Assembly: GCF_002259645.1 (NCBI RefSeq)
Contig: NZ_MWWV01000004.1
Coordinates: 62,001 to 126,000, forward strand
Length of the DNA: 64,000 bases
Direction: 5' to 3'
Source of the DNA: Bifidobacterium tissieri
GTDB lineage: Bacteria; Actinomycetota; Actinomycetes; Actinomycetales; Bifidobacteriaceae
The notes below the pieces were generated by a model that saw nothing but the letters and a program-made list of their open reading frames with translations, had not been told where the DNA came from and did not search any database. The position numbers and the translations under genes are program-made. Shown one piece after another: positions 1 through 64,000 of the stretch (positions are counted from its first letter, which is position 1; every line of letters begins with the position of its first letter).

Positions 1-2800
1 CCTGATGCTCCTGCAGCAGATCCACCGTCAGCGGCTTGTCGAAGGTCTTCGGATACTTGGATCCGTTGGCCGGAGCCTTCTCGCCCTGATAGAGCGGCGT
101 CGGGTAGGTCTTGAGCAGCTCGGCACGGCCCTTGTCGATGATCACACCGGCCATCTGCTGGGCCATGGGGTTCGTCTTGTCCCCCTTGTCGATCACGGCC
201 ACCGACTCGGTGAGGGAGTAGTTGCCCTCCTCCGGGTCCACGTAGTCGATCGGCAGGCCCTTGGCCTTGTCCGCGGCGGCCTGATGACGCAGACCAAAGC
301 CCACGGCCACCTCGCCCGAACGGACGGACTTGAGCGGACCGGAACCGGACTGTTCGAGGTGCGGGCCGGCGTTCTTGTAGATGTCGGTGAGGATCTGCCT
401 GCCCTCGTCACCGGTGCCGTAGGCACCCACGACGGCCTGCACCATCAGCCAGCCCGTGGAGGATCCCTCCATGTCCGGTACGGAGATCAGACCGGCGTAC
501 TTCGGATCGGCGAGATCCTTGAAGCTCTGGGGAACCGGCACGCCGGCCTCCTTGATCGCCTCGGTGTTGTAGAAGATCGCACCTTCCTGGGCGGTAGTGG
601 GGCTGCGGTAGTCAGGGGCCTTGGTGTTCTCCGAGTCTCCGAGCAGCTTCGACTTGACGTCGGTGAGCGGCTGGAACATCTGGTTGCGTTCCTGCGCGGA
701 GTCCACGTAGTAGGAGCTCATGGTGATCATGTCGGCCTCGAGGCTCTTGCCCTCGGCGAGCATCTTGCCGCCGAGTTCGGAGGTGCCGAAGCTCTGCATG
801 ATGTACTTGTCCTTGAATCCGTTGGCGTCGAGCGCGTGCTCGAAGGCGGCCACGGCCTCGTCATCGGCGTTCGTGTAGATCACGACCTGCTGGCTGGCTG
901 CGGCGGTGCCGGAGAAGGCGCCGAATCCGAAGGCCACGAGGATGGCGGCGACCACACCGGAGGCGACGCCCTTGACCACGTTGCGGCTGCGGGCACGCGG
1001 GTTGTTGATGGGCGGCAGCTGGAAGCTGGCGGCCTGCTCGGCGGTAGCCTTGACGCCCTGACGCACGGCGGCGGAGGCGGCTTCGGCGACCTTGACCTTG
1101 GCCGGCCTCTTGCGGGTGGCCAAGGCGATGAGACCCTTGACCACGAGGTTGGTCACCAGGATGAGCAGCGACAGCGCGAAGATGTCGTCGAACTTGGCGA
1201 GGTGCTGCAGCGCGGAGATCTTGGTGGTGATCACCTGGGTCTTGGCGCCGGTGAGGAACACCACGGCAGAGATGGTGACCATCGCGTTGACGAAGTAGTA
1301 TCCGAACACCTGCAGCACGGTGGGCAGCGCGTTCGGCGTGACCACGCGGACGATGGTCTTGAACCAGCTGTCACCCATGAGCTTGGCCGTGGTCTCCCAC
1401 GAGGCGTTCATCTTCGACAGCGAGTCCTTCATCATCTGATACGGGGTGGCGAAGTAGTGCACCACGTTGGCCACGATCAGGATCCAGAACGTGTTCTGCA
1501 TAGGCGTGCCGGAGAAGGCGAACAGGAACGCGATACCAAGCACCATGCCAGGCACGGTGTTGATGATCGAGCTGATCGAGTCCACGAAGCGCTTGGCCGC
1601 GGCGGGCAGCTTGCTGCGGGAGGTGATCAGACCGGCGGCATAGGCGAACAGGCAGCCGATGATGGCCGTCATCACGGCCACGTACACCGAGTTGGTGAAC
1701 ACCTGCATGAGCTCGCTGGTGGTAAACAGCGCGGCGATGTGCGACATCGTGAAGTTGAGCTTGAACGGCCACATCTCGACGAACGGGATGAGCAGGATCA
1801 CGGCGAACACGGACAGCACGCACACCAGGGCGATCACCGAGGCGATGCCGCAGAACGCATCACGCTTCTTGCCTTCGGGCAGGTCGATCTGCGAGACCTT
1901 GGAGTAGCGGATCGAGAAGCGCTCGAGCACGGCCATCAGGATGATGGAGATGATCGACGGGATGAGCATGAACACGGCAATCACGGCACCACGGTTGAAG
2001 TTCGGGATGCTGCCGAGCATCTGGTTGAACAGCGTCATGGCGAGCACATCGTAGGTGCCGCCGACGGAGGTCGGAATACCGTAATCGGTGAAGCTCAGGA
2101 AGAAGCTCTGGATGAACGCCACGCACATGGTGCCGATCAGTGGTCGTACCACGGTCATGAAGAAGGTCTTGATCGGCTTGTCGCCCATGATGTGCGAGAC
2201 GATGATGAACTTCTTGTCCACGAACTGGAAGCTGTTGTTGATCAGCAGGAAGCAGGTGGGCATGGTGTAGATCACGTAGCCGATGAGCAGGCCGTTGAAG
2301 CCGTAGATGTCGAACAGCTGGTGGCCGAACAGCTTGGTGATCAGACCTTCCTTACCGAAGGAGTAGATGATCGCGAAGCCGTAGGTGATGGTCGGCAGCA
2401 GCATCGGCACCTGGGTGAGCAGGGCGAGCGCCTTCTTGAACTTCGGCGGCAGGTTGGTGCAGTTCACCGTGTAGGCCAGCAGGAAGGCGAGCAGCACGGC
2501 CACGAGCGCGGACGCGGACGCCACCTTGAGGCTGTTGAACACGGATGTGAGGAATTCGGGACGGGCCAGAATGGCGGAGTAGTTGGCCATGGTGGCCGCG
2601 CCGCTTCCGGTCTGGAAGGACTTCATGATCACGAGGACCATGGGGATGATGAGGAAGCCGATGAAGGCCACCGTCACCACGACGAGCAGAGCGGTGAGCT
2701 CCGGCTGACGGTTGCGTCGGGCCAGTTGCTCGTGATAGGGCAGCGGTTCGGGCGTGATGATCTTTTTCTGCGCGCCCGCCTGAACGGATTCGACCGACAT
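1..2800 (-). CDS. Fused ABC permease plus tethered solute-binding protein (C-terminus outside window)
   Basis: The frame starts with ATG at 2800 and stays open to the window edge (933 codons visible). Residues ~30-290 and ~300-570 are two successive six-helix-type permease halves of the FbpB/ThiP/PhnV kind. A charged linker follows (~570-610, rich in K/A/R). A hydrophobic segment at ~612-632 leads into a binding domain beginning QQVVIYTNADDEAV, typical of the iron(III)/thiamine/phosphonate-type binding proteins. The binding protein would therefore be anchored by its own transmembrane helix and covalently linked to the channel, instead of being a lipoprotein. The start is supported by AGGAGG 8 nt upstream, inside the end of the ATPase gene, and the two genes are 3 nt apart, so they are probably translationally coupled. 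The substrate cannot be fixed from sequence alone; Fe3+ or a phosphonate is a guess. Confidence 0.85.
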   Translation of the reverse strand, partial: MSVESVQAGAQKKIITPEPLPYHEQLARRNRQPELTALLVVVTVAFIGFLIIPMVLVIMKSFQTGSGAATMANYSAILARPEFLTSVFNSLKVASASALVAVLLAFLLAYTVNCTNLPPKFKKALALLTQVPMLLPTITYGFAIIYSFGKEGLITKLFGHQLFDIYGFNGLLIGYVIYTMPTCFLLINNSFQFVDKKFIIVSHIMGDKPIKTFFMTVVRPLIGTMCVAFIQSFFLSFTDYGIPTSVGGTYDVLAMTLFNQMLGSIPNFNRGAVIAVFMLIPSIISIILMAVLERFSIRYSKVSQIDLPEGKKRDAFCGIASVIALVCVLSVFAVILLIPFVEMWPFKLNFTMSHIAALFTTSELMQVFTNSVYVAVMTAIIGCLFAYAAGLITSRSKLPAAAKRFVDSISSIINTVPGMVLGIAFLFAFSGTPMQNTFWILIVANVVHYFATPYQMMKDSLSKMNASWETTAKLMGDSWFKTIVRVVTPNALPTVLQVFGYYFVNAMVTISAVVFLTGAKTQVITTKISALQHLAKFDDIFALSLLILVTNLVVKGLIALATRKRPAKVKVAEAASAAVRQGVKATAEQAASFQLPPINNPRARSRNVVKGVASGVVAAILVAFGFGAFSGTAAASQQVVIYTNADDEAVAAFEHALDANGFKDKYIMQSFGTSELGGKMLAEGKSLEADMITMSSYYVDSAQERNQMFQPLTDVKSKLLGDSENTKAPDYRSPTTAQEGAIFYNTEAIKEAGVPVPQSFKDLADPKYAGLISVPDMEGSSTGWLMVQAVVGAYGTGDEGRQILTDIYKNAGPHLEQSGSGPLKSVRSGEVAVGFGLRHQAAADKAKGLPIDYVDPEEGNYSLTESVAVIDKGDKTNPMAQQMAGVIIDKGRAELLKTYPTPLYQGEKAPANGSKYPKTFDKPLTVDLLQEHQ

Positions 2801-2803
2801 GAC

Positions 2804-3604
2804 TCAGGCCTCCTGACCGGCGCCGGCCAGCACGGGCTGCTTGGCGTTCACGCCGTCGGCGTCGTCCTCGAACAGGGAGTAGATGTTGTTGCGCTTGACC
2901 TCCAGCTGGTGGAGGATGAACTTGCGCACGAACTCGCTGGCGGGGTGGTGGATGATGTCGTCGGGGGAAGCGAACTGGGCGATCTTGCCCTGGTTGAGGA
3001 TCAGCACCTTGTCGCTCATCGTGCAGGCCTCTTCGGGATCGTGGGTCACCATGATGGTGGTGAGGTTGTACTGTTCCACGATCTGCTTGATCTTCTGCTT
3101 GATCGATTCCTTGATCACGCCGTCCAGTGCGGACAGCGGCTCGTCGAGCAGCAGCAGCTTCGGCTTCATCACCAGGGTGCGGGCAAGCGCCACACGCTGC
3201 TTCTGGCCGCCGGAGAGCTCGTCGATCTTCTTGTTGAGGTGCTCCTCGAGACCGAGCAGGCTGATCATCTCCTTGATCTCCTTTTCGGTGGAGATGCCGG
3301 GGTTGTTCTTCAGACCGTAGGTGATGTTTTCGTAGGCGTTGAGGTTCGGGAAGAGTGCGTAGTCCTGGAACACGATGTTGAAACCGCGCTTCTCCATCGG
3401 CACGTTCGTCAGGTCCTCGCCGTTGTAGAGGATCTGGCCGCTGGTGGGCTGGCTGATGCCGAGGATGATGTTGAGCAGCGTGGTCTTACCACCGCCGGAA
3501 GGACCGAGAATAGACATGATCTGGCCGTCTCCGATGGTCAGGGAGATGCCGTTGAGGACGTGGGTGTCCCCGAAGGACTTGGTGATGTCTTTCAGTTCCA
3601 ACAT
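2804..3604 (-). CDS. ABC transporter ATP-binding protein
   Basis: A 266-residue ATPase that powers the fused permease/binding protein immediately downstream. Walker A is GPSGGGKTT (~res 35-43), the Q-loop is FQDYALFP, the signature is LSGGQKQR, Walker B is LLLLDEP, and the H-loop is MVTHDPEEA. This order and the D-loop SALD are those of the Fe3+/polyamine/phosphonate importer ATPases. The protein is unusually rich in Lys, Asn and Ile for this genome (for example YENITYGLKNN), which looks like a Firmicutes-derived protein with ameliorated codons; that is an inference. The ATG at 3604 follows AAAGG. First gene of a two-gene transcript. Confidence 0.93.
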   Translation of the reverse strand: MLELKDITKSFGDTHVLNGISLTIGDGQIMSILGPSGGGKTTLLNIILGISQPTSGQILYNGEDLTNVPMEKRGFNIVFQDYALFPNLNAYENITYGLKNNPGISTEKEIKEMISLLGLEEHLNKKIDELSGGQKQRVALARTLVMKPKLLLLDEPLSALDGVIKESIKQKIKQIVEQYNLTTIMVTHDPEEACTMSDKVLILNQGKIAQFASPDDIIHHPASEFVRKFILHQLEVKRNNIYSLFEDDADGVNAKQPVLAGAGQEA

Positions 3605-3994
3605 GATGTTGTCGCCTTTCGCGTCGGATTGGCGGCCGACGCACCGTTGTGTGTTCTATGTCTTTACTGCTACTGCTTGTTCTTCTCTTGAGTGGACTGG
3701 TCTGAACCGATCACAGTTATGATTCTTCCATCGGCGTCGGCGACGATGGGGTTACAGCGCTGAAGGTTCATAGAAAGAACGGTGAACAACAATCAAACTT
3801 ACATGCGTTTTACGTAGTTTTTTGCACAACCGTATGCGGATACGCGTATCTTCGGACTGAACATCAACATCACAACCCAACTCCCACAAGGCCTAAGAGC
3901 ATAAAACGGCAGACCCTCCGACGTTGTTCCAGTATGTAGAAACGGCGTCGGAGGGGCTGCCGGTTATGCCTTCGCGGTTCGGAACGGGATCGGA
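3605..3994. other. Intergenic region: ABC operon promoter side and tenA 3' region
   Basis: No coding frame with a plausible ribosome site is visible. The part next to 3604 should hold the promoter of the minus-strand ABC operon. The AT-rich stretch around 3790-3830, with a run of T, is the best place for it. The distal part contains the tenA terminator listed separately. Confidence 0.5.
3907..3962 (-). terminator. Terminator hairpin after tenA
   Basis: Two 17-nt arms (3907-3923 and 3946-3962) pair with a single mismatch around a 22-nt loop. Read on the minus strand, the stem is followed by GTTTTATGC. It closes the TPP-controlled operon. Confidence 0.8.
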
Positions 3995-4705
3995 TCAGGC
4001 CAGATCGTAGGCGTCCTCGAAGAAACGCCTCTCCAGATGCACGATCCTGCGGAACACGTCGGCCTCGGGACCGTCCACATGCGCGTACTCGTTGACGAGC
4101 GCGATCAGGCGTCCGGTCCAGGCACGGAACAGCTCGCCCTCGTGCAGGTCGACCCAGCCCTTGTGCGCAGGCACCTGCTGGATCACGCCGGCGTCGACCG
4201 TGCGCTTGGCCCAGGCCAGATACAGCCATTCCATGCAGCACAGCGCGGTGATGAGTTCCTCCCATGTGCCGTTCACGATCTCGGACAGGTAGTCGCAGTA
4301 TTCGCGGTTGGCGGGGGTCTGCGGCGCGTTCTCGTACTGCTCGTCGGTCACGTGGTACACCTTGAGGAAGTTGGTGAAGTAGGGGGCCTCCTCGTCGGCG
4401 AAGAACTGCGACTGCTTGCGCAGCATCTCCTTGGTCTCCTCGCGCGGGGCCAATGCGATGGCATGGTCCATGATGCCCTGGTTGAAAAACTTGAAGTCCT
4501 GGATGAGGTAGGACACGAGCACGTGATCGGGAAGCGTGTCGTCGAGCAGTTCGTTGACGAATCGGGAGTTGATCGCCTTGTTCCAGTCCTCAGCAGCCGA
4601 CATGTACAGCTGGTCGGCCACGCTTCCGGCCTCGGCGCCGAGGAACGCCCATTCGCCGCTGACGGATGCGGCCGCTTCGGGCACATGCTTGGTGGTTTCG
4701 CTCAT
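3995..4705 (-). CDS. tenA: TenA-family thiaminase II / aminopyrimidine aminohydrolase
   Basis: A 236-residue all-helical TenA/THI-4 protein. The family releases 4-amino-5-hydroxymethyl-2-methylpyrimidine (HMP) from degraded thiamine for salvage. The segment WEELITALCCMEWLY carries the cysteine pair where the catalytic Cys of TenA is expected, and the C-terminal ERRFFEDAYDL holds the conserved acidic positions. Length matches the family (220-240 aa). ATG at 4705 follows GAAAGGAG; longer upstream frames would run through ykoC in another frame and were discarded. It is the last gene of the ykoEDC operon under a TPP riboswitch, which fits salvage of the imported pyrimidine. Confidence 0.92.
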   Translation of the reverse strand: MSETTKHVPEAAASVSGEWAFLGAEAGSVADQLYMSAAEDWNKAINSRFVNELLDDTLPDHVLVSYLIQDFKFFNQGIMDHAIALAPREETKEMLRKQSQFFADEEAPYFTNFLKVYHVTDEQYENAPQTPANREYCDYLSEIVNGTWEELITALCCMEWLYLAWAKRTVDAGVIQQVPAHKGWVDLHEGELFRAWTGRLIALVNEYAHVDGPEADVFRRIVHLERRFFEDAYDLA

Positions 4706-4728
4706 GATGAGCTCCTTTCGGATTCGGA

Positions 4729-5574
4729 TCAGTTGGAGGTAAGGGGCAGGTTCCAGTAGCCGGTGGCGATGGCGGTGCCCACGGCGATGGCGGGGACGAT
4801 CAGCGCGATCGCATAGGAGACCCAATCGATGGCGTGCAACTGCGATACGCGGGCCATGGTCCGTGTATCCGACGCGCCGAATCCTCTGGCCTCCATGGCG
4901 GTGGCGAGCTTGGTGGCGCGACGGATCGACAGCACCAGCAGCGCGAACGCCTGCGAACAGACACGACGGATCGGATTGCCGTCGCCAAGACCGCGCGAAC
5001 GACGAGACAGGCCAAGGGCCCGCCAATCCTCCTGCAGCAGCGTGAACATGCGGATGCCGGCGAGCGCGCCGTAGACGAACCGCGACGGCAGGTGCAGGAT
5101 CTGCACGAGTCCGTCGGCCAGATCGGTGGGGTCGAGTCCGAGCACGAAGATCACACTCGGCACGGCGATCGCCGCCACACGCAGGAAGGTTGCCACTGCC
5201 AGATACAGCGATCCATCACTGATCACGATGGCCGCCCATGCGAAGTGCACGGTGCCGCTCGTCCGTCCGTACAGGGCGATGGTGACGAAACTGCCGACCG
5301 CGGCGATCCACACCGGCCAGGTGCGGCGCAGGACGACGAACGGGTTGATACCGCCGATCCACAGCAGGATCACGGACAGGGCAAGCTGGATGGAAGCGGA
5401 TACCACGTCGAGTGTGGTGAACAACGGCAGACTCATGATGAGCGGGCAGATGAATCGGCTGACCGGGTTGAGTCGTGCGATGAACCATGACTGCGAGGCC
5501 GGTTTGACACGCTCGTGCCGCTGTTCCGGTGGCGTGACGGTGACGGTCATGCCGGCGGCTTGTGATTCACTCAT
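4729..5574 (-). CDS. ykoC: ECF transporter transmembrane (T) component, YkoC type
   Basis: A 281-residue CbiQ/EcfT-family protein. About five hydrophobic helices fall in residues ~40-150 and at the C-terminus. The cytoplasmic coupling region contains the two Ala-Arg-Gly-like motifs: GALAGIRM and, more clearly, AMEARGFGA. It couples ATP hydrolysis by YkoD to substrate movement by YkoE. The ATG at 5574 overlaps the ykoD stop by 4 nt (ATGA), and tenA starts 23 nt after its own stop, so it belongs to the riboswitch operon. Confidence 0.9.
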   Translation of the reverse strand: MSESQAAGMTVTVTPPEQRHERVKPASQSWFIARLNPVSRFICPLIMSLPLFTTLDVVSASIQLALSVILLWIGGINPFVVLRRTWPVWIAAVGSFVTIALYGRTSGTVHFAWAAIVISDGSLYLAVATFLRVAAIAVPSVIFVLGLDPTDLADGLVQILHLPSRFVYGALAGIRMFTLLQEDWRALGLSRRSRGLGDGNPIRRVCSQAFALLVLSIRRATKLATAMEARGFGASDTRTMARVSQLHAIDWVSYAIALIVPAIAVGTAIATGYWNLPLTSN

Positions 5575-7121
5575 CGTGCACTCCCCTCGTTTGCGGCCGT
5601 TGACGACACGCCGAAGTGTATGGGAATGGCATCCAACGATCGTACCAATGGCTCGTCGTGGGTCACCATGATCACCGTGCAACCCTGATCGCGGATTCCG
5701 GCGATCAGTTCCACCATATGGCTCCATGTACGAAAATCCTGACCGAAGGTGGGTTCGTCCATGACGAGCACACGCGGTGCCGCGGCAAGCATGGATGCGA
5801 CGGACAGTCGGCGCTTCTCCCCTCCGGACAGCGTGTACGGGTTGCCTGCAGCGAAACGCGACAACCGCAGACGCTCCAAAAGCTCATCGGCGATCGCATA
5901 CGCCTCGTCGCTTTTGCCCATGGATTTCGGACCGATCGCCACCTCGTCGCGCACGGTGTTGGCGGCGAACTGATGCTCCGGCTCCTGGAACACCATGCCG
6001 ATGCGGCCGAGCAGTTCTCGGCTCTTCCAATGGAATGGTTCGCGCGAGTTCGGTTTAGGAGCCAGATCGGATGCGATAAGCACCTGACCGGCCACAGGTT
6101 CGAGCAGTCCCGCCAGCGTGAGTGCGAGCGTGGACTTGCCGGCGCCGTTGGGGCCCATCAGCGCGTAGATGCGACCGCGTTCAAAGTCAAGATTCACATG
6201 TTCGCCCAGCGGCACGCCGTTACGTCCGAACGACAGATCCCGGGTGGACAGCACGATGCGCTCGTTTTCGACATCGTCAGTGGTGGCGGTGTCGGCGGTG
6301 TCATCATCGTCATCCGTGGGCGGGAAACTCGGAATCGCACGCCCCGGCACCCATGAGCCGCCATCGGCGAGAACATCACCCATGGTGGAGAACACCTCAT
6401 CGGGCGTACCGTCGGCCAGCACACCGCCTTCATGGCTGTCGCCCGCGGCACCGAGCACGATCACGCGGTCGACCAGATCAAGCCAGACGTCGATATGATG
6501 TTCGACCACGACCATGGTCTGACCGGTGGACTCCACGACATGCCTCACCGCATCATGAACCTCACGCACGCCCGGTGGATCGAGATTCGCGGTGGGCTCA
6601 TCGAGCAACAGCAGACCGGGACGCATGGCCAGTACGCCGGCCAATGCCAGACGCTGACGCTGACCACCGGACAGGTGCCGCGTGGAATGCGTGAGCTCAA
6701 GCGATTCAAGTCCCACGATGTCGAGCGACGCCCGGACCCGCTTCCACGTCTCGTCCTTGGGGACGCCAAGATTCTCACAGGCGAAGGCCACATCGTCGCC
6801 CGCACGTTCAAGGATGATCTGCGCATCCGGATCCTGCAACACCAATCCGGCCATACCGCGCGCGTCGTTGGCGTCCACTCCCCCGACGCTGAGCGTACCC
6901 TCGCGCACACCCTCGTCGTCACTGCCCAGCACGCCGGCCATGGCGGCCATGAACGTGCTCTTGCCGGCACCCGACGCGCCCAGCAGCAGCACGCGCTCGC
7001 CGGGACGGATCGTCAGATTCACATGACGCAGCGCGAAGTCCTTGCGGGTGGAATGACGCCAGCCCCAGTCGCGCGCCTCAACGCCGACCGGGGCCGCCTT
7101 CTGGAATACGGAATCGTTCAC
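5571..7121 (-). CDS. ykoD: ECF transporter ATPase with two fused ABC domains, YkoD type
   Basis: A 516-residue protein with two complete ABC cassettes. The first has LLGASGAGKST, LSGGQRQRL and LLLDEPT. The second, starting near residue 290, has LMGPNGAGKST, LSGGEKRRL and LVMDEPT. An acidic linker (DDDDDTADTATT) separates them. In the YkoEDC system this single chain replaces the EcfA-EcfA' pair. The start is GTG at 7121, 3 nt after the ykoE stop with only a weak purine stretch ahead, so translation probably depends on ykoE. It overlaps ykoC by 4 nt. Confidence 0.92.
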   Translation of the reverse strand: MNDSVFQKAAPVGVEARDWGWRHSTRKDFALRHVNLTIRPGERVLLLGASGAGKSTFMAAMAGVLGSDDEGVREGTLSVGGVDANDARGMAGLVLQDPDAQIILERAGDDVAFACENLGVPKDETWKRVRASLDIVGLESLELTHSTRHLSGGQRQRLALAGVLAMRPGLLLLDEPTANLDPPGVREVHDAVRHVVESTGQTMVVVEHHIDVWLDLVDRVIVLGAAGDSHEGGVLADGTPDEVFSTMGDVLADGGSWVPGRAIPSFPPTDDDDDTADTATTDDVENERIVLSTRDLSFGRNGVPLGEHVNLDFERGRIYALMGPNGAGKSTLALTLAGLLEPVAGQVLIASDLAPKPNSREPFHWKSRELLGRIGMVFQEPEHQFAANTVRDEVAIGPKSMGKSDEAYAIADELLERLRLSRFAAGNPYTLSGGEKRRLSVASMLAAAPRVLVMDEPTFGQDFRTWSHMVELIAGIRDQGCTVIMVTHDEPLVRSLDAIPIHFGVSSTAANEGSAR

Positions 7122-7124
7122 CGA

Positions 7125-7745
7125 TCAGACCAGCGCCTTGGCCCTGCCGGACTCGAAACGGTCGAGCACGCCGGTGGCGGCGATGGCACGCTGCACGAAC
7201 CACATGAGCAGGCCGGCGATCACGGCACCGGAGATCAGCGTGGTCACCAGATAGGACAGACCGTAGGTGCTAAAGAAGCCGATGCCCACGCGGCTGCCGA
7301 ACGGGGAGAACTCGAACAGGTAGTTGCCGAAACCGGACAGCAGACCGGAAAGGGTGGCGGTCAGCGGGTTCCACACGCGGTAGCGCACCACGATGAAGAT
7401 GATCTCGGCGAACACGCCTTGGACCAGACCGATGATGATCGAGCCGCTGATGCCGAATACGCCGCCGGCGCCGATGATGTATTCGATGCAGGCCGCGATC
7501 AGTTCGGCGTAGATGGCCGCGCCGGGCTTGCGCACGATGATGGCGGCCAGCGGACCGGCGAACAGCCAGAAGGCGCAGACCAGACCGTTGAAGCCAGGGA
7601 GCACGGCGTCAAGGGCGGTGGTCGGGATCTTGTAGATCAGATCCCAGCCGGCGAAGATCACACCGGATGCGACCGCGATGATGGATGCGACGACTATATC
7701 GACTACGCGCCAGCGCAGATTCGCCTTGGCGATGGTTTCAGACAT
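7125..7745 (-). CDS. ykoE: ECF transporter substrate-binding (S) component, YkoE type
   Basis: A 206-residue protein with six predicted membrane helices, beginning WRVVDIVVASIIAVASGVIF. This is the YkoE family pattern, known for thiamine or HMP uptake. The ATG at 7745 has GAGAGGAAAGG upstream; the longer frame upstream runs into the riboswitch leader and was not used. It is the first gene of ykoE-ykoD-ykoC-tenA. The TPP riboswitch directly upstream supports a thiamine-related substrate; thiamine versus HMP is undecided, and tenA favours the pyrimidine. Confidence 0.9.
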   Translation of the reverse strand: MSETIAKANLRWRVVDIVVASIIAVASGVIFAGWDLIYKIPTTALDAVLPGFNGLVCAFWLFAGPLAAIIVRKPGAAIYAELIAACIEYIIGAGGVFGISGSIIIGLVQGVFAEIIFIVVRYRVWNPLTATLSGLLSGFGNYLFEFSPFGSRVGIGFFSTYGLSYLVTTLISGAVIAGLLMWFVQRAIAATGVLDRFESGRAKALV

Positions 7746-7814
7746 GTGAGTTGTGCCTTTCCTCTCCATGGGGAACGCCGGTTGCGTTCCGCCACAAGGC
7801 ACGGGAAAACGAGA

Positions 7815-7916
7815 GACATCCGTGCGCCGGCATTACCCGGTATACGTTCATACGGTCGAAGCAGTGCTTCCTCTCAGCCTTCGCATTCTGTGGGATATGC
7901 GAAAGCCCCCGTGTCC
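7815..7916 (-). promoter_or_regulatory. TPP riboswitch (THI element) for the ykoEDC-tenA operon
   Basis: Read on the minus strand, the leader contains the two diagnostic blocks: GGCTGAGA after a TTCGCAT/ATGCGAA stem, and CCGGGTAATGCCGGCGCACGG further 3'. Outer bases GACA and TGTC can close P1. It lies 70-170 nt ahead of ykoE. Thiamine pyrophosphate binding should reduce expression. The switch mechanism is probably translational, because no terminator is seen between aptamer and ykoE. Confidence 0.93.
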
Positions 7917-7941
7917 GAAGCTGATACTACACGGGGGCCTT
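7902..7941 (-). terminator. 13-bp hairpin sharing its 3' arm with the riboswitch 5' strand
   Basis: Arms 7902-7914 and 7929-7941 pair over 13 positions with one G-U, around a 14-nt loop. On the minus strand the stem ends GGGGGCTTTCG, so it could be a weak terminator for the upstream dipeptidase. Its 3' arm is also the 5' side of the TPP aptamer, so the two folds exclude each other. Confidence 0.55.
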
Positions 7942-8049
7942 ACAAAGTGCAATGGTCAATTCCGCGAAATCATGGGAATTGTCGATGAACGGTTCCGTAG
8001 ATCTACGTAGTTCACCATGATTGGCGGAACGACCGCACGTAATTTTGGG

Positions 8050-9420
8050 TTACCGGGCGAGCTTGCCGAGAATCAGCGCCTCGGCGAGGATGTTCTTCTT
8101 CAGACTCGGCAGGTCGATGGACTCGTTGGGGCTGTGCGCGTTGGCTTTCGGGTCCTCGGGGCCGGTGACCAGCACCTGCGCCTGGGGGAAGATACGCTGC
8201 AGTTCGGGGATGAACGGGATGGATCCGCCTTCGCCCTTGTTCGCGGGCTCCACGCCGAACGCCTCAGCCAGCGCCTCCTCGGCGTCCTTGACGGCGGTGC
8301 AGTTGGGGTCCATGGCCCAGCCCTTGCCGTTCTCCAGCGACTCGACGGTCACTTCGGCGCCAAACGGGGCGTTTACCTTCAGGAACTCGGCGAGCGCGCG
8401 CTGCGCCTCCTCGGGCTCCTGGTTGGGCGAGGTGCGCATGGACAGGCGGAAGCGAGCGGAGTCGGCGATCACGTTGAACGAGCCGTCCACGGGATGCGCA
8501 TCGAAGCCGATCACGGTCACGCTGGGCTTGGTCCACAGACGGGAGGCGATCGAATCAGTGCCGGCGAGACGATAGCCGGGCACCACAGCGGCGTCGGCGC
8601 GCAGGGACTCCTCGTCAAGATCGCGCTGGAGTCCTCCGATCGGCTCCTCGGCGAGCAGGCCGGGCACCACGAGGTTGCCGTCCTTGTCATACATGGACGC
8701 GATGAGCATGGATGCGAGCGTGTTCGCGTCGAGGATCGGACCGCCGAACTGGCCGGAATGCACGGGGTGGCCGAGCACGCGCACGGTCACGTCCACGCAG
8801 GTGTTGCCGCGCAGGGAGGTGGTCAGACTGGGGATCTCGGCGGACCAGTTGCCGGAATCGGCCACGATGATCACGTCGGATTCGAACTCGGCGGCATGCT
8901 CTTCGATGAACGGGATGAAGCTGGGCGACCCCATCTCCTCCTCGCCTTCGATGAACACCTTCACGTTCACACCCAGATCGTCTCCAAGGGCGTGCAGCGC
9001 GCCGGAGTGGATGGCGATGCCGCCGCCATCGTCGGCCGCGCCACGGCCGTACAGACGACCGTCGTCCTTGGCGGTGGCGACGAACGGATCGGTGTCCCAC
9101 TCCTTGGGATCGGGAACCGGCTGCACGTCATGATGGGCATACAGCAGTACAGTGGGCGCCTGGGGATCCACGATGCGCGAACCGACGACCTCCCACGCAC
9201 CGGGCGTGCCATCCGGGTTGCGCGACTGGACCACGCGAGCGTCCACGCCCTCCTCACGCAGCACCTCGGCCACGAATTCGGCGGAACGCTTCATATGATC
9301 GGCGGTGATGCCCAGCGCCGACACGGATCCCAGTGCGATCTTCCGGGATAGCACGTCAACGACCCGCTGCCAGTCCTGATCCACGCGGGAGCGCAGCTCG
9401 TCGAAACCGACCTGTGCCAT
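8050..9420 (-). CDS. M20 family metallopeptidase (dipeptidase)
   Basis: A 456-residue zinc peptidase of the DapE/PepV/CPG2 clan. Metal ligands are visible in order: YAHHDVQP, GRGAADDGGG, EGEEEMGS and, near the end, the His in KANAHSPNE. A dimerisation domain lies around residues 190-310. Likely role: cytoplasmic hydrolysis of di- or tripeptides. The ATG at 9420 has AAGGAGG nearby; an extra N-terminal stretch from an upstream ATG lacks a ribosome site. It diverges from the DUF3043 gene across 78 nt that must hold both promoters. Confidence 0.9.
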   Translation of the reverse strand: MAQVGFDELRSRVDQDWQRVVDVLSRKIALGSVSALGITADHMKRSAEFVAEVLREEGVDARVVQSRNPDGTPGAWEVVGSRIVDPQAPTVLLYAHHDVQPVPDPKEWDTDPFVATAKDDGRLYGRGAADDGGGIAIHSGALHALGDDLGVNVKVFIEGEEEMGSPSFIPFIEEHAAEFESDVIIVADSGNWSAEIPSLTTSLRGNTCVDVTVRVLGHPVHSGQFGGPILDANTLASMLIASMYDKDGNLVVPGLLAEEPIGGLQRDLDEESLRADAAVVPGYRLAGTDSIASRLWTKPSVTVIGFDAHPVDGSFNVIADSARFRLSMRTSPNQEPEEAQRALAEFLKVNAPFGAEVTVESLENGKGWAMDPNCTAVKDAEEALAEAFGVEPANKGEGGSIPFIPELQRIFPQAQVLVTGPEDPKANAHSPNESIDLPSLKKNILAEALILGKLAR

Positions 9421-9498
9421 ATAATCATCCTCCTTGGCGATTGGTGTCATGTGGCTGTATAAACCCTATGAGTCTAGGCGTCACCGTAACCTGCTCGT

Positions 9499-10110
9499 AT
9501 GACATGGAACCCTTTCAAACGTTCTGAAGACAAGGAAAAGGCCGAACAGACGCCGGAAGAGACGCCGCAGAGCAACGGCAAGAAGAATCGTCCCACTCCG
9601 AAGATGAAGGATGCGCAGGCCGCCAAGATCCGCCCGCTGGTCCCCAAGGACCGCAAGGCGAGCAACAGGGCCGCCCGGCAGAAGATGCGCGCGAAGCAGG
9701 ACGCCGAATACGATGCCATGAAGACCGGCGATCTCAACCACATGCCCAAGTCGGAGCGTATCGACTACCGCATCTACATCCGCGACTATGTGGACGCCCG
9801 TTGGAATCTGGCGGAGTTCATGATGCCGTTCGTCATCATCATGCTGTTCTGCTCGATCTTCGTCACCTCGATGTACCCGCAGCTGACACTGTGGCTGATG
9901 GTCATCATGTACGCGTACTTCATCGTCGCGATCATCGACATCGCCGTCATGTGGCGCGGACTGAAGAAGAAGCTCATCGCCAAGTACGGTGAGAAGTCCG
10001 TCGCCAAGGGCACACGCTCGGGCAGCTACGCGTGGTCCCGCGCCATGCAGATGCGCCGTTGGCGTCTTCCCCGCCCGCGCACGCAGAAGCGCGGCCAGTG
10101 GCCGAACTGA
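9499..10110 (+). CDS. DUF3043 family membrane protein
   Basis: A 203-residue protein with a highly charged N-terminal third (Lys/Glu/Gln-rich to ~res 75), then two close hydrophobic helices (WNLAEFMMPFVIIMLFCSIF and LTLWLMVIMYAYFIVAIIDI) and a basic C-terminus. This is the actinobacterial DUF3043 pattern; function unknown. No good Shine-Dalgarno precedes ATG 9499. TATAAA sits about 40 nt upstream, so the transcript may have a very short leader. It has its own terminator at 10197-10240. Confidence 0.8.
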   Translation: MTWNPFKRSEDKEKAEQTPEETPQSNGKKNRPTPKMKDAQAAKIRPLVPKDRKASNRAARQKMRAKQDAEYDAMKTGDLNHMPKSERIDYRIYIRDYVDARWNLAEFMMPFVIIMLFCSIFVTSMYPQLTLWLMVIMYAYFIVAIIDIAVMWRGLKKKLIAKYGEKSVAKGTRSGSYAWSRAMQMRRWRLPRPRTQKRGQWPN

Positions 10111-10196
10111 CCGAACCGGCCGAACCGATCAGGAATGAGACTCAATTGGTCTGAACCTGATCTGAGCCGCGAGCGAAACCCGCCCGTTACGAACAG

Positions 10197-10240
10197 CCAC
10201 GTCGTCGTCCAGCTTCTATGCTGGATACGACGTGGTTTTT
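10197..10240 (+). terminator. Intrinsic terminator after the DUF3043 gene
   Basis: CCACGTCGT pairs with ACGACGTGG and is followed by TTTTTC on the plus strand. Confidence 0.85.
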
Positions 10241-10304
10241 CTGTATCACAGTACTAATATCATCAATGCGTGCATGCGCGGTTCACCGACACAAAGGAGC
10301 TGAC

Positions 10305-11762
10305 GTGACCTTGGCAACCGAATTCGATGTCGTCGTCGTGGGAGCCGGACCCGGAGGATACTCCACCGCACTGCGGGCGGCCGAACTGGGACTGTCCGTG
10401 GCGCTGATCGAACGCGACGAACGTCCCGGAGGCACCTGCCTGAACCGTGGATGCATCCCCACCAAAGCGCTGATCACCGCAGCCAGAGCCGTGGAACAGG
10501 CACGCGCCGCCGAACGGTATGGCATCACCATACGAGTGGAGGACGTGGACTTCGGTCGGTTGGCCGACTACCGGGACCAGAGCGTACGGACCATGACCGA
10601 AGGCCTCGCCGGTCTGCTGCGCTTCCGAGGGATCACCACGATCCAGGGCACGGCCAGTATCGAACCCGAATCAACGGATGCCGACGACATGCATACCGTG
10701 TTCGTGACGCTGCAGGACGGATCGATGCGCAGCATCACCACCCGTCATATCGTATTGGCCACGGGATCCCGCCCCCGCCCCCTACCGACGACTCCGTTCT
10801 CGCAGACCGTGCTCAGCTCCGATGAAGCGCTGACGCTCGACACGTTCCCCAGTTCCGCGGTCATCATCGGGTCGGGTGCCATCGCGCTTGAATTCGCAAG
10901 TCTGTGGAACGCCGCCGGAACGCAGGTCACCCTGCTGGTTCGTCGGGGAGGCGTGCTGTCCCATTGGGACCGCCGGGTAAGCGCCACCCTAACCCGTGAA
11001 CTCAAGCGTCACGGCATCACCGTGATCAACAACACCAACGTCGACGAGATCGAGACCGGCGTGAATCTGGGCGCGACCGTACGATACACCCGCACCGTCG
11101 GCCATACCACGGAACAGGGAGTAGCGGCAGCGGAAATCGTGCTCGCCGCCATCGGACGCACACCCAACACCGATGCCGACTGGTTCACCGGAACCGGCAT
11201 CGCGCTTGACGATGCCGGATTCGTTCATACCGACGATATGGGACGCACCACGGTACATGGCATCTGGGCGGTGGGCGATATCACCGCCGGTCACCAGCTC
11301 GCCCACCGCGCCTTCGAACAGGGCATCACCGTGGCCGAGGCCATCGCCGGACTCGATCCCGCCCCGGTTGACGAGGCCACCGTTCCGAGCATCGTCTTCT
11401 CCTCCCCCGAGGCCGCATCCGTTGGCCTGACCAAGGCCGAGGCCCAGGCGCGGGACGGCTATACCGAGGTAACAGAGACGATCTATCCGATGATGGGCAA
11501 TTCCCGCACCATGATGATCGGCGAAAACGGATCGATCACCGTGGTCAGCGCGGTCGATACCGCAAGCGGCGATCGCGTGGTGGCCGGCATCCACATGGTG
11601 GGCCCGGAGGTCTCCGAAATCGCGTCCGAGGCGGAGCAGATCGTCGGCGGCAAACTGCCGTTGAGCACGGTCGCACGACTGATCCACCCGCATCCCACGT
11701 TCTCCGAAGCGCTGGGCGAGGCACTGCTCAAGGCCGACGGCAGGCCGCTGCATATGCGGTAG
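10305..11762 (+). CDS. lpd: Dihydrolipoyl dehydrogenase
   Basis: A 485-residue class I pyridine nucleotide-disulfide oxidoreductase. The FAD motif is VVVGAGPGGYSTALRA, the redox disulfide is GGTCLNRGCIPTKAL, the NAD motif is VIIGSGAIALEFA, the second FAD motif is WAVGDIT, and the C-terminal base is HPHPTFSEAL. The GTG start at 10305 follows AAAGGAG by 7 nt; the longer upstream frame lacks a ribosome site. No 2-oxoacid dehydrogenase or glycine-cleavage genes are adjacent, so the lipoyl partner is unclear. Bifidobacteria are known to ferment pyruvate via formate lyase, not via a pyruvate dehydrogenase. Confidence 0.92.
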   Translation: MTLATEFDVVVVGAGPGGYSTALRAAELGLSVALIERDERPGGTCLNRGCIPTKALITAARAVEQARAAERYGITIRVEDVDFGRLADYRDQSVRTMTEGLAGLLRFRGITTIQGTASIEPESTDADDMHTVFVTLQDGSMRSITTRHIVLATGSRPRPLPTTPFSQTVLSSDEALTLDTFPSSAVIIGSGAIALEFASLWNAAGTQVTLLVRRGGVLSHWDRRVSATLTRELKRHGITVINNTNVDEIETGVNLGATVRYTRTVGHTTEQGVAAAEIVLAAIGRTPNTDADWFTGTGIALDDAGFVHTDDMGRTTVHGIWAVGDITAGHQLAHRAFEQGITVAEAIAGLDPAPVDEATVPSIVFSSPEAASVGLTKAEAQARDGYTEVTETIYPMMGNSRTMMIGENGSITVVSAVDTASGDRVVAGIHMVGPEVSEIASEAEQIVGGKLPLSTVARLIHPHPTFSEALGEALLKADGRPLHMR

Positions 11763-11945
11763 ACGCCCCAAGGACGACTCCGAATCCACGGTTGAAACCC
11801 GCGTCTGAGCCTTATCTGGACACGGCGTTTCATCCCGCAGCAGACCACTTGGCAGAAAGTCAAGTACACTATTTTCCAGCAAACCCAAAGACGACAGACC
11901 GAAAACGTGTGCCGTCGTCAGGTCAAGGAACAGTCAAAGGACATC

Positions 11946-12674
11946 ATGGCAGACAACGAGAAGACCGAGAAGAAGGCAAAGAAGCAGGGCACGATCAGCC
12001 AGATCATTCAGATCTACAAGTTCACCTACGCGGATGACAAGCAGCTGCCGTTCCTGATCGCAGGAGGCATCATCCTGCCGATCATCGTGGCGGCGGCCGC
12101 ATGCGCCATCCTCCACGTGCACTGGATCACGTGGATCTTCACCATGATTCTGGGCGTCATGGTGGGCCTGCTGTTCGGCACGATGATCCTCACCCGCCGC
12201 GCCGACAAGGTGGGCTACCGCCAGATGGAAGGCAAGCCAGGTGCCACCGGAGCCATCCTCAATGGCATCACCAAGGCCGGCTTCTCCTTCCCGCAGGAAC
12301 CGATCTGGATCGATCCGCGCACCAAGGACGCCATCTGGCGTGGCACCGGCCGCACCGGCGTATATCTGGTGGGTGAAGGCGACTACGGTCGTGTGATGAA
12401 AGCCATGAGCCACGAGGAGGCCAAGATCAAGCGCATCACCCGCGGATCCGACATCCCGATCATCAAGCTGTCCGTGGGCGACGGCGAGAAGCAGGTGCCG
12501 CTGAGCAAGCTGCAGAAGACCGTGATGCGCCAGAAGGTGAAGCTCACCAAGTACGAGCTCGACGAGCTCAACGGTCGTCTGCGCACCCTGCAGTCCAAGA
12601 ACACCATGGGCGTGCCGAAGGGCATCGACCCCACCAAGATGCACGTCAGCCGCAGGGCCATGCGCGGCAAGTAA
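11946..12674 (+). CDS. DUF4191 family membrane protein
   Basis: A 242-residue protein. After a Lys-rich start come two hydrophobic helices (residues ~35-85, including FLIAGGIILPIIVAAAACAI). The soluble remainder includes GVYLVGEGDYGRVMKAMSHEEAKIKRI. This is the DUF4191 pattern of Actinobacteria; function unknown. ATG 11946 has AAAGGA at -9. It lies between lpd and glnA and ends in its own terminator, so it is probably monocistronic. Confidence 0.82.
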   Translation: MADNEKTEKKAKKQGTISQIIQIYKFTYADDKQLPFLIAGGIILPIIVAAAACAILHVHWITWIFTMILGVMVGLLFGTMILTRRADKVGYRQMEGKPGATGAILNGITKAGFSFPQEPIWIDPRTKDAIWRGTGRTGVYLVGEGDYGRVMKAMSHEEAKIKRITRGSDIPIIKLSVGDGEKQVPLSKLQKTVMRQKVKLTKYELDELNGRLRTLQSKNTMGVPKGIDPTKMHVSRRAMRGK

Positions 12675-12755
12675 AGACCAGTCAGCAGCATTCGTTCGTT
12701 CCGTTCGTCGGCATTCTCGTCAGACAGCGGGAGGAACGGACATCACGGCATGACG

Positions 12756-12795
12756 AAGGCCGGGACACCATCTCATATGGTGACCCGGCCTTTCT
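12756..12795 (+). terminator. Intrinsic terminator after the DUF4191 gene
   Basis: AAGGCCGGG, a one-base mismatch and CACCAT pair with ATGGTG and CCCGGCCTT, then TCTTG follows. Confidence 0.85.
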
Positions 12796-12912
12796 TGTAT
12801 CAGGTCACCGTCGACTCCGCATAACCATGCGTCTTCCGAGCCGCAGGTTTCGCTTCACGAAACATTCTCGTAACTCAGCGGCCCCCTAGGGGAAATATCG
12901 AAGAGTATCTTC

Positions 12913-12926
12913 AACTTACGTAAGTT
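12913..12926. promoter_or_regulatory. 14-bp perfect palindrome in the glnA leader
   Basis: AACTTACGTAAGTT lies 21 nt ahead of the glnA start codon. A shorter palindrome, CCCCTAGGGG, lies ~30 nt further upstream. Either could be a nitrogen-control operator; no known box was recognised. Confidence 0.4.
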
Positions 12927-12947
12927 CTCATTGATAAAGGAGCGACT

Positions 12948-14396
12948 GTGGCAGAGAATAAGATTTTCGCCCACACCCCTGAGGAAGTCGAAGCGCTGAT
13001 CAACAAGGAAGGCATCGAGTATGTCTCCGTCCGCTTCACCGACCTCATCGGCGTCCAGCAGCATTTCACCGTGCCGGCCAGCGAGTTCACCGACAATGCC
13101 TTCACCGATGGCATGCCGTTCGATGGCTCTTCGGTTCAGGGCTTCCAGGCCATCAACGAATCCGATATGAAGCTGATCCCGGATGTGACCACGGCTTACG
13201 TCGACCCGTTCCGCAAGCACAAGACCCTGAACGTCGCGTTCTCCATCGTCGACCCGCTGACCGACGAGCCGTACTCGCGCGACCCGCGTCAGGTCGCGGC
13301 CAAGGCCGAAGCCTACCTGAAGTCCACTGGCGTTGCCGACACCGCCTCCTTCGCTCCTGAGGCCGAGTTCTTCATCTTCGACAAGGTGCGCTTCGAGAAC
13401 ACCATGCAGCGTTCCTTCTACGAAGTGGACTCCATCGAGGCTCCGTGGAACTCCGGCGTTGACACCGAAGAGGACGGCACCCCGAACATCGGTTTCAAGA
13501 ACCGTGTCAAGCGTGGCTACTTCCCGGTTCCGCCGATCGACCACTACCAGGATCTGCGCGACGACATGGTCGCCACCCTGCAGCAGGTCGGTCTGCAGCT
13601 CGAGCGCTCCCACCACGAGGTCGGCGGCGCTGGCCAGCAGGAGATCAACTACCGCTTCAACACCCTGCAGCACGCGGGTGATGACCTGATGAAGTACAAG
13701 TACGTGGTCCACGAGGTTGCCGCACTCAACGGCAAGTCCGTGACCTTCATGCCGAAGCCGATCGCCGGCGACAACGGCACTGGCATGCACTGCCACCAGT
13801 CCCTGTGGAAGGACGGCAAGCCGCTGTTCTACGACGAGAAGGGCTACGGCGGACTTTCCGACCTCGCCCGCTGGTACATCGGCGGTCTGATCAAGCACTC
13901 CTCCTCCGTGCTTGCCTTCACCAACCCGTCGCTGAACTCCTACCACCGTCTGGTCCCGGGCTTCGAGGCTCCTGTCAACCTGGTGTACTCCGCCCGTAAC
14001 CGCTCCGCCGCCATCCGTATTCCGCTGGCTGGTACCTCCCCGGCTTCGAAGCGCATCGAGTTCCGCGCTCCGGATCCGTCCTGCAACCCGTTCCTCGCCT
14101 TCTCCGCCCAGCTCATGGCCGGTCTCGATGGCATCCTGAACCACATCGAGCCCCCGGAGCCGGTCGACAAGGACCTCTACGAGCTGCCGCCGGAAGAGCA
14201 CGCCGGCATCAAGCAGGTCCCGAGCTCCCTCGCTGAAGCCATGGACGCCCTGGAAGAGGATCACGACTTCCTCTCCGCCGGCGACGTGTTCACCGAGGAT
14301 CTCATCGAGACCTGGATCGACCTCAAGCGCGGTGAAATCGATCAGGCTCGTCTGGCCCCGACTCCGCTTGAGTACGAGCTCTACTACCACATCTGA
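12948..14396 (+). CDS. glnA: Glutamine synthetase type I
   Basis: A 482-residue GlnA that makes glutamine from glutamate, ammonia and ATP. Seen are the N-terminal beta-grasp ([18 protein letters not shown]), the active-site loop region [11 protein letters not shown], the Glu/metal segment [22 protein letters not shown], and the ATP-site region [21 protein letters not shown]. The adenylylation loop [11 protein letters not shown] keeps its Tyr, so control by GlnE is expected. GTG at 12948 follows AAAGGAG. The last codons and the stop lie in the 14-bp attachment core of the downstream element, and the reading frame is intact. Confidence 0.97.
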
Positions 14397-14398
14397 TC
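14385..14398 (+). repeat. Left attachment site (core repeat at the glnA stop)
   Basis: TACCACATCTGATC encodes the last residues of GlnA and its stop. The same 14 bp recur at 20824-20837; the bases on either side differ. Confidence 0.85.
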
Positions 14399-14477
14399 AA
14401 TTACCCTTAGAATCGTTGGAATTTCAACTATTCTGTTTACAAGGGTAGCCAAAAGGTAGCCATTGCTTGGCAAAAAG

Positions 14478-14509
14478 AAAGCCCCTGAGATGCATGTCTC
14501 AGGGGCTTT
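14478..14509. terminator. Bidirectional terminator just inside the element
   Basis: AAAGCCCCTGAGA pairs perfectly with TCTCAGGGGCTTT. T-runs flank it on both strands, so it can stop glnA transcription (+) and the rep-xis transcript (-). Tandem GGTAGCC copies at 14444 and 14455 may be recombinase arm sites. Confidence 0.85.
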
Positions 14510-14511
14510 TG

Positions 14512-14739
14512 CTATGCGACTTCCGATAGGTCGGTGGGTAGTGCGGCCACCCAGTCGTCGAGGTCTGTCCTTCGTATGCGAATCGTGGAGGACCCGGCGT
14601 AGCATTCCTGCAACAGATGGTTCTTCACCTGCGCGCGGATGATCTTCTCGGGGATGCCGGAAAGCGCCGAGGCTTCGGGAATGGTGAGCGTCAACCGGTC
14701 TGCGAGAGGGACAACCGGCGTATACTGCATGGGCTTCAT
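14512..14739 (-). CDS. Excisionase-like helix-turn-helix protein
   Basis: A 75-residue protein. TIPEASALSGIPEKIIRAQVKN looks like the MerR/excisionase winged-helix DNA reader, followed by a strand-rich wing (STIRIRRTDLDDWV). In AICEs a small protein of this kind follows rep and directs excision with the integrase. Its ATG overlaps the rep stop by 4 nt, so it is co-translated with rep. Confidence 0.75.
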   Translation of the reverse strand: MKPMQYTPVVPLADRLTLTIPEASALSGIPEKIIRAQVKNHLLQECYAGSSTIRIRRTDLDDWVAALPTDLSEVA

Positions 14740-15779
14740 CTCCTTACGATCTTGGTTGTAAGGTTCAGCTGCCTGATTTGCTCATAGGTGGTGCATTGGG
14801 CTCGGGCGGCGTTGTACTGGTCTTCGGTCATCACGGTGAGCCGGTCGGCGTGTCGTCGGCCGTCGGCCGTGATACCGTGAATCATCTGGATCATGATTTC
14901 CCGGGGAATCCATGTCATGATGCCCTTGAAGGCACTCATATCGGGGGCCGTGCATCGCAGCATCCGCCGCGCGCTGACGATGGCGTAACGCCGCTTGTCC
15001 GGGTCTTTGCGGAGCCGTGCCCGGCTGATGCACCAACGCCGTAGCTGGCGACGCAGCACATGGAACGTGTGCAGGTCCAGACGGTAAAGCATGGTATCTG
15101 CGACCGGCAGTTTGCGGTCGTGCCCCCACATGCGACCGGGTCCCGCCCTCCAGTCATAGGGCATGTTGTCTAGTTGCCGTTGGTAGTGCCTCACACCGCG
15201 ACTGGCGTGCTTGGCGCAGTATGCAGCCCACCCTTCACCGCCGTCGATGCACCGTACGTCCTGCGCCTGCGGCAGCGCCGCTACATCATCAGCTTTGAGT
15301 AACGCCACCCACCTGCCGATGACCATCCGCCACACCATGGTGTCGTCCACGATGTAGGTCCGGCGGTATCGCTCGAACGAGTCGCCGAACCACATGATGC
15401 AGTGCAGGTGCGGTGTACCCTGTGCCGTGAACTCCAACACCCAGTAGTAGTGCAGCAAAGCCCGGCGTTTCAGGTATCCCAGCAGGCGATCCAGCCACCG
15501 GTGGAACTCGTCAGGCGTCACACGGTTCATGGCTTCGGCGGGAATTGTCAGCGTGACCGCGTAGGCAGTGCCGGGCATGATATCGAAGTCGATGCTTTGC
15601 AGGTACTGGGTGTTGCGTCGGGAGACCCCCGGAGTCCAGCCGCGATTAGCCGGCCGCGGTAGCGGATCCCGTTCAGGCTGATATTTCGGCGGATCGGATT
15701 CAGTCTTGTATCCCGGAATTGGCAGCTCCATCATGGACGTGGCCGAGCTGCCGTGTCGTCGTATTTGCAAAATGGGCAT
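14736..15779 (-). CDS. HUH-type replication initiator (RepSA-like)
   Basis: A 347-residue protein with the rolling-circle Rep signature. The metal-binding HUH motif is GTPHLHCIMWF (~res 125). The catalytic Tyr motif is WAAYCAKHASR (~res 195), a Y-x2-K arrangement. It would nick the double-strand origin of the excised circle. A coding-poor stretch (15780-15947) with an inverted repeat lies directly upstream and may hold the origin. It heads the rep-xis pair. Confidence 0.82.
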   Translation of the reverse strand: MPILQIRRHGSSATSMMELPIPGYKTESDPPKYQPERDPLPRPANRGWTPGVSRRNTQYLQSIDFDIMPGTAYAVTLTIPAEAMNRVTPDEFHRWLDRLLGYLKRRALLHYYWVLEFTAQGTPHLHCIMWFGDSFERYRRTYIVDDTMVWRMVIGRWVALLKADDVAALPQAQDVRCIDGGEGWAAYCAKHASRGVRHYQRQLDNMPYDWRAGPGRMWGHDRKLPVADTMLYRLDLHTFHVLRRQLRRWCISRARLRKDPDKRRYAIVSARRMLRCTAPDMSAFKGIMTWIPREIMIQMIHGITADGRRHADRLTVMTEDQYNAARAQCTTYEQIRQLNLTTKIVRR

Positions 15780-15863
15780 AGTGGCCCCCTCCCCTGCGGG
15801 CCAAGAATTTGATGAAAAATGAAGCCTAATATCAAGAAAAGGTGCAACGGTTGGCGCTCATGT

Positions 15864-15933
15864 CGTGGGCGGCGTCTCCCGCGCGGCTCCTCACGCCTTC
15901 GGCATCGTCACCACGCTACCGGCACCGCCCACG
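15864..15933. repeat. Inverted repeat between rep and the translocase gene, possible origin
   Basis: CGTGGGCGG (15864-15872) pairs with CCGCCCACG (15925-15933) around a 52-nt GC-rich loop. Its place just upstream of a Rep gene makes it a candidate nick or single-strand origin; this is inference. Confidence 0.4.
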
Positions 15934-15947
15934 GCAACGCCCGACTG

Positions 15948-17318
15948 TCAGCCGCCTGAGACGGTCATCTTGGAATCCCGTTCTTCGAGGGCATGACGCG
16001 CATCCGATACGGACATGTAATCGAAACGCACGTATGCCAATCGTCCTTCGCCGTTTTCGGTGACGGCGAGACCGGGCTGGTCGAAGCGTATGCCACGCGG
16101 ATCCGCCTCGCCTTCGTCCGGCAGTTCGCCGAGAACGGCCATGACGGACTCCTGCCGCCGGACACGCAGACAGATGCGACGGGCGATGTTGTCGCGAAGA
16201 CGGCTTGGAATGGCGTCGATCGTAGGCCGTTGGGTCATCAGCAGCACGCACCAGCCGGCGGACCGGCCACGGGTGATGAGCTGCCAGACCGCCTGTTGAA
16301 TACGAGCCAGCCGTGTCTTCCGTTCCCGATCGGTCTCCCCCGTACCCAGCCAGAGTTGGCATTCGTCGAGTACGACGAGATTCATGGGGGTTTCGGGAGT
16401 TGGCCCGTGATGCCAATAGTCGGGATCTGTGGCGTCCCATGGATGCCGTGCGATGGACTCGTTCATGGCGTCCACGAGCGTTTCCAGACGGTCCGCGACA
16501 GTCTCATAGTCGATGGCATCGTTGATGTAGGTATCCGCATACGGACGGCACCAATCCCATTCCATGCCACCCTTGCCATCGAGGACATGAACGCGGGCCA
16601 GCGGCGACAGCAATAGTGGCAGTACGAGCATGATCGCGCCGGCTGATTTGCCGGAGCCGGACTCCCCCGCCAGCAGGACGCCGTTCAACTCTCTGAACGA
16701 CAGAGTGGCCGGTGAGCCGTCCTCCCATATGCCATACCGCACCGAGGCGTCGGAGCCCATGGGAGGGACCGTCTTCACCACATGGACGGTATCGGTGACC
16801 GCAGGCGGCTTGGACTCGGCAAAAACTGCACGGAAGCTGCCAGGGCCAAGCTCTGACACCTCGGCCCAGCCGAATCCCAATGCGGGGAGACCGGTATCGA
16901 CTTTCTTACGGATTCGGTCAAGCGTCATCCCCGCACGAGGCACAGTGAACGTCAGAATATGCCCATCCCAGTGTGTCCGATAGTGGGAATCGTCATCCGG
17001 AGCGATGATTTCGAGTTTTACGAGAGCGTCGCGGCCGCTGCGGGCATTGAGCACGACGGCATGAATGAGGTCCGCGCCGGGTGCAATATGCCACAGCCAT
17101 CGGTGAGATATCCCGGCGACGCCTAGCAGCACTGCCAGTGCGATGAGACCGCAGAGCAGACCGGCATCAGGAGCCAGCAACCAGCCGACTATCAGCCATG
17201 CTGTCGATATCATCGCCCCCCATACGGCACGGATTCGATACCGCAGATCCACGAATGGGTACCATATGGAGACCGCCAGCAGTAGGATCGACAGCAGCAC
17301 GATGACGATGATGCTCAT
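15948..17318 (-). CDS. FtsK/SpoIIIE-type DNA translocase (TraSA-like transfer protein)
   Basis: A 456-residue protein. Three N-terminal hydrophobic stretches (residues 1-70, starting MSIIVIVLLSILLLAVSIW) are followed by an FtsK motor domain. Walker A is LLAGESGSGKSAG (~res 215) and Walker B is LVVLDECQLWLG (~res 325). An arginine-rich RGRSAGWCVLLMTQRPT follows, as in the TraSA/TraB mobilisation translocases. In AICEs one such protein suffices for transfer of double-stranded DNA between mycelia or cells. The ATG at 17318 overlaps the upstream stop by one base (TGATG), so it is translationally coupled. Confidence 0.85.
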   Translation of the reverse strand: MSIIVIVLLSILLLAVSIWYPFVDLRYRIRAVWGAMISTAWLIVGWLLAPDAGLLCGLIALAVLLGVAGISHRWLWHIAPGADLIHAVVLNARSGRDALVKLEIIAPDDDSHYRTHWDGHILTFTVPRAGMTLDRIRKKVDTGLPALGFGWAEVSELGPGSFRAVFAESKPPAVTDTVHVVKTVPPMGSDASVRYGIWEDGSPATLSFRELNGVLLAGESGSGKSAGAIMLVLPLLLSPLARVHVLDGKGGMEWDWCRPYADTYINDAIDYETVADRLETLVDAMNESIARHPWDATDPDYWHHGPTPETPMNLVVLDECQLWLGTGETDRERKTRLARIQQAVWQLITRGRSAGWCVLLMTQRPTIDAIPSRLRDNIARRICLRVRRQESVMAVLGELPDEGEADPRGIRFDQPGLAVTENGEGRLAYVRFDYMSVSDARHALEERDSKMTVSGG

Positions 17319-17602
17319 CACAGCCCTACCAGCCGCCGGACGTCGTGGACCAGATCCGTCGCATCGGCCAGCCACGCCGGATCCCACAGCGGCGTCCATG
17401 CCGCCACCAGCCAATCGGCCCAGTGCACCATAGCCGGCAAAACCGCGATCAACAGCAGCAGGCGCGGCACGATGCAGCAGATGCTAAACCATAGCCATGA
17501 GCACGTGGCATAGGTGAGTTTGAGGAAGGCGCGAAGGGTTTTTGTTTCGCAGAACCCGTCATATACCGCCAACAGATCGTCAAAGCATTTATAGTTAAAA
17601 AT
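17318..17602 (-). CDS. Small membrane protein upstream of the translocase, probable ATT start
   Basis: About 94 residues with one strongly hydrophobic region (WLWFSICCIVPRLLLLIAVL). The only good ribosome site (AAAGGAGG) lies 6 nt before ATT at 17602, in frame with the protein and preceded by ATC ATC. There is no ATG, GTG or TTG near it. The first standard start (TTG, 17572) has no ribosome site. It overlaps the translocase start by one base. Small Spd-type membrane proteins sit in this place in other actinobacterial elements; assignment to that role is inference. Confidence 0.65.
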   Translation of the reverse strand: MFNYKCFDDLLAVYDGFCETKTLRAFLKLTYATCSWLWFSICCIVPRLLLLIAVLPAMVHWADWLVAAWTPLWDPAWLADATDLVHDVRRLVGL

Positions 17603-17673
17603 GATGATCCTCCTTTTGTGTGTGGTAGGGATTCATCGGGTGGCGGGTGCGCCAACACCCGCCACCGTCATTT

Positions 17674-17991
17674 TCAGATGGCGGTGTCTACCGGTTCGAT
17701 GGCATCAGCCCAGATGGTGTGGCTGCGACTGCGATCACCCCATGTGCGCAGACGCGGGTTCACGAGCTCGACCGGAGTACCGAGCGCGATCGAAGCCGGC
17801 GTGGCTGTGGTTTTGACGGTCATCTGCTCCAGTCGGTGCGCCCCGCCACCAAAAATTGTGACATTGTAAATGTCCTTGCCGTTTTCCGCGACCGAGATTT
17901 CATCAGTGGGTTTGCCGTCCCTATAGACACGTGCAGGAACGGCACCCCCGTACACGAACATCACATCCGAGGTATCCAGACCGAATTCCAT
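17674..17991 (-). CDS. Element-encoded small protein of unknown function
   Basis: A 105-residue soluble protein, MEFGLDTSDVMFVYGG..., with no recognised domain. ATG 17991 is preceded by AAAGGATG, better than the upstream in-frame start. It heads the likely transcript leading into the membrane protein and translocase genes. It has mainly beta-type sequence, with no Cys and no membrane segment. Confidence 0.7.
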   Translation of the reverse strand: MEFGLDTSDVMFVYGGAVPARVYRDGKPTDEISVAENGKDIYNVTIFGGGAHRLEQMTVKTTATPASIALGTPVELVNPRLRTWGDRSRSHTIWADAIEPVDTAI

Positions 17992-18533
17992 AACACATCC
18001 TTTCGTAATCGTTGTGTTTTCAAGGGATTTGCCGCGCGACACGTCTATCATGTCATGCCCTAAACGCTTTCTCCGGGCCCTTTTTCCAGCAAATTCCCAG
18101 ATACAATACTGAGTCGGTCTGCACATAAAAAAACCTAACAGGCGTTTTGTGCTTCAAAGTTTTCCAAAGCCGCCAGTTTTTCTAAGTGCTAGACTGAGTC
18201 GGTCTGCATATATGATATTTTGGTTGTTATTATTGTTTACTTAGTCGTAACAAAAAAATCCCCGAATGGTTTTTCCTCCGGCGTGGCGTGTGGTATTAAT
18301 CAGTATCCGATAAAAACTAGCGCAGGGCCACGGTGTCGTGACCCCTTGCTTCTAACTGACCATGGAATATCAGCCTGCCATCCGCCTTGCACGGCCTTTT
18401 TCGTCCCAAAGACGACATCCATGATTCCGTCTAACGTCAGGATCATAGAGATCAGCTAGCGACTGGCCGGACGACCCGATTGAAAGGCACAAATTTTACT
18501 TGCACCCTACACGAATCTGTTAACATTATTTAT
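17992..18533. other. AT-rich non-coding stretch with a 16-bp direct repeat
   Basis: No convincing gene is visible. ACTGAGTCGGTCTGCA occurs at 18108-18123 and 18193-18208, 85 nt apart start to start. Read on the minus strand, each copy lies ahead of the 105-residue gene, so they may be operators or Rep/integrase binding sites. Several A or T runs follow. Confidence 0.5.
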
Positions 18534-19412
18534 ATGTTCTTCTATAAAGACTATGCGCAGTACATTGATTCACTGTCGAATTCGCTTGTCCGCATCGATC
18601 ACAATGAATATCTTCTAAAAGGCCCCCGTGAACGGATAATATACGTATACGATAATCGTCCGTTATCCTCTCTCCATATTGGGGAGCATTTTAAAATTAC
18701 CCTCAATCACTCCAAAAAACGTATGGTGTCACGACTCACAGGATATGTTTGGAGGCCAGTGGATAAAGCAGATACAGGCTGCGCCGTCTCATACAATGGA
18801 ACAGCTTTCGGAGCTTTCCATCCATATGAAATTTTAGACCTCGAACGAGCAATGTCCAGAATCGGATGGAAGCTGTGGCTAGATTGTAGTTTCAATAGCT
18901 GGTACGCTGAAAAATGGCCGGCAACAGTCATACACACCGCAAACCCCAATGCGCTAACTCGCATGACCGAGATCATTTCTAAATACAAAACTTGGCCCAT
19001 ATCGGGAAGTCAAATCATCGAAGACGAAAAGAACGAAGAACATAATGCATGGCTGAGATTAATCAGAAAACACATCAAGACCGAAGGCGTTAATATCGAG
19101 GCAGCAATCAAACTTTACCTGCCCGAGGGGAGTGACCGTATCAATAATTTCATAAGCAGCCATTCCACATGGCGCGGAGACTGCACAGTCAAACTAGAAC
19201 CTCCACGAAAGGGATCAAAAGCTAAGCCTAGGCCCTACATCGAAACCGACGATGGCAAAATCGTATATATCTCCCGAGTACGACGCAAAGAATACCCTCT
19301 GCTAATGAATAACATCGGACAGAAAATATACGTAAGCGCATATCGCAACCTAAACACGGCCACAGGCACCTATGAATATAATCTCATCCTCGCACCATAC
19401 TTCGACAATTAG
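18534..19412 (+). CDS. AT-rich cargo gene of unknown function
   Basis: About 292 residues, not recognised. The sequence is charged and aromatic, with no signal or membrane helix. The stretch TGCAVSYNGTAFGAFHP with the following LERAMSRIGW faintly resembles HIRAN-like modules, but this is too weak to call. Base composition and codon use (many AAA, ATA, AAT) differ from all neighbours, indicating recent acquisition. The start is uncertain: TTG at 18480 or ATG at 18534 are in frame and neither has a ribosome site. A -35-like TTGCAC 28 nt ahead of the ATG would fit a leaderless message. As the only non-mobility gene in the element, it is the candidate cargo function. Confidence 0.65.
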   Translation: MFFYKDYAQYIDSLSNSLVRIDHNEYLLKGPRERIIYVYDNRPLSSLHIGEHFKITLNHSKKRMVSRLTGYVWRPVDKADTGCAVSYNGTAFGAFHPYEILDLERAMSRIGWKLWLDCSFNSWYAEKWPATVIHTANPNALTRMTEIISKYKTWPISGSQIIEDEKNEEHNAWLRLIRKHIKTEGVNIEAAIKLYLPEGSDRINNFISSHSTWRGDCTVKLEPPRKGSKAKPRPYIETDDGKIVYISRVRRKEYPLLMNNIGQKIYVSAYRNLNTATGTYEYNLILAPYFDN

Positions 19413-19474
19413 CTATCACCGTCATTACCTGATACTTATTGACGATTTACGAATCCAAAACGCACCGGCAATAA

Positions 19475-20662
19475 CTAATCTATTGACAGCATCGCTGCAA
19501 TCTCCGAGGTGGCCTTCAACATATCCGCCGTAGACACGTGTGTGTACACGGTATCGGTGACCGACACCGAAGCATGACCCATGATGGACTTACGCACGGC
19601 ACTGTTGAGCCCCAGTTGCATCATGGCGGTGGCGGCGGTATGGCGAGCGGAGTGGGGTACATAGTGGCCTTCGATCTGGGCATTGCTCAATGCCTTAGCA
19701 AAATGAGGTTCCTCATCCGCCTGCCTACGTAGATGCTTGCCATCGGCACCGACGAACACGAGATCATCCGGCCGTAGATTGCCACGGGCCTTGATGAATG
19801 CCAGCAGCTCTACAGCGAGCGATTGCGGGAGAGGAATCACTCGATAACCGCTGTTTGTCTTCGGCGGCACAAGATATGCCGAATCCTCAAGATAACGCAC
19901 GGACATATCGGCGGGAAAATCACGCTCGTCCTCCGAAAACTCCTGCAACTGCTGACGCACGACAATACAGCACACACCATCTATCATCTGCACCTCGTCA
20001 ACGGTCAGGCCAAGCCGTTCACCCTGACGCATACCCAGCTCGAATGACAGCCGCCACATGAGGTGCCACATCGGATCAGTCTCGGCATCAATAAGTGCAC
20101 GTGCCTGTGCGGCACTCAACGTGGAACGGGTGGCGGGACGTACACGTGGCGGCGTCGCACGGTCAGCAGGATTGTACTCGATTATGCCTTCCTTCACTGC
20201 ATCATCCAACGCCTTATGGAGAGTCCGCCACGCGCTACCAGCCGTTCCACTGGACTTGGGATTGCGGGGAGGTACGGAATCCGGGTCCCCTTTGGTAATC
20301 CACTGTTCCATAGCCCGAAAATGCTTGGGTTGCAGCTGGTGGAGTCGCACGCCGCCTATTGACGGCTTGATATCGGCGTTGACCACACTTGAGTACGTCT
20401 TCCATGTCTTAGGACGCAGGCGCGGCTTAACAAACTCTTTCAGCCAGCGGTCGAGCCAATCCCCCAACATCGGCGATGTCCTGTTAGGCAGCTTACCGGA
20501 ACGTTGATATTCACGTACCGCCTCATCCAGACGCATACGTGCAATCGCCTTCGTCTTACCACGCCGCTTCAGCACACGACGCTTCCCCGTAGCAGGGTCA
20601 GGAGGCAGAGCGAACGTAGCACGGAACCCATCACCATCAGCACAGCAAGCATATTGACGCAT
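19475..20662 (-). CDS. int: Tyrosine integrase
   Basis: A 395-residue phage/AICE-type site-specific recombinase. An N-terminal arm-binding domain (~1-60) is followed by a SAM-like core-binding domain (~65-165) and a catalytic domain. The catalytic residues appear in order: Arg in LGMRQGERLGL, HSARHTAA (HxxR), and the terminal GHASVSVTDTVYTHV with the nucleophilic Tyr. It should act on the 14-bp core at glnA. The start at 20662 lies 162 nt inside the right attachment site. GGGATAC copies at 20683 and 20695, with an inverted TATCCC at 20674, are possible arm sites. Confidence 0.93.
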   Translation of the reverse strand: MRQYACCADGDGFRATFALPPDPATGKRRVLKRRGKTKAIARMRLDEAVREYQRSGKLPNRTSPMLGDWLDRWLKEFVKPRLRPKTWKTYSSVVNADIKPSIGGVRLHQLQPKHFRAMEQWITKGDPDSVPPRNPKSSGTAGSAWRTLHKALDDAVKEGIIEYNPADRATPPRVRPATRSTLSAAQARALIDAETDPMWHLMWRLSFELGMRQGERLGLTVDEVQMIDGVCCIVVRQQLQEFSEDERDFPADMSVRYLEDSAYLVPPKTNSGYRVIPLPQSLAVELLAFIKARGNLRPDDLVFVGADGKHLRRQADEEPHFAKALSNAQIEGHYVPHSARHTAATAMMQLGLNSAVRKSIMGHASVSVTDTVYTHVSTADMLKATSEIAAMLSID

Positions 20663-20823
20663 GTATCAAAGCATATCCCACTGGGATACAAAACGGGATA
20701 CACAAGTGGCCATTCATAGACATCTATAGTCACCTACAGCAAACCACCAAAGCTTTTGGAACTGTTGGAATAAAGCCATTTAGTCTGAAAAAACAACACT
20801 ACGGTCAAATCACTAAAATCAGA

Positions 20824-20837
20824 TACCACATCTGATC
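20824..20837 (+). repeat. Right attachment site
   Basis: Exact second copy of TACCACATCTGATC. The sequence to its right is the original glnA downstream region, including the displaced terminator. Confidence 0.85.
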
Positions 20838-20924
20838 GGGTTTGTCGGATTCGGCGTCAGTGCTGTCAGTGCTGAGTTAGCAGTGAATCCGGCAGAACGA
20901 TAGTGCACGGTAGTGCAGGAAACG

Positions 20925-20963
20925 AAGGCCTGCTGGCATCATTCCGATGTCAGCAGGCCTTTG
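20925..20963 (+). terminator. Original glnA terminator, displaced by the element
   Basis: AAGGCCTGCTG pairs with CAGCAGGCCTT, followed by TG. It lies ~90 bp right of the right attachment site, where a glnA terminator would be if the element were absent. Confidence 0.75.
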
Positions 20964-21013
20964 TCGTATCTAACGTGGCATGCCGCGGCGCCAAACGAGA
21001 AATTCTTTTTTCG

Positions 21014-21399
21014 ATTCTCTGTCGCTTGGCAGAGAACGAGCAAACGCCATGATTTTGTATTCTCTGCCACACCGTGTGGTAGGGAATACAAATACAAGCG
21101 TTTTTGGGCTTCCCTGCCAAGAAATCGTGGCAGAGAAGCCCAAATCCACGCAATACGGCGTTCGGTGCCACGCGGCCGCGGCACAGAACGCCATCACATC
21201 ACTATTTCGCATTCCCTGCCACGATCAGCATGTCAATCAGCGCAATATCAGCGACCGTAAGCCGCTCATGCGGCAAATCTGGCGGCATAATCCATGGAAA
21301 TCCGTGGCAGAGAACGCGGAAAAGTCCAGATTGCGCATTACGTGCCAAACCGCGTGGCAGAGAATGCCCATATAGGGCCTCAAACCATTCTCTGCCACG
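21014..21399. repeat. Palindrome array A with core TTCTCTGCCA / TGGCAGAGAA
   Basis: At least ten half-sites of the type RTTCYCTGCCA occur in alternating orientation and form local hairpins. The clearest arms are 21054-21070 with 21076-21092 (17 pairs, two G-U); 21103-21119 with 21128-21144 (17, one mismatch); 21157-21169 with 21180-21192 (13, one mismatch); and 21353-21366 with 21386-21399 (14, perfect). The outer arms differ (TTTGTA, TTTGGGC, GGCG) but stay complementary. Short open frames here only mirror the repeats. The region fills the gap between the glnA terminator and the antiporter. Confidence 0.85.
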
Positions 21400-21440
21400 C
21401 CCACCGCAAGCGACGTAGGCACCCCGCGCGGACCACAACG

Positions 21441-23498
21441 TCAGATTGCGGTCTCAGCCATGATCAGGTGGACGTTCATACGCATGATCCTGGCGTCGGA
21501 CCGGGTGATCTCGCCGTGCTCCAGCATCTCGCGAATGGTATCCAGTTCCATGCGCAGGGCATTGGCGCGCACGGCCTTCAATCCTGCGGGCTCCGTCGTG
21601 GAACCATTGATCGGTATACCCTTGCCCTCGATCTGATTGAGTCCCCTGCGGTATTCGACGAGCAGGTCAGTCACCACTTCCACCGCGGTATAGCGTTTGT
21701 CGAGCAGCACATCATCCAGACGATCGATGACATGGTTGTACAGCGGCACCTGCACCTTGCGAATCGACGCGGTACGCTCCGCCTCAATCGCAGGCGTGTA
21801 CTGGGCGATCATCGCCCACGTTCGCCGAACGCTTGGCATGAAACGCCGACGCAGACGCGCCAAGCGGAAACGCAAACCACCAGGATAGGGGTTATCCGAT
21901 TCAAGCCGGGACAGCGAGCTCTCCACATGATCAAGCAGATACTTTGCCCCCTGGATCTGGGTCTTGGTTTCCTGATCCGGATGCACCACGCTTTTACGTG
22001 ACGCCAGCATGTCCTGCAGCCAGTCGCGTTCCCATTCCAGCGTCTGGATACGCAGTTTGTTCGCATCCTCAAGGGTCGAGGTCGGCAGATTCGTCTCCAC
22101 ACGACGAATTCGATCGTTGTATCCCCTGAGCACCTGCGTGGTGGCGGCATGGGTCTCTGGGGTATCGACGTCGACGATCTTCGCGATCGTACGTCGCAGC
22201 ATGTCGATGTCGCGCTTGGCCCATTCCTCACGGGACGAGTCGGCCGGCTTGGGAGACAGCAGCGGCAGCATGATGTTGGCCATCAGAATCGAGATGATGA
22301 TGTATCCGGAAACGATGAATATGATGATGTCTCGCACCGGCACGCTGGCACCGGAATCGATGGAATATGGCAGCGAGTACGCCATGGCGAGCGATATCGC
22401 GCCACGGGGGCCGCCAAAGGTCATCACCACCGCGGAGTGCCAACGCTGACGTGTCATTTTCCTGCGCAGTCCGGTGGTGGTGTCCTTGGCGATGCGCAAC
22501 GTGCATGCGCACCAGATGAATCGCAGGATCAGCGTCATGATGGTCAGCAGCACGACCAGCCCCAGAACCACCCACAGGTTGACGCGATTGTCCTCCACGA
22601 TCGTGCGCATGGCCAGCGGCAATTGGATGCCGAGCAGCACGAACACGGTGCCGTTGAGCAGAAAGTCGACGAACTGCCAAACAGAGTTCGAGACGAGATT
22701 GACACGGGCGACATCGCCGCCCACGCCCTTGTGCGGGAAGGTGATCACCACACCGCAGGCCACGACGGCCAGCAGGCCGGAGATGCCGAGCCCTTCGGCG
22801 GCAAGATATGCGCCGAACGGCAGGAAGAGCTCCATGAGTATGCGCATGGTCACGTCTTCGAAATTATGCCGGCGCATGGCGAGGATCATGCGGTCGAACA
22901 CCCATCCGATCGCCGCACCCACAACCGTGCCGAGCAGGAAGCTGAGCAGCACCTGCGCCCCGAAGCTTGCCGGCGAAAAATGCCCGGTCGCAAGCGCCAC
23001 GAGCATGGTCTGAAATCCGACGAGGCTGACGGGATCGTTGAGCAGACTTTCGCTCTGCAAGACCGACTGTTGCCTCGGCGTGAGTTTCACCACGCCTTCC
23101 AATTGCGCCACGGAGACCGCATCGGTGGGGCTGATGATGGCACCCATGGCCACTGCCGCCATCATGGGAATTGCAGGCCAGAGCGCATGGAGTGTGACAC
23201 CGCTGAGTATCATCAGCGCCAGCACCAGTCCCACGGCAAGCGACAATGACAGATTGAGATCCTCGGCCAGCGCCTTGCGATTGATGCTGCGCGATTCCAG
23301 ATAGAACAGCGGAACGATGAAGAACAGCATGAACATGTCCGGCTCGAACCTGAAATTGGGCAGCGCCGGAGTGAAATACCAGAGTATGCCGAACGCGATC
23401 TGAATCAGCGGTGTTGAGATCTTGGGAAGGAAACGACTGAGGAACGACGACACCAGCACTGCGAACAATATTTCCGCCACCAGCACCGCATTGCCCAT
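21441..23498 (-). CDS. CPA1-family Na+(K+)/H+ antiporter
   Basis: A 685-residue transporter. About twelve hydrophobic helices fill residues 1-420, followed by a ~260-residue cytoplasmic tail rich in charged residues. Family motifs are GAIISPTDAVSVAQL and ESLLNDPVSLVGFQT, which hold the ion-binding Asp pair. The protein exchanges protons for sodium or potassium across the membrane, for pH and salt tolerance. The ATG at 23498 lies 250 nt from the next gene. The long tail is typical of NhaP/NHE-type regulation. Its exact ion is not determined by sequence. Confidence 0.9.
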   Translation of the reverse strand: MGNAVLVAEILFAVLVSSFLSRFLPKISTPLIQIAFGILWYFTPALPNFRFEPDMFMLFFIVPLFYLESRSINRKALAEDLNLSLSLAVGLVLALMILSGVTLHALWPAIPMMAAVAMGAIISPTDAVSVAQLEGVVKLTPRQQSVLQSESLLNDPVSLVGFQTMLVALATGHFSPASFGAQVLLSFLLGTVVGAAIGWVFDRMILAMRRHNFEDVTMRILMELFLPFGAYLAAEGLGISGLLAVVACGVVITFPHKGVGGDVARVNLVSNSVWQFVDFLLNGTVFVLLGIQLPLAMRTIVEDNRVNLWVVLGLVVLLTIMTLILRFIWCACTLRIAKDTTTGLRRKMTRQRWHSAVVMTFGGPRGAISLAMAYSLPYSIDSGASVPVRDIIIFIVSGYIIISILMANIMLPLLSPKPADSSREEWAKRDIDMLRRTIAKIVDVDTPETHAATTQVLRGYNDRIRRVETNLPTSTLEDANKLRIQTLEWERDWLQDMLASRKSVVHPDQETKTQIQGAKYLLDHVESSLSRLESDNPYPGGLRFRLARLRRRFMPSVRRTWAMIAQYTPAIEAERTASIRKVQVPLYNHVIDRLDDVLLDKRYTAVEVVTDLLVEYRRGLNQIEGKGIPINGSTTEPAGLKAVRANALRMELDTIREMLEHGEITRSDARIMRMNVHLIMAETAI

Positions 23499-23631
23499 GT
23501 CCCCCGCGCTCCTTGATCCCCAACCATTCCGGTATTCCGGACCTTATTGCCGCGACGGCCTCGACAGTCGCCACGGCCTCATTGTCATGCTATGGGATTC
23601 ATCACACGGCAGGGCGCATCCTTACGGCTCA

Positions 23632-23658
23632 CGTATGCAAAACTCGCGTTTGCATACG
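23632..23658. promoter_or_regulatory. 10-bp perfect inverted repeat upstream of the antiporter
   Basis: CGTATGCAAA (23632-23641) and TTTGCATACG (23649-23658) flank a 7-nt spacer in the gap between the antiporter and the stress-protein gene. It may be an operator, or a weak hairpin ending the stress-protein transcript. Confidence 0.5.
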
Positions 23659-23751
23659 GTTTCCTAACGGCACTTGATAGAGATACCTTCTATACAGGCA
23701 CCCCCGATCCGTATCATCCCCGTATCAAATAGCCCTCGTATTGTCTGGCCA

Positions 23752-24786
23752 TCAGTGGACGATCGTGACCGGGCATTCGGAAAAGTCAAGTACCCGTTTG
23801 ACCAGCGCACTGGGATCATGATCGTGCTCCGTGGATTCGCCGGATCCCACAACCAGCCAGCACGCGTGGCGTGACGCCTCGAGCAACCCACGACATGCGG
23901 GAAGTTGGAACGCCTCGGATTGCACGGTCAACTCCGCGGGAATGTTGACCTCCGCGACGGCATCGGCCACGAACCGTTCAGCAAGAATCTGCGCCCCCTT
24001 GTCGGACATGGCCTTACGGCCGGTGATTCGCGTCATCTGGTCCATCTGCCAGCAGAAGACGGCGTGCAGGGAACGATGGTTGATCATGGCCTCGCGTATG
24101 CCGAATGCCAATGCGTGCTTCGATGATTCCGATCCATCCATGCCCACGACGATCGGCCGATGTTCCGGGTCGAGATGCGGATCCTGATGCGGATCCGAGC
24201 TAGGGCGAACGTCCACATTCGACAGCGTCCGCCTCGTATTCGCGTTTGCATTCGCGTCCATGACGACGCCATTGGTCGCCGACGCCAGCGTCGCGGTTTC
24301 CGACATGTCGGACAGCTCGTCGGTTTCGTCCTCGATGCGGACCACGGTGACGGGGGTATCCGTGGCCCCAGCAACCGAGGCGTGCAACGATCCCATAATC
24401 CAACGGGGCACGACGCCCATGGACCGACGGGCCAGCACGATCTGCTGGGCGCTGCCGCCCAACCGCAGCAGCGACGCGTATTCCGTGGCCTTCACCGAAG
24501 TAAATTTGAGATTCCGACGGTCGAAGCCGATGCGTTCGTAGCGGGCATCCACCCATTGGATAAGATTGCGCTCGATGTCATGACGGGCGTCCCGCCATTC
24601 CTCATCGTCATGCATGTGATCGGTGCCCGTGGACCATGACGGGGTCCAGCCGAATACGGCATTGACGGTCTGCCCCGTTTTCGCGGACTCGCGCATCGCG
24701 AAATCCAAAGCCGTATAGGAATCGTCGGTGCCGTCGACGCCAACGACGATATCGGCGTCGACGGATTCTGGCCGATACTCTGGCAT
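23752..24786 (-). CDS. Tandem universal stress protein
   Basis: A 344-residue protein with two UspA domains. The first starts IVVGVDGTDDSYTALDFA (~res 14). The second starts PIVVGMDGSESSKHALAFG (~res 205) and carries the better ATP-loop remnant LVVGSGES. The linker holds Asn/Ala and DPHQDPHLDP low-complexity stretches. UspA tandem proteins are cytoplasmic stress factors that bind nucleotides. The ATG at 24786 follows GGAGGGGAAAG. Transcription is probably independent of the antiporter. Confidence 0.88.
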   Translation of the reverse strand: MPEYRPESVDADIVVGVDGTDDSYTALDFAMRESAKTGQTVNAVFGWTPSWSTGTDHMHDDEEWRDARHDIERNLIQWVDARYERIGFDRRNLKFTSVKATEYASLLRLGGSAQQIVLARRSMGVVPRWIMGSLHASVAGATDTPVTVVRIEDETDELSDMSETATLASATNGVVMDANANANTRRTLSNVDVRPSSDPHQDPHLDPEHRPIVVGMDGSESSKHALAFGIREAMINHRSLHAVFCWQMDQMTRITGRKAMSDKGAQILAERFVADAVAEVNIPAELTVQSEAFQLPACRGLLEASRHACWLVVGSGESTEHDHDPSALVKRVLDFSECPVTIVH

Positions 24787-25111
24787 GTCTGCTTTCCCCT
24801 CCCGCCGAAGCGACATCGATATCGAGTATCGATCGGCGCGCCGGCGAAGAATGATGTCGACTCTATTGGATCGAAATCATAGGGCCTGCATCGCGACATC
24901 GGAAATCCATACCCCCTACCTCTAACGTGTTCATAACACCCTCTACCCCCTAGAGTTACAGAAAGGACTGTGTTTTCAACGAAAAATCGGTGCGACTGCA
25001 TGGCAGCAGTCACACCGATTCGTGATGAATGGACAGATTGGACAACCGGAATGGACGACCAGACCAAACAGCCGGAAAACCAGTATCCCAACCAGCTCTA
25101 GCTAGCTCCAG
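24787..25111. other. Gap with stress-gene promoter and permease 3' region
   Basis: No gene seen. The left part should carry the stress-protein promoter. The right part has the permease terminator (24982-25020) and, at 25093-25122, a short run of AGCTCTAGCT-like repeats next to the permease stop. Confidence 0.4.
24982..25020 (-). terminator. Terminator after the amino-acid permease
   Basis: On the minus strand, AATCGGTG-GACTGC pairs with GCAGTC-CACCGATT with one internal mismatch, followed by TTTCG. Confidence 0.8.
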
Positions 25112-26590
25112 CTAGCTCTGCTTGGAACCAGACCGCACCCGAAGCACCAGCGTCCGGATCCAGTACACCGCGTAGCACAGCACGATGATGACGATCATGT
25201 AGATCAACGACGGGCGCATGGATTCATAGACCGCCGACAGTATGATCGTACCCACGCTGAGGATCAACGTGACGATCGGCACCACCGGCCATGCGGGCGT
25301 GTGGAACGACAGCTCGTCCACGCCGCGGCCTTCCCTCTTCATCTCCAGACGGAAGCGGATCTCGCAGACGGCGAGCACCACCCACACGATCACGATGGCC
25401 AGACCAGCGCTGGACACCAGCGCCAGATAGATCACCGACGCGGCGGTGACCGACGACAGCAGCGCCAACAGACCGCCGATCATGGCCGTGCACAATGCGA
25501 TCAGCGGCACACCGTGCGAGGTGGTACGTGAGAACACGCGCGGGATCATATGCTCGTTCGACAGCGACCACAGCATACGCGTGGACGCGTACAGGCCGGA
25601 GTTGGCGGCCGACAGAATGGCCGTAAGCACCACGAAGTTCATGATGTCGCCGGCGAACGGCAGACCGATCGCATCGAAGACCAGCACGAACGGGCTCTTG
25701 TCCACGCCGGCGTCCTGCCACGGAATCAGCGCCGACATCACCACGATCGAACCGATGAAGAAGATCGCCAGACGCCAGAAGGTGGTGTGGATGGCCTTCG
25801 GAATGTTCTCGCCCGGATCCTTGGTCTCCCCTGCGGTCACACCCAGCAGCTCCGTGCCAGCGAACGCGAACACCACCGTGGACATTGTGGAGAACACGGG
25901 AGCGAACCCGTTGGGGAATATGCCGTCATTGACCAGATTGGTCAGTCCCGGCGCATGCGAGTAGCCTGCGATCGGCAGAATACCGACGATGGCGAGCAGA
26001 CCGATGGCGATGAACGCGATGATCGACACCACCTTGATGCCGGCGAACCAGAATTCGGCCTCGGCGAACGATCGCACGGACAGCGCGTTGAGCGTGAAGA
26101 TTAGTACGATGAACAGTGCGCTCCACGCCCATGCCGGCGAGTTCGGAAACCACTTCTGCATGATCAGACCGGATGCGGTGAATTCGGAACCGAGCGCACC
26201 CATCCACGCGAGGAAGTAGATGATGGCGATGGTGAAACCGGTTCCGGGTCCAATGAACCGTCCGGCGTACACATGGAACGAACCGGTCTGCGGCATGGCG
26301 GTGGCGAGTTCACCCAGGCACAGCATGACCATATATACGTTCAACGCGCCGACGGCATAGGCCAGAATGGTGCCGATCGGACCAGCCTGATGAATGGTGT
26401 AGCCGGAACTCAGAAACAGTCCGGTGCCGATCACGCCGCCGAGCGCGATCATCATCAGATGACGCGTCTCCATTTTGCGCTGCAGCCCGACGTGTTCGCC
26501 GGTCGCCACGTCCACGCCCTGATCCTGGCTCAACGATACGGCCGTTTGCGCCGATGTGGAATTCGATGCGGGCCCTGAAGCCGAAGTCAT
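25112..26590 (-). CDS. APC-superfamily amino-acid permease
   Basis: A 492-residue permease with twelve hydrophobic helices. It has the AAT-family start LMMIALGGVIGTGLFLSSGYTI and the consensus amphipathic segment FAFAGTELLGVTAGETKDPGENIPKAI. It imports amino acids by proton symport; closest in type to the LysP/AroP/GabP group, substrate not determined. The ATG at 26590 is preceded by GGGGGAGGG; the longer upstream frame is not supported. Monocistronic, with its own terminator. Confidence 0.9.
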   Translation of the reverse strand: MTSASGPASNSTSAQTAVSLSQDQGVDVATGEHVGLQRKMETRHLMMIALGGVIGTGLFLSSGYTIHQAGPIGTILAYAVGALNVYMVMLCLGELATAMPQTGSFHVYAGRFIGPGTGFTIAIIYFLAWMGALGSEFTASGLIMQKWFPNSPAWAWSALFIVLIFTLNALSVRSFAEAEFWFAGIKVVSIIAFIAIGLLAIVGILPIAGYSHAPGLTNLVNDGIFPNGFAPVFSTMSTVVFAFAGTELLGVTAGETKDPGENIPKAIHTTFWRLAIFFIGSIVVMSALIPWQDAGVDKSPFVLVFDAIGLPFAGDIMNFVVLTAILSAANSGLYASTRMLWSLSNEHMIPRVFSRTTSHGVPLIALCTAMIGGLLALLSSVTAASVIYLALVSSAGLAIVIVWVVLAVCEIRFRLEMKREGRGVDELSFHTPAWPVVPIVTLILSVGTIILSAVYESMRPSLIYMIVIIVLCYAVYWIRTLVLRVRSGSKQS

Positions 26591-26941
26591 GCACCCTCCC
26601 CCTTTTTTCGGTTTTCGGATACGGCCTGAATGCCGACCATCCGGATACAATCCGTTCAACTGTATGTCGGCGGCAATGGCCGTATGGCGGCTTGGCTATA
26701 GGCCTTATCTATGGCAGGTTATGGGAATGACGATGGCGGGGGTGGTTTTGCCATTCGTGAATCGCGTTTCATTCAATTCGCATTCGACACCCACAGAAGG
26801 CGCACGCCAACACGGCATAAAAAAATCCCGCCACACCGGGCGAGACCACAACATCAGACAAGCGGGATGAGTACGGACGCCGTTGGCCGTATCCCCTGAC
26901 CATTGATTGTTCAGCGTGATTGTGAGATCACTTGGCTGAGA
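26591..26941. other. Gap: permease promoter and small-protein terminator
   Basis: The stretch 26591-26815 should carry the permease promoter. No gene was found here. The end nearest the 43-residue gene holds its terminator. Confidence 0.4.
26825..26868 (-). terminator. Terminator for the 43-residue gene
   Basis: On the minus strand, ATCCCGC and GCGGGAT pair around a long loop and are followed by seven T. Confidence 0.75.
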
Positions 26942-27073
26942 TCACTTCTCCTCGAGCATCTGGTGACCGAGTTCGGTCATGGTACGAGCCATGGAGTCGT
27001 TCACGTAGGTCAGCTCGGAGAAGCCAGCCATAGCAAGACCACGCATCATGTTTTCCTTGAAGGACATTGTCAT
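26942..27073 (-). CDS. 43-residue protein of unknown function
   Basis: The frame begins MTMSFKENMMRGLAMAGF and ends GHQMLEEK. ATG 27073 has GAAAGAGGTA directly upstream, and a dedicated T-run terminator lies ~75 nt past the stop. Together these make it a credible single small gene. It is Met-rich (seven), with an amphipathic helix likely across residues 6-40; no membrane helix, no Cys. Not recognised; a small regulatory or membrane-surface peptide is possible but unproven. The longer frame upstream lacks a ribosome site. Confidence 0.65.
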   Translation of the reverse strand: MTMSFKENMMRGLAMAGFSELTYVNDSMARTMTELGHQMLEEK

Positions 27074-27300
27074 TACCTCTTTCCATAGTGTCGGCGTTGC
27101 CGCCGGTTGATTCCTTGCCATCCCGGGATCCTCATCCCGCGGTGGCAGTCCATAATATAGGACCATGCGGTAATGCTTGCGTAAACAATATCCATCATTT
27201 GCCGAACTCGGCAACAAACCGCAGTTCGAGCACCGATCTCGCGCAAGAAAACATAGGAATTAGGTATTGACTCGGCTCCTATGAGCGCCTTCGGAAACGA

Positions 27301-27384
27301 AAAATCACAGAACTCGATAGTACCGAGAATTGGGCGTTGGAATTCCAATGGTCTATTTTCGGTACTATCGAGTTCTGTGATTTT
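27301..27384. repeat. 84-bp element with 26-bp perfect inverted arms
   Basis: Arms 27301-27326 and 27359-27384 are perfectly complementary. The 32-nt loop contains a second palindrome, TTGGAATTCCAA. On the minus strand the right end of the stem runs into TTTTTCG. It sits 15 nt after the stop of the GPH transporter and may act as its terminator. The AT-rich, perfectly paired stem is unlike the GC-rich terminators elsewhere in the window. No target duplication was seen. Confidence 0.85.
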
Positions 27385-27398
27385 CAAGCCGTCGTTCG

Positions 27399-28814
27399 CT
27401 ACACTTCAGTCTTGGCGCGGTCCTCGGCGAGGATACGCTCGGTCTCGGCGATCTCCTTCTTGCCCAGCGGGTACCAGAAGGCGAGAATCAGCGCGGCGAC
27501 GCCCAGGCACACCACCGGCAGCAGCGTGGCCAGAGCGTACACACCCTGCACCGTACCGGCCGACTGGACGACGGCGTGGCCGGCGGTGCTGGACTGGTAC
27601 CCGATGAGACCAAGCAGGACGCCGCTGATGCCATTGGATGCGGCCTGTCCCATCTTACGGGCCCACGAGTTCAGGCCGTAGATGGTGCCGTCCTCGCGGA
27701 TCTTCGTAATGGCCTGATGATGGTCGATCACATCGGTGATGAACGCCCACACCATGAGGTTGAAGTAGCCCGCGCCGATCGCACCGAAGAACATAAGCAC
27801 CAGGTACACACGCCAATCGGTCAGGTGCACGAAGTACATGATGCCGTAGATGACGACAGCGAAGACCAGCGTGACGACGGCGGATTCACGCTTGCCGAAC
27901 CTCTTGGCGATGCCGGTGGCGAACGGGGCGAGCACGAGCACGGTGATGTAGTTGAACATCACGGCGATGGCCATGCCGGTCTTGTTGTGGAAGTAGGTGT
28001 CGAACAGATAGGTCTGGTTGATGGACGCAAGCTGCTGGTTGATCACCACGAAGAAATCGGTGACGATGAGGGCGAGCAGGGCGCGGTCCTTGAACATGGA
28101 TGCGACCATCTTCTTGGCGTCGAGCTTGCGACCGGCCTGCACGTTGGTGCGCTCGGTGGTGCAGCGGACGGTGATCTCATAGGAGATCCACGCCAGAATG
28201 CCGCACACGATGGCGATGATGAAGAAGCGGGTGCCGGAAATCACCTGCTCGCCGGCGACGTTGGTCTCGTACATGAACAACGGGATCATGTAGCCGGTCA
28301 GGGCACCGGCGATGGCGGATCCTGTGGAGCGGAACGTCGACAGCGACGCGCGTTCATCGGACTTGGCGCTCAGCGCGGAGGCCAATGCGCCGTAGGGGAT
28401 GTTCACCGTCGACAGGAACACGTTGAACAGCACGTAGGTCACGGCGATGTACGCCACCTTGGCGGGCAGGGCCCAGCCGGCAACCACCGGCAGGAACAGC
28501 ATGATCGCCACGATGATGAACGGGTAGCGGAAACGACGGATCCACGGACGGAAACGCCCCTCACCCGGTTTGACCGCGCTTTCGTCGGCCTTGTTGCCCA
28601 CATACACATCCACGAACGCGTCGAAGATCTTGGTCAGCATCATGGTGATGCCCACGATGGCGGCGGGCACGCCCAATCCGTCCGTGTAGAACTTGAGCAC
28701 GAATCCGTTGACCAGACCAAGAATAAAGCAGTTGCCGACATCGCCGAACATGTAGCCGATCTTGTCTTTGAGACCAAATGGCGGCAGCGACTGCGCCTTG
28801 TTCGTTGCAGACAT
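27399..28814 (-). CDS. GPH-family sugar:cation symporter
   Basis: A 471-residue MFS transporter of the glycoside-pentoside-hexuronide group. It starts KIGYMFGDVGNCFILGLVNGFVLKFYTDGLG and has twelve helices, with FRPWIRRFRYPFI in the first cytoplasmic loop and CTTERTNV before the second half. It imports glycosides with a proton or sodium ion. The ATG at 28814 follows GGGAGGAATT. It diverges from the first GH105 gene across 391 nt and probably belongs to the same pectin regulon. Confidence 0.9.
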   Translation of the reverse strand: MSATNKAQSLPPFGLKDKIGYMFGDVGNCFILGLVNGFVLKFYTDGLGVPAAIVGITMMLTKIFDAFVDVYVGNKADESAVKPGEGRFRPWIRRFRYPFIIVAIMLFLPVVAGWALPAKVAYIAVTYVLFNVFLSTVNIPYGALASALSAKSDERASLSTFRSTGSAIAGALTGYMIPLFMYETNVAGEQVISGTRFFIIAIVCGILAWISYEITVRCTTERTNVQAGRKLDAKKMVASMFKDRALLALIVTDFFVVINQQLASINQTYLFDTYFHNKTGMAIAVMFNYITVLVLAPFATGIAKRFGKRESAVVTLVFAVVIYGIMYFVHLTDWRVYLVLMFFGAIGAGYFNLMVWAFITDVIDHHQAITKIREDGTIYGLNSWARKMGQAASNGISGVLLGLIGYQSSTAGHAVVQSAGTVQGVYALATLLPVVCLGVAALILAFWYPLGKKEIAETERILAEDRAKTEV

Positions 28815-29205
28815 AATTCCTCCCGATACGTCCTTGTATGCACATGCGCTCCCGCGCGCACCATGCAATCGGATAGTGTGAGTGCGTTGTTGGATTTCGG
28901 TTCTTCCGTGAGCCGGTATGGAACAATCTAGCAGTGATGAACATCACAGAGGCGGCAACGATTATCAAAACATGATAAGAAACTACCTGTTTTTGACATC
29001 CGCGTATGTTCGATCATCGTGTATCAATATTCAGTAGTTTTGCAATGAAAGCTTTTACAACCGACTCTTCTATAGCGCAAATATAGACAGTCTCATGTCA
29101 AAAACTGTCAATTTATCCTTACTCAGCGATCGACGACATTCGTAGACTGAAAATCGTCACACGTACCAACGGCATCAACGTCGATACCAAGAAAGAGGAA
29201 TCCCG
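28815..29205. promoter_or_regulatory. Divergent promoter region of the GPH transporter and GH105 genes
   Basis: AT-rich, without genes. GTTTTTGACAT (28989-28999) and its inverse ATGTCAAAAAC (29095-29105) face each other; both contain a TTGACA -35-like hexamer. GACAGT/ACTGTC and TGATGAACATCA are further inverted repeats that may bind one of the local regulators. Confidence 0.5.
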
Positions 29206-30312
29206 ATGACGGAAACCACCACAGACAAGCCCACACGAGAGCTCATCCAGAGCAAGATCGATCTCATGATCGACAACCTCACCACCATCAACGACGCCGA
29301 CGGCAAGTTCCTGCTCCACTTCGGCGACATCGTCGTCGATGACAAAAGCTGGAAGGTCTGGAACTGGCCGCAGGGCGTGGGCCTGTACGGCATCTACAAG
29401 AACTACAAGCTCACCGGTAACCCCAAGGCACGCAAGGTGGTCACCGACTGGTTCGACAACGCCCTCGCCGAGGGATCCCCATCCAAGAACGTGAACACCA
29501 TGGCTCCTCTGCTCGCCATGGGCTGCCTGTTCGAGGACACCGGTGACACCCGATTCCAGCCCTACCTTGATCAGTGGGCCAAGTGGGCCATGGAGGACAT
29601 GCCCCGCACCACCGGACGTGGCATGGCGCACATCACCTACGAGGATCCCCACTACGAACAGCTGTGGGATGACACCCTCATGATGACGGTGATGCCGCTC
29701 ACCAAGATCGGCCGCCTGCTCGACCACCCGGATTACGTGGAAGAGGCCAAGTACCAGTTCCTCATCCACGCCGAATACCTGATGGACAAGAAAACCGGAC
29801 TGTGGTTCCACGGCTGGAACTTCAACCGCCGCGACAATTACGCCGGAGCCCTGTGGGCACGAGGCAACTGCTGGATCACCATCGGCATCCCCGAGTTCAT
29901 CGAGATCGCAGGACTCAAGAAGGGCGATCTGATGCGCGAATGGCTGATCACCCTACTCAACCGTCAGGTCGAGGCATTGGCCAAACTGCAGGACGAGTCC
30001 GGCATGTGGCATACGCTGCTCGACGACCCGAACTCCTACGTGGAATCCTCCGCCACCGCCGGCATCGCATACGGCATCCTCAAGGCCGTGCATCGCCGCT
30101 ACATCGACCCGAAATACGCAGCCGTCGCCGAAAAGGCCATCAAGGCATTGCTCGGGCAGATCGACGAACACGGCGAAGTGCAGAACGTCTCCGTGGGCAC
30201 CGGTCTTGAGGACGACCTCGACTACTACCGCACCATCGACAAAACCGCAATGCCATACGGGCAGTCCCTCACCGTGCTCGCCTTCACCGAGTACCTCGTG
30301 TCGTTCTGCTGA
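29206..30312 (+). CDS. GH105 unsaturated rhamnogalacturonyl/galacturonyl hydrolase
   Basis: A 368-residue (alpha/alpha)6-barrel of the YteR/YesR family. Seen are WNWPQGVGLYGIYKNY near the N-terminus, YEQLWDDTLMMTVMPLTK carrying the Asp expected in catalysis, and LWFHGWNFNRRDNYAGALWARGNCW. The enzyme removes 4,5-unsaturated uronate from the non-reducing end of lyase products, giving a sugar that opens to 5-keto-4-deoxyuronate. No signal peptide, so cytoplasmic. ATG 29206 follows AGAGGAA. First gene of the plus-strand pectin genes; the next two genes process its product. Confidence 0.9.
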   Translation: MTETTTDKPTRELIQSKIDLMIDNLTTINDADGKFLLHFGDIVVDDKSWKVWNWPQGVGLYGIYKNYKLTGNPKARKVVTDWFDNALAEGSPSKNVNTMAPLLAMGCLFEDTGDTRFQPYLDQWAKWAMEDMPRTTGRGMAHITYEDPHYEQLWDDTLMMTVMPLTKIGRLLDHPDYVEEAKYQFLIHAEYLMDKKTGLWFHGWNFNRRDNYAGALWARGNCWITIGIPEFIEIAGLKKGDLMREWLITLLNRQVEALAKLQDESGMWHTLLDDPNSYVESSATAGIAYGILKAVHRRYIDPKYAAVAEKAIKALLGQIDEHGEVQNVSVGTGLEDDLDYYRTIDKTAMPYGQSLTVLAFTEYLVSFC

Positions 30313-30348
30313 CACGCCTCACGGACTACCCCATAGTTGCACAATAAC

Positions 30349-30378
30349 GTTTTGTTGCGTAGTATCATGCAACAAAAC
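30349..30378. promoter_or_regulatory. Inverted repeat GTTTTGTTGC / GCAACAAAAC ahead of kduD
   Basis: Two perfect 10-bp arms are separated by 10 nt, 130 nt upstream of kduD. A further GGCAACGAAATAT copy follows at 30382. Similar GCAAC motifs occur ahead of GH28, the 47-kb GPH gene and uxaB. Confidence 0.6.
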
Positions 30379-30508
30379 TTGGCAACGAAATATTCAACAC
30401 CTGCGTAGTATTGTGTATTTCGCAAGGGGAGTTTCAACGACGAACCAACGACCAGCCATCAACAACAAGCCAAAACAACACCAACCGCCACAACAGAAAG
30501 AAGGAAAC

Positions 30509-31318
30509 ATGGCAGAAGGATTCTCCATGGACAGCTTCTCCCTCAAGGGCAAGCTCGCCCTGGTGACCGGCGCCACATACGGCATCGGCTTCGCCATCGC
30601 ATCCGCCTACGGGCAGGCAGGCGCCGAAATCGTATTCAACGATCGCGACGAGGCCAAGATTGCACAGGCCGAGAAAGACTACGCCGCCCTCGGCATCACC
30701 GCCCACGGCTACAAGTGCGACGTCACCGACGAGGACGCCGTCCAGGCCATGGTCAAGGACATCAACGACAAGTACGGCGTCATCGACATTCTGGTGAACA
30801 ACGCGGGTATCATCAAGCGCATCCCGATGACCGAGATGAGTGCGGCCGACTTCCGTCAGGTCGTCGATATCGACCTCAATGGGCCGTTCATCGTGTCCAA
30901 GGCCGTCATCCCCGGCATGATCGCCAAGGGCCACGGCAAGATCATCAACATCTGCTCCATGATGAGCGAGCTCGGCCGCGAGACCGTCTCCGCGTACGCC
31001 GCCGCCAAGGGCGGACTCAAGATGCTCACCCGCAACATCTGCTCCGAATACGGCGAGGCCAACATCCAGTGCAACGGCATCGGCCCCGGCTACATCGCCA
31101 CCCCGCAGACCGCGCCCCTGCGCGAACGCCAGGCCGACGGCTCGCGCCACCCCTTCGACCAGTTCATCATCGCCAAGACCCCCGCCGCCCGCTGGGGCAC
31201 GCCCGACGACCTCAAGGGCCCCGCCGTGTTCCTCGCCTCCGACGCATCCGACTTCGTCAACGGACACATCCTCTACGTTGACGGCGGCATTCTCGCCTAC
31301 ATCGGCAAGCAACCGTGA
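30509..31318 (+). CDS. kduD: SDR dehydrogenase, KduD/DhuD type
   Basis: A 269-residue short-chain dehydrogenase. The nucleotide site is VTGATYGIGFAIA, then NNAGI, with the catalytic set Ser (ICSMMSE), Tyr-x3-Lys (SAYAAAKGG) and GPGYIATP. Best match by type is gluconate-5-dehydrogenase/2-deoxygluconate-3-dehydrogenase. In uronate pathways these reduce 2,5-diketo-3-deoxygluconate to 2-keto-3-deoxygluconate. ATG 30509 has AAGGA at -7; upstream residues of the longer frame are not supported. Its neighbours (GH105, RpiB-fold isomerase) give the preceding two steps. Use of NADH versus NADPH cannot be told. Confidence 0.88.
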   Translation: MAEGFSMDSFSLKGKLALVTGATYGIGFAIASAYGQAGAEIVFNDRDEAKIAQAEKDYAALGITAHGYKCDVTDEDAVQAMVKDINDKYGVIDILVNNAGIIKRIPMTEMSAADFRQVVDIDLNGPFIVSKAVIPGMIAKGHGKIINICSMMSELGRETVSAYAAAKGGLKMLTRNICSEYGEANIQCNGIGPGYIATPQTAPLRERQADGSRHPFDQFIIAKTPAARWGTPDDLKGPAVFLASDASDFVNGHILYVDGGILAYIGKQP

Positions 31319-31502
31319 TGACGGAGCGTTTTCGGCCTTACGGCGGGCTCGACGTACCGTTGTACGCCTTCGCCCGGCGACGGCCGAAACCACACACGTC
31401 ATCGTGATTGGTTGGATGATGGAGCGTCGTCTGCGTTGCGGAGGGATCGACGTACCTTTGTACGCCTTCACCCTCCGCGCCTTGACGACGCACGCATCAT
31501 CC
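31317..31502. repeat. Tandem pair of ~90-nt composite hairpins between kduD and the isomerase gene
   Basis: Copy 1 (31317-31403) overlaps the kduD stop; copy 2 is 31414-31502. Both fold into a long stem with several helices and share the inner CGACGTACC-K-TTGTACGCCTTC. The outer helices differ in sequence but pair in each copy: GATGACG/CGTCATC and TTTCGGCC/GGCCGAAA in copy 1; GGATGATG/CATCATCC, GCGTCGTC/GACGACGC and GCGGAGGG/CCCTCCGC in copy 2. Confidence 0.85.
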
Positions 31503-31599
31503 GAACAGCCATTCCGGCCCGGACCCCGCACATCGAACGGGAAACGGACGGCAATCACACCACTCCACTTATCAAGTCACATCAGCAAAGGAACACATC

Positions 31600-32238
31600 A
31601 TGCGCATCGCGCTCATCAACGAGAACAGCCAGGCCGCGAAGAACGGCGTCATCTACGAGGCACTGAAGAAGGTCGCCGACGAAAAGGGCTTCGAGGTCGA
31701 CAACTACGGCATGTACGCGGCCGACGACGACGCCCAGCTCACCTACGTGCAGAACGGCATCCTCGCCGCCGCCCTGCTCAACACCGGCGCCGCCGACTTC
31801 GTCGTCACCGGATGCGGCACCGGCGAGGGAGCCATGCTCGCCCTCAACAGCTTCCCCGGCGTCATCTGCGGCCACGTCGAGGACCCCCTCGACGCCTACA
31901 CGTTCGCCCAGATCAACAACGGCAACGCCATGGCCATCCCCTTCGCCCTAAAGAACGGCTGGGGCCAGGAACTCCAGCTCAAGTACATCTTCGAGCAGAT
32001 GTGGCTCGAGGAGCCCGGCAGCGGCTACCCCAAGGAACGCGTCGTACCCGAACAGGCCAACAAGAAGATCCTCGACACCGTACGCGAGGCCGCCTACCGA
32101 CCCCTCGTCGACATCTACAAGGACCTCGACCCCGCCCTCGTCAAGGGCGCCTTCGCCGGCCAGCACTTCAAGGAACTCTTCGAAGCCAACGCCAAGGACG
32201 GCGACATCAAGGACTACATCCTCAGCCTCACCGACTGA
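31600..32238 (+). CDS. RpiB/LacAB-family isomerase, DhuI type
   Basis: A 212-residue protein of the RpiB/LacA/LacB fold. DFVVTGCGTGEGAMLALNSFPGV and the following NGNAMAIPFAL mirror the anion-hole and active-site loops of RpiB. In streptococci a protein of this family (DhuI) isomerises 4-deoxy-5-keto-uronate in place of KduI, paired with an SDR reductase. The gene order here (GH105, SDR, RpiB family) matches that use; the function is inferred from context. ATG 31600 follows AAAGGA. The 280-nt gap before it holds the tandem hairpins. Confidence 0.8.
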   Translation: MRIALINENSQAAKNGVIYEALKKVADEKGFEVDNYGMYAADDDAQLTYVQNGILAAALLNTGAADFVVTGCGTGEGAMLALNSFPGVICGHVEDPLDAYTFAQINNGNAMAIPFALKNGWGQELQLKYIFEQMWLEEPGSGYPKERVVPEQANKKILDTVREAAYRPLVDIYKDLDPALVKGAFAGQHFKELFEANAKDGDIKDYILSLTD

Positions 32239-32293
32239 GCCCCGCGCCGCCACGCCGCCATCTCACGCGCCGCGGCCCTGCCGCCCGCCATAC

Positions 32294-32449
32294 CGTTACG
32301 TGGGCCGCGGTACATCGTACGTAGCGTTATGTGGGCCGTCGGCGGCCCACATAACGTTGCGTGGAAATCGTTGCAATATCAACGGTTTAGCGTGTGTGTT
32401 ACGTGGGCCGCCGACGGCCCACGTAACACATGGCGCGGCCCACGTAACG
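32294..32449. repeat. 156-nt nested palindrome able to form a three-way junction
   Basis: An outer 16-bp perfect stem (32294-32309 with 32434-32449) encloses two perfect hairpins: 32325-32338 with 32343-32356 (14 bp, 4-nt loop) and 32395-32410 with 32415-32430 (16 bp, 4-nt loop). All six arms are variants of TTACGTGGGCCG. It lies in the 483-nt gap between the isomerase gene and the GH28 gene. Confidence 0.88.
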
Positions 32450-32535
32450 CTAGGTGGGACACGACGTCGGGTATGGGCATGGTACAGGTATGTAGACACG
32501 ACACTTTCTTCTCAGCTTTTGCAGATCGGTTATAG

Positions 32536-32572
32536 GACCGTCGTGCCCTGAAGGGGCGCGGCGGTCTTTTTG
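32536..32572 (+). terminator. Intrinsic terminator after the isomerase gene
   Basis: GACCGTCGTGCCC and GGGCGCGGCGGTC pair with small mismatches and are followed by TTTTTG. Confidence 0.8.
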
Positions 32573-32647
32573 TTATCTGATTTCCGGCAAACATTGGCAA
32601 CAAATATTTTATTTTCTGCAACATAGGAATACATTGATGCCATCAAT

Positions 32648-32679
32648 AGTGATATATCACTGTGCAACACTTTTTGCAC
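32648..32679. promoter_or_regulatory. Palindromes ahead of the GH28 gene
   Basis: AGTGATATATCACT is a perfect 14-bp palindrome, directly followed by GTGCAA...TTGCAC. GGCAACAAATATT and TGCAACATAGGA lie 40-70 nt further upstream. They are probable operators for the GH28 transcript. Confidence 0.5.
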
Positions 32680-32721
32680 GTTCAATGCGATGACGCTGGA
32701 CGAAAGGAAAGGGATACGGTC

Positions 32722-34362
32722 ATGCAGCTCAATGTCGTATGGAAATGCGCGCGTGCCGCCGTTGTCGAAATCACGGAAGACAGCGTGTACCACACCGAAA
32801 ATCTCTGGGATATCTATATCAACGACGAATTCTACGGCAAAACCGACACCGTGGAGACATACATCGACGGTCTTGAGCCGCTGACCACCTACTCGATCCG
32901 CTACGAATGCAGCACAAACGAAACCAATGACAACACAGCGGACGATTTAGGCAACAACAATACTGAAACAAGAAACGAAGCCGTCACCACCGTAAGCGGC
33001 ATCCTTGTCACAGACGACGAGACGTTCACCCTCAACGTTCGCGATTTCGGCGCGGCGGGAGACGGCGAGCGCGACGACACGATCAGCATCCAGGCCGCCA
33101 TCATGAGCTGCCCCGCACACGGTCGCGTGCTCATCCCCGCCGGCGACTACCGCCTCAAGAACCTGTTCCTCACCAGCGGCATCTCGCTCGAGCTGGCCGA
33201 GGGAGCCACGCTTCACGCCCGTCACGATCGCGAGAATCTCGCCTACCTGCCGGATACCATCGAAGGCAAACCCGGCGCAGGCTATGCCGGCACGAATCTG
33301 CTGCCCATGGGCCGTTGGGAGGGCGAGGGCATGCCCATGTTCTGCGGCATTCTCTCCGGCATGGCGGTCCACGACGTCACCGTGTACGGCCGTGGTGTGA
33401 TCGACGGCGGAGCCAACGCCAACGATGACAACTGGTGGCATGATCCCAAGACCATCCGCATCGCCGCCCGCCCCCGCATGATCTTCCTGAGCGACTGCGA
33501 GCGCATGGATTTCGCCGGTATCACCGTGCGCAACTCCCCCAGCTGGAACATCCACCCGGTGCTGTCGCGCGATCTTGGCTTCTGGTGTCTGAACGTCGAG
33601 GGCCCGAAGGTCTCCCCCAACACCGATGGTCTCGATCCGGAATCCTGCACGAATGTGACGATCAAGGGATGCCATTTCTCGGTGGGCGACGACTGCATCG
33701 CGGTCAAGAGCGGCAAGATCGGCATGCCGCGCGAACTGCGCCCCGCCTGCCGCAATCTGCTGATCGACCAGTGCTATATGCACGACGGTCATGGATCGGT
33801 GGTGTTGGGCAGCGAGGCGGCCGGCGGCATTCGCGGCCTGATCGCCCGCAACTGCCTGTTCGAACGCACCGACCGCGGGCTGCGTATCAAGACCCGTCGC
33901 GGTCGTGGCAAGGACAGCGTCTACGAGGCGATTACCTTCGATCACATTCGTATGGACGGGGTGCTCACGCCGTTCGTGGTCAACTCGTTCTACTACTGCG
34001 ATGTTGACGGCAAGACGGAGTATGTGCAGGATCGCGGCCCGCGTCCGGTCGACGAACGTACGCCGAAGGTGGCGTCGTTGATCTTCAATGACATTGAGGC
34101 GACGAACTGTCATGCGGCGGCCACGTACATCACCGGCCTGCCGGAGAGCAAGGTCGGGCGCGCGGAATTCCACAACGTGCATGTGACGTATGCGCAGGAT
34201 ACACAGCCTGCGCGACCCGCCATGGCGAGCGGCGTGGAGCCGATGGTGCGTCAGGGCATCATCGCGCAGAACGTGGAACGCCTGGTGCTTGACGACGTGA
34301 CGATCGATGGTCAGGACGGCGACGAACTGCAGCTGACCAACGTGGATCACGTGGAACGGTAA
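32722..34362 (+). CDS. GH28 polygalacturonase-family hydrolase, cytoplasmic
   Basis: A 546-residue protein. Residues 1-~85 form a small beta domain resembling fibronectin III (LEPLTTYSIRYEC), then a right-handed beta-helix. All four GH28 signatures are present: SPNTDGLDPESC, GDDCIAVKSG, HDGHGSVVLGSE and RIKTRRGRG. It hydrolyses alpha-1,4 galacturonide (or rhamnogalacturonan) bonds. The lack of a signal peptide and the N-terminal domain suggest an exo-acting enzyme on imported oligomers. ATG 32722 lies downstream of AAAGGAAAGGG; the 20 residues before it are not supported. Followed by a GPH symporter. Confidence 0.92.
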   Translation: MQLNVVWKCARAAVVEITEDSVYHTENLWDIYINDEFYGKTDTVETYIDGLEPLTTYSIRYECSTNETNDNTADDLGNNNTETRNEAVTTVSGILVTDDETFTLNVRDFGAAGDGERDDTISIQAAIMSCPAHGRVLIPAGDYRLKNLFLTSGISLELAEGATLHARHDRENLAYLPDTIEGKPGAGYAGTNLLPMGRWEGEGMPMFCGILSGMAVHDVTVYGRGVIDGGANANDDNWWHDPKTIRIAARPRMIFLSDCERMDFAGITVRNSPSWNIHPVLSRDLGFWCLNVEGPKVSPNTDGLDPESCTNVTIKGCHFSVGDDCIAVKSGKIGMPRELRPACRNLLIDQCYMHDGHGSVVLGSEAAGGIRGLIARNCLFERTDRGLRIKTRRGRGKDSVYEAITFDHIRMDGVLTPFVVNSFYYCDVDGKTEYVQDRGPRPVDERTPKVASLIFNDIEATNCHAAATYITGLPESKVGRAEFHNVHVTYAQDTQPARPAMASGVEPMVRQGIIAQNVERLVLDDVTIDGQDGDELQLTNVDHVER

Positions 34363-34620
34363 CGCTACGACGCATTCCATTCAGAAGTGACGTCGGTAGC
34401 GCAATCCCGCTACCGACCAATACCATCGACGTCTCTATCGGCTATTGATATCGACGTCACCACCATCACCATCAATCTTGTCTGGACGTCTGACCGTTTG
34501 CGCCACCCGTCCGGGCGGGCGTCATCCGATTCGGCATGGAAGCCGGGATGACGCGCGCGGTCATAGATGATCGCGCATCCAGCACACACCACAACTACAA
34601 CCATCACAGGGGAACACCGT

Positions 34621-36177
34621 ATGTTCAGCAAAATCGGCAAGAAGCGGAAGATCACACTGTGGACGCGCATTGGATTCGGTATGGGCGGCATGCTCAGTTC
34701 CGGCGCACTGACCTTCACCCACACCTATATGGTGCTTTTCATCTCCACCGAGGCTGGCCTGTCCGCCGGTGAGGCCGCCATCATCGCTTCGGCCGCGATC
34801 TATCTCGATGCCATACTGGCACCGCTTATGGGCTTCATCTCCGACAACTTCTACAACACGAGGGTCGGACGCCGATTCGGACGCCGTCGATTCTGGATTT
34901 TGCTTGCCATTCCGATGATGGTCGCCGAACCGTTGATCTTCCTGGTTACGCCGTTCGGTTTCGGCTACTACCTGCTGTGCTACATCGTGTACAACATCGG
35001 TTACTCCTTCGCATCCACCTCGCTTGGGCCGCTGACCATCGAGATGACCGACAACTTCGAGGAACGCAGTTACCTGACCGGAACCAAGCATCTGTTCGGC
35101 AATGTCACCGGCTTCCTGATGGCGTTCCTGGTGGCGTTCGGCTTCGGCATTTTCGGCGAGAATAATCCGCATTCCTACTTCATCATCGCCTGCATCAACG
35201 CCTCGATCATGGTAATCGCCTTGCTGGGCGTCTATCTGAGCACGTGGGAGCGCACACCCGAAGAGGTGGCACAGGAGAAGATCGCCAATGTGGGAGAAGC
35301 CATCAAGAAGCTGTTCATCGATATCTTCTCCACGTTCCGCAACCGTTCGTTCCGCCGCATTCTGTATGTGCAGATGAGCGCCAAGTTCGCCGCCAACGTG
35401 TGGAGCGCCTGCTACAGCTATTTCATTGTGTTTACGCTGGGCATTCCGAAGTCCTTTGCTTCGGCGTCCGAGACGCCGGGCAAGGTCGTGGCCATTGTGT
35501 GCATCGCCGTGTGGATCGCGTGGCTGGCCAAGAAGGGCTTCCACCAGCCGTGGTATGCCGCCGTGCTTGGCGCCGCCACCTGCATGGCCGTGTTCATCGG
35601 TCTGGGTGTTGGTCAGTTCACCGACATGATCCCCGTAGCCGCAGTGATGGTGGCATACCCGATCGTGTTTGCCGTGTGGAAGTTCTTCTACGCCGGCTTC
35701 CAGTACCTGCCCGACGTGCCGCTGAACTACGTGCCTGACATTGATGAGCTGATCACGCTGCGTCGCCGTGAGGGCATCTACTCTTCCGCCCAGCGTCTGG
35801 TGAACCAGCTGGTTCAGGGTCTGATCACCACGGTGTTCGGATTCCTGCTGCTGGCGTCCGGCTTCATCAGCACCAAGGATGGTCAGACCGTGGAGCAGCC
35901 GATCACCGTACCGATCACCGTCTCGCTCACCCTGCTTGTCGGATGCTGCTGCATGTTCGTGCTGTCCGCATTCTTCGCCCGTAATCTCAAGATCGACAAG
36001 GACACCTGCGACATCGTCACCGGCGAGGTGGAGCGTGTGAAGGCCGGCGGTCTGATGAAGGATGTGGACCCCAAGGTGAAGGCCGTGTGCGAGGAACTGT
36101 CCGGTCTGCCGTACGAGCAGTGCTTCGCGCACAACACCATCGGTTATCAGGAGGAGGAGATCAAGCCCGCCGCATGA
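34621..36177 (+). CDS. GPH-family symporter of the pectin cluster
   Basis: A 518-residue twelve-helix MFS protein. It has the GPH loop VGRRFGRRRFW and the start TLWTRIGFGMGGMLSSGALTF. The C-terminal cytoplasmic tail (KPAA end) resembles the one on the 45.5-kb paralogue, both ending near CFAHNTIGY/CFGHNTIGY. It lies between GH28 and the esterases, so saturated or unsaturated di- and trigalacturonides are likely cargo (inference). ATG 34621 follows AGGGGAAC. Confidence 0.9.
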   Translation: MFSKIGKKRKITLWTRIGFGMGGMLSSGALTFTHTYMVLFISTEAGLSAGEAAIIASAAIYLDAILAPLMGFISDNFYNTRVGRRFGRRRFWILLAIPMMVAEPLIFLVTPFGFGYYLLCYIVYNIGYSFASTSLGPLTIEMTDNFEERSYLTGTKHLFGNVTGFLMAFLVAFGFGIFGENNPHSYFIIACINASIMVIALLGVYLSTWERTPEEVAQEKIANVGEAIKKLFIDIFSTFRNRSFRRILYVQMSAKFAANVWSACYSYFIVFTLGIPKSFASASETPGKVVAIVCIAVWIAWLAKKGFHQPWYAAVLGAATCMAVFIGLGVGQFTDMIPVAAVMVAYPIVFAVWKFFYAGFQYLPDVPLNYVPDIDELITLRRREGIYSSAQRLVNQLVQGLITTVFGFLLLASGFISTKDGQTVEQPITVPITVSLTLLVGCCCMFVLSAFFARNLKIDKDTCDIVTGEVERVKAGGLMKDVDPKVKAVCEELSGLPYEQCFAHNTIGYQEEEIKPAA

Positions 36178-36443
36178 TGGAGGACGACCGGAATCCTTCG
36201 GATATGGTTCGGCGTGCCCGTTGCAGTCGCGGGTGCGCCGAACCTGCAATATTCGACTTCACCATGTTGCACATGACCGCAATTACGCGTGAGATCACGG
36301 TCATGGATGACGTCGACGACGATCAGCCATCGGCTCCCGACCGCCTCCCGACCGTTGTACGCCGATCCTTGATAGGTTGTTGACGGGGAACGGCCTCAGC
36401 ACCCATCCTCACAAGGAACGATCAACCTCAACGGAGAACAATC

Positions 36444-37400
36444 ATGAACCTTGCCGATCACTCCATCAAGAACTCCCTCGTCACGCATTCCACCATCGAG
36501 CACGCCGTCACCCTGCCCGTGCTGGGCAACGGTGCAACACTGACCACGTATTTCCTCAATGATCCGGCTGACGGTACCGCGACCGAATCGACCGGAACTC
36601 CCCGACCGCTGGTGGTGATCACCCCTGGCGGCGGATACAATCACCTCTCCACACGCGAGGGGGAGCCGATCGCCCTGCGCATGAATCAGGAGGGATTCCA
36701 TGCATGCGTGCTGCGGTACAGCGTCTCCCCCGCCGTATGGCCTCAGTCGCTGTTGGAGCTCGCCGCAACCGTGGCATGGTGCCGAACCCACGCCGAGGAT
36801 CATGGCATCGATCCCGACCGGATCATTCTCTGTGGCTTTTCCGCCGGTGCGCATCTGGCCGGATGTCTGGGTACGATGTGGAACGAACCGTGGATCATTC
36901 AACGACTGAACAAAGTACTCGGCAGCACGCACGATACCGTTGACGGCAGCGATACCAACGACGCCGGCGACACCAACGGACTTGGCATCACTGGACTGCA
37001 TGACATCACCACGGCCGACATCCGTCCCAATGCGCAGATCCTGTCATATCCGGTGATCACGTCCGGCGAATTCGCCCATCGGGGTTCCTTCACATATCTC
37101 ACCGGCGGCGACACCAGCCTCGAACCGGAACTGTCATTGGAAAACCGCGTGAACGGCGACACCGCACCGACCTTCATCTGGCATACCGCCACCGACAGGA
37201 CGGTACCCATGGAAAACAGCCTGCTGTTCGCCGGAGCACTGCATCGCCACGGCATTCCGCTGGAACTGCACATCTTCCCCAAGGGCGACCACGGCATCGC
37301 ACTCGGCACGGAGGCGACCGCCATGCCCGACCACGATCACGTGGAACCGCAGGTGCAGTACTGGCCGGAGCTCGCCGCCAACTGGATCCGGGCACTGTAG
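36444..37400 (+). CDS. Alpha/beta-hydrolase esterase
   Basis: A 318-residue cytoplasmic esterase of the BD-FAE/acetyl-xylan type. The oxyanion motif is ITPGGGYNHLS, the nucleophile is CGFSAGAHLAG, Asp lies in TATDRTVP and His in KGDHGIAL. Likely activity is removal of acetyl groups from imported pectic oligomers. A low-complexity insert (DTVDGSDTNDAGDTNG) near residues 160-180 looks like a slippage expansion. ATG 36444 follows GGAGAAC. The 266-nt gap upstream has a GGTTCGGCG/CGCCGAACC hairpin near 36207-36243. Confidence 0.85.
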   Translation: MNLADHSIKNSLVTHSTIEHAVTLPVLGNGATLTTYFLNDPADGTATESTGTPRPLVVITPGGGYNHLSTREGEPIALRMNQEGFHACVLRYSVSPAVWPQSLLELAATVAWCRTHAEDHGIDPDRIILCGFSAGAHLAGCLGTMWNEPWIIQRLNKVLGSTHDTVDGSDTNDAGDTNGLGITGLHDITTADIRPNAQILSYPVITSGEFAHRGSFTYLTGGDTSLEPELSLENRVNGDTAPTFIWHTATDRTVPMENSLLFAGALHRHGIPLELHIFPKGDHGIALGTEATAMPDHDHVEPQVQYWPELAANWIRAL

Positions 37401-37526
37401 TCCTGCGATCCGCATCGCACCAGTACTGGCGGCACCGGCACTGACAAACTCGGCCCACTGCCGTCACCCCGTCCGCCATCATCGTCACATACCACCGTCA
37501 TGTTCACCAGCAAAGGAGATCCGTTC

Positions 37527-38666
37527 ATGGAGATTGCGAATCCTTACGACCGTATCGGTCATTCCACTACGACGATCGTGGTGTCGCAACACGGTGATGG
37601 TGACTGCGTGACCATCACCGAAGCCCTGCATCGAGCGGCCGAGATGCGCGAGCACAACGGAAACGGTATGGTTCTGCGACGGGTGGCGGAACGGCCCACG
37701 ATCGAACCGATTACGATACGCATTCGGCCTGGCGTGTATCGCGAGCGAGTGGAGGTCACGCTTCCCCATATCGCGTTGATCGGCGACGATCCGCGCACCA
37801 CCACGATCGTGCTCGGACTTGGTGCCCGCATGCCCGCCAATGCCAGCACGATTGGCAACACCGACGATGGCACGGCCGACAGTACGATTGGCAACACCAA
37901 CGACAGCACGCCGTTGGGAACGTTCCGCACCTATACGATGCTTGTCGACGCCGATCATGTGACGCTGCGGAATCTCACCATCGCCAACGATGCCGGCGAC
38001 GGTCGTGACGTTGGACAGGCGATCGCGTTGTACGCGGATGGCGATGAACTGCTGGTGGAATCCTGCCGCATTCTCGGCCATCAGGACACGCTGTTCACCG
38101 GGCCATTGCCACCCAAGGAACTGCAGCAAGGCGGGTTCATCGGCCCCAAGCAGTTCGCGCCGCGTCGGGTTGGGCGGCAATGGTATCGGCAGTGTCTGAT
38201 CGCCGGCGATGTGGATTTCATCTTCGGTGGGGCCACGGCGATGTTCGAGGATTGCGAGATCCGGTCGCTGAACCGCGACATGGATGTGAACGGGTATGTC
38301 ACGGCGGCGTCGACCCCTGAGGGACGGGTGTACGGATATGTGTTTCGTGGGTGCCGATTCACGGATGACGGATGCGCTCCGGGCTCGGTGTATCTGGGCC
38401 GTCCATGGCGAGATTTCGCGCGCGTGGCGCTGGTGGACTGCGAACTGGGCGCGCACATTCATCCCGATGGCTGGTGGGATTGGGACAAGCCGCGTGCTCA
38501 TGACGGGTCGCGACTCTCCGGTTTGGGATTGCATGGGCCGGGGTTCGATCCCAACTGTTGGCCGGATTGGACCTTGCCGAATGATCCGGCGGGCTTGGCA
38601 TGGTATTCGCCCGAGCATGTGCTGGGGGAAGCGGGGATGACCGTGGGAGGACCAGATGAGCGGTAA
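37527..38666 (+). CDS. CE8 pectin methylesterase, cytoplasmic
   Basis: A 379-residue beta-helix protein with the pectinesterase signatures in order: GQAIALYADGDE, GHQDTLFTGPL, GDVDFIFGGATAMFEDC and YLGRPWRDFA. It releases methanol from galacturonate methyl esters. It has no signal peptide, unlike plant or phytopathogen enzymes, so it probably works on short imported oligomers. Residues ~107-130 carry a near-duplicate (STIGNTDDGTAD, STIGNTNDST). ATG 37527 follows AAAGGAGA; the ORF ends 11 nt inside the next gene. Confidence 0.92.
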   Translation: MEIANPYDRIGHSTTTIVVSQHGDGDCVTITEALHRAAEMREHNGNGMVLRRVAERPTIEPITIRIRPGVYRERVEVTLPHIALIGDDPRTTTIVLGLGARMPANASTIGNTDDGTADSTIGNTNDSTPLGTFRTYTMLVDADHVTLRNLTIANDAGDGRDVGQAIALYADGDELLVESCRILGHQDTLFTGPLPPKELQQGGFIGPKQFAPRRVGRQWYRQCLIAGDVDFIFGGATAMFEDCEIRSLNRDMDVNGYVTAASTPEGRVYGYVFRGCRFTDDGCAPGSVYLGRPWRDFARVALVDCELGAHIHPDGWWDWDKPRAHDGSRLSGLGLHGPGFDPNCWPDWTLPNDPAGLAWYSPEHVLGEAGMTVGGPDER

Positions 38667-39927
38667 CGAGCCCGGCCGTCCGGAAGCCGGCGGACAGCGC
38701 AGGGATCAGGATTCGCATGGCAACGGCCGCACGCTGCATATCGACCGATATTACGACTCGCTGCCCGGACTGCTACGACGGTTCGACCGGGTGAGCCGGC
38801 AGGCGGCATTCCATGGTGTTTCGGCAGAGGAGACTGTGGCACCGCAGACCGCGACACGGGAGACTGCGACACAGACGATGGCGCAGGAGTGGATGGATTG
38901 GCGCGACGATCTGCGCACGCGGTTGCGGTCATTGCTCGGACTGGATCTCATGGAATCCTGTCCACTCGATCCGCAGCTCGTGGAACGTAGCAGGGTTCGC
39001 GCTGCCGACGATGCCGGCGAATACGGCGATATCATTCGTGAGAAGATCCTGATTCAGGTTGAGCCCGACGTATGGATGCCCTGCTATGTGCTGATCCCCG
39101 ATCGTCCGCGCACCGGCGATACCGGGAAGGCATTGTGCTGGATCTGTCCTCATGGTCATCAGGGCGGTGGCAAGTACAGCGTGGCCGGAGTTCGTGGAAT
39201 TCCCGCGATCGACGATGCCATTCAACGATTCAACTACGACTATGGGCTGCAGCTAGCCCTTCGTGGATATGTGACGCTGTGCCCGGACGCGCGTGGCTTC
39301 GGCGAGCGCCGTGACCGAAGACTCCAGCGCGATGATGAGCGTTCGTTCCTCCGCGGCACCTGCGCGCAGCTGGCGCATATGGCCGAACCCTTGGGGCTGA
39401 CCGTTGCCGGCATGCTGACCTGGGATCTCATGCGTCTTGTGGATTATGTGGCCGAGCGCGGAGAGTGGGACATGGCGTCGCTCGGCTGTTTCGGATTCTC
39501 CGGCGGCGGCATGCAGACCCTGTGGCTGGCCGCGCTGGATGATCGCGTTCGACGCGCGTTCATCAGCGGGTACATGTATGGGGTGCGGGATTCGCTGTTG
39601 ACGATGAATGGCAACTGCAGCTGCAATTACGTGCCTGGACTGTGGAACCTGGTGGACATGGGTGATATCGGATCGCTGATTGCGCCACGGCCGCTGGTCG
39701 TGCAATCCTGCATCGAGGATCATCTCAACGGAGTTCGCGGCATCGTCAATGCCGATGAGCAGGTGGCCATCATCCGGAATGCCTATCATGTTCTTGGCGA
39801 GGATGCTCAGCTGATTCATCTTCATGCCGAAGGAGGCCACCATTTCGAACCGGCAGGCGTGTGGGACGCCATCGCCGAATCGGATCCCGCATCGACATCG
39901 CCGCACATCACGCGTCCGACCGTATGA
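38656..39927 (+). CDS. Alpha/beta-hydrolase, acetylesterase-like
   Basis: A 423-residue protein of the large bacterial acetylesterase-like hydrolases. CPHGHQGGGKY forms the oxyanion region, GCFGFSGGGMQT is the nucleophile elbow, DHLNG holds an acidic residue and AEGGHHFEP the His. Substrate is inferred as acetylated galacturonide. The first ~20 residues are polar and probably unfolded. ATG 38656 follows GGGAGGA and overlaps the CE8 gene by 11 nt, so the two are coupled. Confidence 0.82.
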   Translation: MSGNEPGRPEAGGQRRDQDSHGNGRTLHIDRYYDSLPGLLRRFDRVSRQAAFHGVSAEETVAPQTATRETATQTMAQEWMDWRDDLRTRLRSLLGLDLMESCPLDPQLVERSRVRAADDAGEYGDIIREKILIQVEPDVWMPCYVLIPDRPRTGDTGKALCWICPHGHQGGGKYSVAGVRGIPAIDDAIQRFNYDYGLQLALRGYVTLCPDARGFGERRDRRLQRDDERSFLRGTCAQLAHMAEPLGLTVAGMLTWDLMRLVDYVAERGEWDMASLGCFGFSGGGMQTLWLAALDDRVRRAFISGYMYGVRDSLLTMNGNCSCNYVPGLWNLVDMGDIGSLIAPRPLVVQSCIEDHLNGVRGIVNADEQVAIIRNAYHVLGEDAQLIHLHAEGGHHFEPAGVWDAIAESDPASTSPHITRPTV

Positions 39928-39978
39928 GGGCGGGAAAACCAGGCCGACAAGGCTTTAACACAAGGATTGGAGAGTCGT

Positions 39979-40692
39979 ATGACCATCGCAGCAGCAGGGA
40001 TCTCAGCAACATCAGGCCATCTTCTGACACGGGATTGGGCGCACACCACCATCAACTGTCTGGGTGATTCCACCACGTGGGGTGACGTCGGCACCGGCGA
40101 CGGCGGCCCCGCCATCTCGTGGCCCGTTCACCTGCAGCGACTGCTCGGAGCCGGCACCGTACGCAATTACGGCATCAAGGGTTCCCGCATCGGCGTCAAG
40201 GCGGATCGCGATGACAGCTTCATCGAACGATACGAAGCGATGGAACGCGATGCCGACATCGTGCTGGTGCTTGGCGGCGTCAACGACTTCAACCGCGAGG
40301 TGCCGCTCGGCGAACAGGGAGACACCGACGTGCACACCTTCCATGGGGCCGTCGACACCCTGCTGCGCGGACTGGTCCGCATGTATCCGCATGGCGAGAT
40401 CGTGGTCATGACGCCCTGCAAGACCGGCGGAGTGCCGGCCAAGGCACTGCCTGCATTCGATACCCCCAACGGGCTGGGACTGGTGGAGGCCGACTACGTT
40501 CAGGTGCTGCGCGCCATAAGCAACCGGTACGGCATTCCCGTAATCGACCTCTTCAACGATTCCGGCATCAGTCCGCTGCTGCCGGAACACAAGCCCCATT
40601 ACATGCCCGACGGCCTGCACTACTCCCCCGCCGGCTATGAGCGTCTCGCCCGCCGCATCGCCTCCCAGCTCCTTCCCCTCCTTGCGTTCTGA
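39979..40692 (+). CDS. SGNH/GDSL esterase
   Basis: A 237-residue hydrolase. Block I is CLGDSTTWGD, the Gly block is NYGIKGSRIG, the Asn block is VLGGVNDFN and the catalytic pair lies in PDGLHYSPAGY. Rhamnogalacturonan acetylesterases belong to this fold. As the last gene of the plus-strand cluster, it probably removes a further acetyl group. The chosen ATG has GGAG at -8; the TTG 12 nt upstream is weaker. It faces the nuclease-domain gene tail to tail with 17 nt between. Confidence 0.85.
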   Translation: MTIAAAGISATSGHLLTRDWAHTTINCLGDSTTWGDVGTGDGGPAISWPVHLQRLLGAGTVRNYGIKGSRIGVKADRDDSFIERYEAMERDADIVLVLGGVNDFNREVPLGEQGDTDVHTFHGAVDTLLRGLVRMYPHGEIVVMTPCKTGGVPAKALPAFDTPNGLGLVEADYVQVLRAISNRYGIPVIDLFNDSGISPLLPEHKPHYMPDGLHYSPAGYERLARRIASQLLPLLAF

Positions 40693-40709
40693 GTCCTGAG
40701 CCGGCACAT

Positions 40710-41636
40710 TCACAATGGCATTGCGGTAAGGCGGAAATTCACATGCATGCCTCGTGTGGCCAGATATCTGCCGACCATGAACGCGAACAGGGATCGTGCA
40801 CTGTCATCGCAAAGATTGTCTGCGGTGACGACCATCACCACCCATCCCTGACTTCGCAGCAATTCCCGCTTTTCCTGATCGCGTCTCCATTGCGTCTTAT
40901 CCGTACGATGCTGGTCACCGTCGTACTCCACAGCGACCTTGACGTCAGGCCATGCCATATCCAGGGTCATTTCAACCCCGGACTGGAATGTGACACCCGG
41001 AACCACGTAATTAGTTTCGGGGTCCGGGATCCCATAGGTCGTCAAACACAATCTGGCCAACGTCTCCATCGGGGACATCACCCCGGTTCTGCACAAGGCC
41101 AACGCCTTGATGCAGTTGCGTTTCCCAAGAAACCGCTCACCATTGTTCACGAACTCGATCATGGCGTTTCGAATGGCATGAGCGTCCGTGTCGGGAGTTC
41201 CACGGTCTCGGGACAGTGTGGTAACCACCGCATCCGCCAACGCCACAAGGTCCACAAGCGCAATACGCGATGACATCTGTGCCCAGGTGTGGATCAGATC
41301 AAGCGCATACACATACTGATTGATACGTATGCACGAATCGGCGGTCAGTCGTTTCCACACGTGCGCCTGCAAACCCGAACCTCGCACACGCTTGTCCCAT
41401 GAACTCGAGACCGTGTGCAATCGCTCATCACCGACACTGGTAGACGCGACGCCCGACGGCACCGGAACCGCCTGTAGGACCAACGACGTCGTCATGCCAA
41501 ACAATATCGTGGTTCCGGCGCTCTTCGCCGCATCCGTGCAACGTCGAATCATATCCTGTCTACGGTCGGCCAAGGATACGCTCATGGCAGCATTGCCACG
41601 ATCATATCCGCCTCCATCATTCATTGTGGTCATCAT
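40710..41636 (-). CDS. AbiEi/DUF559-type protein with Vsr-like nuclease domain
   Basis: About 308 residues. The N-terminal part resembles the actinobacterial AbiEi-like fold (TILFGMTTSLVLQAVPVP). The C-terminal ~110 residues carry the PD-(D/E)XK/Vsr-like pattern LDMAWPDVKVAVEYDGDQH...KRELLRSQGWVVMVVTADNL, as in DUF559 proteins. Such proteins are common lone genes in Actinobacteria; role unknown, perhaps DNA repair or defence. The start is unclear: ATG 41636, 41633 or 41585 are possible and none has a strong ribosome site. The longer open frame to 41792 only reads the palindrome array and was cut. Confidence 0.7.
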   Translation of the reverse strand: MMTTMNDGGGYDRGNAAMSVSLADRRQDMIRRCTDAAKSAGTTILFGMTTSLVLQAVPVPSGVASTSVGDERLHTVSSSWDKRVRGSGLQAHVWKRLTADSCIRINQYVYALDLIHTWAQMSSRIALVDLVALADAVVTTLSRDRGTPDTDAHAIRNAMIEFVNNGERFLGKRNCIKALALCRTGVMSPMETLARLCLTTYGIPDPETNYVVPGVTFQSGVEMTLDMAWPDVKVAVEYDGDQHRTDKTQWRRDQEKRELLRSQGWVVMVVTADNLCDDSARSLFAFMVGRYLATRGMHVNFRLTAMPL

Positions 41637-41723
41637 GAAGCCACCGTATGCACGCCAATCGTCGGATGTCATCACCGGATGGGCAATGTGGTCGAATGTG
41701 AAATTGCCGTATATGGAATTGCA

Positions 41724-42116
41724 GTGGCAGAGAATACAGCAAAGACGCATTCCGACGTTCTCTGCCACGGCCTCTGGCAGAGAATACGACAATGAGGGTT
41801 TTTATTATTCTCTGCCAGCCCAAAAGGATCATTTCAAGCAATTCAAGGCTGGTATTCCCCACAACAACACCAAAATATGAACACTATCTCATTGTGTGAT
41901 CAATATGTTGGGAGCCCTTGTGGCAGGGAACGAAGAAAAGGTCCTGTGGAGCATTCTCTGCCAGCAGTTGTGGCAGAGAATGCAGAAATACGTCGCCGTC
42001 GCGTTCTGTGACATCAATCCGCGGCAGAGAAGAGGGAAAGACCCCGTTTTTTCGTTCTCTGCCACGCCGACTGGCAGAGAACGAAAAATATCGAAAAATC
42101 ATCATTCCCTGCTACG
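41724..42116. repeat. Palindrome array B, same core as array A
   Basis: About twelve half-sites of TTCTCTGCCA or its inverse. The best hairpins are 41724-41734/41758-41768 (11 bp), 41774-41786/41806-41818 (13 bp), 41951-41963/41971-41983 (13 bp) and 42048-42064/42072-42088 (17 bp), all perfect. The outer arms are distinct in each (TATT, GCATT, TTTTTCGTT). No gene with a ribosome site is present between 41637 and 42154. It lies between the nuclease-domain gene and the TIM-barrel isomerase gene, 20.7 kb from array A. Confidence 0.88.
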
Positions 42117-42154
42117 CCACATCCCACTCCCATCCCCCGATTCCGCCAGCACGA

Positions 42155-42997
42155 TCACAACGCCCCATACCGCTCGACGGTGCGGGCGATGGCCTCGTTT
42201 TCGGTCTGCTCAAGGATCACGGGGATCCACGGGCGAGCGTCAGAGACATGTTCCAGCACACCGCGCACATCCATCACGCCCTCATCCACGTTGCACCGGT
42301 GAATACCGGCCTCATCCACGGTGAAGTCATCGATATGCACCGCCACGATGCGCTCTCCGAATCGGTCAAGCGCCCGCCTGGTCAGCTCCACCTGGTCGAG
42401 ACCGTCCACGGTACGTCCGGTCGGCGTGGTGTAGGCGGTGGGATCGAACACAATGCCCAGATACGGGGAGTCAACATCAGTCAGCAGACGCTCGGTGGAT
42501 GCCAGATCGTGGATCGGATGGTTGGCACCCGGCTCAATGCCCACGATCGTACCGAACCGCTCGCCGGCGTCCACCAGTCGCCGGATCGCCGACAAGGCCT
42601 TCTGGTACATGGCTTCGGTAAAGTTTTCCTCGGTGAACCGCCCGGGCTCGGCGTCCACGGATCCGGTTTCGCTGGCCACCACGGGCGCGCCGAAGAACCG
42701 GGCGTGGGCGAGATACGTCTCGAATTTCCGCAGCAGCATCTCCCGCGTCTCACCATCGGGGTGGGTCATGTTGATGTAGCAGCCCAGCACGGCGATGTCC
42801 ACGCCGGCGTCGCCCAGCACGCGACGGAAGCGCATCCCCATGCCCGGATTGATCCTGGCCGCATCGGCAAGATCGGGGAATTGACGCGGCAGCGCGAGCT
42901 GCACATTGTGCACGCCATAGCGCCGCAACCCGGCCGCGAGCTTCTCCACGGTATCGGCATCGGTCACGTCATGGCCACGGGCACCGAAGTTGATCAT
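42155..42997 (-). CDS. Sugar-phosphate isomerase/epimerase-like TIM barrel
   Basis: A 280-residue protein of the xylose-isomerase-like/AP endonuclease 2 superfamily. Metal-site residues are expected in VGIEPGANHPIHD, GIVFDPTAY, VAVHIDDFTVDEAG and VILEQTENE. It probably rearranges or epimerises a keto-sugar derived from the pectic substrate; the exact reaction is unknown. The chosen ATG (42997) has GGAGG 6 nt upstream; the ATG at 43009 would include that site in the protein. It diverges from the AraC gene. Confidence 0.85.
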   Translation of the reverse strand: MINFGARGHDVTDADTVEKLAAGLRRYGVHNVQLALPRQFPDLADAARINPGMGMRFRRVLGDAGVDIAVLGCYINMTHPDGETREMLLRKFETYLAHARFFGAPVVASETGSVDAEPGRFTEENFTEAMYQKALSAIRRLVDAGERFGTIVGIEPGANHPIHDLASTERLLTDVDSPYLGIVFDPTAYTTPTGRTVDGLDQVELTRRALDRFGERIVAVHIDDFTVDEAGIHRCNVDEGVMDVRGVLEHVSDARPWIPVILEQTENEAIARTVERYGAL

Positions 42998-43035
42998 TGG
43001 AACCTCCATATCAATTGGGCTACACGTTGAATTAT

Positions 43036-43055
43036 CGAGTCACAGCGAGTCACAG
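43036..43055. promoter_or_regulatory. Tandem 10-bp direct repeat ahead of the AraC gene
   Basis: CGAGTCACAG occurs twice head to tail in the divergent promoter region of the AraC and isomerase genes. Direct repeats are common AraC-family sites; the link is inference. Confidence 0.4.
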
Positions 43056-43207
43056 CATCCGGCAGATGATTCGATCGTAGACTCCCGTAGCAACCCCAGC
43101 TATGTAATGCTGTACAGATATTGACGAATTCCTATCGATTCTTGCAGTGTCATATATAATGTTAGCTAGCTTTTCAGTCGCTTCTACCAAGTTGGGATGG
43201 CATTGCA

Positions 43208-44098
43208 ATGGCGCAGCAGGAACGACCGCAACGCGCGGTGATCGTCAATTCGATGATCTCGGATCGCTTCGAGATCTACCACGTGGACTCCCAGGTGGTG
43301 GAGCACGCGCAGTTGCACTACCACGACTTCCACGAGATCAACTGCGTGCTGCAGGGCACCGGCGTGTTCCATCTGGGCGGCAACGAGTACGCCACCGAAC
43401 CCGGCACGGTCACCTTCGCCCACAGCAACGATCTGCATAACATCGTGCGACAGTCAAGCAACTACTACGAACGCGCCTACATCTACGTGCGCGACGAGTT
43501 CCTGACGTCCCGTTCCACCGCCAACACCGATCTGACGACCTGCTTCAACGACAATGGCAAACCGACCAGCCGCGTGATCCGCATGGATCCCGAAGTGCTG
43601 CGCCGTCAGATCGTCAGACTCGACGAGCAGCCGGATGGCTCCTACGGTTCGGATCTGGCATACGAGCAGCGCTTCCTCGAGTTCATGGTGGAACTCAACA
43701 AGGCCGTGGCGAATTCCGCCAATGACGTGACGCCGAGCAACAAGCCAGTGTCATCGCTGATCGTCAATGTGATGGAGTACGTGAACGAGAACCTTGCCGG
43801 AGACTGTTCACTCGACGCCATCGCCGACCGGTTCTACATCAACAAGTACTACCTGTCGCGCCAGTTCAAAAAGAACACCGGTCTGAACCTGCACGAGTTC
43901 ATTCTCAAAAAGCGCCTGCTGCGGAGCAAGGAGCTGCTGCGCGAGTCGGGCAGCGCGCAGAACGTCTACCGGCAGTGCGGCTTCGCCTCGTACACGCATT
44001 TCCTGCGATGCTTCAAGCAGGAGTTCCACATGACCACGAAGGAGTTCCTCAGCCGCAACGACAGCATCGACGTGGTGCATTTCGCCGCGCACGAATAG
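43208..44098 (+). CDS. AraC-family transcriptional regulator
   Basis: A 296-residue protein. A cupin-like sensor domain (HYHDFHEINCVLQGTGVFHLGG, residues ~35-110) is joined to two C-terminal helix-turn-helix motifs (CSLDAIADRFYINKYYLSRQFKK and QNVYRQCGFASYTHFLRCFK). It likely activates the surrounding pectin/rhamnose genes in response to a sugar. The start codon region has only a weak GGGATGG. It stands between two oppositely read gene groups. Confidence 0.9.
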   Translation: MAQQERPQRAVIVNSMISDRFEIYHVDSQVVEHAQLHYHDFHEINCVLQGTGVFHLGGNEYATEPGTVTFAHSNDLHNIVRQSSNYYERAYIYVRDEFLTSRSTANTDLTTCFNDNGKPTSRVIRMDPEVLRRQIVRLDEQPDGSYGSDLAYEQRFLEFMVELNKAVANSANDVTPSNKPVSSLIVNVMEYVNENLAGDCSLDAIADRFYINKYYLSRQFKKNTGLNLHEFILKKRLLRSKELLRESGSAQNVYRQCGFASYTHFLRCFKQEFHMTTKEFLSRNDSIDVVHFAAHE

Positions 44099-44176
44099 CG
44101 TATAGCGCCCGCGCGGCACACGCACACACCGCACGCACATCACACACCGCACGCCCCCACCGCGCTCCGCCGCGAC

Positions 44177-45322
44177 TCAGCCAGCCTCCTTCCCATGCCG
44201 TAGCGTCTCGATGTAGGCGAGCACGAGCGGCGCCACGCCCTTGGCGTCGTTGCGCACCTTCGGCTCGCGCATATAGTAGTCGAACGTGCCCTCGCGATGG
44301 TCCGTGTTGCCCAGCCCCGCCACCAGACAGATGTTGTCAAGCGTCAGTCTGCCGTCCTCCTCGCTGAGACAGGTGTCGCAGATGCCCGCGAACGCCTTGC
44401 GCCCGTAGTCGTAGTAGCGTTCGTCGAGCACGCCAAGTCGCGCGCCCTTCATGATGGCGTTGGCGAAGATCGCAGAGCCCGACGTTTCGAGATAGTTCGG
44501 CGCGATTCGCCCCAGATTGATCACCTGGTGCCACATGCCCGTATCCGGATCCTGATACGGCAGCATGGCGTCGATGAGTTCGACGAACATGCGTCGCAGT
44601 ACGTCGCGCTCGCCGCTCATGCTCGCAGGCATGAGCTCCCAGGTGTCGATGAGCGCCATGGCGAACCAGCCTTCGGCCCGCAGCCAGAAGTTGGCGGACA
44701 GTCCGGTCACCGGGTCGCACCAGAACTCCTTGCGCGAGGAGTCGTAGGCGTGGTAGTAAAGCCCGTTGCGCTCGTTGCGCATGAGTTCGCGCACCACCTC
44801 GAACTGGTGGATCGAGTCGGCGCATGCGCGCCCGTCGCGGAAGCTCAGCTCGTACTGCATGTAGAACGGCTGTGCCATGTACAGGCCGTCGAGCCAGATC
44901 TGGTTGGGGTAGATGAGTTTGTGCCAGAAACTCCCCTCCCTCGTGCGGGGCTGATGCTCGAGCTGCCCGCGGATGACGTCCATGGCCTTGCGGTACCTGT
45001 CCTTGCCGGTGATGGCGTACAGCTGGTGGAGGGTCTTGCCGGCGTTGACGTTGTCGAGGTTGTATTCCTTGGGATCGTAGTATTTGATCGTGCCGTCGTC
45101 CTGTACGAAATAGTCGATGAACCGGTCGGCGAAGTCGAGGTAGACGTCCTTGCCGGTGATCTCATACAGTTCGATCAGCGCTTTGATCATGCATCCGTCG
45201 ATATAGTTCCAGGTGTTGGGCTTGCCGGCGCGGATCTTCTCGATGTTCCATGCCGGGGCCTGCGGGGTGCTGGTTTCGATCAGCTGATGGATGTAGGTGT
45301 TGAGAATGCGGGAACTGCCCAT
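44177..45322 (-). CDS. GH105 unsaturated rhamnogalacturonyl hydrolase, second copy
   Basis: A 381-residue (alpha/alpha)6-barrel of the YteR type. NTWNYIDGCMIKALIELYEITG and QIWLDGLYMAQPFYMQYE (with the catalytic Asp) and WLRAEGWFAMAL are family landmarks. It differs strongly from the 29.2-kb copy, so the two probably prefer different linkages or aglycones, one perhaps rhamnogalacturonan-derived. No signal peptide. ATG 45322 follows GAAAGAGG. It is read after the GPH transporter gene, with a terminator hairpin between them. Confidence 0.9.
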   Translation of the reverse strand: MGSSRILNTYIHQLIETSTPQAPAWNIEKIRAGKPNTWNYIDGCMIKALIELYEITGKDVYLDFADRFIDYFVQDDGTIKYYDPKEYNLDNVNAGKTLHQLYAITGKDRYRKAMDVIRGQLEHQPRTREGSFWHKLIYPNQIWLDGLYMAQPFYMQYELSFRDGRACADSIHQFEVVRELMRNERNGLYYHAYDSSRKEFWCDPVTGLSANFWLRAEGWFAMALIDTWELMPASMSGERDVLRRMFVELIDAMLPYQDPDTGMWHQVINLGRIAPNYLETSGSAIFANAIMKGARLGVLDERYYDYGRKAFAGICDTCLSEEDGRLTLDNICLVAGLGNTDHREGTFDYYMREPKVRNDAKGVAPLVLAYIETLRHGKEAG

Positions 45323-45389
45323 TCCGATGCCTCTTTCCGTTGGACGACGAACACTACGATGGACGACACGATGGACGTGTATGGCAAAA

Positions 45390-45438
45390 TGACGACCGGC
45401 GGCAAAGGTGAAAATGGAAGGGAAACCGCCGGTCGTCA
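45390..45438 (-). terminator. Terminator after the 45.5-kb GPH gene
   Basis: TGACGACCGGCGG and CCGCCGGTCGTCA pair perfectly (13 bp). On the minus strand the stem is followed by TTTTG. It separates the transporter from the GH105 gene. Confidence 0.75.
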
Positions 45439-45512
45439 GGTATTCGGTTATGGTTATTCAGTTGTACGGATATTCAGTTATGAGTCACGTGTGTGAGCGC
45501 GGCCGTGGTGGA

Positions 45513-47141
45513 TCAGACCTCCTCGACCTGCGTCGGCTTCACGCCGAAGTTCATCTTGCGACGCTCGGGAAGCTCTGCCTTGATGCGCTCCAGCTCTTCG
45601 GGGGTGTGATAGCCGATGGTGTTGTGGCCGAAGCAGATCTCGTACTGCACGCCGGTGAGCTCCTCGCAGATGCGCTTGACTTCGGGATCGACGTCCTCCA
45701 TGCGTCCGCCTGCGGCGATGCGGGCGCATTCGGCGATGGCGATCTCGTCGTTCTTCTTGTCCATCTTCATCAGCTTGGCGGAGAGCATGCCGAGCAGGCT
45801 CAGTCCACCCACGCCGAAAATGAGCACAAGGACGATGGTGGTGTGTACTGCCGCCGGCTGGTCGGCTGCGGCCACCTGCTTGTCGGCGGTGGATTCGATG
45901 AATCCGGCGGCGGACAGAGAGATGCCAAGGATGGCCACGACGGCGGAGTTCATGAGCTTGCCGCACAGGTGCATGGCTGCGGAGAAGGTGCCTTCGCGAC
46001 GGCGTCCGGTGACGATCTCGTCGGCGTCGGCCACGAACAGGTAGGTCTGCCACGGGATGTAGTACACGGCGCCGGTGCCGAGACCGAACACCACCACGAT
46101 GGAGGTGATGGCGACCATGCCGGCGGCGGACGCGGCGTCGAGGTGGAAGATGCCGCAGCATGCGTAGGCGATGGCACAGGTGACGATCACGCATTCGGCG
46201 ATGATGTAAGGCTTGCGGAAGCCGATCTTGGCGACCAGCGCCATCGCGGCCACGGTGGACACGACCTGCAGGATCGGGCTGAGCGACTGCCACCAGGAGG
46301 CGTTGGACTTCTGCAGCATGAGCACGTAGACCACGTAGTAGGAGAACGTGGAGTTGAACAGCCATTCGGCGCCGAAGCCGAACAGGTACATGCCGAGCAG
46401 GTGGCGGAAGGTGCGGATGCGCAGCGTGGAGAAGATGTCGACGAACAGCTTCTTGACGGCTTCGATCGGGTTCTCCACCTTCTCCATGGTGGTGGCGTCG
46501 ACCGGACGCTCCCATGTGGTCAGGTACACGGAGAGCATGGCGAGCGCCATGATGACGCCGAACGCGAGTCCCATGTAGAAGAATGCCATGGGGTTCTTCT
46601 CGCCGAAGGTGACGAAGAAGATGCCGGGCAGGGATGCGGTGAGGAAGTTGGCGCCCTTGCCGAAGATGGAGCGCAGACCGGACATGTAGGTGCGTTCCTT
46701 GAAGTCGGAGGTCATTTCGGCGGGGATGGCGTCATAGGGGATCATGACCATCGTGTAGATGAGGTTGTAGCACAGGTAGATCACGAAGTAGTACCAGAAT
46801 GCGCCGGGGATGACGATCCACATGAGCGGGTTGAGTACGCCGAGCACGGGGACGGCGAGCAGGATGAAGAAGCGGCGGCGACCGAATTTGCGCCCCAGCC
46901 AGGTGTTGTTGAATGCGTCGGAGATGAATCCGGCGATGGGGTTCATGACAACGTCAGCGATGAGCGCGAATGAGTAGATGAAGGTGGCCTGGGCCATGGT
47001 CAGACCGCAGTAGGTGGTGTAGAAGATCGTCAGCCATGAGGCGCTGATCGCTAGCGCGCCGGAGCCTACGAGATTGCCCGCGCCGTAGCCGAGACGTGTG
47101 ACCAGCGTGATCCGACGCTTTTTGCCGGTGTTCTCTGCCAT
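45513..47141 (-). CDS. GPH-family symporter, second of the pectin region
   Basis: A 542-residue twelve-helix transporter beginning RRITLVTRLGYGAGNLVGSGALAI. It contains LGRKFGRRRFFILL in the first loop and a long charged tail ending PTQVEEV. It is most similar in layout to the 34.6-kb GPH protein. It probably supplies the following GH105 enzyme. ATG 47141 follows AAAGGAGAAC. Confidence 0.9.
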   Translation of the reverse strand: MAENTGKKRRITLVTRLGYGAGNLVGSGALAISASWLTIFYTTYCGLTMAQATFIYSFALIADVVMNPIAGFISDAFNNTWLGRKFGRRRFFILLAVPVLGVLNPLMWIVIPGAFWYYFVIYLCYNLIYTMVMIPYDAIPAEMTSDFKERTYMSGLRSIFGKGANFLTASLPGIFFVTFGEKNPMAFFYMGLAFGVIMALAMLSVYLTTWERPVDATTMEKVENPIEAVKKLFVDIFSTLRIRTFRHLLGMYLFGFGAEWLFNSTFSYYVVYVLMLQKSNASWWQSLSPILQVVSTVAAMALVAKIGFRKPYIIAECVIVTCAIAYACCGIFHLDAASAAGMVAITSIVVVFGLGTGAVYYIPWQTYLFVADADEIVTGRRREGTFSAAMHLCGKLMNSAVVAILGISLSAAGFIESTADKQVAAADQPAAVHTTIVLVLIFGVGGLSLLGMLSAKLMKMDKKNDEIAIAECARIAAGGRMEDVDPEVKRICEELTGVQYEICFGHNTIGYHTPEELERIKAELPERRKMNFGVKPTQVEEV

Positions 47142-47576
47142 GTGTTCTCCTTTGAAATCCTTACGAACGATCCGCCGCTGCGCCGCATGCCATCGTTGCA
47201 TGACGCTTGTTGTCTTCGCGGCGACCGTGCCGTTGTTGGTTGCAATCCTATGTTGCATAAAACGAATCGATATGTTTTGTTGCCATTGTTTTCATTGTTT
47301 TTGTTGTCATATTCAAATATCCATGTTTCATCACTGAAACCATTGATATTCCAACAATAATCACAGGTCACGCCAAACGCAAGGTCATGAAAAGCCCTTA
47401 CAACACTCGACATTAGTTGCATATTCAGAAGAACGTTTCTTTATTTCGTTGCATATTTTCACACTTACTGAAGCAACAAAAAGGAGCCGTGCAACACGGC
47501 TCCCCGATCCGCCCAGGCCAGCATCCATCGTCAGAACGCCCCGGCCGAGCTCACCCCGCCACCCCTCCCGACGGAA
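47142..47576. promoter_or_regulatory. Promoter region of the 45.5-kb GPH gene with GCAAC motifs
   Basis: AT-rich and gene-free. Read on the minus strand it contains TGCAACGAAATA, TGCAACTAATG, GGCAACAAAACATA and TGCAACATAGGA. The last two resemble motifs ahead of kduD and GH28, suggesting one shared regulator. The end near 47480-47503 holds the TetR gene terminator. Confidence 0.5.
47478..47503 (-). terminator. Terminator after the TetR gene
   Basis: GGAGCCG and CGGCTCC pair around TGCAACA; on the minus strand five T follow. Confidence 0.85.
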
Positions 47577-48149
47577 TCACTCCACGCCGTCAAGCAGGGC
47601 ATGGGCATATCCGTGGAGCTCGGACCGCGTAAGTCCATGACCACGCAGATACGACCACTCAAGCACCAGCATCAGGACGTTCGCATAATGGTCGGCGACC
47701 AGTTCCACAGGCAGCGAATGCCGCTCCGCATCAACGCAGGAGCGCATCAGCTCGCGGGAACGGCGCGTAATGTACGCACGAAGGCTGGCGAACATCGGAC
47801 CGCCGACCGGATTGTGATCAAGAACGCCTTCCAGCATGGCCGCATTGCCCTCGAGCACATCGGCCATCATGTCGAGCGCGACATCCACGCGCCGCGCAGG
47901 TTCCGTCGACTCGAGATCGTCGATCCGCATCCGTCCGGACAACGCGATCCAGCAGTAGTTCAGCAGATCATCGCGATCGTCGAAGTAGTTGTAGAACGTG
48001 GCGCGCGGGTATGAGCTGCGCTCGCAGAGCTCGTTGATGCTGATTGACGCAAGCGGCTTGGTCTGCAACAGCTCCATCATCGCACCGGAGAAGGCTTCGA
48101 GCGTGCGCACGGCGCCGCGCGACAGCTTTGCATCCAGATCCTTTTTCAT
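47577..48149 (-). CDS. TetR-family regulator
   Basis: A 190-residue protein. The N-terminal helix-turn-helix is SISINELCERSSYPRATFYNYFDDRDDLL; the ligand domain follows. ATG 48149 has GGAGGGAA upstream. It is divergent from the Old Yellow Enzyme gene, an arrangement like nemR-nemA, so it probably represses that gene. AT-rich inverted bits (TTTAC...GTAAA, CAAATTTG) between them are possible operators. Confidence 0.9.
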   Translation of the reverse strand: MKKDLDAKLSRGAVRTLEAFSGAMMELLQTKPLASISINELCERSSYPRATFYNYFDDRDDLLNYCWIALSGRMRIDDLESTEPARRVDVALDMMADVLEGNAAMLEGVLDHNPVGGPMFASLRAYITRRSRELMRSCVDAERHSLPVELVADHYANVLMLVLEWSYLRGHGLTRSELHGYAHALLDGVE

Positions 48150-48332
48150 ACGTTCCCTCCTGTGTTCGGCACACCCAACGATTCGGCGTGTCGCCATGCA
48201 TGACAATGGTTTCACCCTATCCCATCGTCCAGAATTTTACAAATGTCCAAATTTGAATTATCGTAAATTTTAGACAGTTGCAAAAGATTGGTCAACTGAT
48301 TACCAGTCACATGACATGAAACGGAGGACCCC

Positions 48333-49619
48333 ATGACCCAGCACACCCCCAACGTCGCCGAACCCCTTACCCTGCCCTGCGGCGTCACGGTAAAGAATCG
48401 CTTCTACAAGTCGGCCATGAACGAGGCGATGGCCGGGCGCGACTGCGCCCCCACCAAGGAGCATGCGCATCTGTATCGCACCTGGGCCGACGGAGGCACC
48501 GGCATACTGGTCACCGGCAACGTCATGGTCGACCGCACACAACTCGGCGAGCCGGGCAACGTGGCCGTCGAGGATGAACGCGACATCGACATGCTCCGCC
48601 GCTGGGCCGCCGCCGGAACCCGGAACGGAGCCCACTGCTGGATGCAGATCAATCACCCCGGCCGGCAGTCCCCCATCACCATCAACCAGCACCCATACGC
48701 GCCCAGCGGAGGCAAGCTCAATGGCGAATACGGACGGTTCTTCGCCGAGCCGACCGCGCTCACCATCGAACAGATCCACGACATCGTGCGCCGCTTCGCC
48801 ACAACGGCGAGTATCGCCAAAAAAGCCGGGTTCACCGGCGTGGAGATCCACGCGGCACATGGCTATCTCATCAGCCAGTTCCTCTCCCCCGAAGACAACC
48901 GGCGCACTGACGAATACGGCGGCGGCATCGAACATCGCGCACGATTCCTATTCGAGGTGTTCGATGCCGTGCGCAAGGCCGTCGGCCCGAAATTCCCGAT
49001 TGCCGTCAAGCTCAACTCCAGCGACGTGCCGATCGCAGTGAAGGTCGACGAACGGGGGGCCTTTGCCGGCTTCGACGAGGATGAATCCATCTGGGTCATG
49101 AAACAGCTGGAACAGCGCGGCGTGGATCTGATCGACATCTCCGGCGGCACACTGGAAAAACCCGTCATCCAGACCAACAGCGGCGCGATCGAGGACCATC
49201 GACGCGGTGTATACTTCACCGAATTCGCCAAGCGCATCAAAGGGGAGATCTCCGTCCCGGTGGCGCTGACCGGCGGATTCCGCAGCGCACACGACATGGA
49301 GCTCGCGCTGACCGAGGGCATCACTCAGATGATCGGCATCGCGCGGCCGCTGGCGCTCGTCCCCGATCTGCCGAATCGCATCATTCACGACCATTGGAAC
49401 GGAACCGTCGACCTGCCGTGGGTGACCACCGGATTCAAGGCTCTTGACCGCGCATTCGGCGGCATCCTCGTCATCAGCTGGTTCGAACTGCAGATGAATC
49501 GCATCGGCCGCGGACGCCGACCGAATCCGCGAATCGGCGGAATGCGCGCCCTATGCTTCGCGATCGGCAAGCATGGCCCGGCGGCGCTCACGCCGCGACG
49601 CCGCAAGGGACACCAGTGA
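48333..49619 (+). CDS. NADH:flavin oxidoreductase (Old Yellow Enzyme family)
   Basis: A 428-residue TIM-barrel flavoenzyme. Seen are NRFYKSAMNEAMA, the flavin contact WMQINHPGRQSP, the substrate His pair in GVEIHAAHGYLISQFLSP, NRRTDEYGGG and the C-terminal phosphate site VALTGGFRSA...IGIARPL. The longer-than-usual C-terminus (to 428) is basic. It reduces alpha/beta-unsaturated carbonyls; the physiological substrate is unknown. ATG 48333 follows GGAGGA. Confidence 0.9.
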   Translation: MTQHTPNVAEPLTLPCGVTVKNRFYKSAMNEAMAGRDCAPTKEHAHLYRTWADGGTGILVTGNVMVDRTQLGEPGNVAVEDERDIDMLRRWAAAGTRNGAHCWMQINHPGRQSPITINQHPYAPSGGKLNGEYGRFFAEPTALTIEQIHDIVRRFATTASIAKKAGFTGVEIHAAHGYLISQFLSPEDNRRTDEYGGGIEHRARFLFEVFDAVRKAVGPKFPIAVKLNSSDVPIAVKVDERGAFAGFDEDESIWVMKQLEQRGVDLIDISGGTLEKPVIQTNSGAIEDHRRGVYFTEFAKRIKGEISVPVALTGGFRSAHDMELALTEGITQMIGIARPLALVPDLPNRIIHDHWNGTVDLPWVTTGFKALDRAFGGILVISWFELQMNRIGRGRRPNPRIGGMRALCFAIGKHGPAALTPRRRKGHQ

Positions 49620-49649
49620 GCGGAAGCAGCCAGCGCCCCGCCGCAAACG

Positions 49650-50501
49650 CTAGCGCGTGGATCGGCGCAGGAGGATCGGGGACTCACGCTGGAAGCACAG
49701 CGGCTCGCCCACGGGATCGTGGATGCGTCGGGCGAGCAGATCCACGGCGGCGCCGGTGATCCATTCGAGGTTCGCGTCCACCGTGGTCAGCGGCGGCACC
49801 ATGTGCGCGGCGTCGTACACGTTGTCGAAGCCGACCACCTGCACGTCGTCGGGGATGGATCGGCCCAGCTCGCGCAGCGCGAACATCGCGCCGATGGCCA
49901 GCGGGTCGTCCAGGCAGATCACGCCGTCGAAATCCACGCCGGAGTCGGCGACCTGCATCATCGCGCGGTATCCGGTGCCGATCGTCCACCCGGACGTGGT
50001 CACGCCGATCAGTCGCGGATCAAGCGTCACGTCGTGTGCGCGGCACGCCTCCAGCACGCCGCGCACACGATCCCAGCCACGGGAGCGAACGGCAGGGTCC
50101 ACGACACGCCCGTCGAACACCCCCTGCGGGCCGATCAACGCCAGCCGTCGGCTACCCTTGCGAATGACCAAATCGGTGATGTTGCGCCCATCCGCCACGT
50201 TATCGGCCAAGACCTGATCGACCATGCCCGACGTCGGGCACAATCCCAGACAGACGATCGGAAACGGCTGACGGAACGCGTTCGGGCTCACCTCGTCGCC
50301 GCCCACCAGATAGAGCAGCATACCGTCACACGCTCCACGGCGGGTTTCCAGATAGTCGTTCGCGGACAGACCGTAGTCGTCCTGATACGCCACCACATTG
50401 ACCCGATATCCGCTTGCGCGTGCGGACGAGATCACCGCCGACGCCAGTTGGGCACGATACGGCCTGGTCACCGTGGGCATGGCAAGCTCGATCACACACA
50501 T
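49650..50501 (-). CDS. LacI-type sensor domain protein lacking the DNA-binding domain
   Basis: A 283-residue protein with the periplasmic-binding fold of LacI regulators (LADNVADGRNITDLVI, GVICLDDPLAIGAMFALRELG, VQVVGFDNV) but no helix-turn-helix. The frame upstream of the ATG reads as the shadow of the previous gene and has no ribosome site, whereas ATG 50501 has GGAGGAGTAGGA in front. It starts 5 nt after the stop of a complete LacI protein. It may form mixed dimers with that protein or be a free sugar sensor (inference). Confidence 0.8.
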   Translation of the reverse strand: MCVIELAMPTVTRPYRAQLASAVISSARASGYRVNVVAYQDDYGLSANDYLETRRGACDGMLLYLVGGDEVSPNAFRQPFPIVCLGLCPTSGMVDQVLADNVADGRNITDLVIRKGSRRLALIGPQGVFDGRVVDPAVRSRGWDRVRGVLEACRAHDVTLDPRLIGVTTSGWTIGTGYRAMMQVADSGVDFDGVICLDDPLAIGAMFALRELGRSIPDDVQVVGFDNVYDAAHMVPPLTTVDANLEWITGAAVDLLARRIHDPVGEPLCFQRESPILLRRSTR

Positions 50502-50506
50502 CGTTC

Positions 50507-51523
50507 CTACTCCTCCGATGAGCCGTGGAACCCGCCAAGGCTGTCGCGCACCGCCAGTGACGACGGCACCGCGGCGTACGACGCGAAGTCCTCGGTCACT
50601 CCCCCGGCCATGCGCCGCAGCAGCAGGCGGGTGGCGTTCACGCCGAGCGCGTTCGCCGACATGCGGATCGACGACAGCGGCGGCGTGCTGGTCTGCGCGG
50701 TCACGTCGTCGTTGAATCCGACGATCAGATAGTCGCGCGGGCATTCAAAACCCCGTTCACGCATACGTGCCATGAACCCCAGTGCCATCGCATCGTTGAA
50801 CGCCATCACGGCACCGGTGGGATCCTCAAGATACTTGTCCACGTACGCGACCCCACCCTCAAACGTGGGTTCGCCGGGCCACAGCTGCACGACCTCAAGC
50901 CCCTTGCGCTCGCATGCCGACTGCAGTTCGCGGAATCGAGCGCCGGACGACCATACGGAGTTCGGGCCGGACAGGTAGGTCACCCGGGTACGGCCTCGCA
51001 CGGCGAACAGGTCCGCCGCCTGACCGATGCCCGTAGAGATGTCGACCACGATGCTGGTCACGTTGCGCACGTTACGGTTGGTGACCACCAGGGGATGGTC
51101 CTCGGCGTAGTCGCGCAGCATGGGGTTCGACATCTTGGGCGACACCATGATCACGCCGTCGACCAGGCTCATGGTCTTGTCAAGCACCATGCGCTCCCAG
51201 GCGACGCTGTCACGGGATTCGGCGATCACCAGACCATAGCCGTGTCCGAAGCATTCGTTCTCCACACTGTGCACGATGGCCGCGGCATACTGGTCGGTCA
51301 CATCAGGCACGACGATGCCCACAAGATGGCTCGACGAATCGGGCCGTGCAGCCGAAGTCTGCTCCTCGGCGGACGGCAGCTTGTATCCCAGACGCTCGGC
51401 CACACCGACGATGCGCCGAGTGGTCTCCGAGCTCACGCGATCCGTGGCACTCAACGCACGGGAGACGGTGGACGGGGAGACGCCGGCTGCCTTCGCCACA
51501 TCACGAATCGTGACCTTCTTCAT
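50507..51523 (-). CDS. LacI-family transcriptional regulator
   Basis: A 338-residue complete LacI protein: helix-turn-helix TIRDVAKAAGVSPSTVSRAL, hinge, then sensor domain (GIVVPDVTDQYAAAIVHSV...VIVGFNDD-like). Start ATG 51523 follows AAAGGAT. It is transcribed with the sensor-only gene and away from rhaM. It closely resembles the LacI protein at 54.5 kb; both start KVTIRDVAKAAGVSPSTVSRA, so a duplication is likely. Confidence 0.93.
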   Translation of the reverse strand: MKKVTIRDVAKAAGVSPSTVSRALSATDRVSSETTRRIVGVAERLGYKLPSAEEQTSAARPDSSSHLVGIVVPDVTDQYAAAIVHSVENECFGHGYGLVIAESRDSVAWERMVLDKTMSLVDGVIMVSPKMSNPMLRDYAEDHPLVVTNRNVRNVTSIVVDISTGIGQAADLFAVRGRTRVTYLSGPNSVWSSGARFRELQSACERKGLEVVQLWPGEPTFEGGVAYVDKYLEDPTGAVMAFNDAMALGFMARMRERGFECPRDYLIVGFNDDVTAQTSTPPLSSIRMSANALGVNATRLLLRRMAGGVTEDFASYAAVPSSLAVRDSLGGFHGSSEE

Positions 51524-51776
51524 CGCACATCCTTTGCATGGTGTCGTCGTATGACGCCAACCGATAGCACAACAACTTCCTCGAAAAGTCTATCGACAGT
51601 CTACCGCCTCACAGCAATCGGCATCGTATGCGAATTACGGCAGGAAAGGCAAGAACGGATAGTCGTCCGACAATTCATGATATTTAGGCACGGGTTCGTT
51701 CGCGTTCCGTTCTGCCTACGATGCGGAGGAGACGACATCGCCGTCCCGATCACGCAAACCGTCCAAAGGAGGACCG

Positions 51777-52091
51777 ATGATCCGCAAAACGTTCACAATG
51801 CATCTATACCCCGGCATGGTGGAGGAATACGCCAAGCGCCACAACGAACTCTGGCCGGAGATGAAGGCCATGATCCACGAATACGGCGGGCACAACTACA
51901 CGATCACATTCGACGATCGAACGAACACGCTGTTCGGCTACATCGAGGTGGAGGACGAGGACCTCTGGGCGCAGTCCGCGGATACGCCGATCAACCGCAA
52001 ATGGTGGGATTTCATGGCTCCGGTGATGGCGACGAATCCCGACAACTCCCCCGTGTGCGAGGATCTGCGCGAAGTGTTCCATCTCGACTAG
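51777..52091 (+). CDS. rhaM: L-rhamnose mutarotase
   Basis: A 104-residue protein of the RhaM (RhaU) family with HNELWPEMKAMIHEYGGHNYTI and the C-terminal WWDFMAPVM. It interconverts alpha and beta L-rhamnopyranose. ATG 51777 follows AAAGGAGG. Its presence points to rhamnose release from rhamnogalacturonan I. Other rhamnose genes are absent from the window. It ends 5 nt from the tail of the convergent GPH gene, and no terminator is evident between them. Confidence 0.93.
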   Translation: MIRKTFTMHLYPGMVEEYAKRHNELWPEMKAMIHEYGGHNYTITFDDRTNTLFGYIEVEDEDLWAQSADTPINRKWWDFMAPVMATNPDNSPVCEDLREVFHLD

Positions 52092-52096
52092 CGCAA

Positions 52097-53665
52097 CTAC
52101 ACACCACCCCAGCAGCGTTCGTACGGCTGGCCGGTGAGCCGCTCGACGGTCTCACGCACATGTGGTTCCACATCATCCTTGTTGCCGCCGTCCTTGAGCC
52201 GTTCGATCTCATGCAGCACGATGAGGTCGCTACGCTGGTCGAGCGTGAACCGGCGGGACACGATGAACGCGATGATGAAGCCGATCGCCAGCCATCCCAA
52301 GCAGACGAACGCCACCGCGTTCACCGCGGACGACGACTGGGCACCCGACTGGTCCGGTTTGAATCCGGAAAACGCAAGGAACGCGCCCACGCCCATCGAT
52401 GCGAGCCCGGAGAAGATGAATCGCAGGAACGTGGTGATGCCCGAGAAGATCGACGCGCGATTACGCCGGGTCACGATCATGTCCACGTCGGGAATGAACG
52501 GGAACACCAGCCACGGCACCGTGCCGGCCAGCGAGCGGAACACGAACCAGATGATCGCCGACACGATCACGTACGCGGTCCATACGCCTTCGGGCAGCAC
52601 CGGCTCCAAACGCCACGAGACGAACAACAATCCCAGACCGATGAGCGCGCCCGTGTAATCGACCGCATACAGGTTGCGAGGGCCGATGTGCACGAACAGC
52701 CATCCCCACAGCGGCTTGAAGAATTCGGCGATCACGGCGAACGACAGCAGCATGGACGCGAACGCGGCCGTCTTGCCCAGATCGAACACCACGAAATACA
52801 CGAAACTCTGCGTGAAGATGTCCATGAGGGTCAGACAGATCAGGTACAGCGTGATGTGCACGCGGAACGTGGCGATGCGGAATGTGGACGCGTACTCGGC
52901 GGCCACGTGACCGATCGCCTGCATGATCTCACGCGCACCGCGCCGATGTTTGGCGGCGCGGCGACGGGCGAGCTCGGCCTCGCCGAATCCCGCCTCCTCG
53001 GGGGTGAGCTCCCAGGTCAGACGCGACGATGTGAACGTGACGATCGCGAACGCCACGGTGACGATGGTCACGAACGTCTGATACGAGTAGGCGTGCCACT
53101 CCCCCAGCCAGGTGAGTATGGCCGTGGCGGCGAACGGGATGATCACGCCGGACATGCCGGAAACGAACATGCGCACGGTCGACAGCAGCGAGCGCCCGGC
53201 GAAGTCGCGGGTCATCTCGCCGGGCAGCGACGAGTAGCAGACGCCGAACATCTGCTGCAGCGTGACGTACAGCACGTAGACGAAGAAATACAGCACCTTG
53301 GGCATGCCGGGGATCCACATGAGCAGCGTGACCAGCACGAGCGGCGAGACCATCATGACGAAGAACCGCCGACGGCCGAAGCGTCGCCCGAGCCGGAACA
53401 GGTAGAACCGTTCGGACAGCACGCCGAAGATGATGGCCGAGCATGCGCTGAGCATGGCCGCCGCGCCGATCATGCTTTGCGCGGTGCCGATATCGAATCC
53501 GCAGAAGCGCGTCCAGAACACCGACAGGTAGGTGCCGGTGAGGATGGCGCTGCCACCGCCGTAGACGTCGCCGATGGCGAATCCAAGCGCATCGCCGAAT
53601 GTGATCTTGTCGTGTGATTTACGACGTGAGTCGTGTGAATGGAATCCGCGTGACTGGAATCTCAC
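52097..53665 (-). CDS. GPH-family symporter, third of the pectin region
   Basis: A 522-residue twelve-helix transporter, more divergent than the other two: KITFGDALGFAIGDVYGGGSAILTG, LGRRFGRRRFFVMM. The start is GTG 53665 with AGGAG at -7; the initial 18 residues are polar and Ser/Arg-rich. Substrate unknown; proximity to rhaM and LacI genes suggests a rhamnose-containing oligosaccharide. Confidence 0.88.
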   Translation of the reverse strand: MRFQSRGFHSHDSRRKSHDKITFGDALGFAIGDVYGGGSAILTGTYLSVFWTRFCGFDIGTAQSMIGAAAMLSACSAIIFGVLSERFYLFRLGRRFGRRRFFVMMVSPLVLVTLLMWIPGMPKVLYFFVYVLYVTLQQMFGVCYSSLPGEMTRDFAGRSLLSTVRMFVSGMSGVIIPFAATAILTWLGEWHAYSYQTFVTIVTVAFAIVTFTSSRLTWELTPEEAGFGEAELARRRAAKHRRGAREIMQAIGHVAAEYASTFRIATFRVHITLYLICLTLMDIFTQSFVYFVVFDLGKTAAFASMLLSFAVIAEFFKPLWGWLFVHIGPRNLYAVDYTGALIGLGLLFVSWRLEPVLPEGVWTAYVIVSAIIWFVFRSLAGTVPWLVFPFIPDVDMIVTRRNRASIFSGITTFLRFIFSGLASMGVGAFLAFSGFKPDQSGAQSSSAVNAVAFVCLGWLAIGFIIAFIVSRRFTLDQRSDLIVLHEIERLKDGGNKDDVEPHVRETVERLTGQPYERCWGGV

Positions 53666-53956
53666 CGGTCACTCCTTCTCTGCCTCTGTATGCTCATGCG
53701 CGCGTGCGCGAATACGGGTGACATGCTACCGCGCGGCATCCGCGACATGAAATCATTCGCCACTTCTTTCCAAAAATGCGACGGCGCGCTGGAAACTGCG
53801 AATCTCCAGTCCGCACCGATCGCTGGACGAAGCATGGTCTCACGTCCTCACGCGACGCGGCGTAGGACCGATGCGGCGGACCGATGCGGAGGTAACGACC
53901 GGCAGACCAGTGCGGCACAGGGTACAGTGCGGTACAGGTGAGCCGCGCTGTACGTT

Positions 53957-54337
53957 TTAGTACGGCTGGTTGCCGTGGATGATGATGCCACGCTCGTGCT
54001 TGAGGAAGTTGCGCGCGGACTCGCGGTCGATGTCATGGCCACGTTCGAGGCTGCGGTAGACGACGGCGGTCTGCGCTCCCCAGCTGAGGGTTTTGAACGC
54101 CTCGTGCGAATCCCATCCATCCTGGGCGATGCCGAGCGTGGGCTCCTGCACGTATCCGTATCCGGCGGCGTTGGCATAGCCGTTGAACGGCAGTCCCCAG
54201 GCGTGGTGCTGGTCGAGCAGCGCGCAGTAGGCGTCGGCCTGCGGGAAGTCCTCCTCGCGCGTGCCGGCCTTACGTGCCAGATCGTCGGCGGTGGAACGTT
54301 CGTAACCGGAATCCTCCGGCGGTGTGGGCAGCGGCAT
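53957..54337 (-). CDS. 126-residue protein of unknown function
   Basis: MPLPTPPEDSG... is a soluble protein rich in aromatic and acidic residues with no recognised domain, signal or membrane segment. ATG 54337 follows GAGGAGAGGA; the longer upstream frame is not supported. It sits alone between a GPH gene and a LacI gene on the same strand. Strong codon bias like its neighbours suggests a real gene. Confidence 0.65.
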   Translation of the reverse strand: MPLPTPPEDSGYERSTADDLARKAGTREEDFPQADAYCALLDQHHAWGLPFNGYANAAGYGYVQEPTLGIAQDGWDSHEAFKTLSWGAQTAVVYRSLERGHDIDRESARNFLKHERGIIIHGNQPY

Positions 54338-54525
54338 GTCAGTCCTCTCCTCATGACAATCCATCGTGCCTGCGGAAATGTTCCGTGGCACGTCATGGAA
54401 CACGGTGCACGCCCGAGCGAAAACGGACGCTGTTTTCCAGAGTCTTTTTTACACCCATTGCCGGTCAACACCACCATCGGTCCCGCGCCTCGGAACACCG
54501 GACTCGTCGCCCGGCGGCGACATCG

Positions 54526-55512
54526 TCAGATGCCGCGGGGACCGGTGCTTTCACGAATGACCAACTTGGTCGGCGTGCTCTGCACCGGCGTACCCATCTC
54601 ACCCTTCGAGAACCGCGCCAGCAGCGTACGCGCGGCCTGGGAACCGAGCAGACGGGTGGACCGATGAATCGTGGTCAACGCGGGCCAAGCCAGACGGCCC
54701 ACGATATCGTCATCGATGCCGATGATCGAATAGTCGCGCGGGCACTCATATCCGTTCTTGCGCATGGCGGCGATGAATCCGAGCGCCATCATGTCGTTGT
54801 AGGCGACCACCGCACCGGTCGGGTTCCTCAGATATTCGCGGGCCATCTGGAAGCCGCCCTCGTATGTGGGCACGCCCGGCCAGAACCGTTTGATCTTCAG
54901 TCCCTCCTCACTGCACGCCTGCGTCAGTTCGGTCCAGCACACGCCCGCCGACCATGAATGCGCCGGTCCGTCAAGATAGGTCAGACGATCGAAGCCGAGC
55001 CCCTTGAGATGCGTCGCCGCCTGCCGCATACCCTGCGACACGTCAGTGACCACACTGGAGACTCCTCGAATTATGCGATTGGTCACCACCACCGGCTTGA
55101 CCTGCGCACATTTGCGGATCATGGAATCGGGCATACGGCTGGACGCCAAGATCGCCCCGTCGGCGTAATACACGGCACGATCGAACGCCACCCGTTCCAT
55201 GGACGCCGACTCGCACGACTCGCTCACCAGCAGGCCCATGTCCTGACGGGCGCATTCCTGTTGCACGCTGCGCACAATGTCAGTGAAGAACTGATTGGTC
55301 ATATCCGGCACGATGATGGCGACCAGACCCTTGTGGCCACTGGACGGTCTTGATTCGACCGGGATCTCATGGTAACCGAGCTCGTCGGCGACCTGGAAGA
55401 TGCGTTTCGTGGTGGCCGGGCTCACGCGTCCCGGCATGGAGAATGCACGCGAGACGGTAGATGGGGAGACTCCGGCGGCTTTCGCAACATCGCGAATCGT
55501 GACCTTGTTCAT
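54526..55512 (-). CDS. LacI-family transcriptional regulator
   Basis: A 328-residue LacI protein with TIRDVAKAAGVSPSTVSRAF, hinge and sensor domain (LVAIIVPDMTNQFFTDIVRSV, IIGIDDDIVG). ATG 55512 has GGAG at -9. It reads on from uxaA across a terminator. Candidate controller of uxaA/uxaB or of the nearby GPH gene. Confidence 0.93.
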   Translation of the reverse strand: MNKVTIRDVAKAAGVSPSTVSRAFSMPGRVSPATTKRIFQVADELGYHEIPVESRPSSGHKGLVAIIVPDMTNQFFTDIVRSVQQECARQDMGLLVSESCESASMERVAFDRAVYYADGAILASSRMPDSMIRKCAQVKPVVVTNRIIRGVSSVVTDVSQGMRQAATHLKGLGFDRLTYLDGPAHSWSAGVCWTELTQACSEEGLKIKRFWPGVPTYEGGFQMAREYLRNPTGAVVAYNDMMALGFIAAMRKNGYECPRDYSIIGIDDDIVGRLAWPALTTIHRSTRLLGSQAARTLLARFSKGEMGTPVQSTPTKLVIRESTGPRGI

Positions 55513-55858
55513 TTCCACTCCATAACAACTAGTGTCTTGTATTCAGGCACGTCTTTGTGCCCAGTGTATGCGCAATGCGAGCGGCATGCGCACTTTTCCG
55601 ATACGGCACAGTCGACGTGTCGTGTCATCCGAATGCCGAATGAGGTGACGACGATTCCGGTTCCGTGCCGTCCAGGACTCCGGTGCGGCCGTCATCGTTC
55701 TGCAGGTATGCGAAATCGCACCCCGAGGCACACAGCCCGGGGTGCGATCAACCGATCACAGGAAAGCACGAATCCGGTATGGCGGCTCCTTTCACATTGC
55801 CGGGTACTGCACCGGATGATTATCAGGTGCAGTGAGCATGAGCTAATCAGTGATACGA
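55513..55858. other. Gap: LacI promoter and uxaA terminator
   Basis: No gene visible. It holds the uxaA terminator (55715-55748) and, closer to 55513, the LacI gene promoter. Confidence 0.4.
55715..55748 (-). terminator. Terminator after uxaA
   Basis: ATCGCACCCCG pairs perfectly with CGGGGTGCGAT; on the minus strand TTTCG follows. Confidence 0.8.
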
Positions 55859-57430
55859 CTACTCGGTGATGCCGTCCTTGAAGATGGCGATCTCGTGCAT
55901 GCCGTACTCCTCGTTGCGCGTGATCTCCTCGCCGTTGACGGTGGCCATCACATCGGCGATGAAGTCGGGCAGCACATCCTCCATGCGCTCGCTGAGCAGA
56001 CGACCGGCGTTGAAGTCGATCCAGCGCGAATGCTTGGTGGCAAGCGGCACGTTCGTGGCGACCTTGTACGTGGGCACATACGTGCCGTACGGGTTGCCGC
56101 GACCGGTGGTGAACAGCACAATGTTGCAGCCGGCGCTTGCCAGCGCGGAGGAGGCGACCAGATCGTTGCCCGGCGCCTGCAGCAGGGTCAGTCCGGGCTC
56201 GGTGGCCTGATGACCGTAGGCGATCACGTCGGTGACCTGGCACTTGCCGCCCTTGCGGATGCAGCCGAGGGACTTGTCCTCCAGCGTGGTGATGCCACCG
56301 GCCTTGTTGCCCGGGGACGGGTTCTCGCCGATCGGCTCGTTGTACTTGCGGAAGTAGTCCTTGAAGTCCTTGATGAGCTTGACCACGTCCTCGAACGTCT
56401 GCTCGTCCTTGGCCTGACTCATCAGCACCTGCTCGGCACCGAACATCTCGGGCACCTCGGTGAGGACCACCTTGCCGCCCTGTTCGGCCAGCCATTCGGC
56501 GAACTTGCCCACCAGCGGGTTGGCGGTCACGCCCGACAGGCCATCGGAGCCGCCGCACTTGACGCCCACGGTCAGCTCGCTGATCGGAATCGGCTCGCGA
56601 CGATCATGCAGGGCCACCTCGTTGATCTGCTCGAGCAGCTTGGCGGCGGTCTCGTACTCGTCGTCCTCAAGCTGGCAGATCATGAACTTCACGCGATCAG
56701 GGTCGTACACGAGCCCATCCTGCAGATCCTTCATCACCTCGTCGCTCGGCTCGGAATCCACGCCGCAGCACCCCATGAGCGGGGTCATCTCGGACTTGAA
56801 CTGCGGAATCTGGTTGTTCTCACAGCCAAGACCCACCACCAGTACGCCGCCGGCGTTCGGATGCATGGCGATGTCCTGCAGAATGCGCTTAGTCATCTCA
56901 TGATCGCCGCCCAGCTGGGAGCAGCCATACGGATGATGCGCAATGATGATCGAATCGAACGCGCCGCGGTCCGGATGCAGCGCCTCGAACTGCTTGGCGA
57001 TGTTGTCGCACAGCGAGTTGATGCAGCCGACGGCCGGCACGATGTACAGGTCGTTGCGCACGCCCACCTTGCCAGTGGCACGACGGTAGCCCTGGAACGT
57101 CAGATCACTGGGCTTGCTGCCCGGCTTCACCACGTCCGGCACCGGATCGTACGTGTACTGCAGATCAGGGCCGAGATTCGATTTAGTGTTATGCGTGTGC
57201 ACCCAGGAGCCCTTGGCGATGTCGCACTTAGCATGACCGATCGAATAGCCGTACTTGATGATCTGCTCGCCCTCGGGAATGTCTTCGATGGCGACCTTGT
57301 GACCACGGCCGACGTCCTCGAGCAGAACGACCGGTTCGGCAAGGCCCTCCACCACGACGCTCTCGCCCTTCTTCAGGTCGCGGGCGGCGACGGCCACCTT
57401 GTCATGCGGATCAAGATGGATGGTATCCAT
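55859..57430 (-). CDS. uxaA: Altronate dehydratase
   Basis: A 523-residue protein. An N-terminal SAF domain (to ~res 90) is joined to the D-galactarate/altronate dehydratase catalytic domain, with GCSQLGGDHEMTKRIL, GLGCENNQ and GVKCGGSDGLSGVTANP. It dehydrates D-altronate to 2-keto-3-deoxygluconate. Conserved Cys residues (LGCENNQ, KCGGSD) fit the Fe(II)-dependent family. ATG 57430 lies after GAGGAAGG. It follows uxaB on the same strand, 150 nt downstream, across a 9-bp hairpin. Confidence 0.95.
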   Translation of the reverse strand: MDTIHLDPHDKVAVAARDLKKGESVVVEGLAEPVVLLEDVGRGHKVAIEDIPEGEQIIKYGYSIGHAKCDIAKGSWVHTHNTKSNLGPDLQYTYDPVPDVVKPGSKPSDLTFQGYRRATGKVGVRNDLYIVPAVGCINSLCDNIAKQFEALHPDRGAFDSIIIAHHPYGCSQLGGDHEMTKRILQDIAMHPNAGGVLVVGLGCENNQIPQFKSEMTPLMGCCGVDSEPSDEVMKDLQDGLVYDPDRVKFMICQLEDDEYETAAKLLEQINEVALHDRREPIPISELTVGVKCGGSDGLSGVTANPLVGKFAEWLAEQGGKVVLTEVPEMFGAEQVLMSQAKDEQTFEDVVKLIKDFKDYFRKYNEPIGENPSPGNKAGGITTLEDKSLGCIRKGGKCQVTDVIAYGHQATEPGLTLLQAPGNDLVASSALASAGCNIVLFTTGRGNPYGTYVPTYKVATNVPLATKHSRWIDFNAGRLLSERMEDVLPDFIADVMATVNGEEITRNEEYGMHEIAIFKDGITE

Positions 57431-57503
57431 GATCAACCTTCCTCAACGTATAAAACGTATAAAAACAGCGTGAACGCGTGAAACATGATGCGCTCCCCTC
57501 GGC

Positions 57504-57548
57504 CGTGCCGCACACTCACACACGCCTTCACGCGCGGGATGCGGCACG
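57504..57548. repeat. Hairpin between uxaB and uxaA
   Basis: CGTGCCGCA pairs with TGCGGCACG around a 27-nt loop in the 150-nt gap. No T-run follows, so it may stabilise or process the message and may not end it. Confidence 0.5.
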
Positions 57549-57580
57549 ACCGGGAGGAGTCAAACAAGCGGGAGACTGGA

Positions 57581-59032
57581 TCAGGCCAGCGCCTTGATCA
57601 GCGGGCGCATGCCCTCGGCCTTGATCGCGTCAAGGTTCGCCTGCACGGCCTCGGCAAGACCCTCGACCTCGGTGAGATCCTGACCCCACACGGAGGCGTC
57701 GGCGAGAATCGTCTCGGCGTAATGCTCCGACTTGGCGGCCTCCTCGAACTTCGCGACCACAGCCGGATCGTCGGAGATGTTGACCGCGCCCTCGGCCAGA
57801 CCGCCGTAAGTGTAGATCAGACCGGACAGAGCCAGCACCAGACGCTTGGGCAGACCGTTGCCATCCTTCACGTTGTTGAGCAGCACCGGCAGGCAACGGG
57901 TCACGTACTTGGCCGCGGAGTTCAGGCCGATCGCGTCGAGCGCATGCTTGACGAACGGGTTGGCGTAGCGCTCCAGCACGGCCTCGGCGAACTTGTTCAG
58001 CTCGTCCTTGGGCAGGGACAGCACCGGGATGATCTCCTCGTGCATCTCCTTCTCGATGAACGGACGCACGTCGGGATCGTTCATGGCCTCACCCACGGTG
58101 GCCACACCGGCCAGACGGGCCACGGACGCCAGCGTGGTGTGCGGGCAGTTCAGCAGGAACACCTTGCGCTCGCGGTACGGCTTCACGGATTCGGGGGTGA
58201 CCAGGTCGATGCCAAGCTTCTTGGCCGGCAGCGCCTCGTCGATGGCCTCGGCGTCGCCGGAGACGACCCACAGCAGGAACGGCTCGGCCTTGACCATGTT
58301 GTTGTCCACGTAGCCCAGCTCGTTCCACAGCTCCTCGGCGCGATCCTTCGGGTAGCCGGGGACGATGCGGTCGACCAGCGTGTTGAAGAACTTGTTGTCG
58401 TTCTCCAGCCAGGCCTTGAAGTCCTCGCCGTAGCCGAACTTGTCGGCCAGCTCGAGCAGGTACTTCTTCAGGGTGTCGCCGTTGTCGGCGATCAGCTCGC
58501 ACGGGATGATGAGGAAGCCGGGCAGGCCGTTGTCGAAGCGACGCTTGAGCAGGTGGATCAGCTTGGCCGGGTAGCTCTTCGGCGGCACGGTCTCGGCAGT
58601 GTCGGAATCGTCAAGCGCGATGCCGGCCTCGGTGGTGTTGGAGATGATGATTCGGGCCTCCGGCTCGTCGGCGAGCGCGAGGTACTCCTCCCAGTCGTCG
58701 ATGGCGGACAGGCTCTTGCCGATGGAGTCGATCAGCTCGCGGGACTGCACCTGCTCGCCGTTCTTCAGACCTTCGAGGATCACGGTGTACAGGTTGTCCT
58801 GGGCGGCGATCTCCTTGGCGCGGCCGAATCCGATCGGCTGCACGACGGCCACGTTGCCGCCGAACAGATCGTTGTTGTTGAGCTGCTGGATCGTCCAGTC
58901 GACGAATGCGCGCAGGAAGTTGCCTTCACCGAACTGGATGACCTTGATCGGGCGCTTGGCGGCGTCCGCGGTGGTCAGACCCTTCTCGATGGCGACCTCG
59001 GCGTTGAGGACAGGAAGATTGTTGTCAGTCAT
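57581..59032 (-). CDS. uxaB: Altronate oxidoreductase (tagaturonate reductase)
   Basis: A 483-residue mannitol-dehydrogenase-family protein: IKVIQFGEGNFLRAFVDWTI at the nucleotide-binding start, ISNTTEAGI, FLIIPCELIADNGDTLKKYL, VDRIVPGYP and VFLLNCPHTTLA. It reduces D-tagaturonate with NADH to D-altronate. ATG 59032 follows AGGAGAAC. With uxaA it forms the saturated galacturonate branch; the first enzyme (uronate isomerase) is not in the window. Confidence 0.95.
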   Translation of the reverse strand: MTDNNLPVLNAEVAIEKGLTTADAAKRPIKVIQFGEGNFLRAFVDWTIQQLNNNDLFGGNVAVVQPIGFGRAKEIAAQDNLYTVILEGLKNGEQVQSRELIDSIGKSLSAIDDWEEYLALADEPEARIIISNTTEAGIALDDSDTAETVPPKSYPAKLIHLLKRRFDNGLPGFLIIPCELIADNGDTLKKYLLELADKFGYGEDFKAWLENDNKFFNTLVDRIVPGYPKDRAEELWNELGYVDNNMVKAEPFLLWVVSGDAEAIDEALPAKKLGIDLVTPESVKPYRERKVFLLNCPHTTLASVARLAGVATVGEAMNDPDVRPFIEKEMHEEIIPVLSLPKDELNKFAEAVLERYANPFVKHALDAIGLNSAAKYVTRCLPVLLNNVKDGNGLPKRLVLALSGLIYTYGGLAEGAVNISDDPAVVAKFEEAAKSEHYAETILADASVWGQDLTEVEGLAEAVQANLDAIKAEGMRPLIKALA

Positions 59033-59166
59033 GGTGTGTTCTCCTGCTTTCTGCTTGGTGAAATGCGGAGCATTCGGCTGTGCTGCGGAATTTCAGTGAT
59101 CACGAAACACCGTTACAGCTTCGTATTCCAGCACTTCGTCTTGCTGGTTCCCAGCGTATGACCGTC

Positions 59167-59237
59167 GTTGCCAACACGGTGAAATTGTTGCCAACCGTTG
59201 CCTCGTTTCGCTGGAATCGGGCTGTCAAGTCTTGACA
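59167..59237. promoter_or_regulatory. uxaB upstream repeats
   Basis: GTTGCC occurs at 59167, 59187 and 59197, spaced by 20 and 10 bp (whole helical turns). TGTCAAG-T-CTTGACA is a perfect 15-bp palindrome at 59223-59237. Both look like protein-binding sites for uxaB control. Confidence 0.5.
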
Positions 59238-59276
59238 AACCAGCAGGAGAACGCTATTGACGCGGCTTCTTTCCCG

Positions 59277-60419
59277 TCACGCCTCCATCAGCCGCTGGGC
59301 GATGGACCGGAACTCGGCGGCGAGCGGGGTATCGGCGAGCGCGCCGTCCTCGTTGAGCACCACCGGTCGGCCGGCCTCACCGTCGATGCGTACCTTGGGT
59401 TCGAGCGGCAGCGTGCCGAGCAGCGGCACATCGTACTTGAGCGCGGCGGTGAGCTGTTCGGATACCCGCTGGCCGCCGCCCTCGCCGAAGATGCACAGCT
59501 TCTCGCCGTTGTGCTCGTAGTAGCTCATGTTCTCGATCACGCCACACACTTTCATCGGCACCTGCAACGCCACGAGTCCGGCGCGTACGGCCACATCGGA
59601 GGCGCTCGGCTGCGGGGTGGTCACCACCACGAGTTCGGCGTTGGGCAACGCCTGCGCCACGGAGATGGCCATATCGCCGGTGCCGGGGGCCAGATCAAGC
59701 AGCAGCACGTCGGGCTCGCCCCACCATACGTCGGACAGGAACTGCTCGAGCGAGCGCTGCAGTCGGGGTCCGCGCCACAGGATCGCACGATCGGCACCGG
59801 CGAACATGCCGATGGAGATGAGTTTCACGCCCCATGCGGTGACGGGCATGAGCATGCCCTTGAGATTCGTGGGGTGGTCGTGCGTGCCGAACAGCGCCGG
59901 CAGCGAGAATCCGTAGATGTCGGCGTCGATGGCCGCGGTGTCGTATCCGAGCGCGGCGAACGTGGCGGCCAGATTGGCGGTGACCGACGATTTGCCGACG
60001 CCGCCCTTGCCGGATGCGATGGTGAAGATGCGGGTTTTGGAGCCCGGTTTGGTGAACGGGTTCTCCTTGCGCTGCGCCTTGAGGTCGTTAACCAGTCCGG
60101 TGAGCTTCTCCTGGCTCATGGATCCGACGTCGATGTGCGGGATGAGCGTGGCGGCCGGGTATGAGGTCACGGCCTCGTTGATCTTGTCGATAATGGTCTG
60201 CGTGAGCGGGCATCCCTCCACGGTGAGCTCTACCTTCACGGTGACGTCCACCACGCTGCGTCCGGAGTCGATGACGTCGCGCGGCATCACGTCGATGCCG
60301 GTGATCATGCCGAGATCGGTGATGGACTTGCCCAGTTCGGGGTCGATGACCCGGCTCAGTCGGGAACGCACGTTGCGTTCGATGACATCATTCATTCCCG
60401 CTGGATTCGTAGCCGCCAT
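59277..60419 (-). CDS. mrp: Mrp/NBP35-type iron-sulfur cluster carrier ATPase
   Basis: A 380-residue protein. An N-terminal MIP18/DUF59 domain (SRVIDPELGKSITDLGM, VKVELTVEGCPL) is followed by a P-loop domain with deviant Walker A ASGKGGVGKSS and DADIYGFSLPALFG, DLAPGTGDMAIS. Family members hold and transfer Fe-S clusters; the CxxC common in other members is not seen here, so the cluster ligands are uncertain. ATG 60419 follows AAGGAGAA. Confidence 0.9.
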   Translation of the reverse strand: MAATNPAGMNDVIERNVRSRLSRVIDPELGKSITDLGMITGIDVMPRDVIDSGRSVVDVTVKVELTVEGCPLTQTIIDKINEAVTSYPAATLIPHIDVGSMSQEKLTGLVNDLKAQRKENPFTKPGSKTRIFTIASGKGGVGKSSVTANLAATFAALGYDTAAIDADIYGFSLPALFGTHDHPTNLKGMLMPVTAWGVKLISIGMFAGADRAILWRGPRLQRSLEQFLSDVWWGEPDVLLLDLAPGTGDMAISVAQALPNAELVVVTTPQPSASDVAVRAGLVALQVPMKVCGVIENMSYYEHNGEKLCIFGEGGGQRVSEQLTAALKYDVPLLGTLPLEPKVRIDGEAGRPVVLNEDGALADTPLAAEFRSIAQRLMEA

Positions 60420-60739
60420 GTCGTTCTCCTTGCAATCTCTCGCACGTACATCAATCCATGTGTCACACTAGCGTGAACCGCCGCATGGTTCCAGATATTC
60501 GCACAGGATATCCATACGGATATCGTTGTATTTTGTTGCCGCCGTCATGAAACACGCTATGGAAGGACAAGTAAATACGCCCATCCATATCATGATTCGT
60601 GACGACTGTGGATTACAGCCACATGCCCATACCACTTATTGGGCGAGTCGCAAGGCCGTGTATTCCGCTGGCATACGTCATGACGTGTGACGACATGCCG
60701 GGATCGTGACCGATGCGAGCGCCCGGAAACGAGGTAACG
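60420..60739. other. Divergent promoter region between mrp and the alpha-galactosidase
   Basis: No gene seen. GATATCC-ATAC-GGATATC near 60508-60525 and the perfect 12-bp palindrome ACGTCATGACGT (60675-60686), 54 nt before the galactosidase start, are operator candidates for the nearby ROK or LacI proteins. Confidence 0.5.
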
Positions 60740-63037
60740 ATGCCGAAGTTCTCCCCCATTCCCGCCGAGCCTATCATCGAGAACGGCGAGGGTTCCGCCG
60801 CCGACGGCACGCCGATCCGTACCGTATATATGGAGCAGGAGAACGCGCACGTGGCGTTCGCCCTGACGATTCCCGACGACGATCTGCCGCGTATCACGCA
60901 CTGGGGCCGTCCGCTGCCGGAGTCCGGCCGTGATGCCGCGCTGCTGCATGCCTACGATGCGTTGAAACCGCAGCGGGTGTCCGGCGCATTGAATGAGACG
61001 GCGTGGCCGAGCGTGCTGCCCACACAGGCGGAGTCGTGGATCGGCGAACCGCGGTTCGTGGTCCGTCGCGGCGGTGTGGAACTGTTCTGCCGGTTCGCGG
61101 TGACCGATGTCGCGACCAGCGTGCGTGGCGACGTGCCGACCGTGACCGTGACCGCCGAGGACGCCGAACAGGGCGTCGGCGTGGTGTGGACCGCGGAACT
61201 CGAACAGGGCGGTCTGATCCGTCAGCGTGTCACCGTGCGCAATCTGTTCGGTACGGATGCCGAGCCGTTGGAGATCGGCAAGGTGGAGCTCGGGTTCGCC
61301 CTGCCGGCGAGCGCCACGGAGATCCTGACCACCACAGGTCATCATTTGCGTGAGCGTGCCCCGCAGCGTCAGCCATTGACGATCGGTCGTTTTGAGAAGA
61401 GTTCGTGGGTAGGACGCCCTGATTTCGACGCGTCGCTGCTGCTGACGGCCGGCGTGCCCGGTTTTGGGTTCGAACATGGTGAGGCGTATGCGGTGCATGT
61501 GGGGTGGAGCGGCAATTCCTGCCTGTCGGCCGAACGTCTGCCGTATACGACGGGGGTGATCGGCGGCGGCGAACTGCTGTTCGGTGGCGAGGTGACGCTG
61601 TCCGGTGATGCCGGTGATGCTGATGCCGCCGATGCCGCCGAATACACCACGCCGTGGGTGTATGGCTCGTTCGGTGACGGGCTGAATGAGATCGCCGCCC
61701 GTTTCCATGACCATCTGCGCCGCCTGCACCCGAATCTGAGCGCCAAACCGCGTCCGGTGATCCTCAACACGTGGGAGGCCGTGTATTTCAACCATGATTT
61801 CGATACGTTGAAGGCGCTGGCTGACAAGGCCGTCGAAGTGGGTGCGGAACGGTTCGTGGTGGATGACGGCTGGTTCGGCTCCCGCCGCGATGACACGTCC
61901 GGTCTGGGCGACTGGCAGATCGCGCAGGAGGTGTGGCCGGACGGCCCGAAGAGCCTCAAGGCACTGGCCGACTACGTGCATGGCATCGGACTGGAGTTCG
62001 GCCTGTGGTTCGAGCCGGAGATGGTGAATCCGGATTCGAATGTGGCCCGTGAGCATCCGGACTGGATACTCTCCCCCACCGCCGACCGTCTGCCGATGCA
62101 GGGGCGCCACCAGCAGGTGCTGGATCTGACGAATCCGGATGCCGCCGCATACATCTTCGATTGCATCGATACGCTGGTGGGCAAGCTGGGTATCGACTAC
62201 ATCAAGTGGGATCATAACAAGCTGGTCACCGAGGCGGGCAGCCGTCGCAGCGGTTGTCCCGCCGTGCACGAGCAGACCGGGGCCGTGTATGACATCTGGC
62301 GCAGGCTTAAGGAGAATCATCCGGGTCTTGAGATCGAAAGCTGCTCGTCCGGCGGTGGTCGTGTGGATCTGGGCATTCTTGAATACGCGGATCGTATCTG
62401 GGCGTCGGACTGCGTGGACCCGGTGGAGCGCGCCGACATTCAGCGGTACACGTCGCTGCTGGTGCCGCCGGAGATGATCGGCGAGCATGTGGGTGATTCG
62501 CCCGCGCATTCCACGCGTCGCGCCACGAGTCAGGAGATGCGTATGGCGATGGCATTCTTCGGCCATCTGGGTGTGGAGTGGAATCTGCTGAGGCAACCGC
62601 AGGAGAATCTGGATCTGCTGGCCGGATGGATCGCCGAGTTCAAGAAGCATCGCGAATGGTTCGCGATCGACACGATGGTGCATACGGATTCGCCGGATCC
62701 GGCGGTGCGCGTGGATGGCGTGGTCAAGCCGGACCGTTCGGCGGCGATCTACCGGTTCACGCAGCTGACCACGTCGGCCACGTACCCAGCGGCACCGGTG
62801 CGTCTTCCGGGACTCAAGCCGGATGCGAACTATCTGATCCAGCCGGTTCCGGTGAGTCTGGATGTCACGGGAGCGACCTCCCCCGCCCGTGAGACGATCA
62901 CCAACAGCCAGTCAACACTCGGCTGGTGGACCGCCGACGGCACGGTGATGAGCGGTGCCCAGCTGCAGTCCTACGGCTTGCGCATGCCGAGCCTGCACCC
63001 GGCCAACGCCATCCTGTTCTGGGCGATCGAGATCTGA
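60740..63037 (+). CDS. Alpha-galactosidase, GH36
   Basis: A 765-residue cytoplasmic enzyme: N-terminal beta-sandwich (to ~res 330), TIM barrel and C-terminal beta domain. The nucleophile Asp is in LGIDYIKWDHNKLV and the acid/base Asp in IWASDCVDPVER; ESCSSGGGRVDLGIL is conserved between them. It cleaves terminal alpha-1,6 galactose from raffinose, stachyose or melibiose. ATG 60740 follows GAGGTAAC; the earlier in-frame ATG (60713) has no ribosome site. The neighbouring ROK gene is broken. Confidence 0.95.
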   Translation: MPKFSPIPAEPIIENGEGSAADGTPIRTVYMEQENAHVAFALTIPDDDLPRITHWGRPLPESGRDAALLHAYDALKPQRVSGALNETAWPSVLPTQAESWIGEPRFVVRRGGVELFCRFAVTDVATSVRGDVPTVTVTAEDAEQGVGVVWTAELEQGGLIRQRVTVRNLFGTDAEPLEIGKVELGFALPASATEILTTTGHHLRERAPQRQPLTIGRFEKSSWVGRPDFDASLLLTAGVPGFGFEHGEAYAVHVGWSGNSCLSAERLPYTTGVIGGGELLFGGEVTLSGDAGDADAADAAEYTTPWVYGSFGDGLNEIAARFHDHLRRLHPNLSAKPRPVILNTWEAVYFNHDFDTLKALADKAVEVGAERFVVDDGWFGSRRDDTSGLGDWQIAQEVWPDGPKSLKALADYVHGIGLEFGLWFEPEMVNPDSNVAREHPDWILSPTADRLPMQGRHQQVLDLTNPDAAAYIFDCIDTLVGKLGIDYIKWDHNKLVTEAGSRRSGCPAVHEQTGAVYDIWRRLKENHPGLEIESCSSGGGRVDLGILEYADRIWASDCVDPVERADIQRYTSLLVPPEMIGEHVGDSPAHSTRRATSQEMRMAMAFFGHLGVEWNLLRQPQENLDLLAGWIAEFKKHREWFAIDTMVHTDSPDPAVRVDGVVKPDRSAAIYRFTQLTTSATYPAAPVRLPGLKPDANYLIQPVPVSLDVTGATSPARETITNSQSTLGWWTADGTVMSGAQLQSYGLRMPSLHPANAILFWAIEI

Positions 63038-63047
63038 ACCCTATCCT

Positions 63048-63148
63048 TAGTGTGATCACACTATCGTGGCGTGGTCACACTATTTCGTTGCAATTGCAAG
63101 GATCTGACAGGCTTCTGGTTTCTTAGTGTGATCACACTAAGAAACCAG
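63048..63148. repeat. Palindromes with GTGTGATCACAC core after the alpha-galactosidase gene
   Basis: TAGTGTGATCACACTA (63048-63063) is a perfect 16-bp palindrome. A degenerate copy is at ~63069-63082. A perfect 34-bp palindrome without loop spans 63115-63148 with the same core and TTTCTTAG/CTAAGAAA outer arms. They may serve as terminators or operators. Confidence 0.8.
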
Positions 63149-63214
63149 ATTCGGGAGGTAAAGGCCCAGGACCCCGAAGGCCCGAGGGCATATAGAGCCT
63201 ATAGAGTCCGCTGA

Positions 63215-64000
63215 CTATCGGCCCAACACGTATCGGCGTATCGCGCAGGCGGCGGCACCCTGCGCCCATCGTTCCCAGTCGGAGCCAAGAATCTCGAACG
63301 GAACCGCGGACGCCCTGCTGGGACGATATTCGGCGATGCCCTGCCGCACCGATTCGATCTCCATGCCCGCCACATACGCGGATTCACCGGCGACGAACAC
63401 CTTGAGCGGCATGGTCAGATTGGCCACAAGGCCGATCATCACACCGAGACGGAAGCACTCGCGCATCAGCAGTCGTTTCGCTTGGGTCACGCCGGCGCGC
63501 GCGTCACGCACATAGTCGTCGAACGTCATGATCGTACCCATGATCTTCGAATACTCGTCGGCGAGCGAATCATTGGTCAGACATTGTGATCATCCGCGAT
63601 GACCGTTGCCGCGGAAGCAGCGTGGCCCGTCCGGATCGATGAGCAGATGTCCACCCAATCCCAATGTCTTGTCGGGATGATCCACAACACGGCCATCCTC
63701 CACCAATCCGTATCCGATGCCCTCGCCGATCGTGATCAACGCGAACCGGGGCAAGCCCACGCCGGCACCGAACCAGTGCTCATACATGAGCAGTGCGTCA
63801 AGATCGTTGTTCGTCACCGTATCGAGTCCGGTGACCTCGCGGACCATGGACGATAGATCGCACGGTTCGATCCACGACAGATAGGGGGCCTCGTCCACCA
63901 CGTCGTCGGTGATGTGAGCGCCGATCCCCAGTCCGATCATGACCGGCTCCTGGAGCCCGCATCGGATGGCATCCTCACGGCATTGTTCCGCCAATGACGC
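63215..64000 (-). pseudogene. ROK-family protein interrupted by in-frame TGA (N-terminus outside window)
   Basis: Reading in from the right edge, the frame has ROK features: VMIGLGIGAHI, LITIGEGIGYGLVEDGRVV and GLGGHLLIDPDGPRC. It stops at TGA (63590-63592) after RGNGHRG and continues in the same frame with SQCLTNDSLADEYSKIMG to a TAG at 63215, giving the normal C-terminal half. The TGA falls in the zinc-binding Cys cluster where Cys is expected, so a single TGC/TGT to TGA change explains it. It was probably a repressor of the alpha-galactosidase. Confidence 0.75.

Follow-up and report, generated by a model that had tools for sequence, protein, structure and literature searches.

We report that array B, a set of palindromic half-sites in a 64,000-nucleotide stretch of Bifidobacterium tissieri DNA (the whole of which we call the window), is composed of regularly spaced units whose arms show no covariation and whose blocks are separated by gaps near whole helical turns, and that it adjoins a gene for a nuclease-like protein. 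We consider it rather probable that array B is a recognition array for this protein, forming a REPtron-like system with a homing-type nuclease, whose binding, cleavage, and mobility are putative. Different arms stand beside different genes at one locus in different species, part of the related genes are framed by their own elements, lone copies of such elements occur elsewhere, and two relatives lack one element-gene-element block at the orthologous position.

Array B and its family in the genome

Array B contains twelve half-sites of alternating orientation (TGGCAGAGAA and TTCTCTGCCA), ten with at most one mismatch and two (42004 and 42105) with two mismatches, in agreement with the roughly twelve counted in an earlier sequence-only reading. 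These half-sites form six 43-bp units of the pattern [T/C]GGCAGRGAA-N23-TTCTCTGCCA-like, starting at 41725, 41775, 41921, 41971, 42022, and 42072, with an interior of 23 bases and a spacing of 7 to 8 bp between adjacent units (Table 1). The four perfect hairpin-type stems of 11 to 17 bp that had been described are all present: one of 11 bp (41724-41734/41758-41768), two of 13 bp (41774-41786/41806-41818 and 41951-41963/41971-41983), and one of 17 bp (42048-42064/42072-42088). As claimed, the arm of the longest stem (TTTTTCGTTCTC) is absent from array A, which has the shorter CGTTCTCTGCCA twice. Half-site matches with at most one mismatch number 23 in the window versus 2.9 ± 1.8 in 100 shuffles. 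The exact 27-bp palindrome has two matches, in unrelated taxa, in a genome-contig collection from which near relatives may be missing.

Table 1. Coordinates in the window of array B, its presumed partner gene, and other elements
Feature	Positions	Strand
Array A: same family as array B, reversed orientation (four units, gap, two units)	21027..21397	
Third-family element (ATCACAGAACTC..GAGTTCTGTGAT), core-like GTTGGAATTCCAAT; arm (at most two mismatches) as at nuclease locus G000:C33:327190	27304..27381	
Second-family (GTTACGTGGGCC) array around core GTTGCAATATCAAC; arm also frames nuclease gene G000:C38:97008-97832	32295..32448	
Presumed partner ORF: DUF559/MTES_1575 Vsr-like (EDxHD-type) nuclease-like protein	40710..41792	-
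Array B: two 43-bp units, 103-bp gap, four units; period of about 50 bp	41725..42114	
Array B, two-unit block (units at 41725, 41775)	41725..41817	
Array B, gap; 146 bp from unit start to unit start, about 14 helical turns	41818..41920	
Array B, four-unit block (41921, 41971, 42022, 42072), with stems 41951-41983 (13-bp) and 42048-42088 (17-bp)	41921..42114	
Fourth-family element (TTAGTGTGATCACACTAA), core-like GTTGCAATTGCAAG	63047..63140	

In the 2.87-Mb assembly (38 contigs), exact half-sites number 92 versus 1 for the backward-read pattern, and 82 of the 92 fall inside 13 arrays, which bears out the suggestion of a dispersed mosaic family. By eye, the layout is mostly polar, with two units, a gap, and then four or five units, and its orientation is reversed in some arrays; two arrays (C23d and C33x) are degenerate. 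Also by eye, C23a resembles C33y across the array, and C12, C33z, and C38 resemble one another across both array and flanks. Arrays A and B are about 55% identical end to end and B is therefore not a recent copy of A, the origin by duplication that the sequence-only reading had set against its own proposal. Tandem repeats of 15 bp resembling TGGCAGACAACCAAG stand at the start of three homologous arrays (L042, L049, and L051) and might be a route by which arrays grow or decay.

We take the arrays to be intergenic because the ORFs that overlap them show a weak coding signal. Judging from protein sequences, their neighbors are what we take to be argG/argH, urtE/ureAB, pepC/prs, and ilvD/gmk, with no evident common theme among the genes beside arrays. 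Three of the 13 arrays sit between convergent gene ends, one between a 1178-aa gene and bioY, the other two between the genes that we take to be pepC/prs and ilvD/gmk. A tyrosine integrase gene adjoins array A (19475-20662, minus strand; PF00589, E = 4.8e-18), and no tRNA genes were found in the window. We rejected the integrase as array partner since the genes at the other inspected arrays are not integrases (nine proteins scanned, most flanks being named by eye).

The sequence-only reading had proposed looking for presence or absence from strain to strain; in relatives, no array is found in the pieces covering the argG 3' flank from seven or the array A region from six, which supports its dispersed family. 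Three of the six A-region pieces carry one or two lone sites, and argG and argH are not adjacent in most relatives.

Probable duplex sites and the adjoining nuclease-like gene

Of the 74 units, 56 were used to assess covariation between arms, those of three homologous arrays being left out. None was detected: over 12 arm column pairs, within units or between neighbors, the Watson-Crick excess was at most 2.8 pairs, and the paired arm columns 7/37 and 11/33 scored 28 versus 31.5 and 23 versus 27.8 (observed versus expected). The conserved stem-loop of REPtron and RAYT-REP elements is thus not seen in these 56 units. The gaps between blocks measure 62, 73, 84, 126, 136-137, 146-147, and 157 bp, and 12 non-redundant gaps are strongly phased at 10.5 bp (Rayleigh R = 0.968; 0 of 200,000 uniform nulls as high), which is the best period between 4 and 25. 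This test was run after the pattern had been noticed and with four 102-bp spacings set aside as two regular periods; when they are included, R is 0.76 and P is 1.5e-5. Within blocks, the unit repeat of 50.4 bp corresponds to 4.8 helical turns. Since the arms do not covary and the gaps cluster near whole helical turns, we view the arrays as places where a protein would bind double-stranded DNA, and not as hairpins. We likewise rejected an RNA reading: an Rfam search gave one match, outside array B and under the family threshold (E = 0.081), and no promoter or terminator patterns were found within 41600-42250. Nor do the arrays have the identical repeats and unique spacers of CRISPR, because their half-sites alternate and vary and related arrays have similar interiors.

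Array B lies upstream of the nuclease-like gene, on one side only. The longest ORF of this gene has a TTG start at 41792, which overlaps the array, and the true start codon probably lies further in. The window protein matches MTES_1575 (E = 1.3e-6, below the Pfam cut-off) and DUF559 (E = 1.3e-4, above the cut-off), and among 33 relatives these families are matched at E ≤ 0.01 by 25 and 17 proteins, respectively. A profile of the 33 relatives matches PDB 3r3p, "Mobile intron protein" (E = 1e-4), which we take to be I-Bth0305I, an EDxHD homing endonuclease. Across the 33 proteins, D249, E260, Y261, and H266 are conserved in at least 90%, while G263 and D276 are invariant, so that catalytic-domain homology and conserved residues both place the family with EDxHD/Vsr-like nucleases. 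The linked transposase for which the sequence-only reading had suggested a search is thus borne out in part: an enzyme gene stands beside array B, but it is Vsr-like, neither a RAYT nor a known transposase. Six nuclease-like matches occur in the genome and, among those inspected, only the one at the B locus adjoins the arm of this first family, so that 13 dispersed intergenic arrays go with one cognate gene, as in a REPtron.

Single PADLOC AbiEi models match up to 7 of the 33 relatives, and the window protein matches no PADLOC model, AbiEi included. A phage search found no relative of the window protein, and three distant relatives were found in viral contigs. A structure model of the window protein and the three viral relatives was set aside (mean pLDDT 39.5). 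MTES_1575 is listed as a novel Vsr REase in PMC3710099. In a literature search, mostly judged from listings rather than full text, no paper linking DUF559 or MTES_1575 to palindromic arrays was found.

Framing of related genes and turnover between species

How general is the association? With a profile of seven such proteins, 31 matches were obtained within the genus, where 9 of 9 genomes were positive, and 40 elsewhere in the family and order, where 10 of 22 genomes were positive. We fetched 60 loci of these 71 matches, counting L149 (unusable bounds) as negative, L153 and L170 being parts of one gene. At 13 of 60 loci, one and the same 9-mer forms an inverted pair in each flank of the gene, versus 0 of 232 control ORFs, all from this assembly, picked by GC pattern and possibly overlapping. 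Negatives number 47 and include B because its array is on one side only. With 144 controls, the figures are 14 of 60 versus 0 of 144, one of the 14 being L149, a bounds artefact. A one-sided count (33 of 60 loci versus 33 of 144 controls) separates poorly since array flanks and short repeats are present among the controls, and a pair on one side plus a copy on the other is found at 29 of 60 loci versus 11 of 232 controls. By eye, more loci have elements on one or both sides, the 3' side included. The framing copies are direct at L101 (about 300 bp, 88% identical) and inverted at L143 (219 bp, 97%).

By eye, many elements have a core like GTTGNAATTNCAAC between their arms. This core occurs 53 times forward and 47 times reverse in the genome, mostly at the same palindromic sites, versus 0 for the control. 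It is absent from the 13 first-family arrays here and present in the relatives' first-family arrays L059 and L060. A lone core (GTTGGAATTTCAAC) lies at window position 14415, intergenic and without arms of any recognized family. Similarity between arm words and between proteins is weakly correlated (Mantel test, rho 0.16, P = 0.026) for 28 of the 33 proteins, with words picked by hand and five proteins without a clear word left out; removing the closer pairs, with a cut-off of 0.5 or 0.6, gives P = 0.07 and 0.046, respectively.

Four of eight matches in a plasmid collection were inspected in named organisms. Elements flank the gene on either side in Collinsella aerofaciens, Arthrobacter sp. 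ERGS1:01, and one Tsukamurella tyrosinosolvens record, and framing is weak in a second Tsukamurella record. The Tsukamurella element is found at 12 places in nine records of T. tyrosinosolvens. Framing copies counted, the Collinsella and Arthrobacter elements are found at 18 and 7 places, respectively, in their own records; for the Arthrobacter element we make no claim of dispersal.

In relatives, the B locus is the site beside the orthologous isomerase gene, and its content varies. In G002 and G003, a nuclease that shares 24% identity with the window protein has AGTTCACGATTT palindromes on either side, and in G008, TTCACTCTTTT palindromes surround a nuclease that is 57% identical to that of G002 and 24% to that of the window. 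TGGCA-type sites lie near a 49% identical gene in G001 and G005; G004 has a 51% identical gene and no exact TGGCANNGAA site in its B-locus piece. Exact units of the first-family pattern were not found in G001, G002, G003, G006, or G007, and G008 has eight TGGCANNGAA units despite the other type of nuclease at its B locus. At the variable bases of TGGCANNGAA, GA is found in 63 of the 94 half-sites of this genome versus 2 of 26 in the units read in G004, G005, and G008. Identical units at L070 and L073 of G005 belong to one 3,043-base stretch present twice in the assembly and were not counted as movement. At another single locus (orthologs L106, L107, and L110), the flanks are 87 to 95% identical and the coding DNA 68 to 75%, with arms GAGTTCTGTG, ACTTCTGAAGT, and GAGTTCTGTGCG. 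Separately, window positions 31412-31501 match many places in near relatives and may encode the DNA-binding portion of a family of repressors.

Two further nuclease genes of this genome, the gene at C38:97008-97832 and the L206 gene, have dispersed families of their own. A 9-base part of the second-family arm GTTACGTGGGCC has 105 sites (backward control, 21), which form at least 14 clusters with a minimum of three sites; two of these clusters frame the C38 gene and one lies at window position 32295. The arms are near-symmetric about the core, mostly 20-22, 48-51, and 61-83 bp from its center in 12 of 13 arrays (one being without a core match). Helical phasing is weak in this family (R 0.55, P 0.0002 to 0.004 depending on the null), and the best period is not 10.5. 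One full GTTACGTGGGCC arm word lies at L115 position 1822 (G000:C38:97329), within the coding match of the second-family nuclease. The site at window position 32270 is a short intergenic piece in G003, bears a different array with a similar core in G002, and has TTCACTCTTTT elements in G004. The fourth-family arm TTAGTGTGATCACACTAA recurs at several sites on C7, C1, and C12; no partner nuclease was found among six candidates for this family or for the TTAGTGTGA family.

The L206 gene is framed by an element of about 115 bp (AATACGGGCTG..CAGCCCGTATT), of which there are 16 further copies (15 full and 1 partial) with common inverted ends. Inspection of 16 copies by eye revealed no target-site duplication. 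G002 and G003 lack the element-gene-element block; their orthologous site is occupied by about 107 bp that contain a different palindrome.

A putative nuclease-array system and its alternatives

We lean toward a partnership between nuclease and array in which the nuclease also has a role in array spread. The protein would bind TGGCAGRGAA half-sites on duplex DNA as a multimer, bringing the two unit blocks onto one face of the helix through wrapping or looping. The 13 arrays would be dispersed non-autonomous copies whose spread depends on the nuclease-like protein, either by homing-like cut-and-repair or by transposition-like copying. Related genes are often bracketed by two copies of their own element, so that a gene together with its elements would make up an autonomous form, with lone arrays as its non-autonomous counterpart. 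The arm word would change when the protein diverges or is replaced.

Alternatively, the arrays might be operators through which an AbiEi-like N-terminal regulator part controls its own gene and a dispersed regulon, the nuclease domain being secondary. The upstream position of array B, the AbiEi matches among relatives (at most 7 of 33 for any one model), and duplex sites with helical gaps all suit a regulator. We nevertheless regard this as unlikely since no promoter is expected between the convergent gene ends where three of the 13 arrays sit, array neighbors have no evident theme, related genes have elements on their 3' side too, and the window protein itself matches no AbiEi model. Conservation of half-sites but not of interiors, together with the layout of two units, gap, and four units seen by eye in most arrays, would also be compatible with architectural sites for nucleoid or chromosome organization, bound by a domesticated protein and now maintained by the host. 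That arrays are missing from the argG flank and A-region pieces of relatives, and that the arm word differs between species at one locus, makes this distinctly unlikely.

The Vsr/REase and AbiEi matches in relatives, and coding DNA more diverged than its neighbors at one orthologous locus, bring to mind a defense nuclease for which the arrays are self-marking, as decoys or exempt sites of a restriction-like protein. We hold this very improbable because no PADLOC model matches the window protein and framing by own elements is left unexplained. The least probable explanation in our view is that these are ordinary REP/BIME hairpins spread by a RAYT; the sequence-only reading had likened the arrays to REP/BIME elements, with a different motif. 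Although the arrays are intergenic, palindromic, mosaic, and dispersed, their arms do not covary, GTAG/CTAC accompanies 7 of 74 units (inside or nearby), and the gene beside array B is Vsr-like, so that a hairpin/REP identity is not supported.

The nuclease-array partnership that we favor resembles several known systems in part. In a REPtron, an enzyme gene adjoins its cognate palindromes, which are also scattered through intergenic DNA (PMC8266576). Here too, an enzyme gene has cognate palindromes that both adjoin it and are dispersed intergenically. However, the REPtron enzyme is the HUH-type TnpAREP rather than a Vsr-like protein, and REPtron palindromes carry a GTAG tag that most of the present units lack. 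Unlike in REPtrons, the arms here act as duplex half-sites with gaps near whole helical turns, a central core is common to several families, and the gene is often framed by two element copies. The system thus works like a REPtron but lacks what defines one in the features tested, and its enzyme is of homing-endonuclease type. I-Bth0305I is an EDxHD enzyme that dimerizes on a target of nearly 60 bp (PMC3943268). It is similar in its catalytic domain (E = 1e-4), and its target is of the order of the 43- to 50-bp unit; I-Bth0305I is encoded by an intron gene, whereas the genes here, putative homing genes, are chromosomal and free-standing and have dispersed palindromic elements. The L206 element resembles MITEs in its lone copies with common inverted ends, but has no visible target-site duplication to go with terminal inverted repeats, as DNA transposons and MITEs do, and its partner is no known transposase. 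The partner genes belong to the MTES_1575 REase and DUF559 families, for which the accessible part of PMC3710099 gives no link to palindromic arrays.

We see an even chance that Actinomycetota harbor a widespread, unrecognized class of elements, in which a fast-diverging Vsr-like nuclease gene is accompanied by palindromes carrying a family-specific word, and which spread within genomes and turn over between species, one intergenic site holding different families in different species. If true, dispersed actinobacterial palindromes would gain a partner and a mechanism open to testing, their distribution would be wide, and DUF559/MTES_1575 genes would gain a role. Because its own recognition word flanks each gene, the class would also offer a natural series of nuclease-target pairs for the study of how DNA specificity changes, and it would be an independent comparison for the spread of REP elements.
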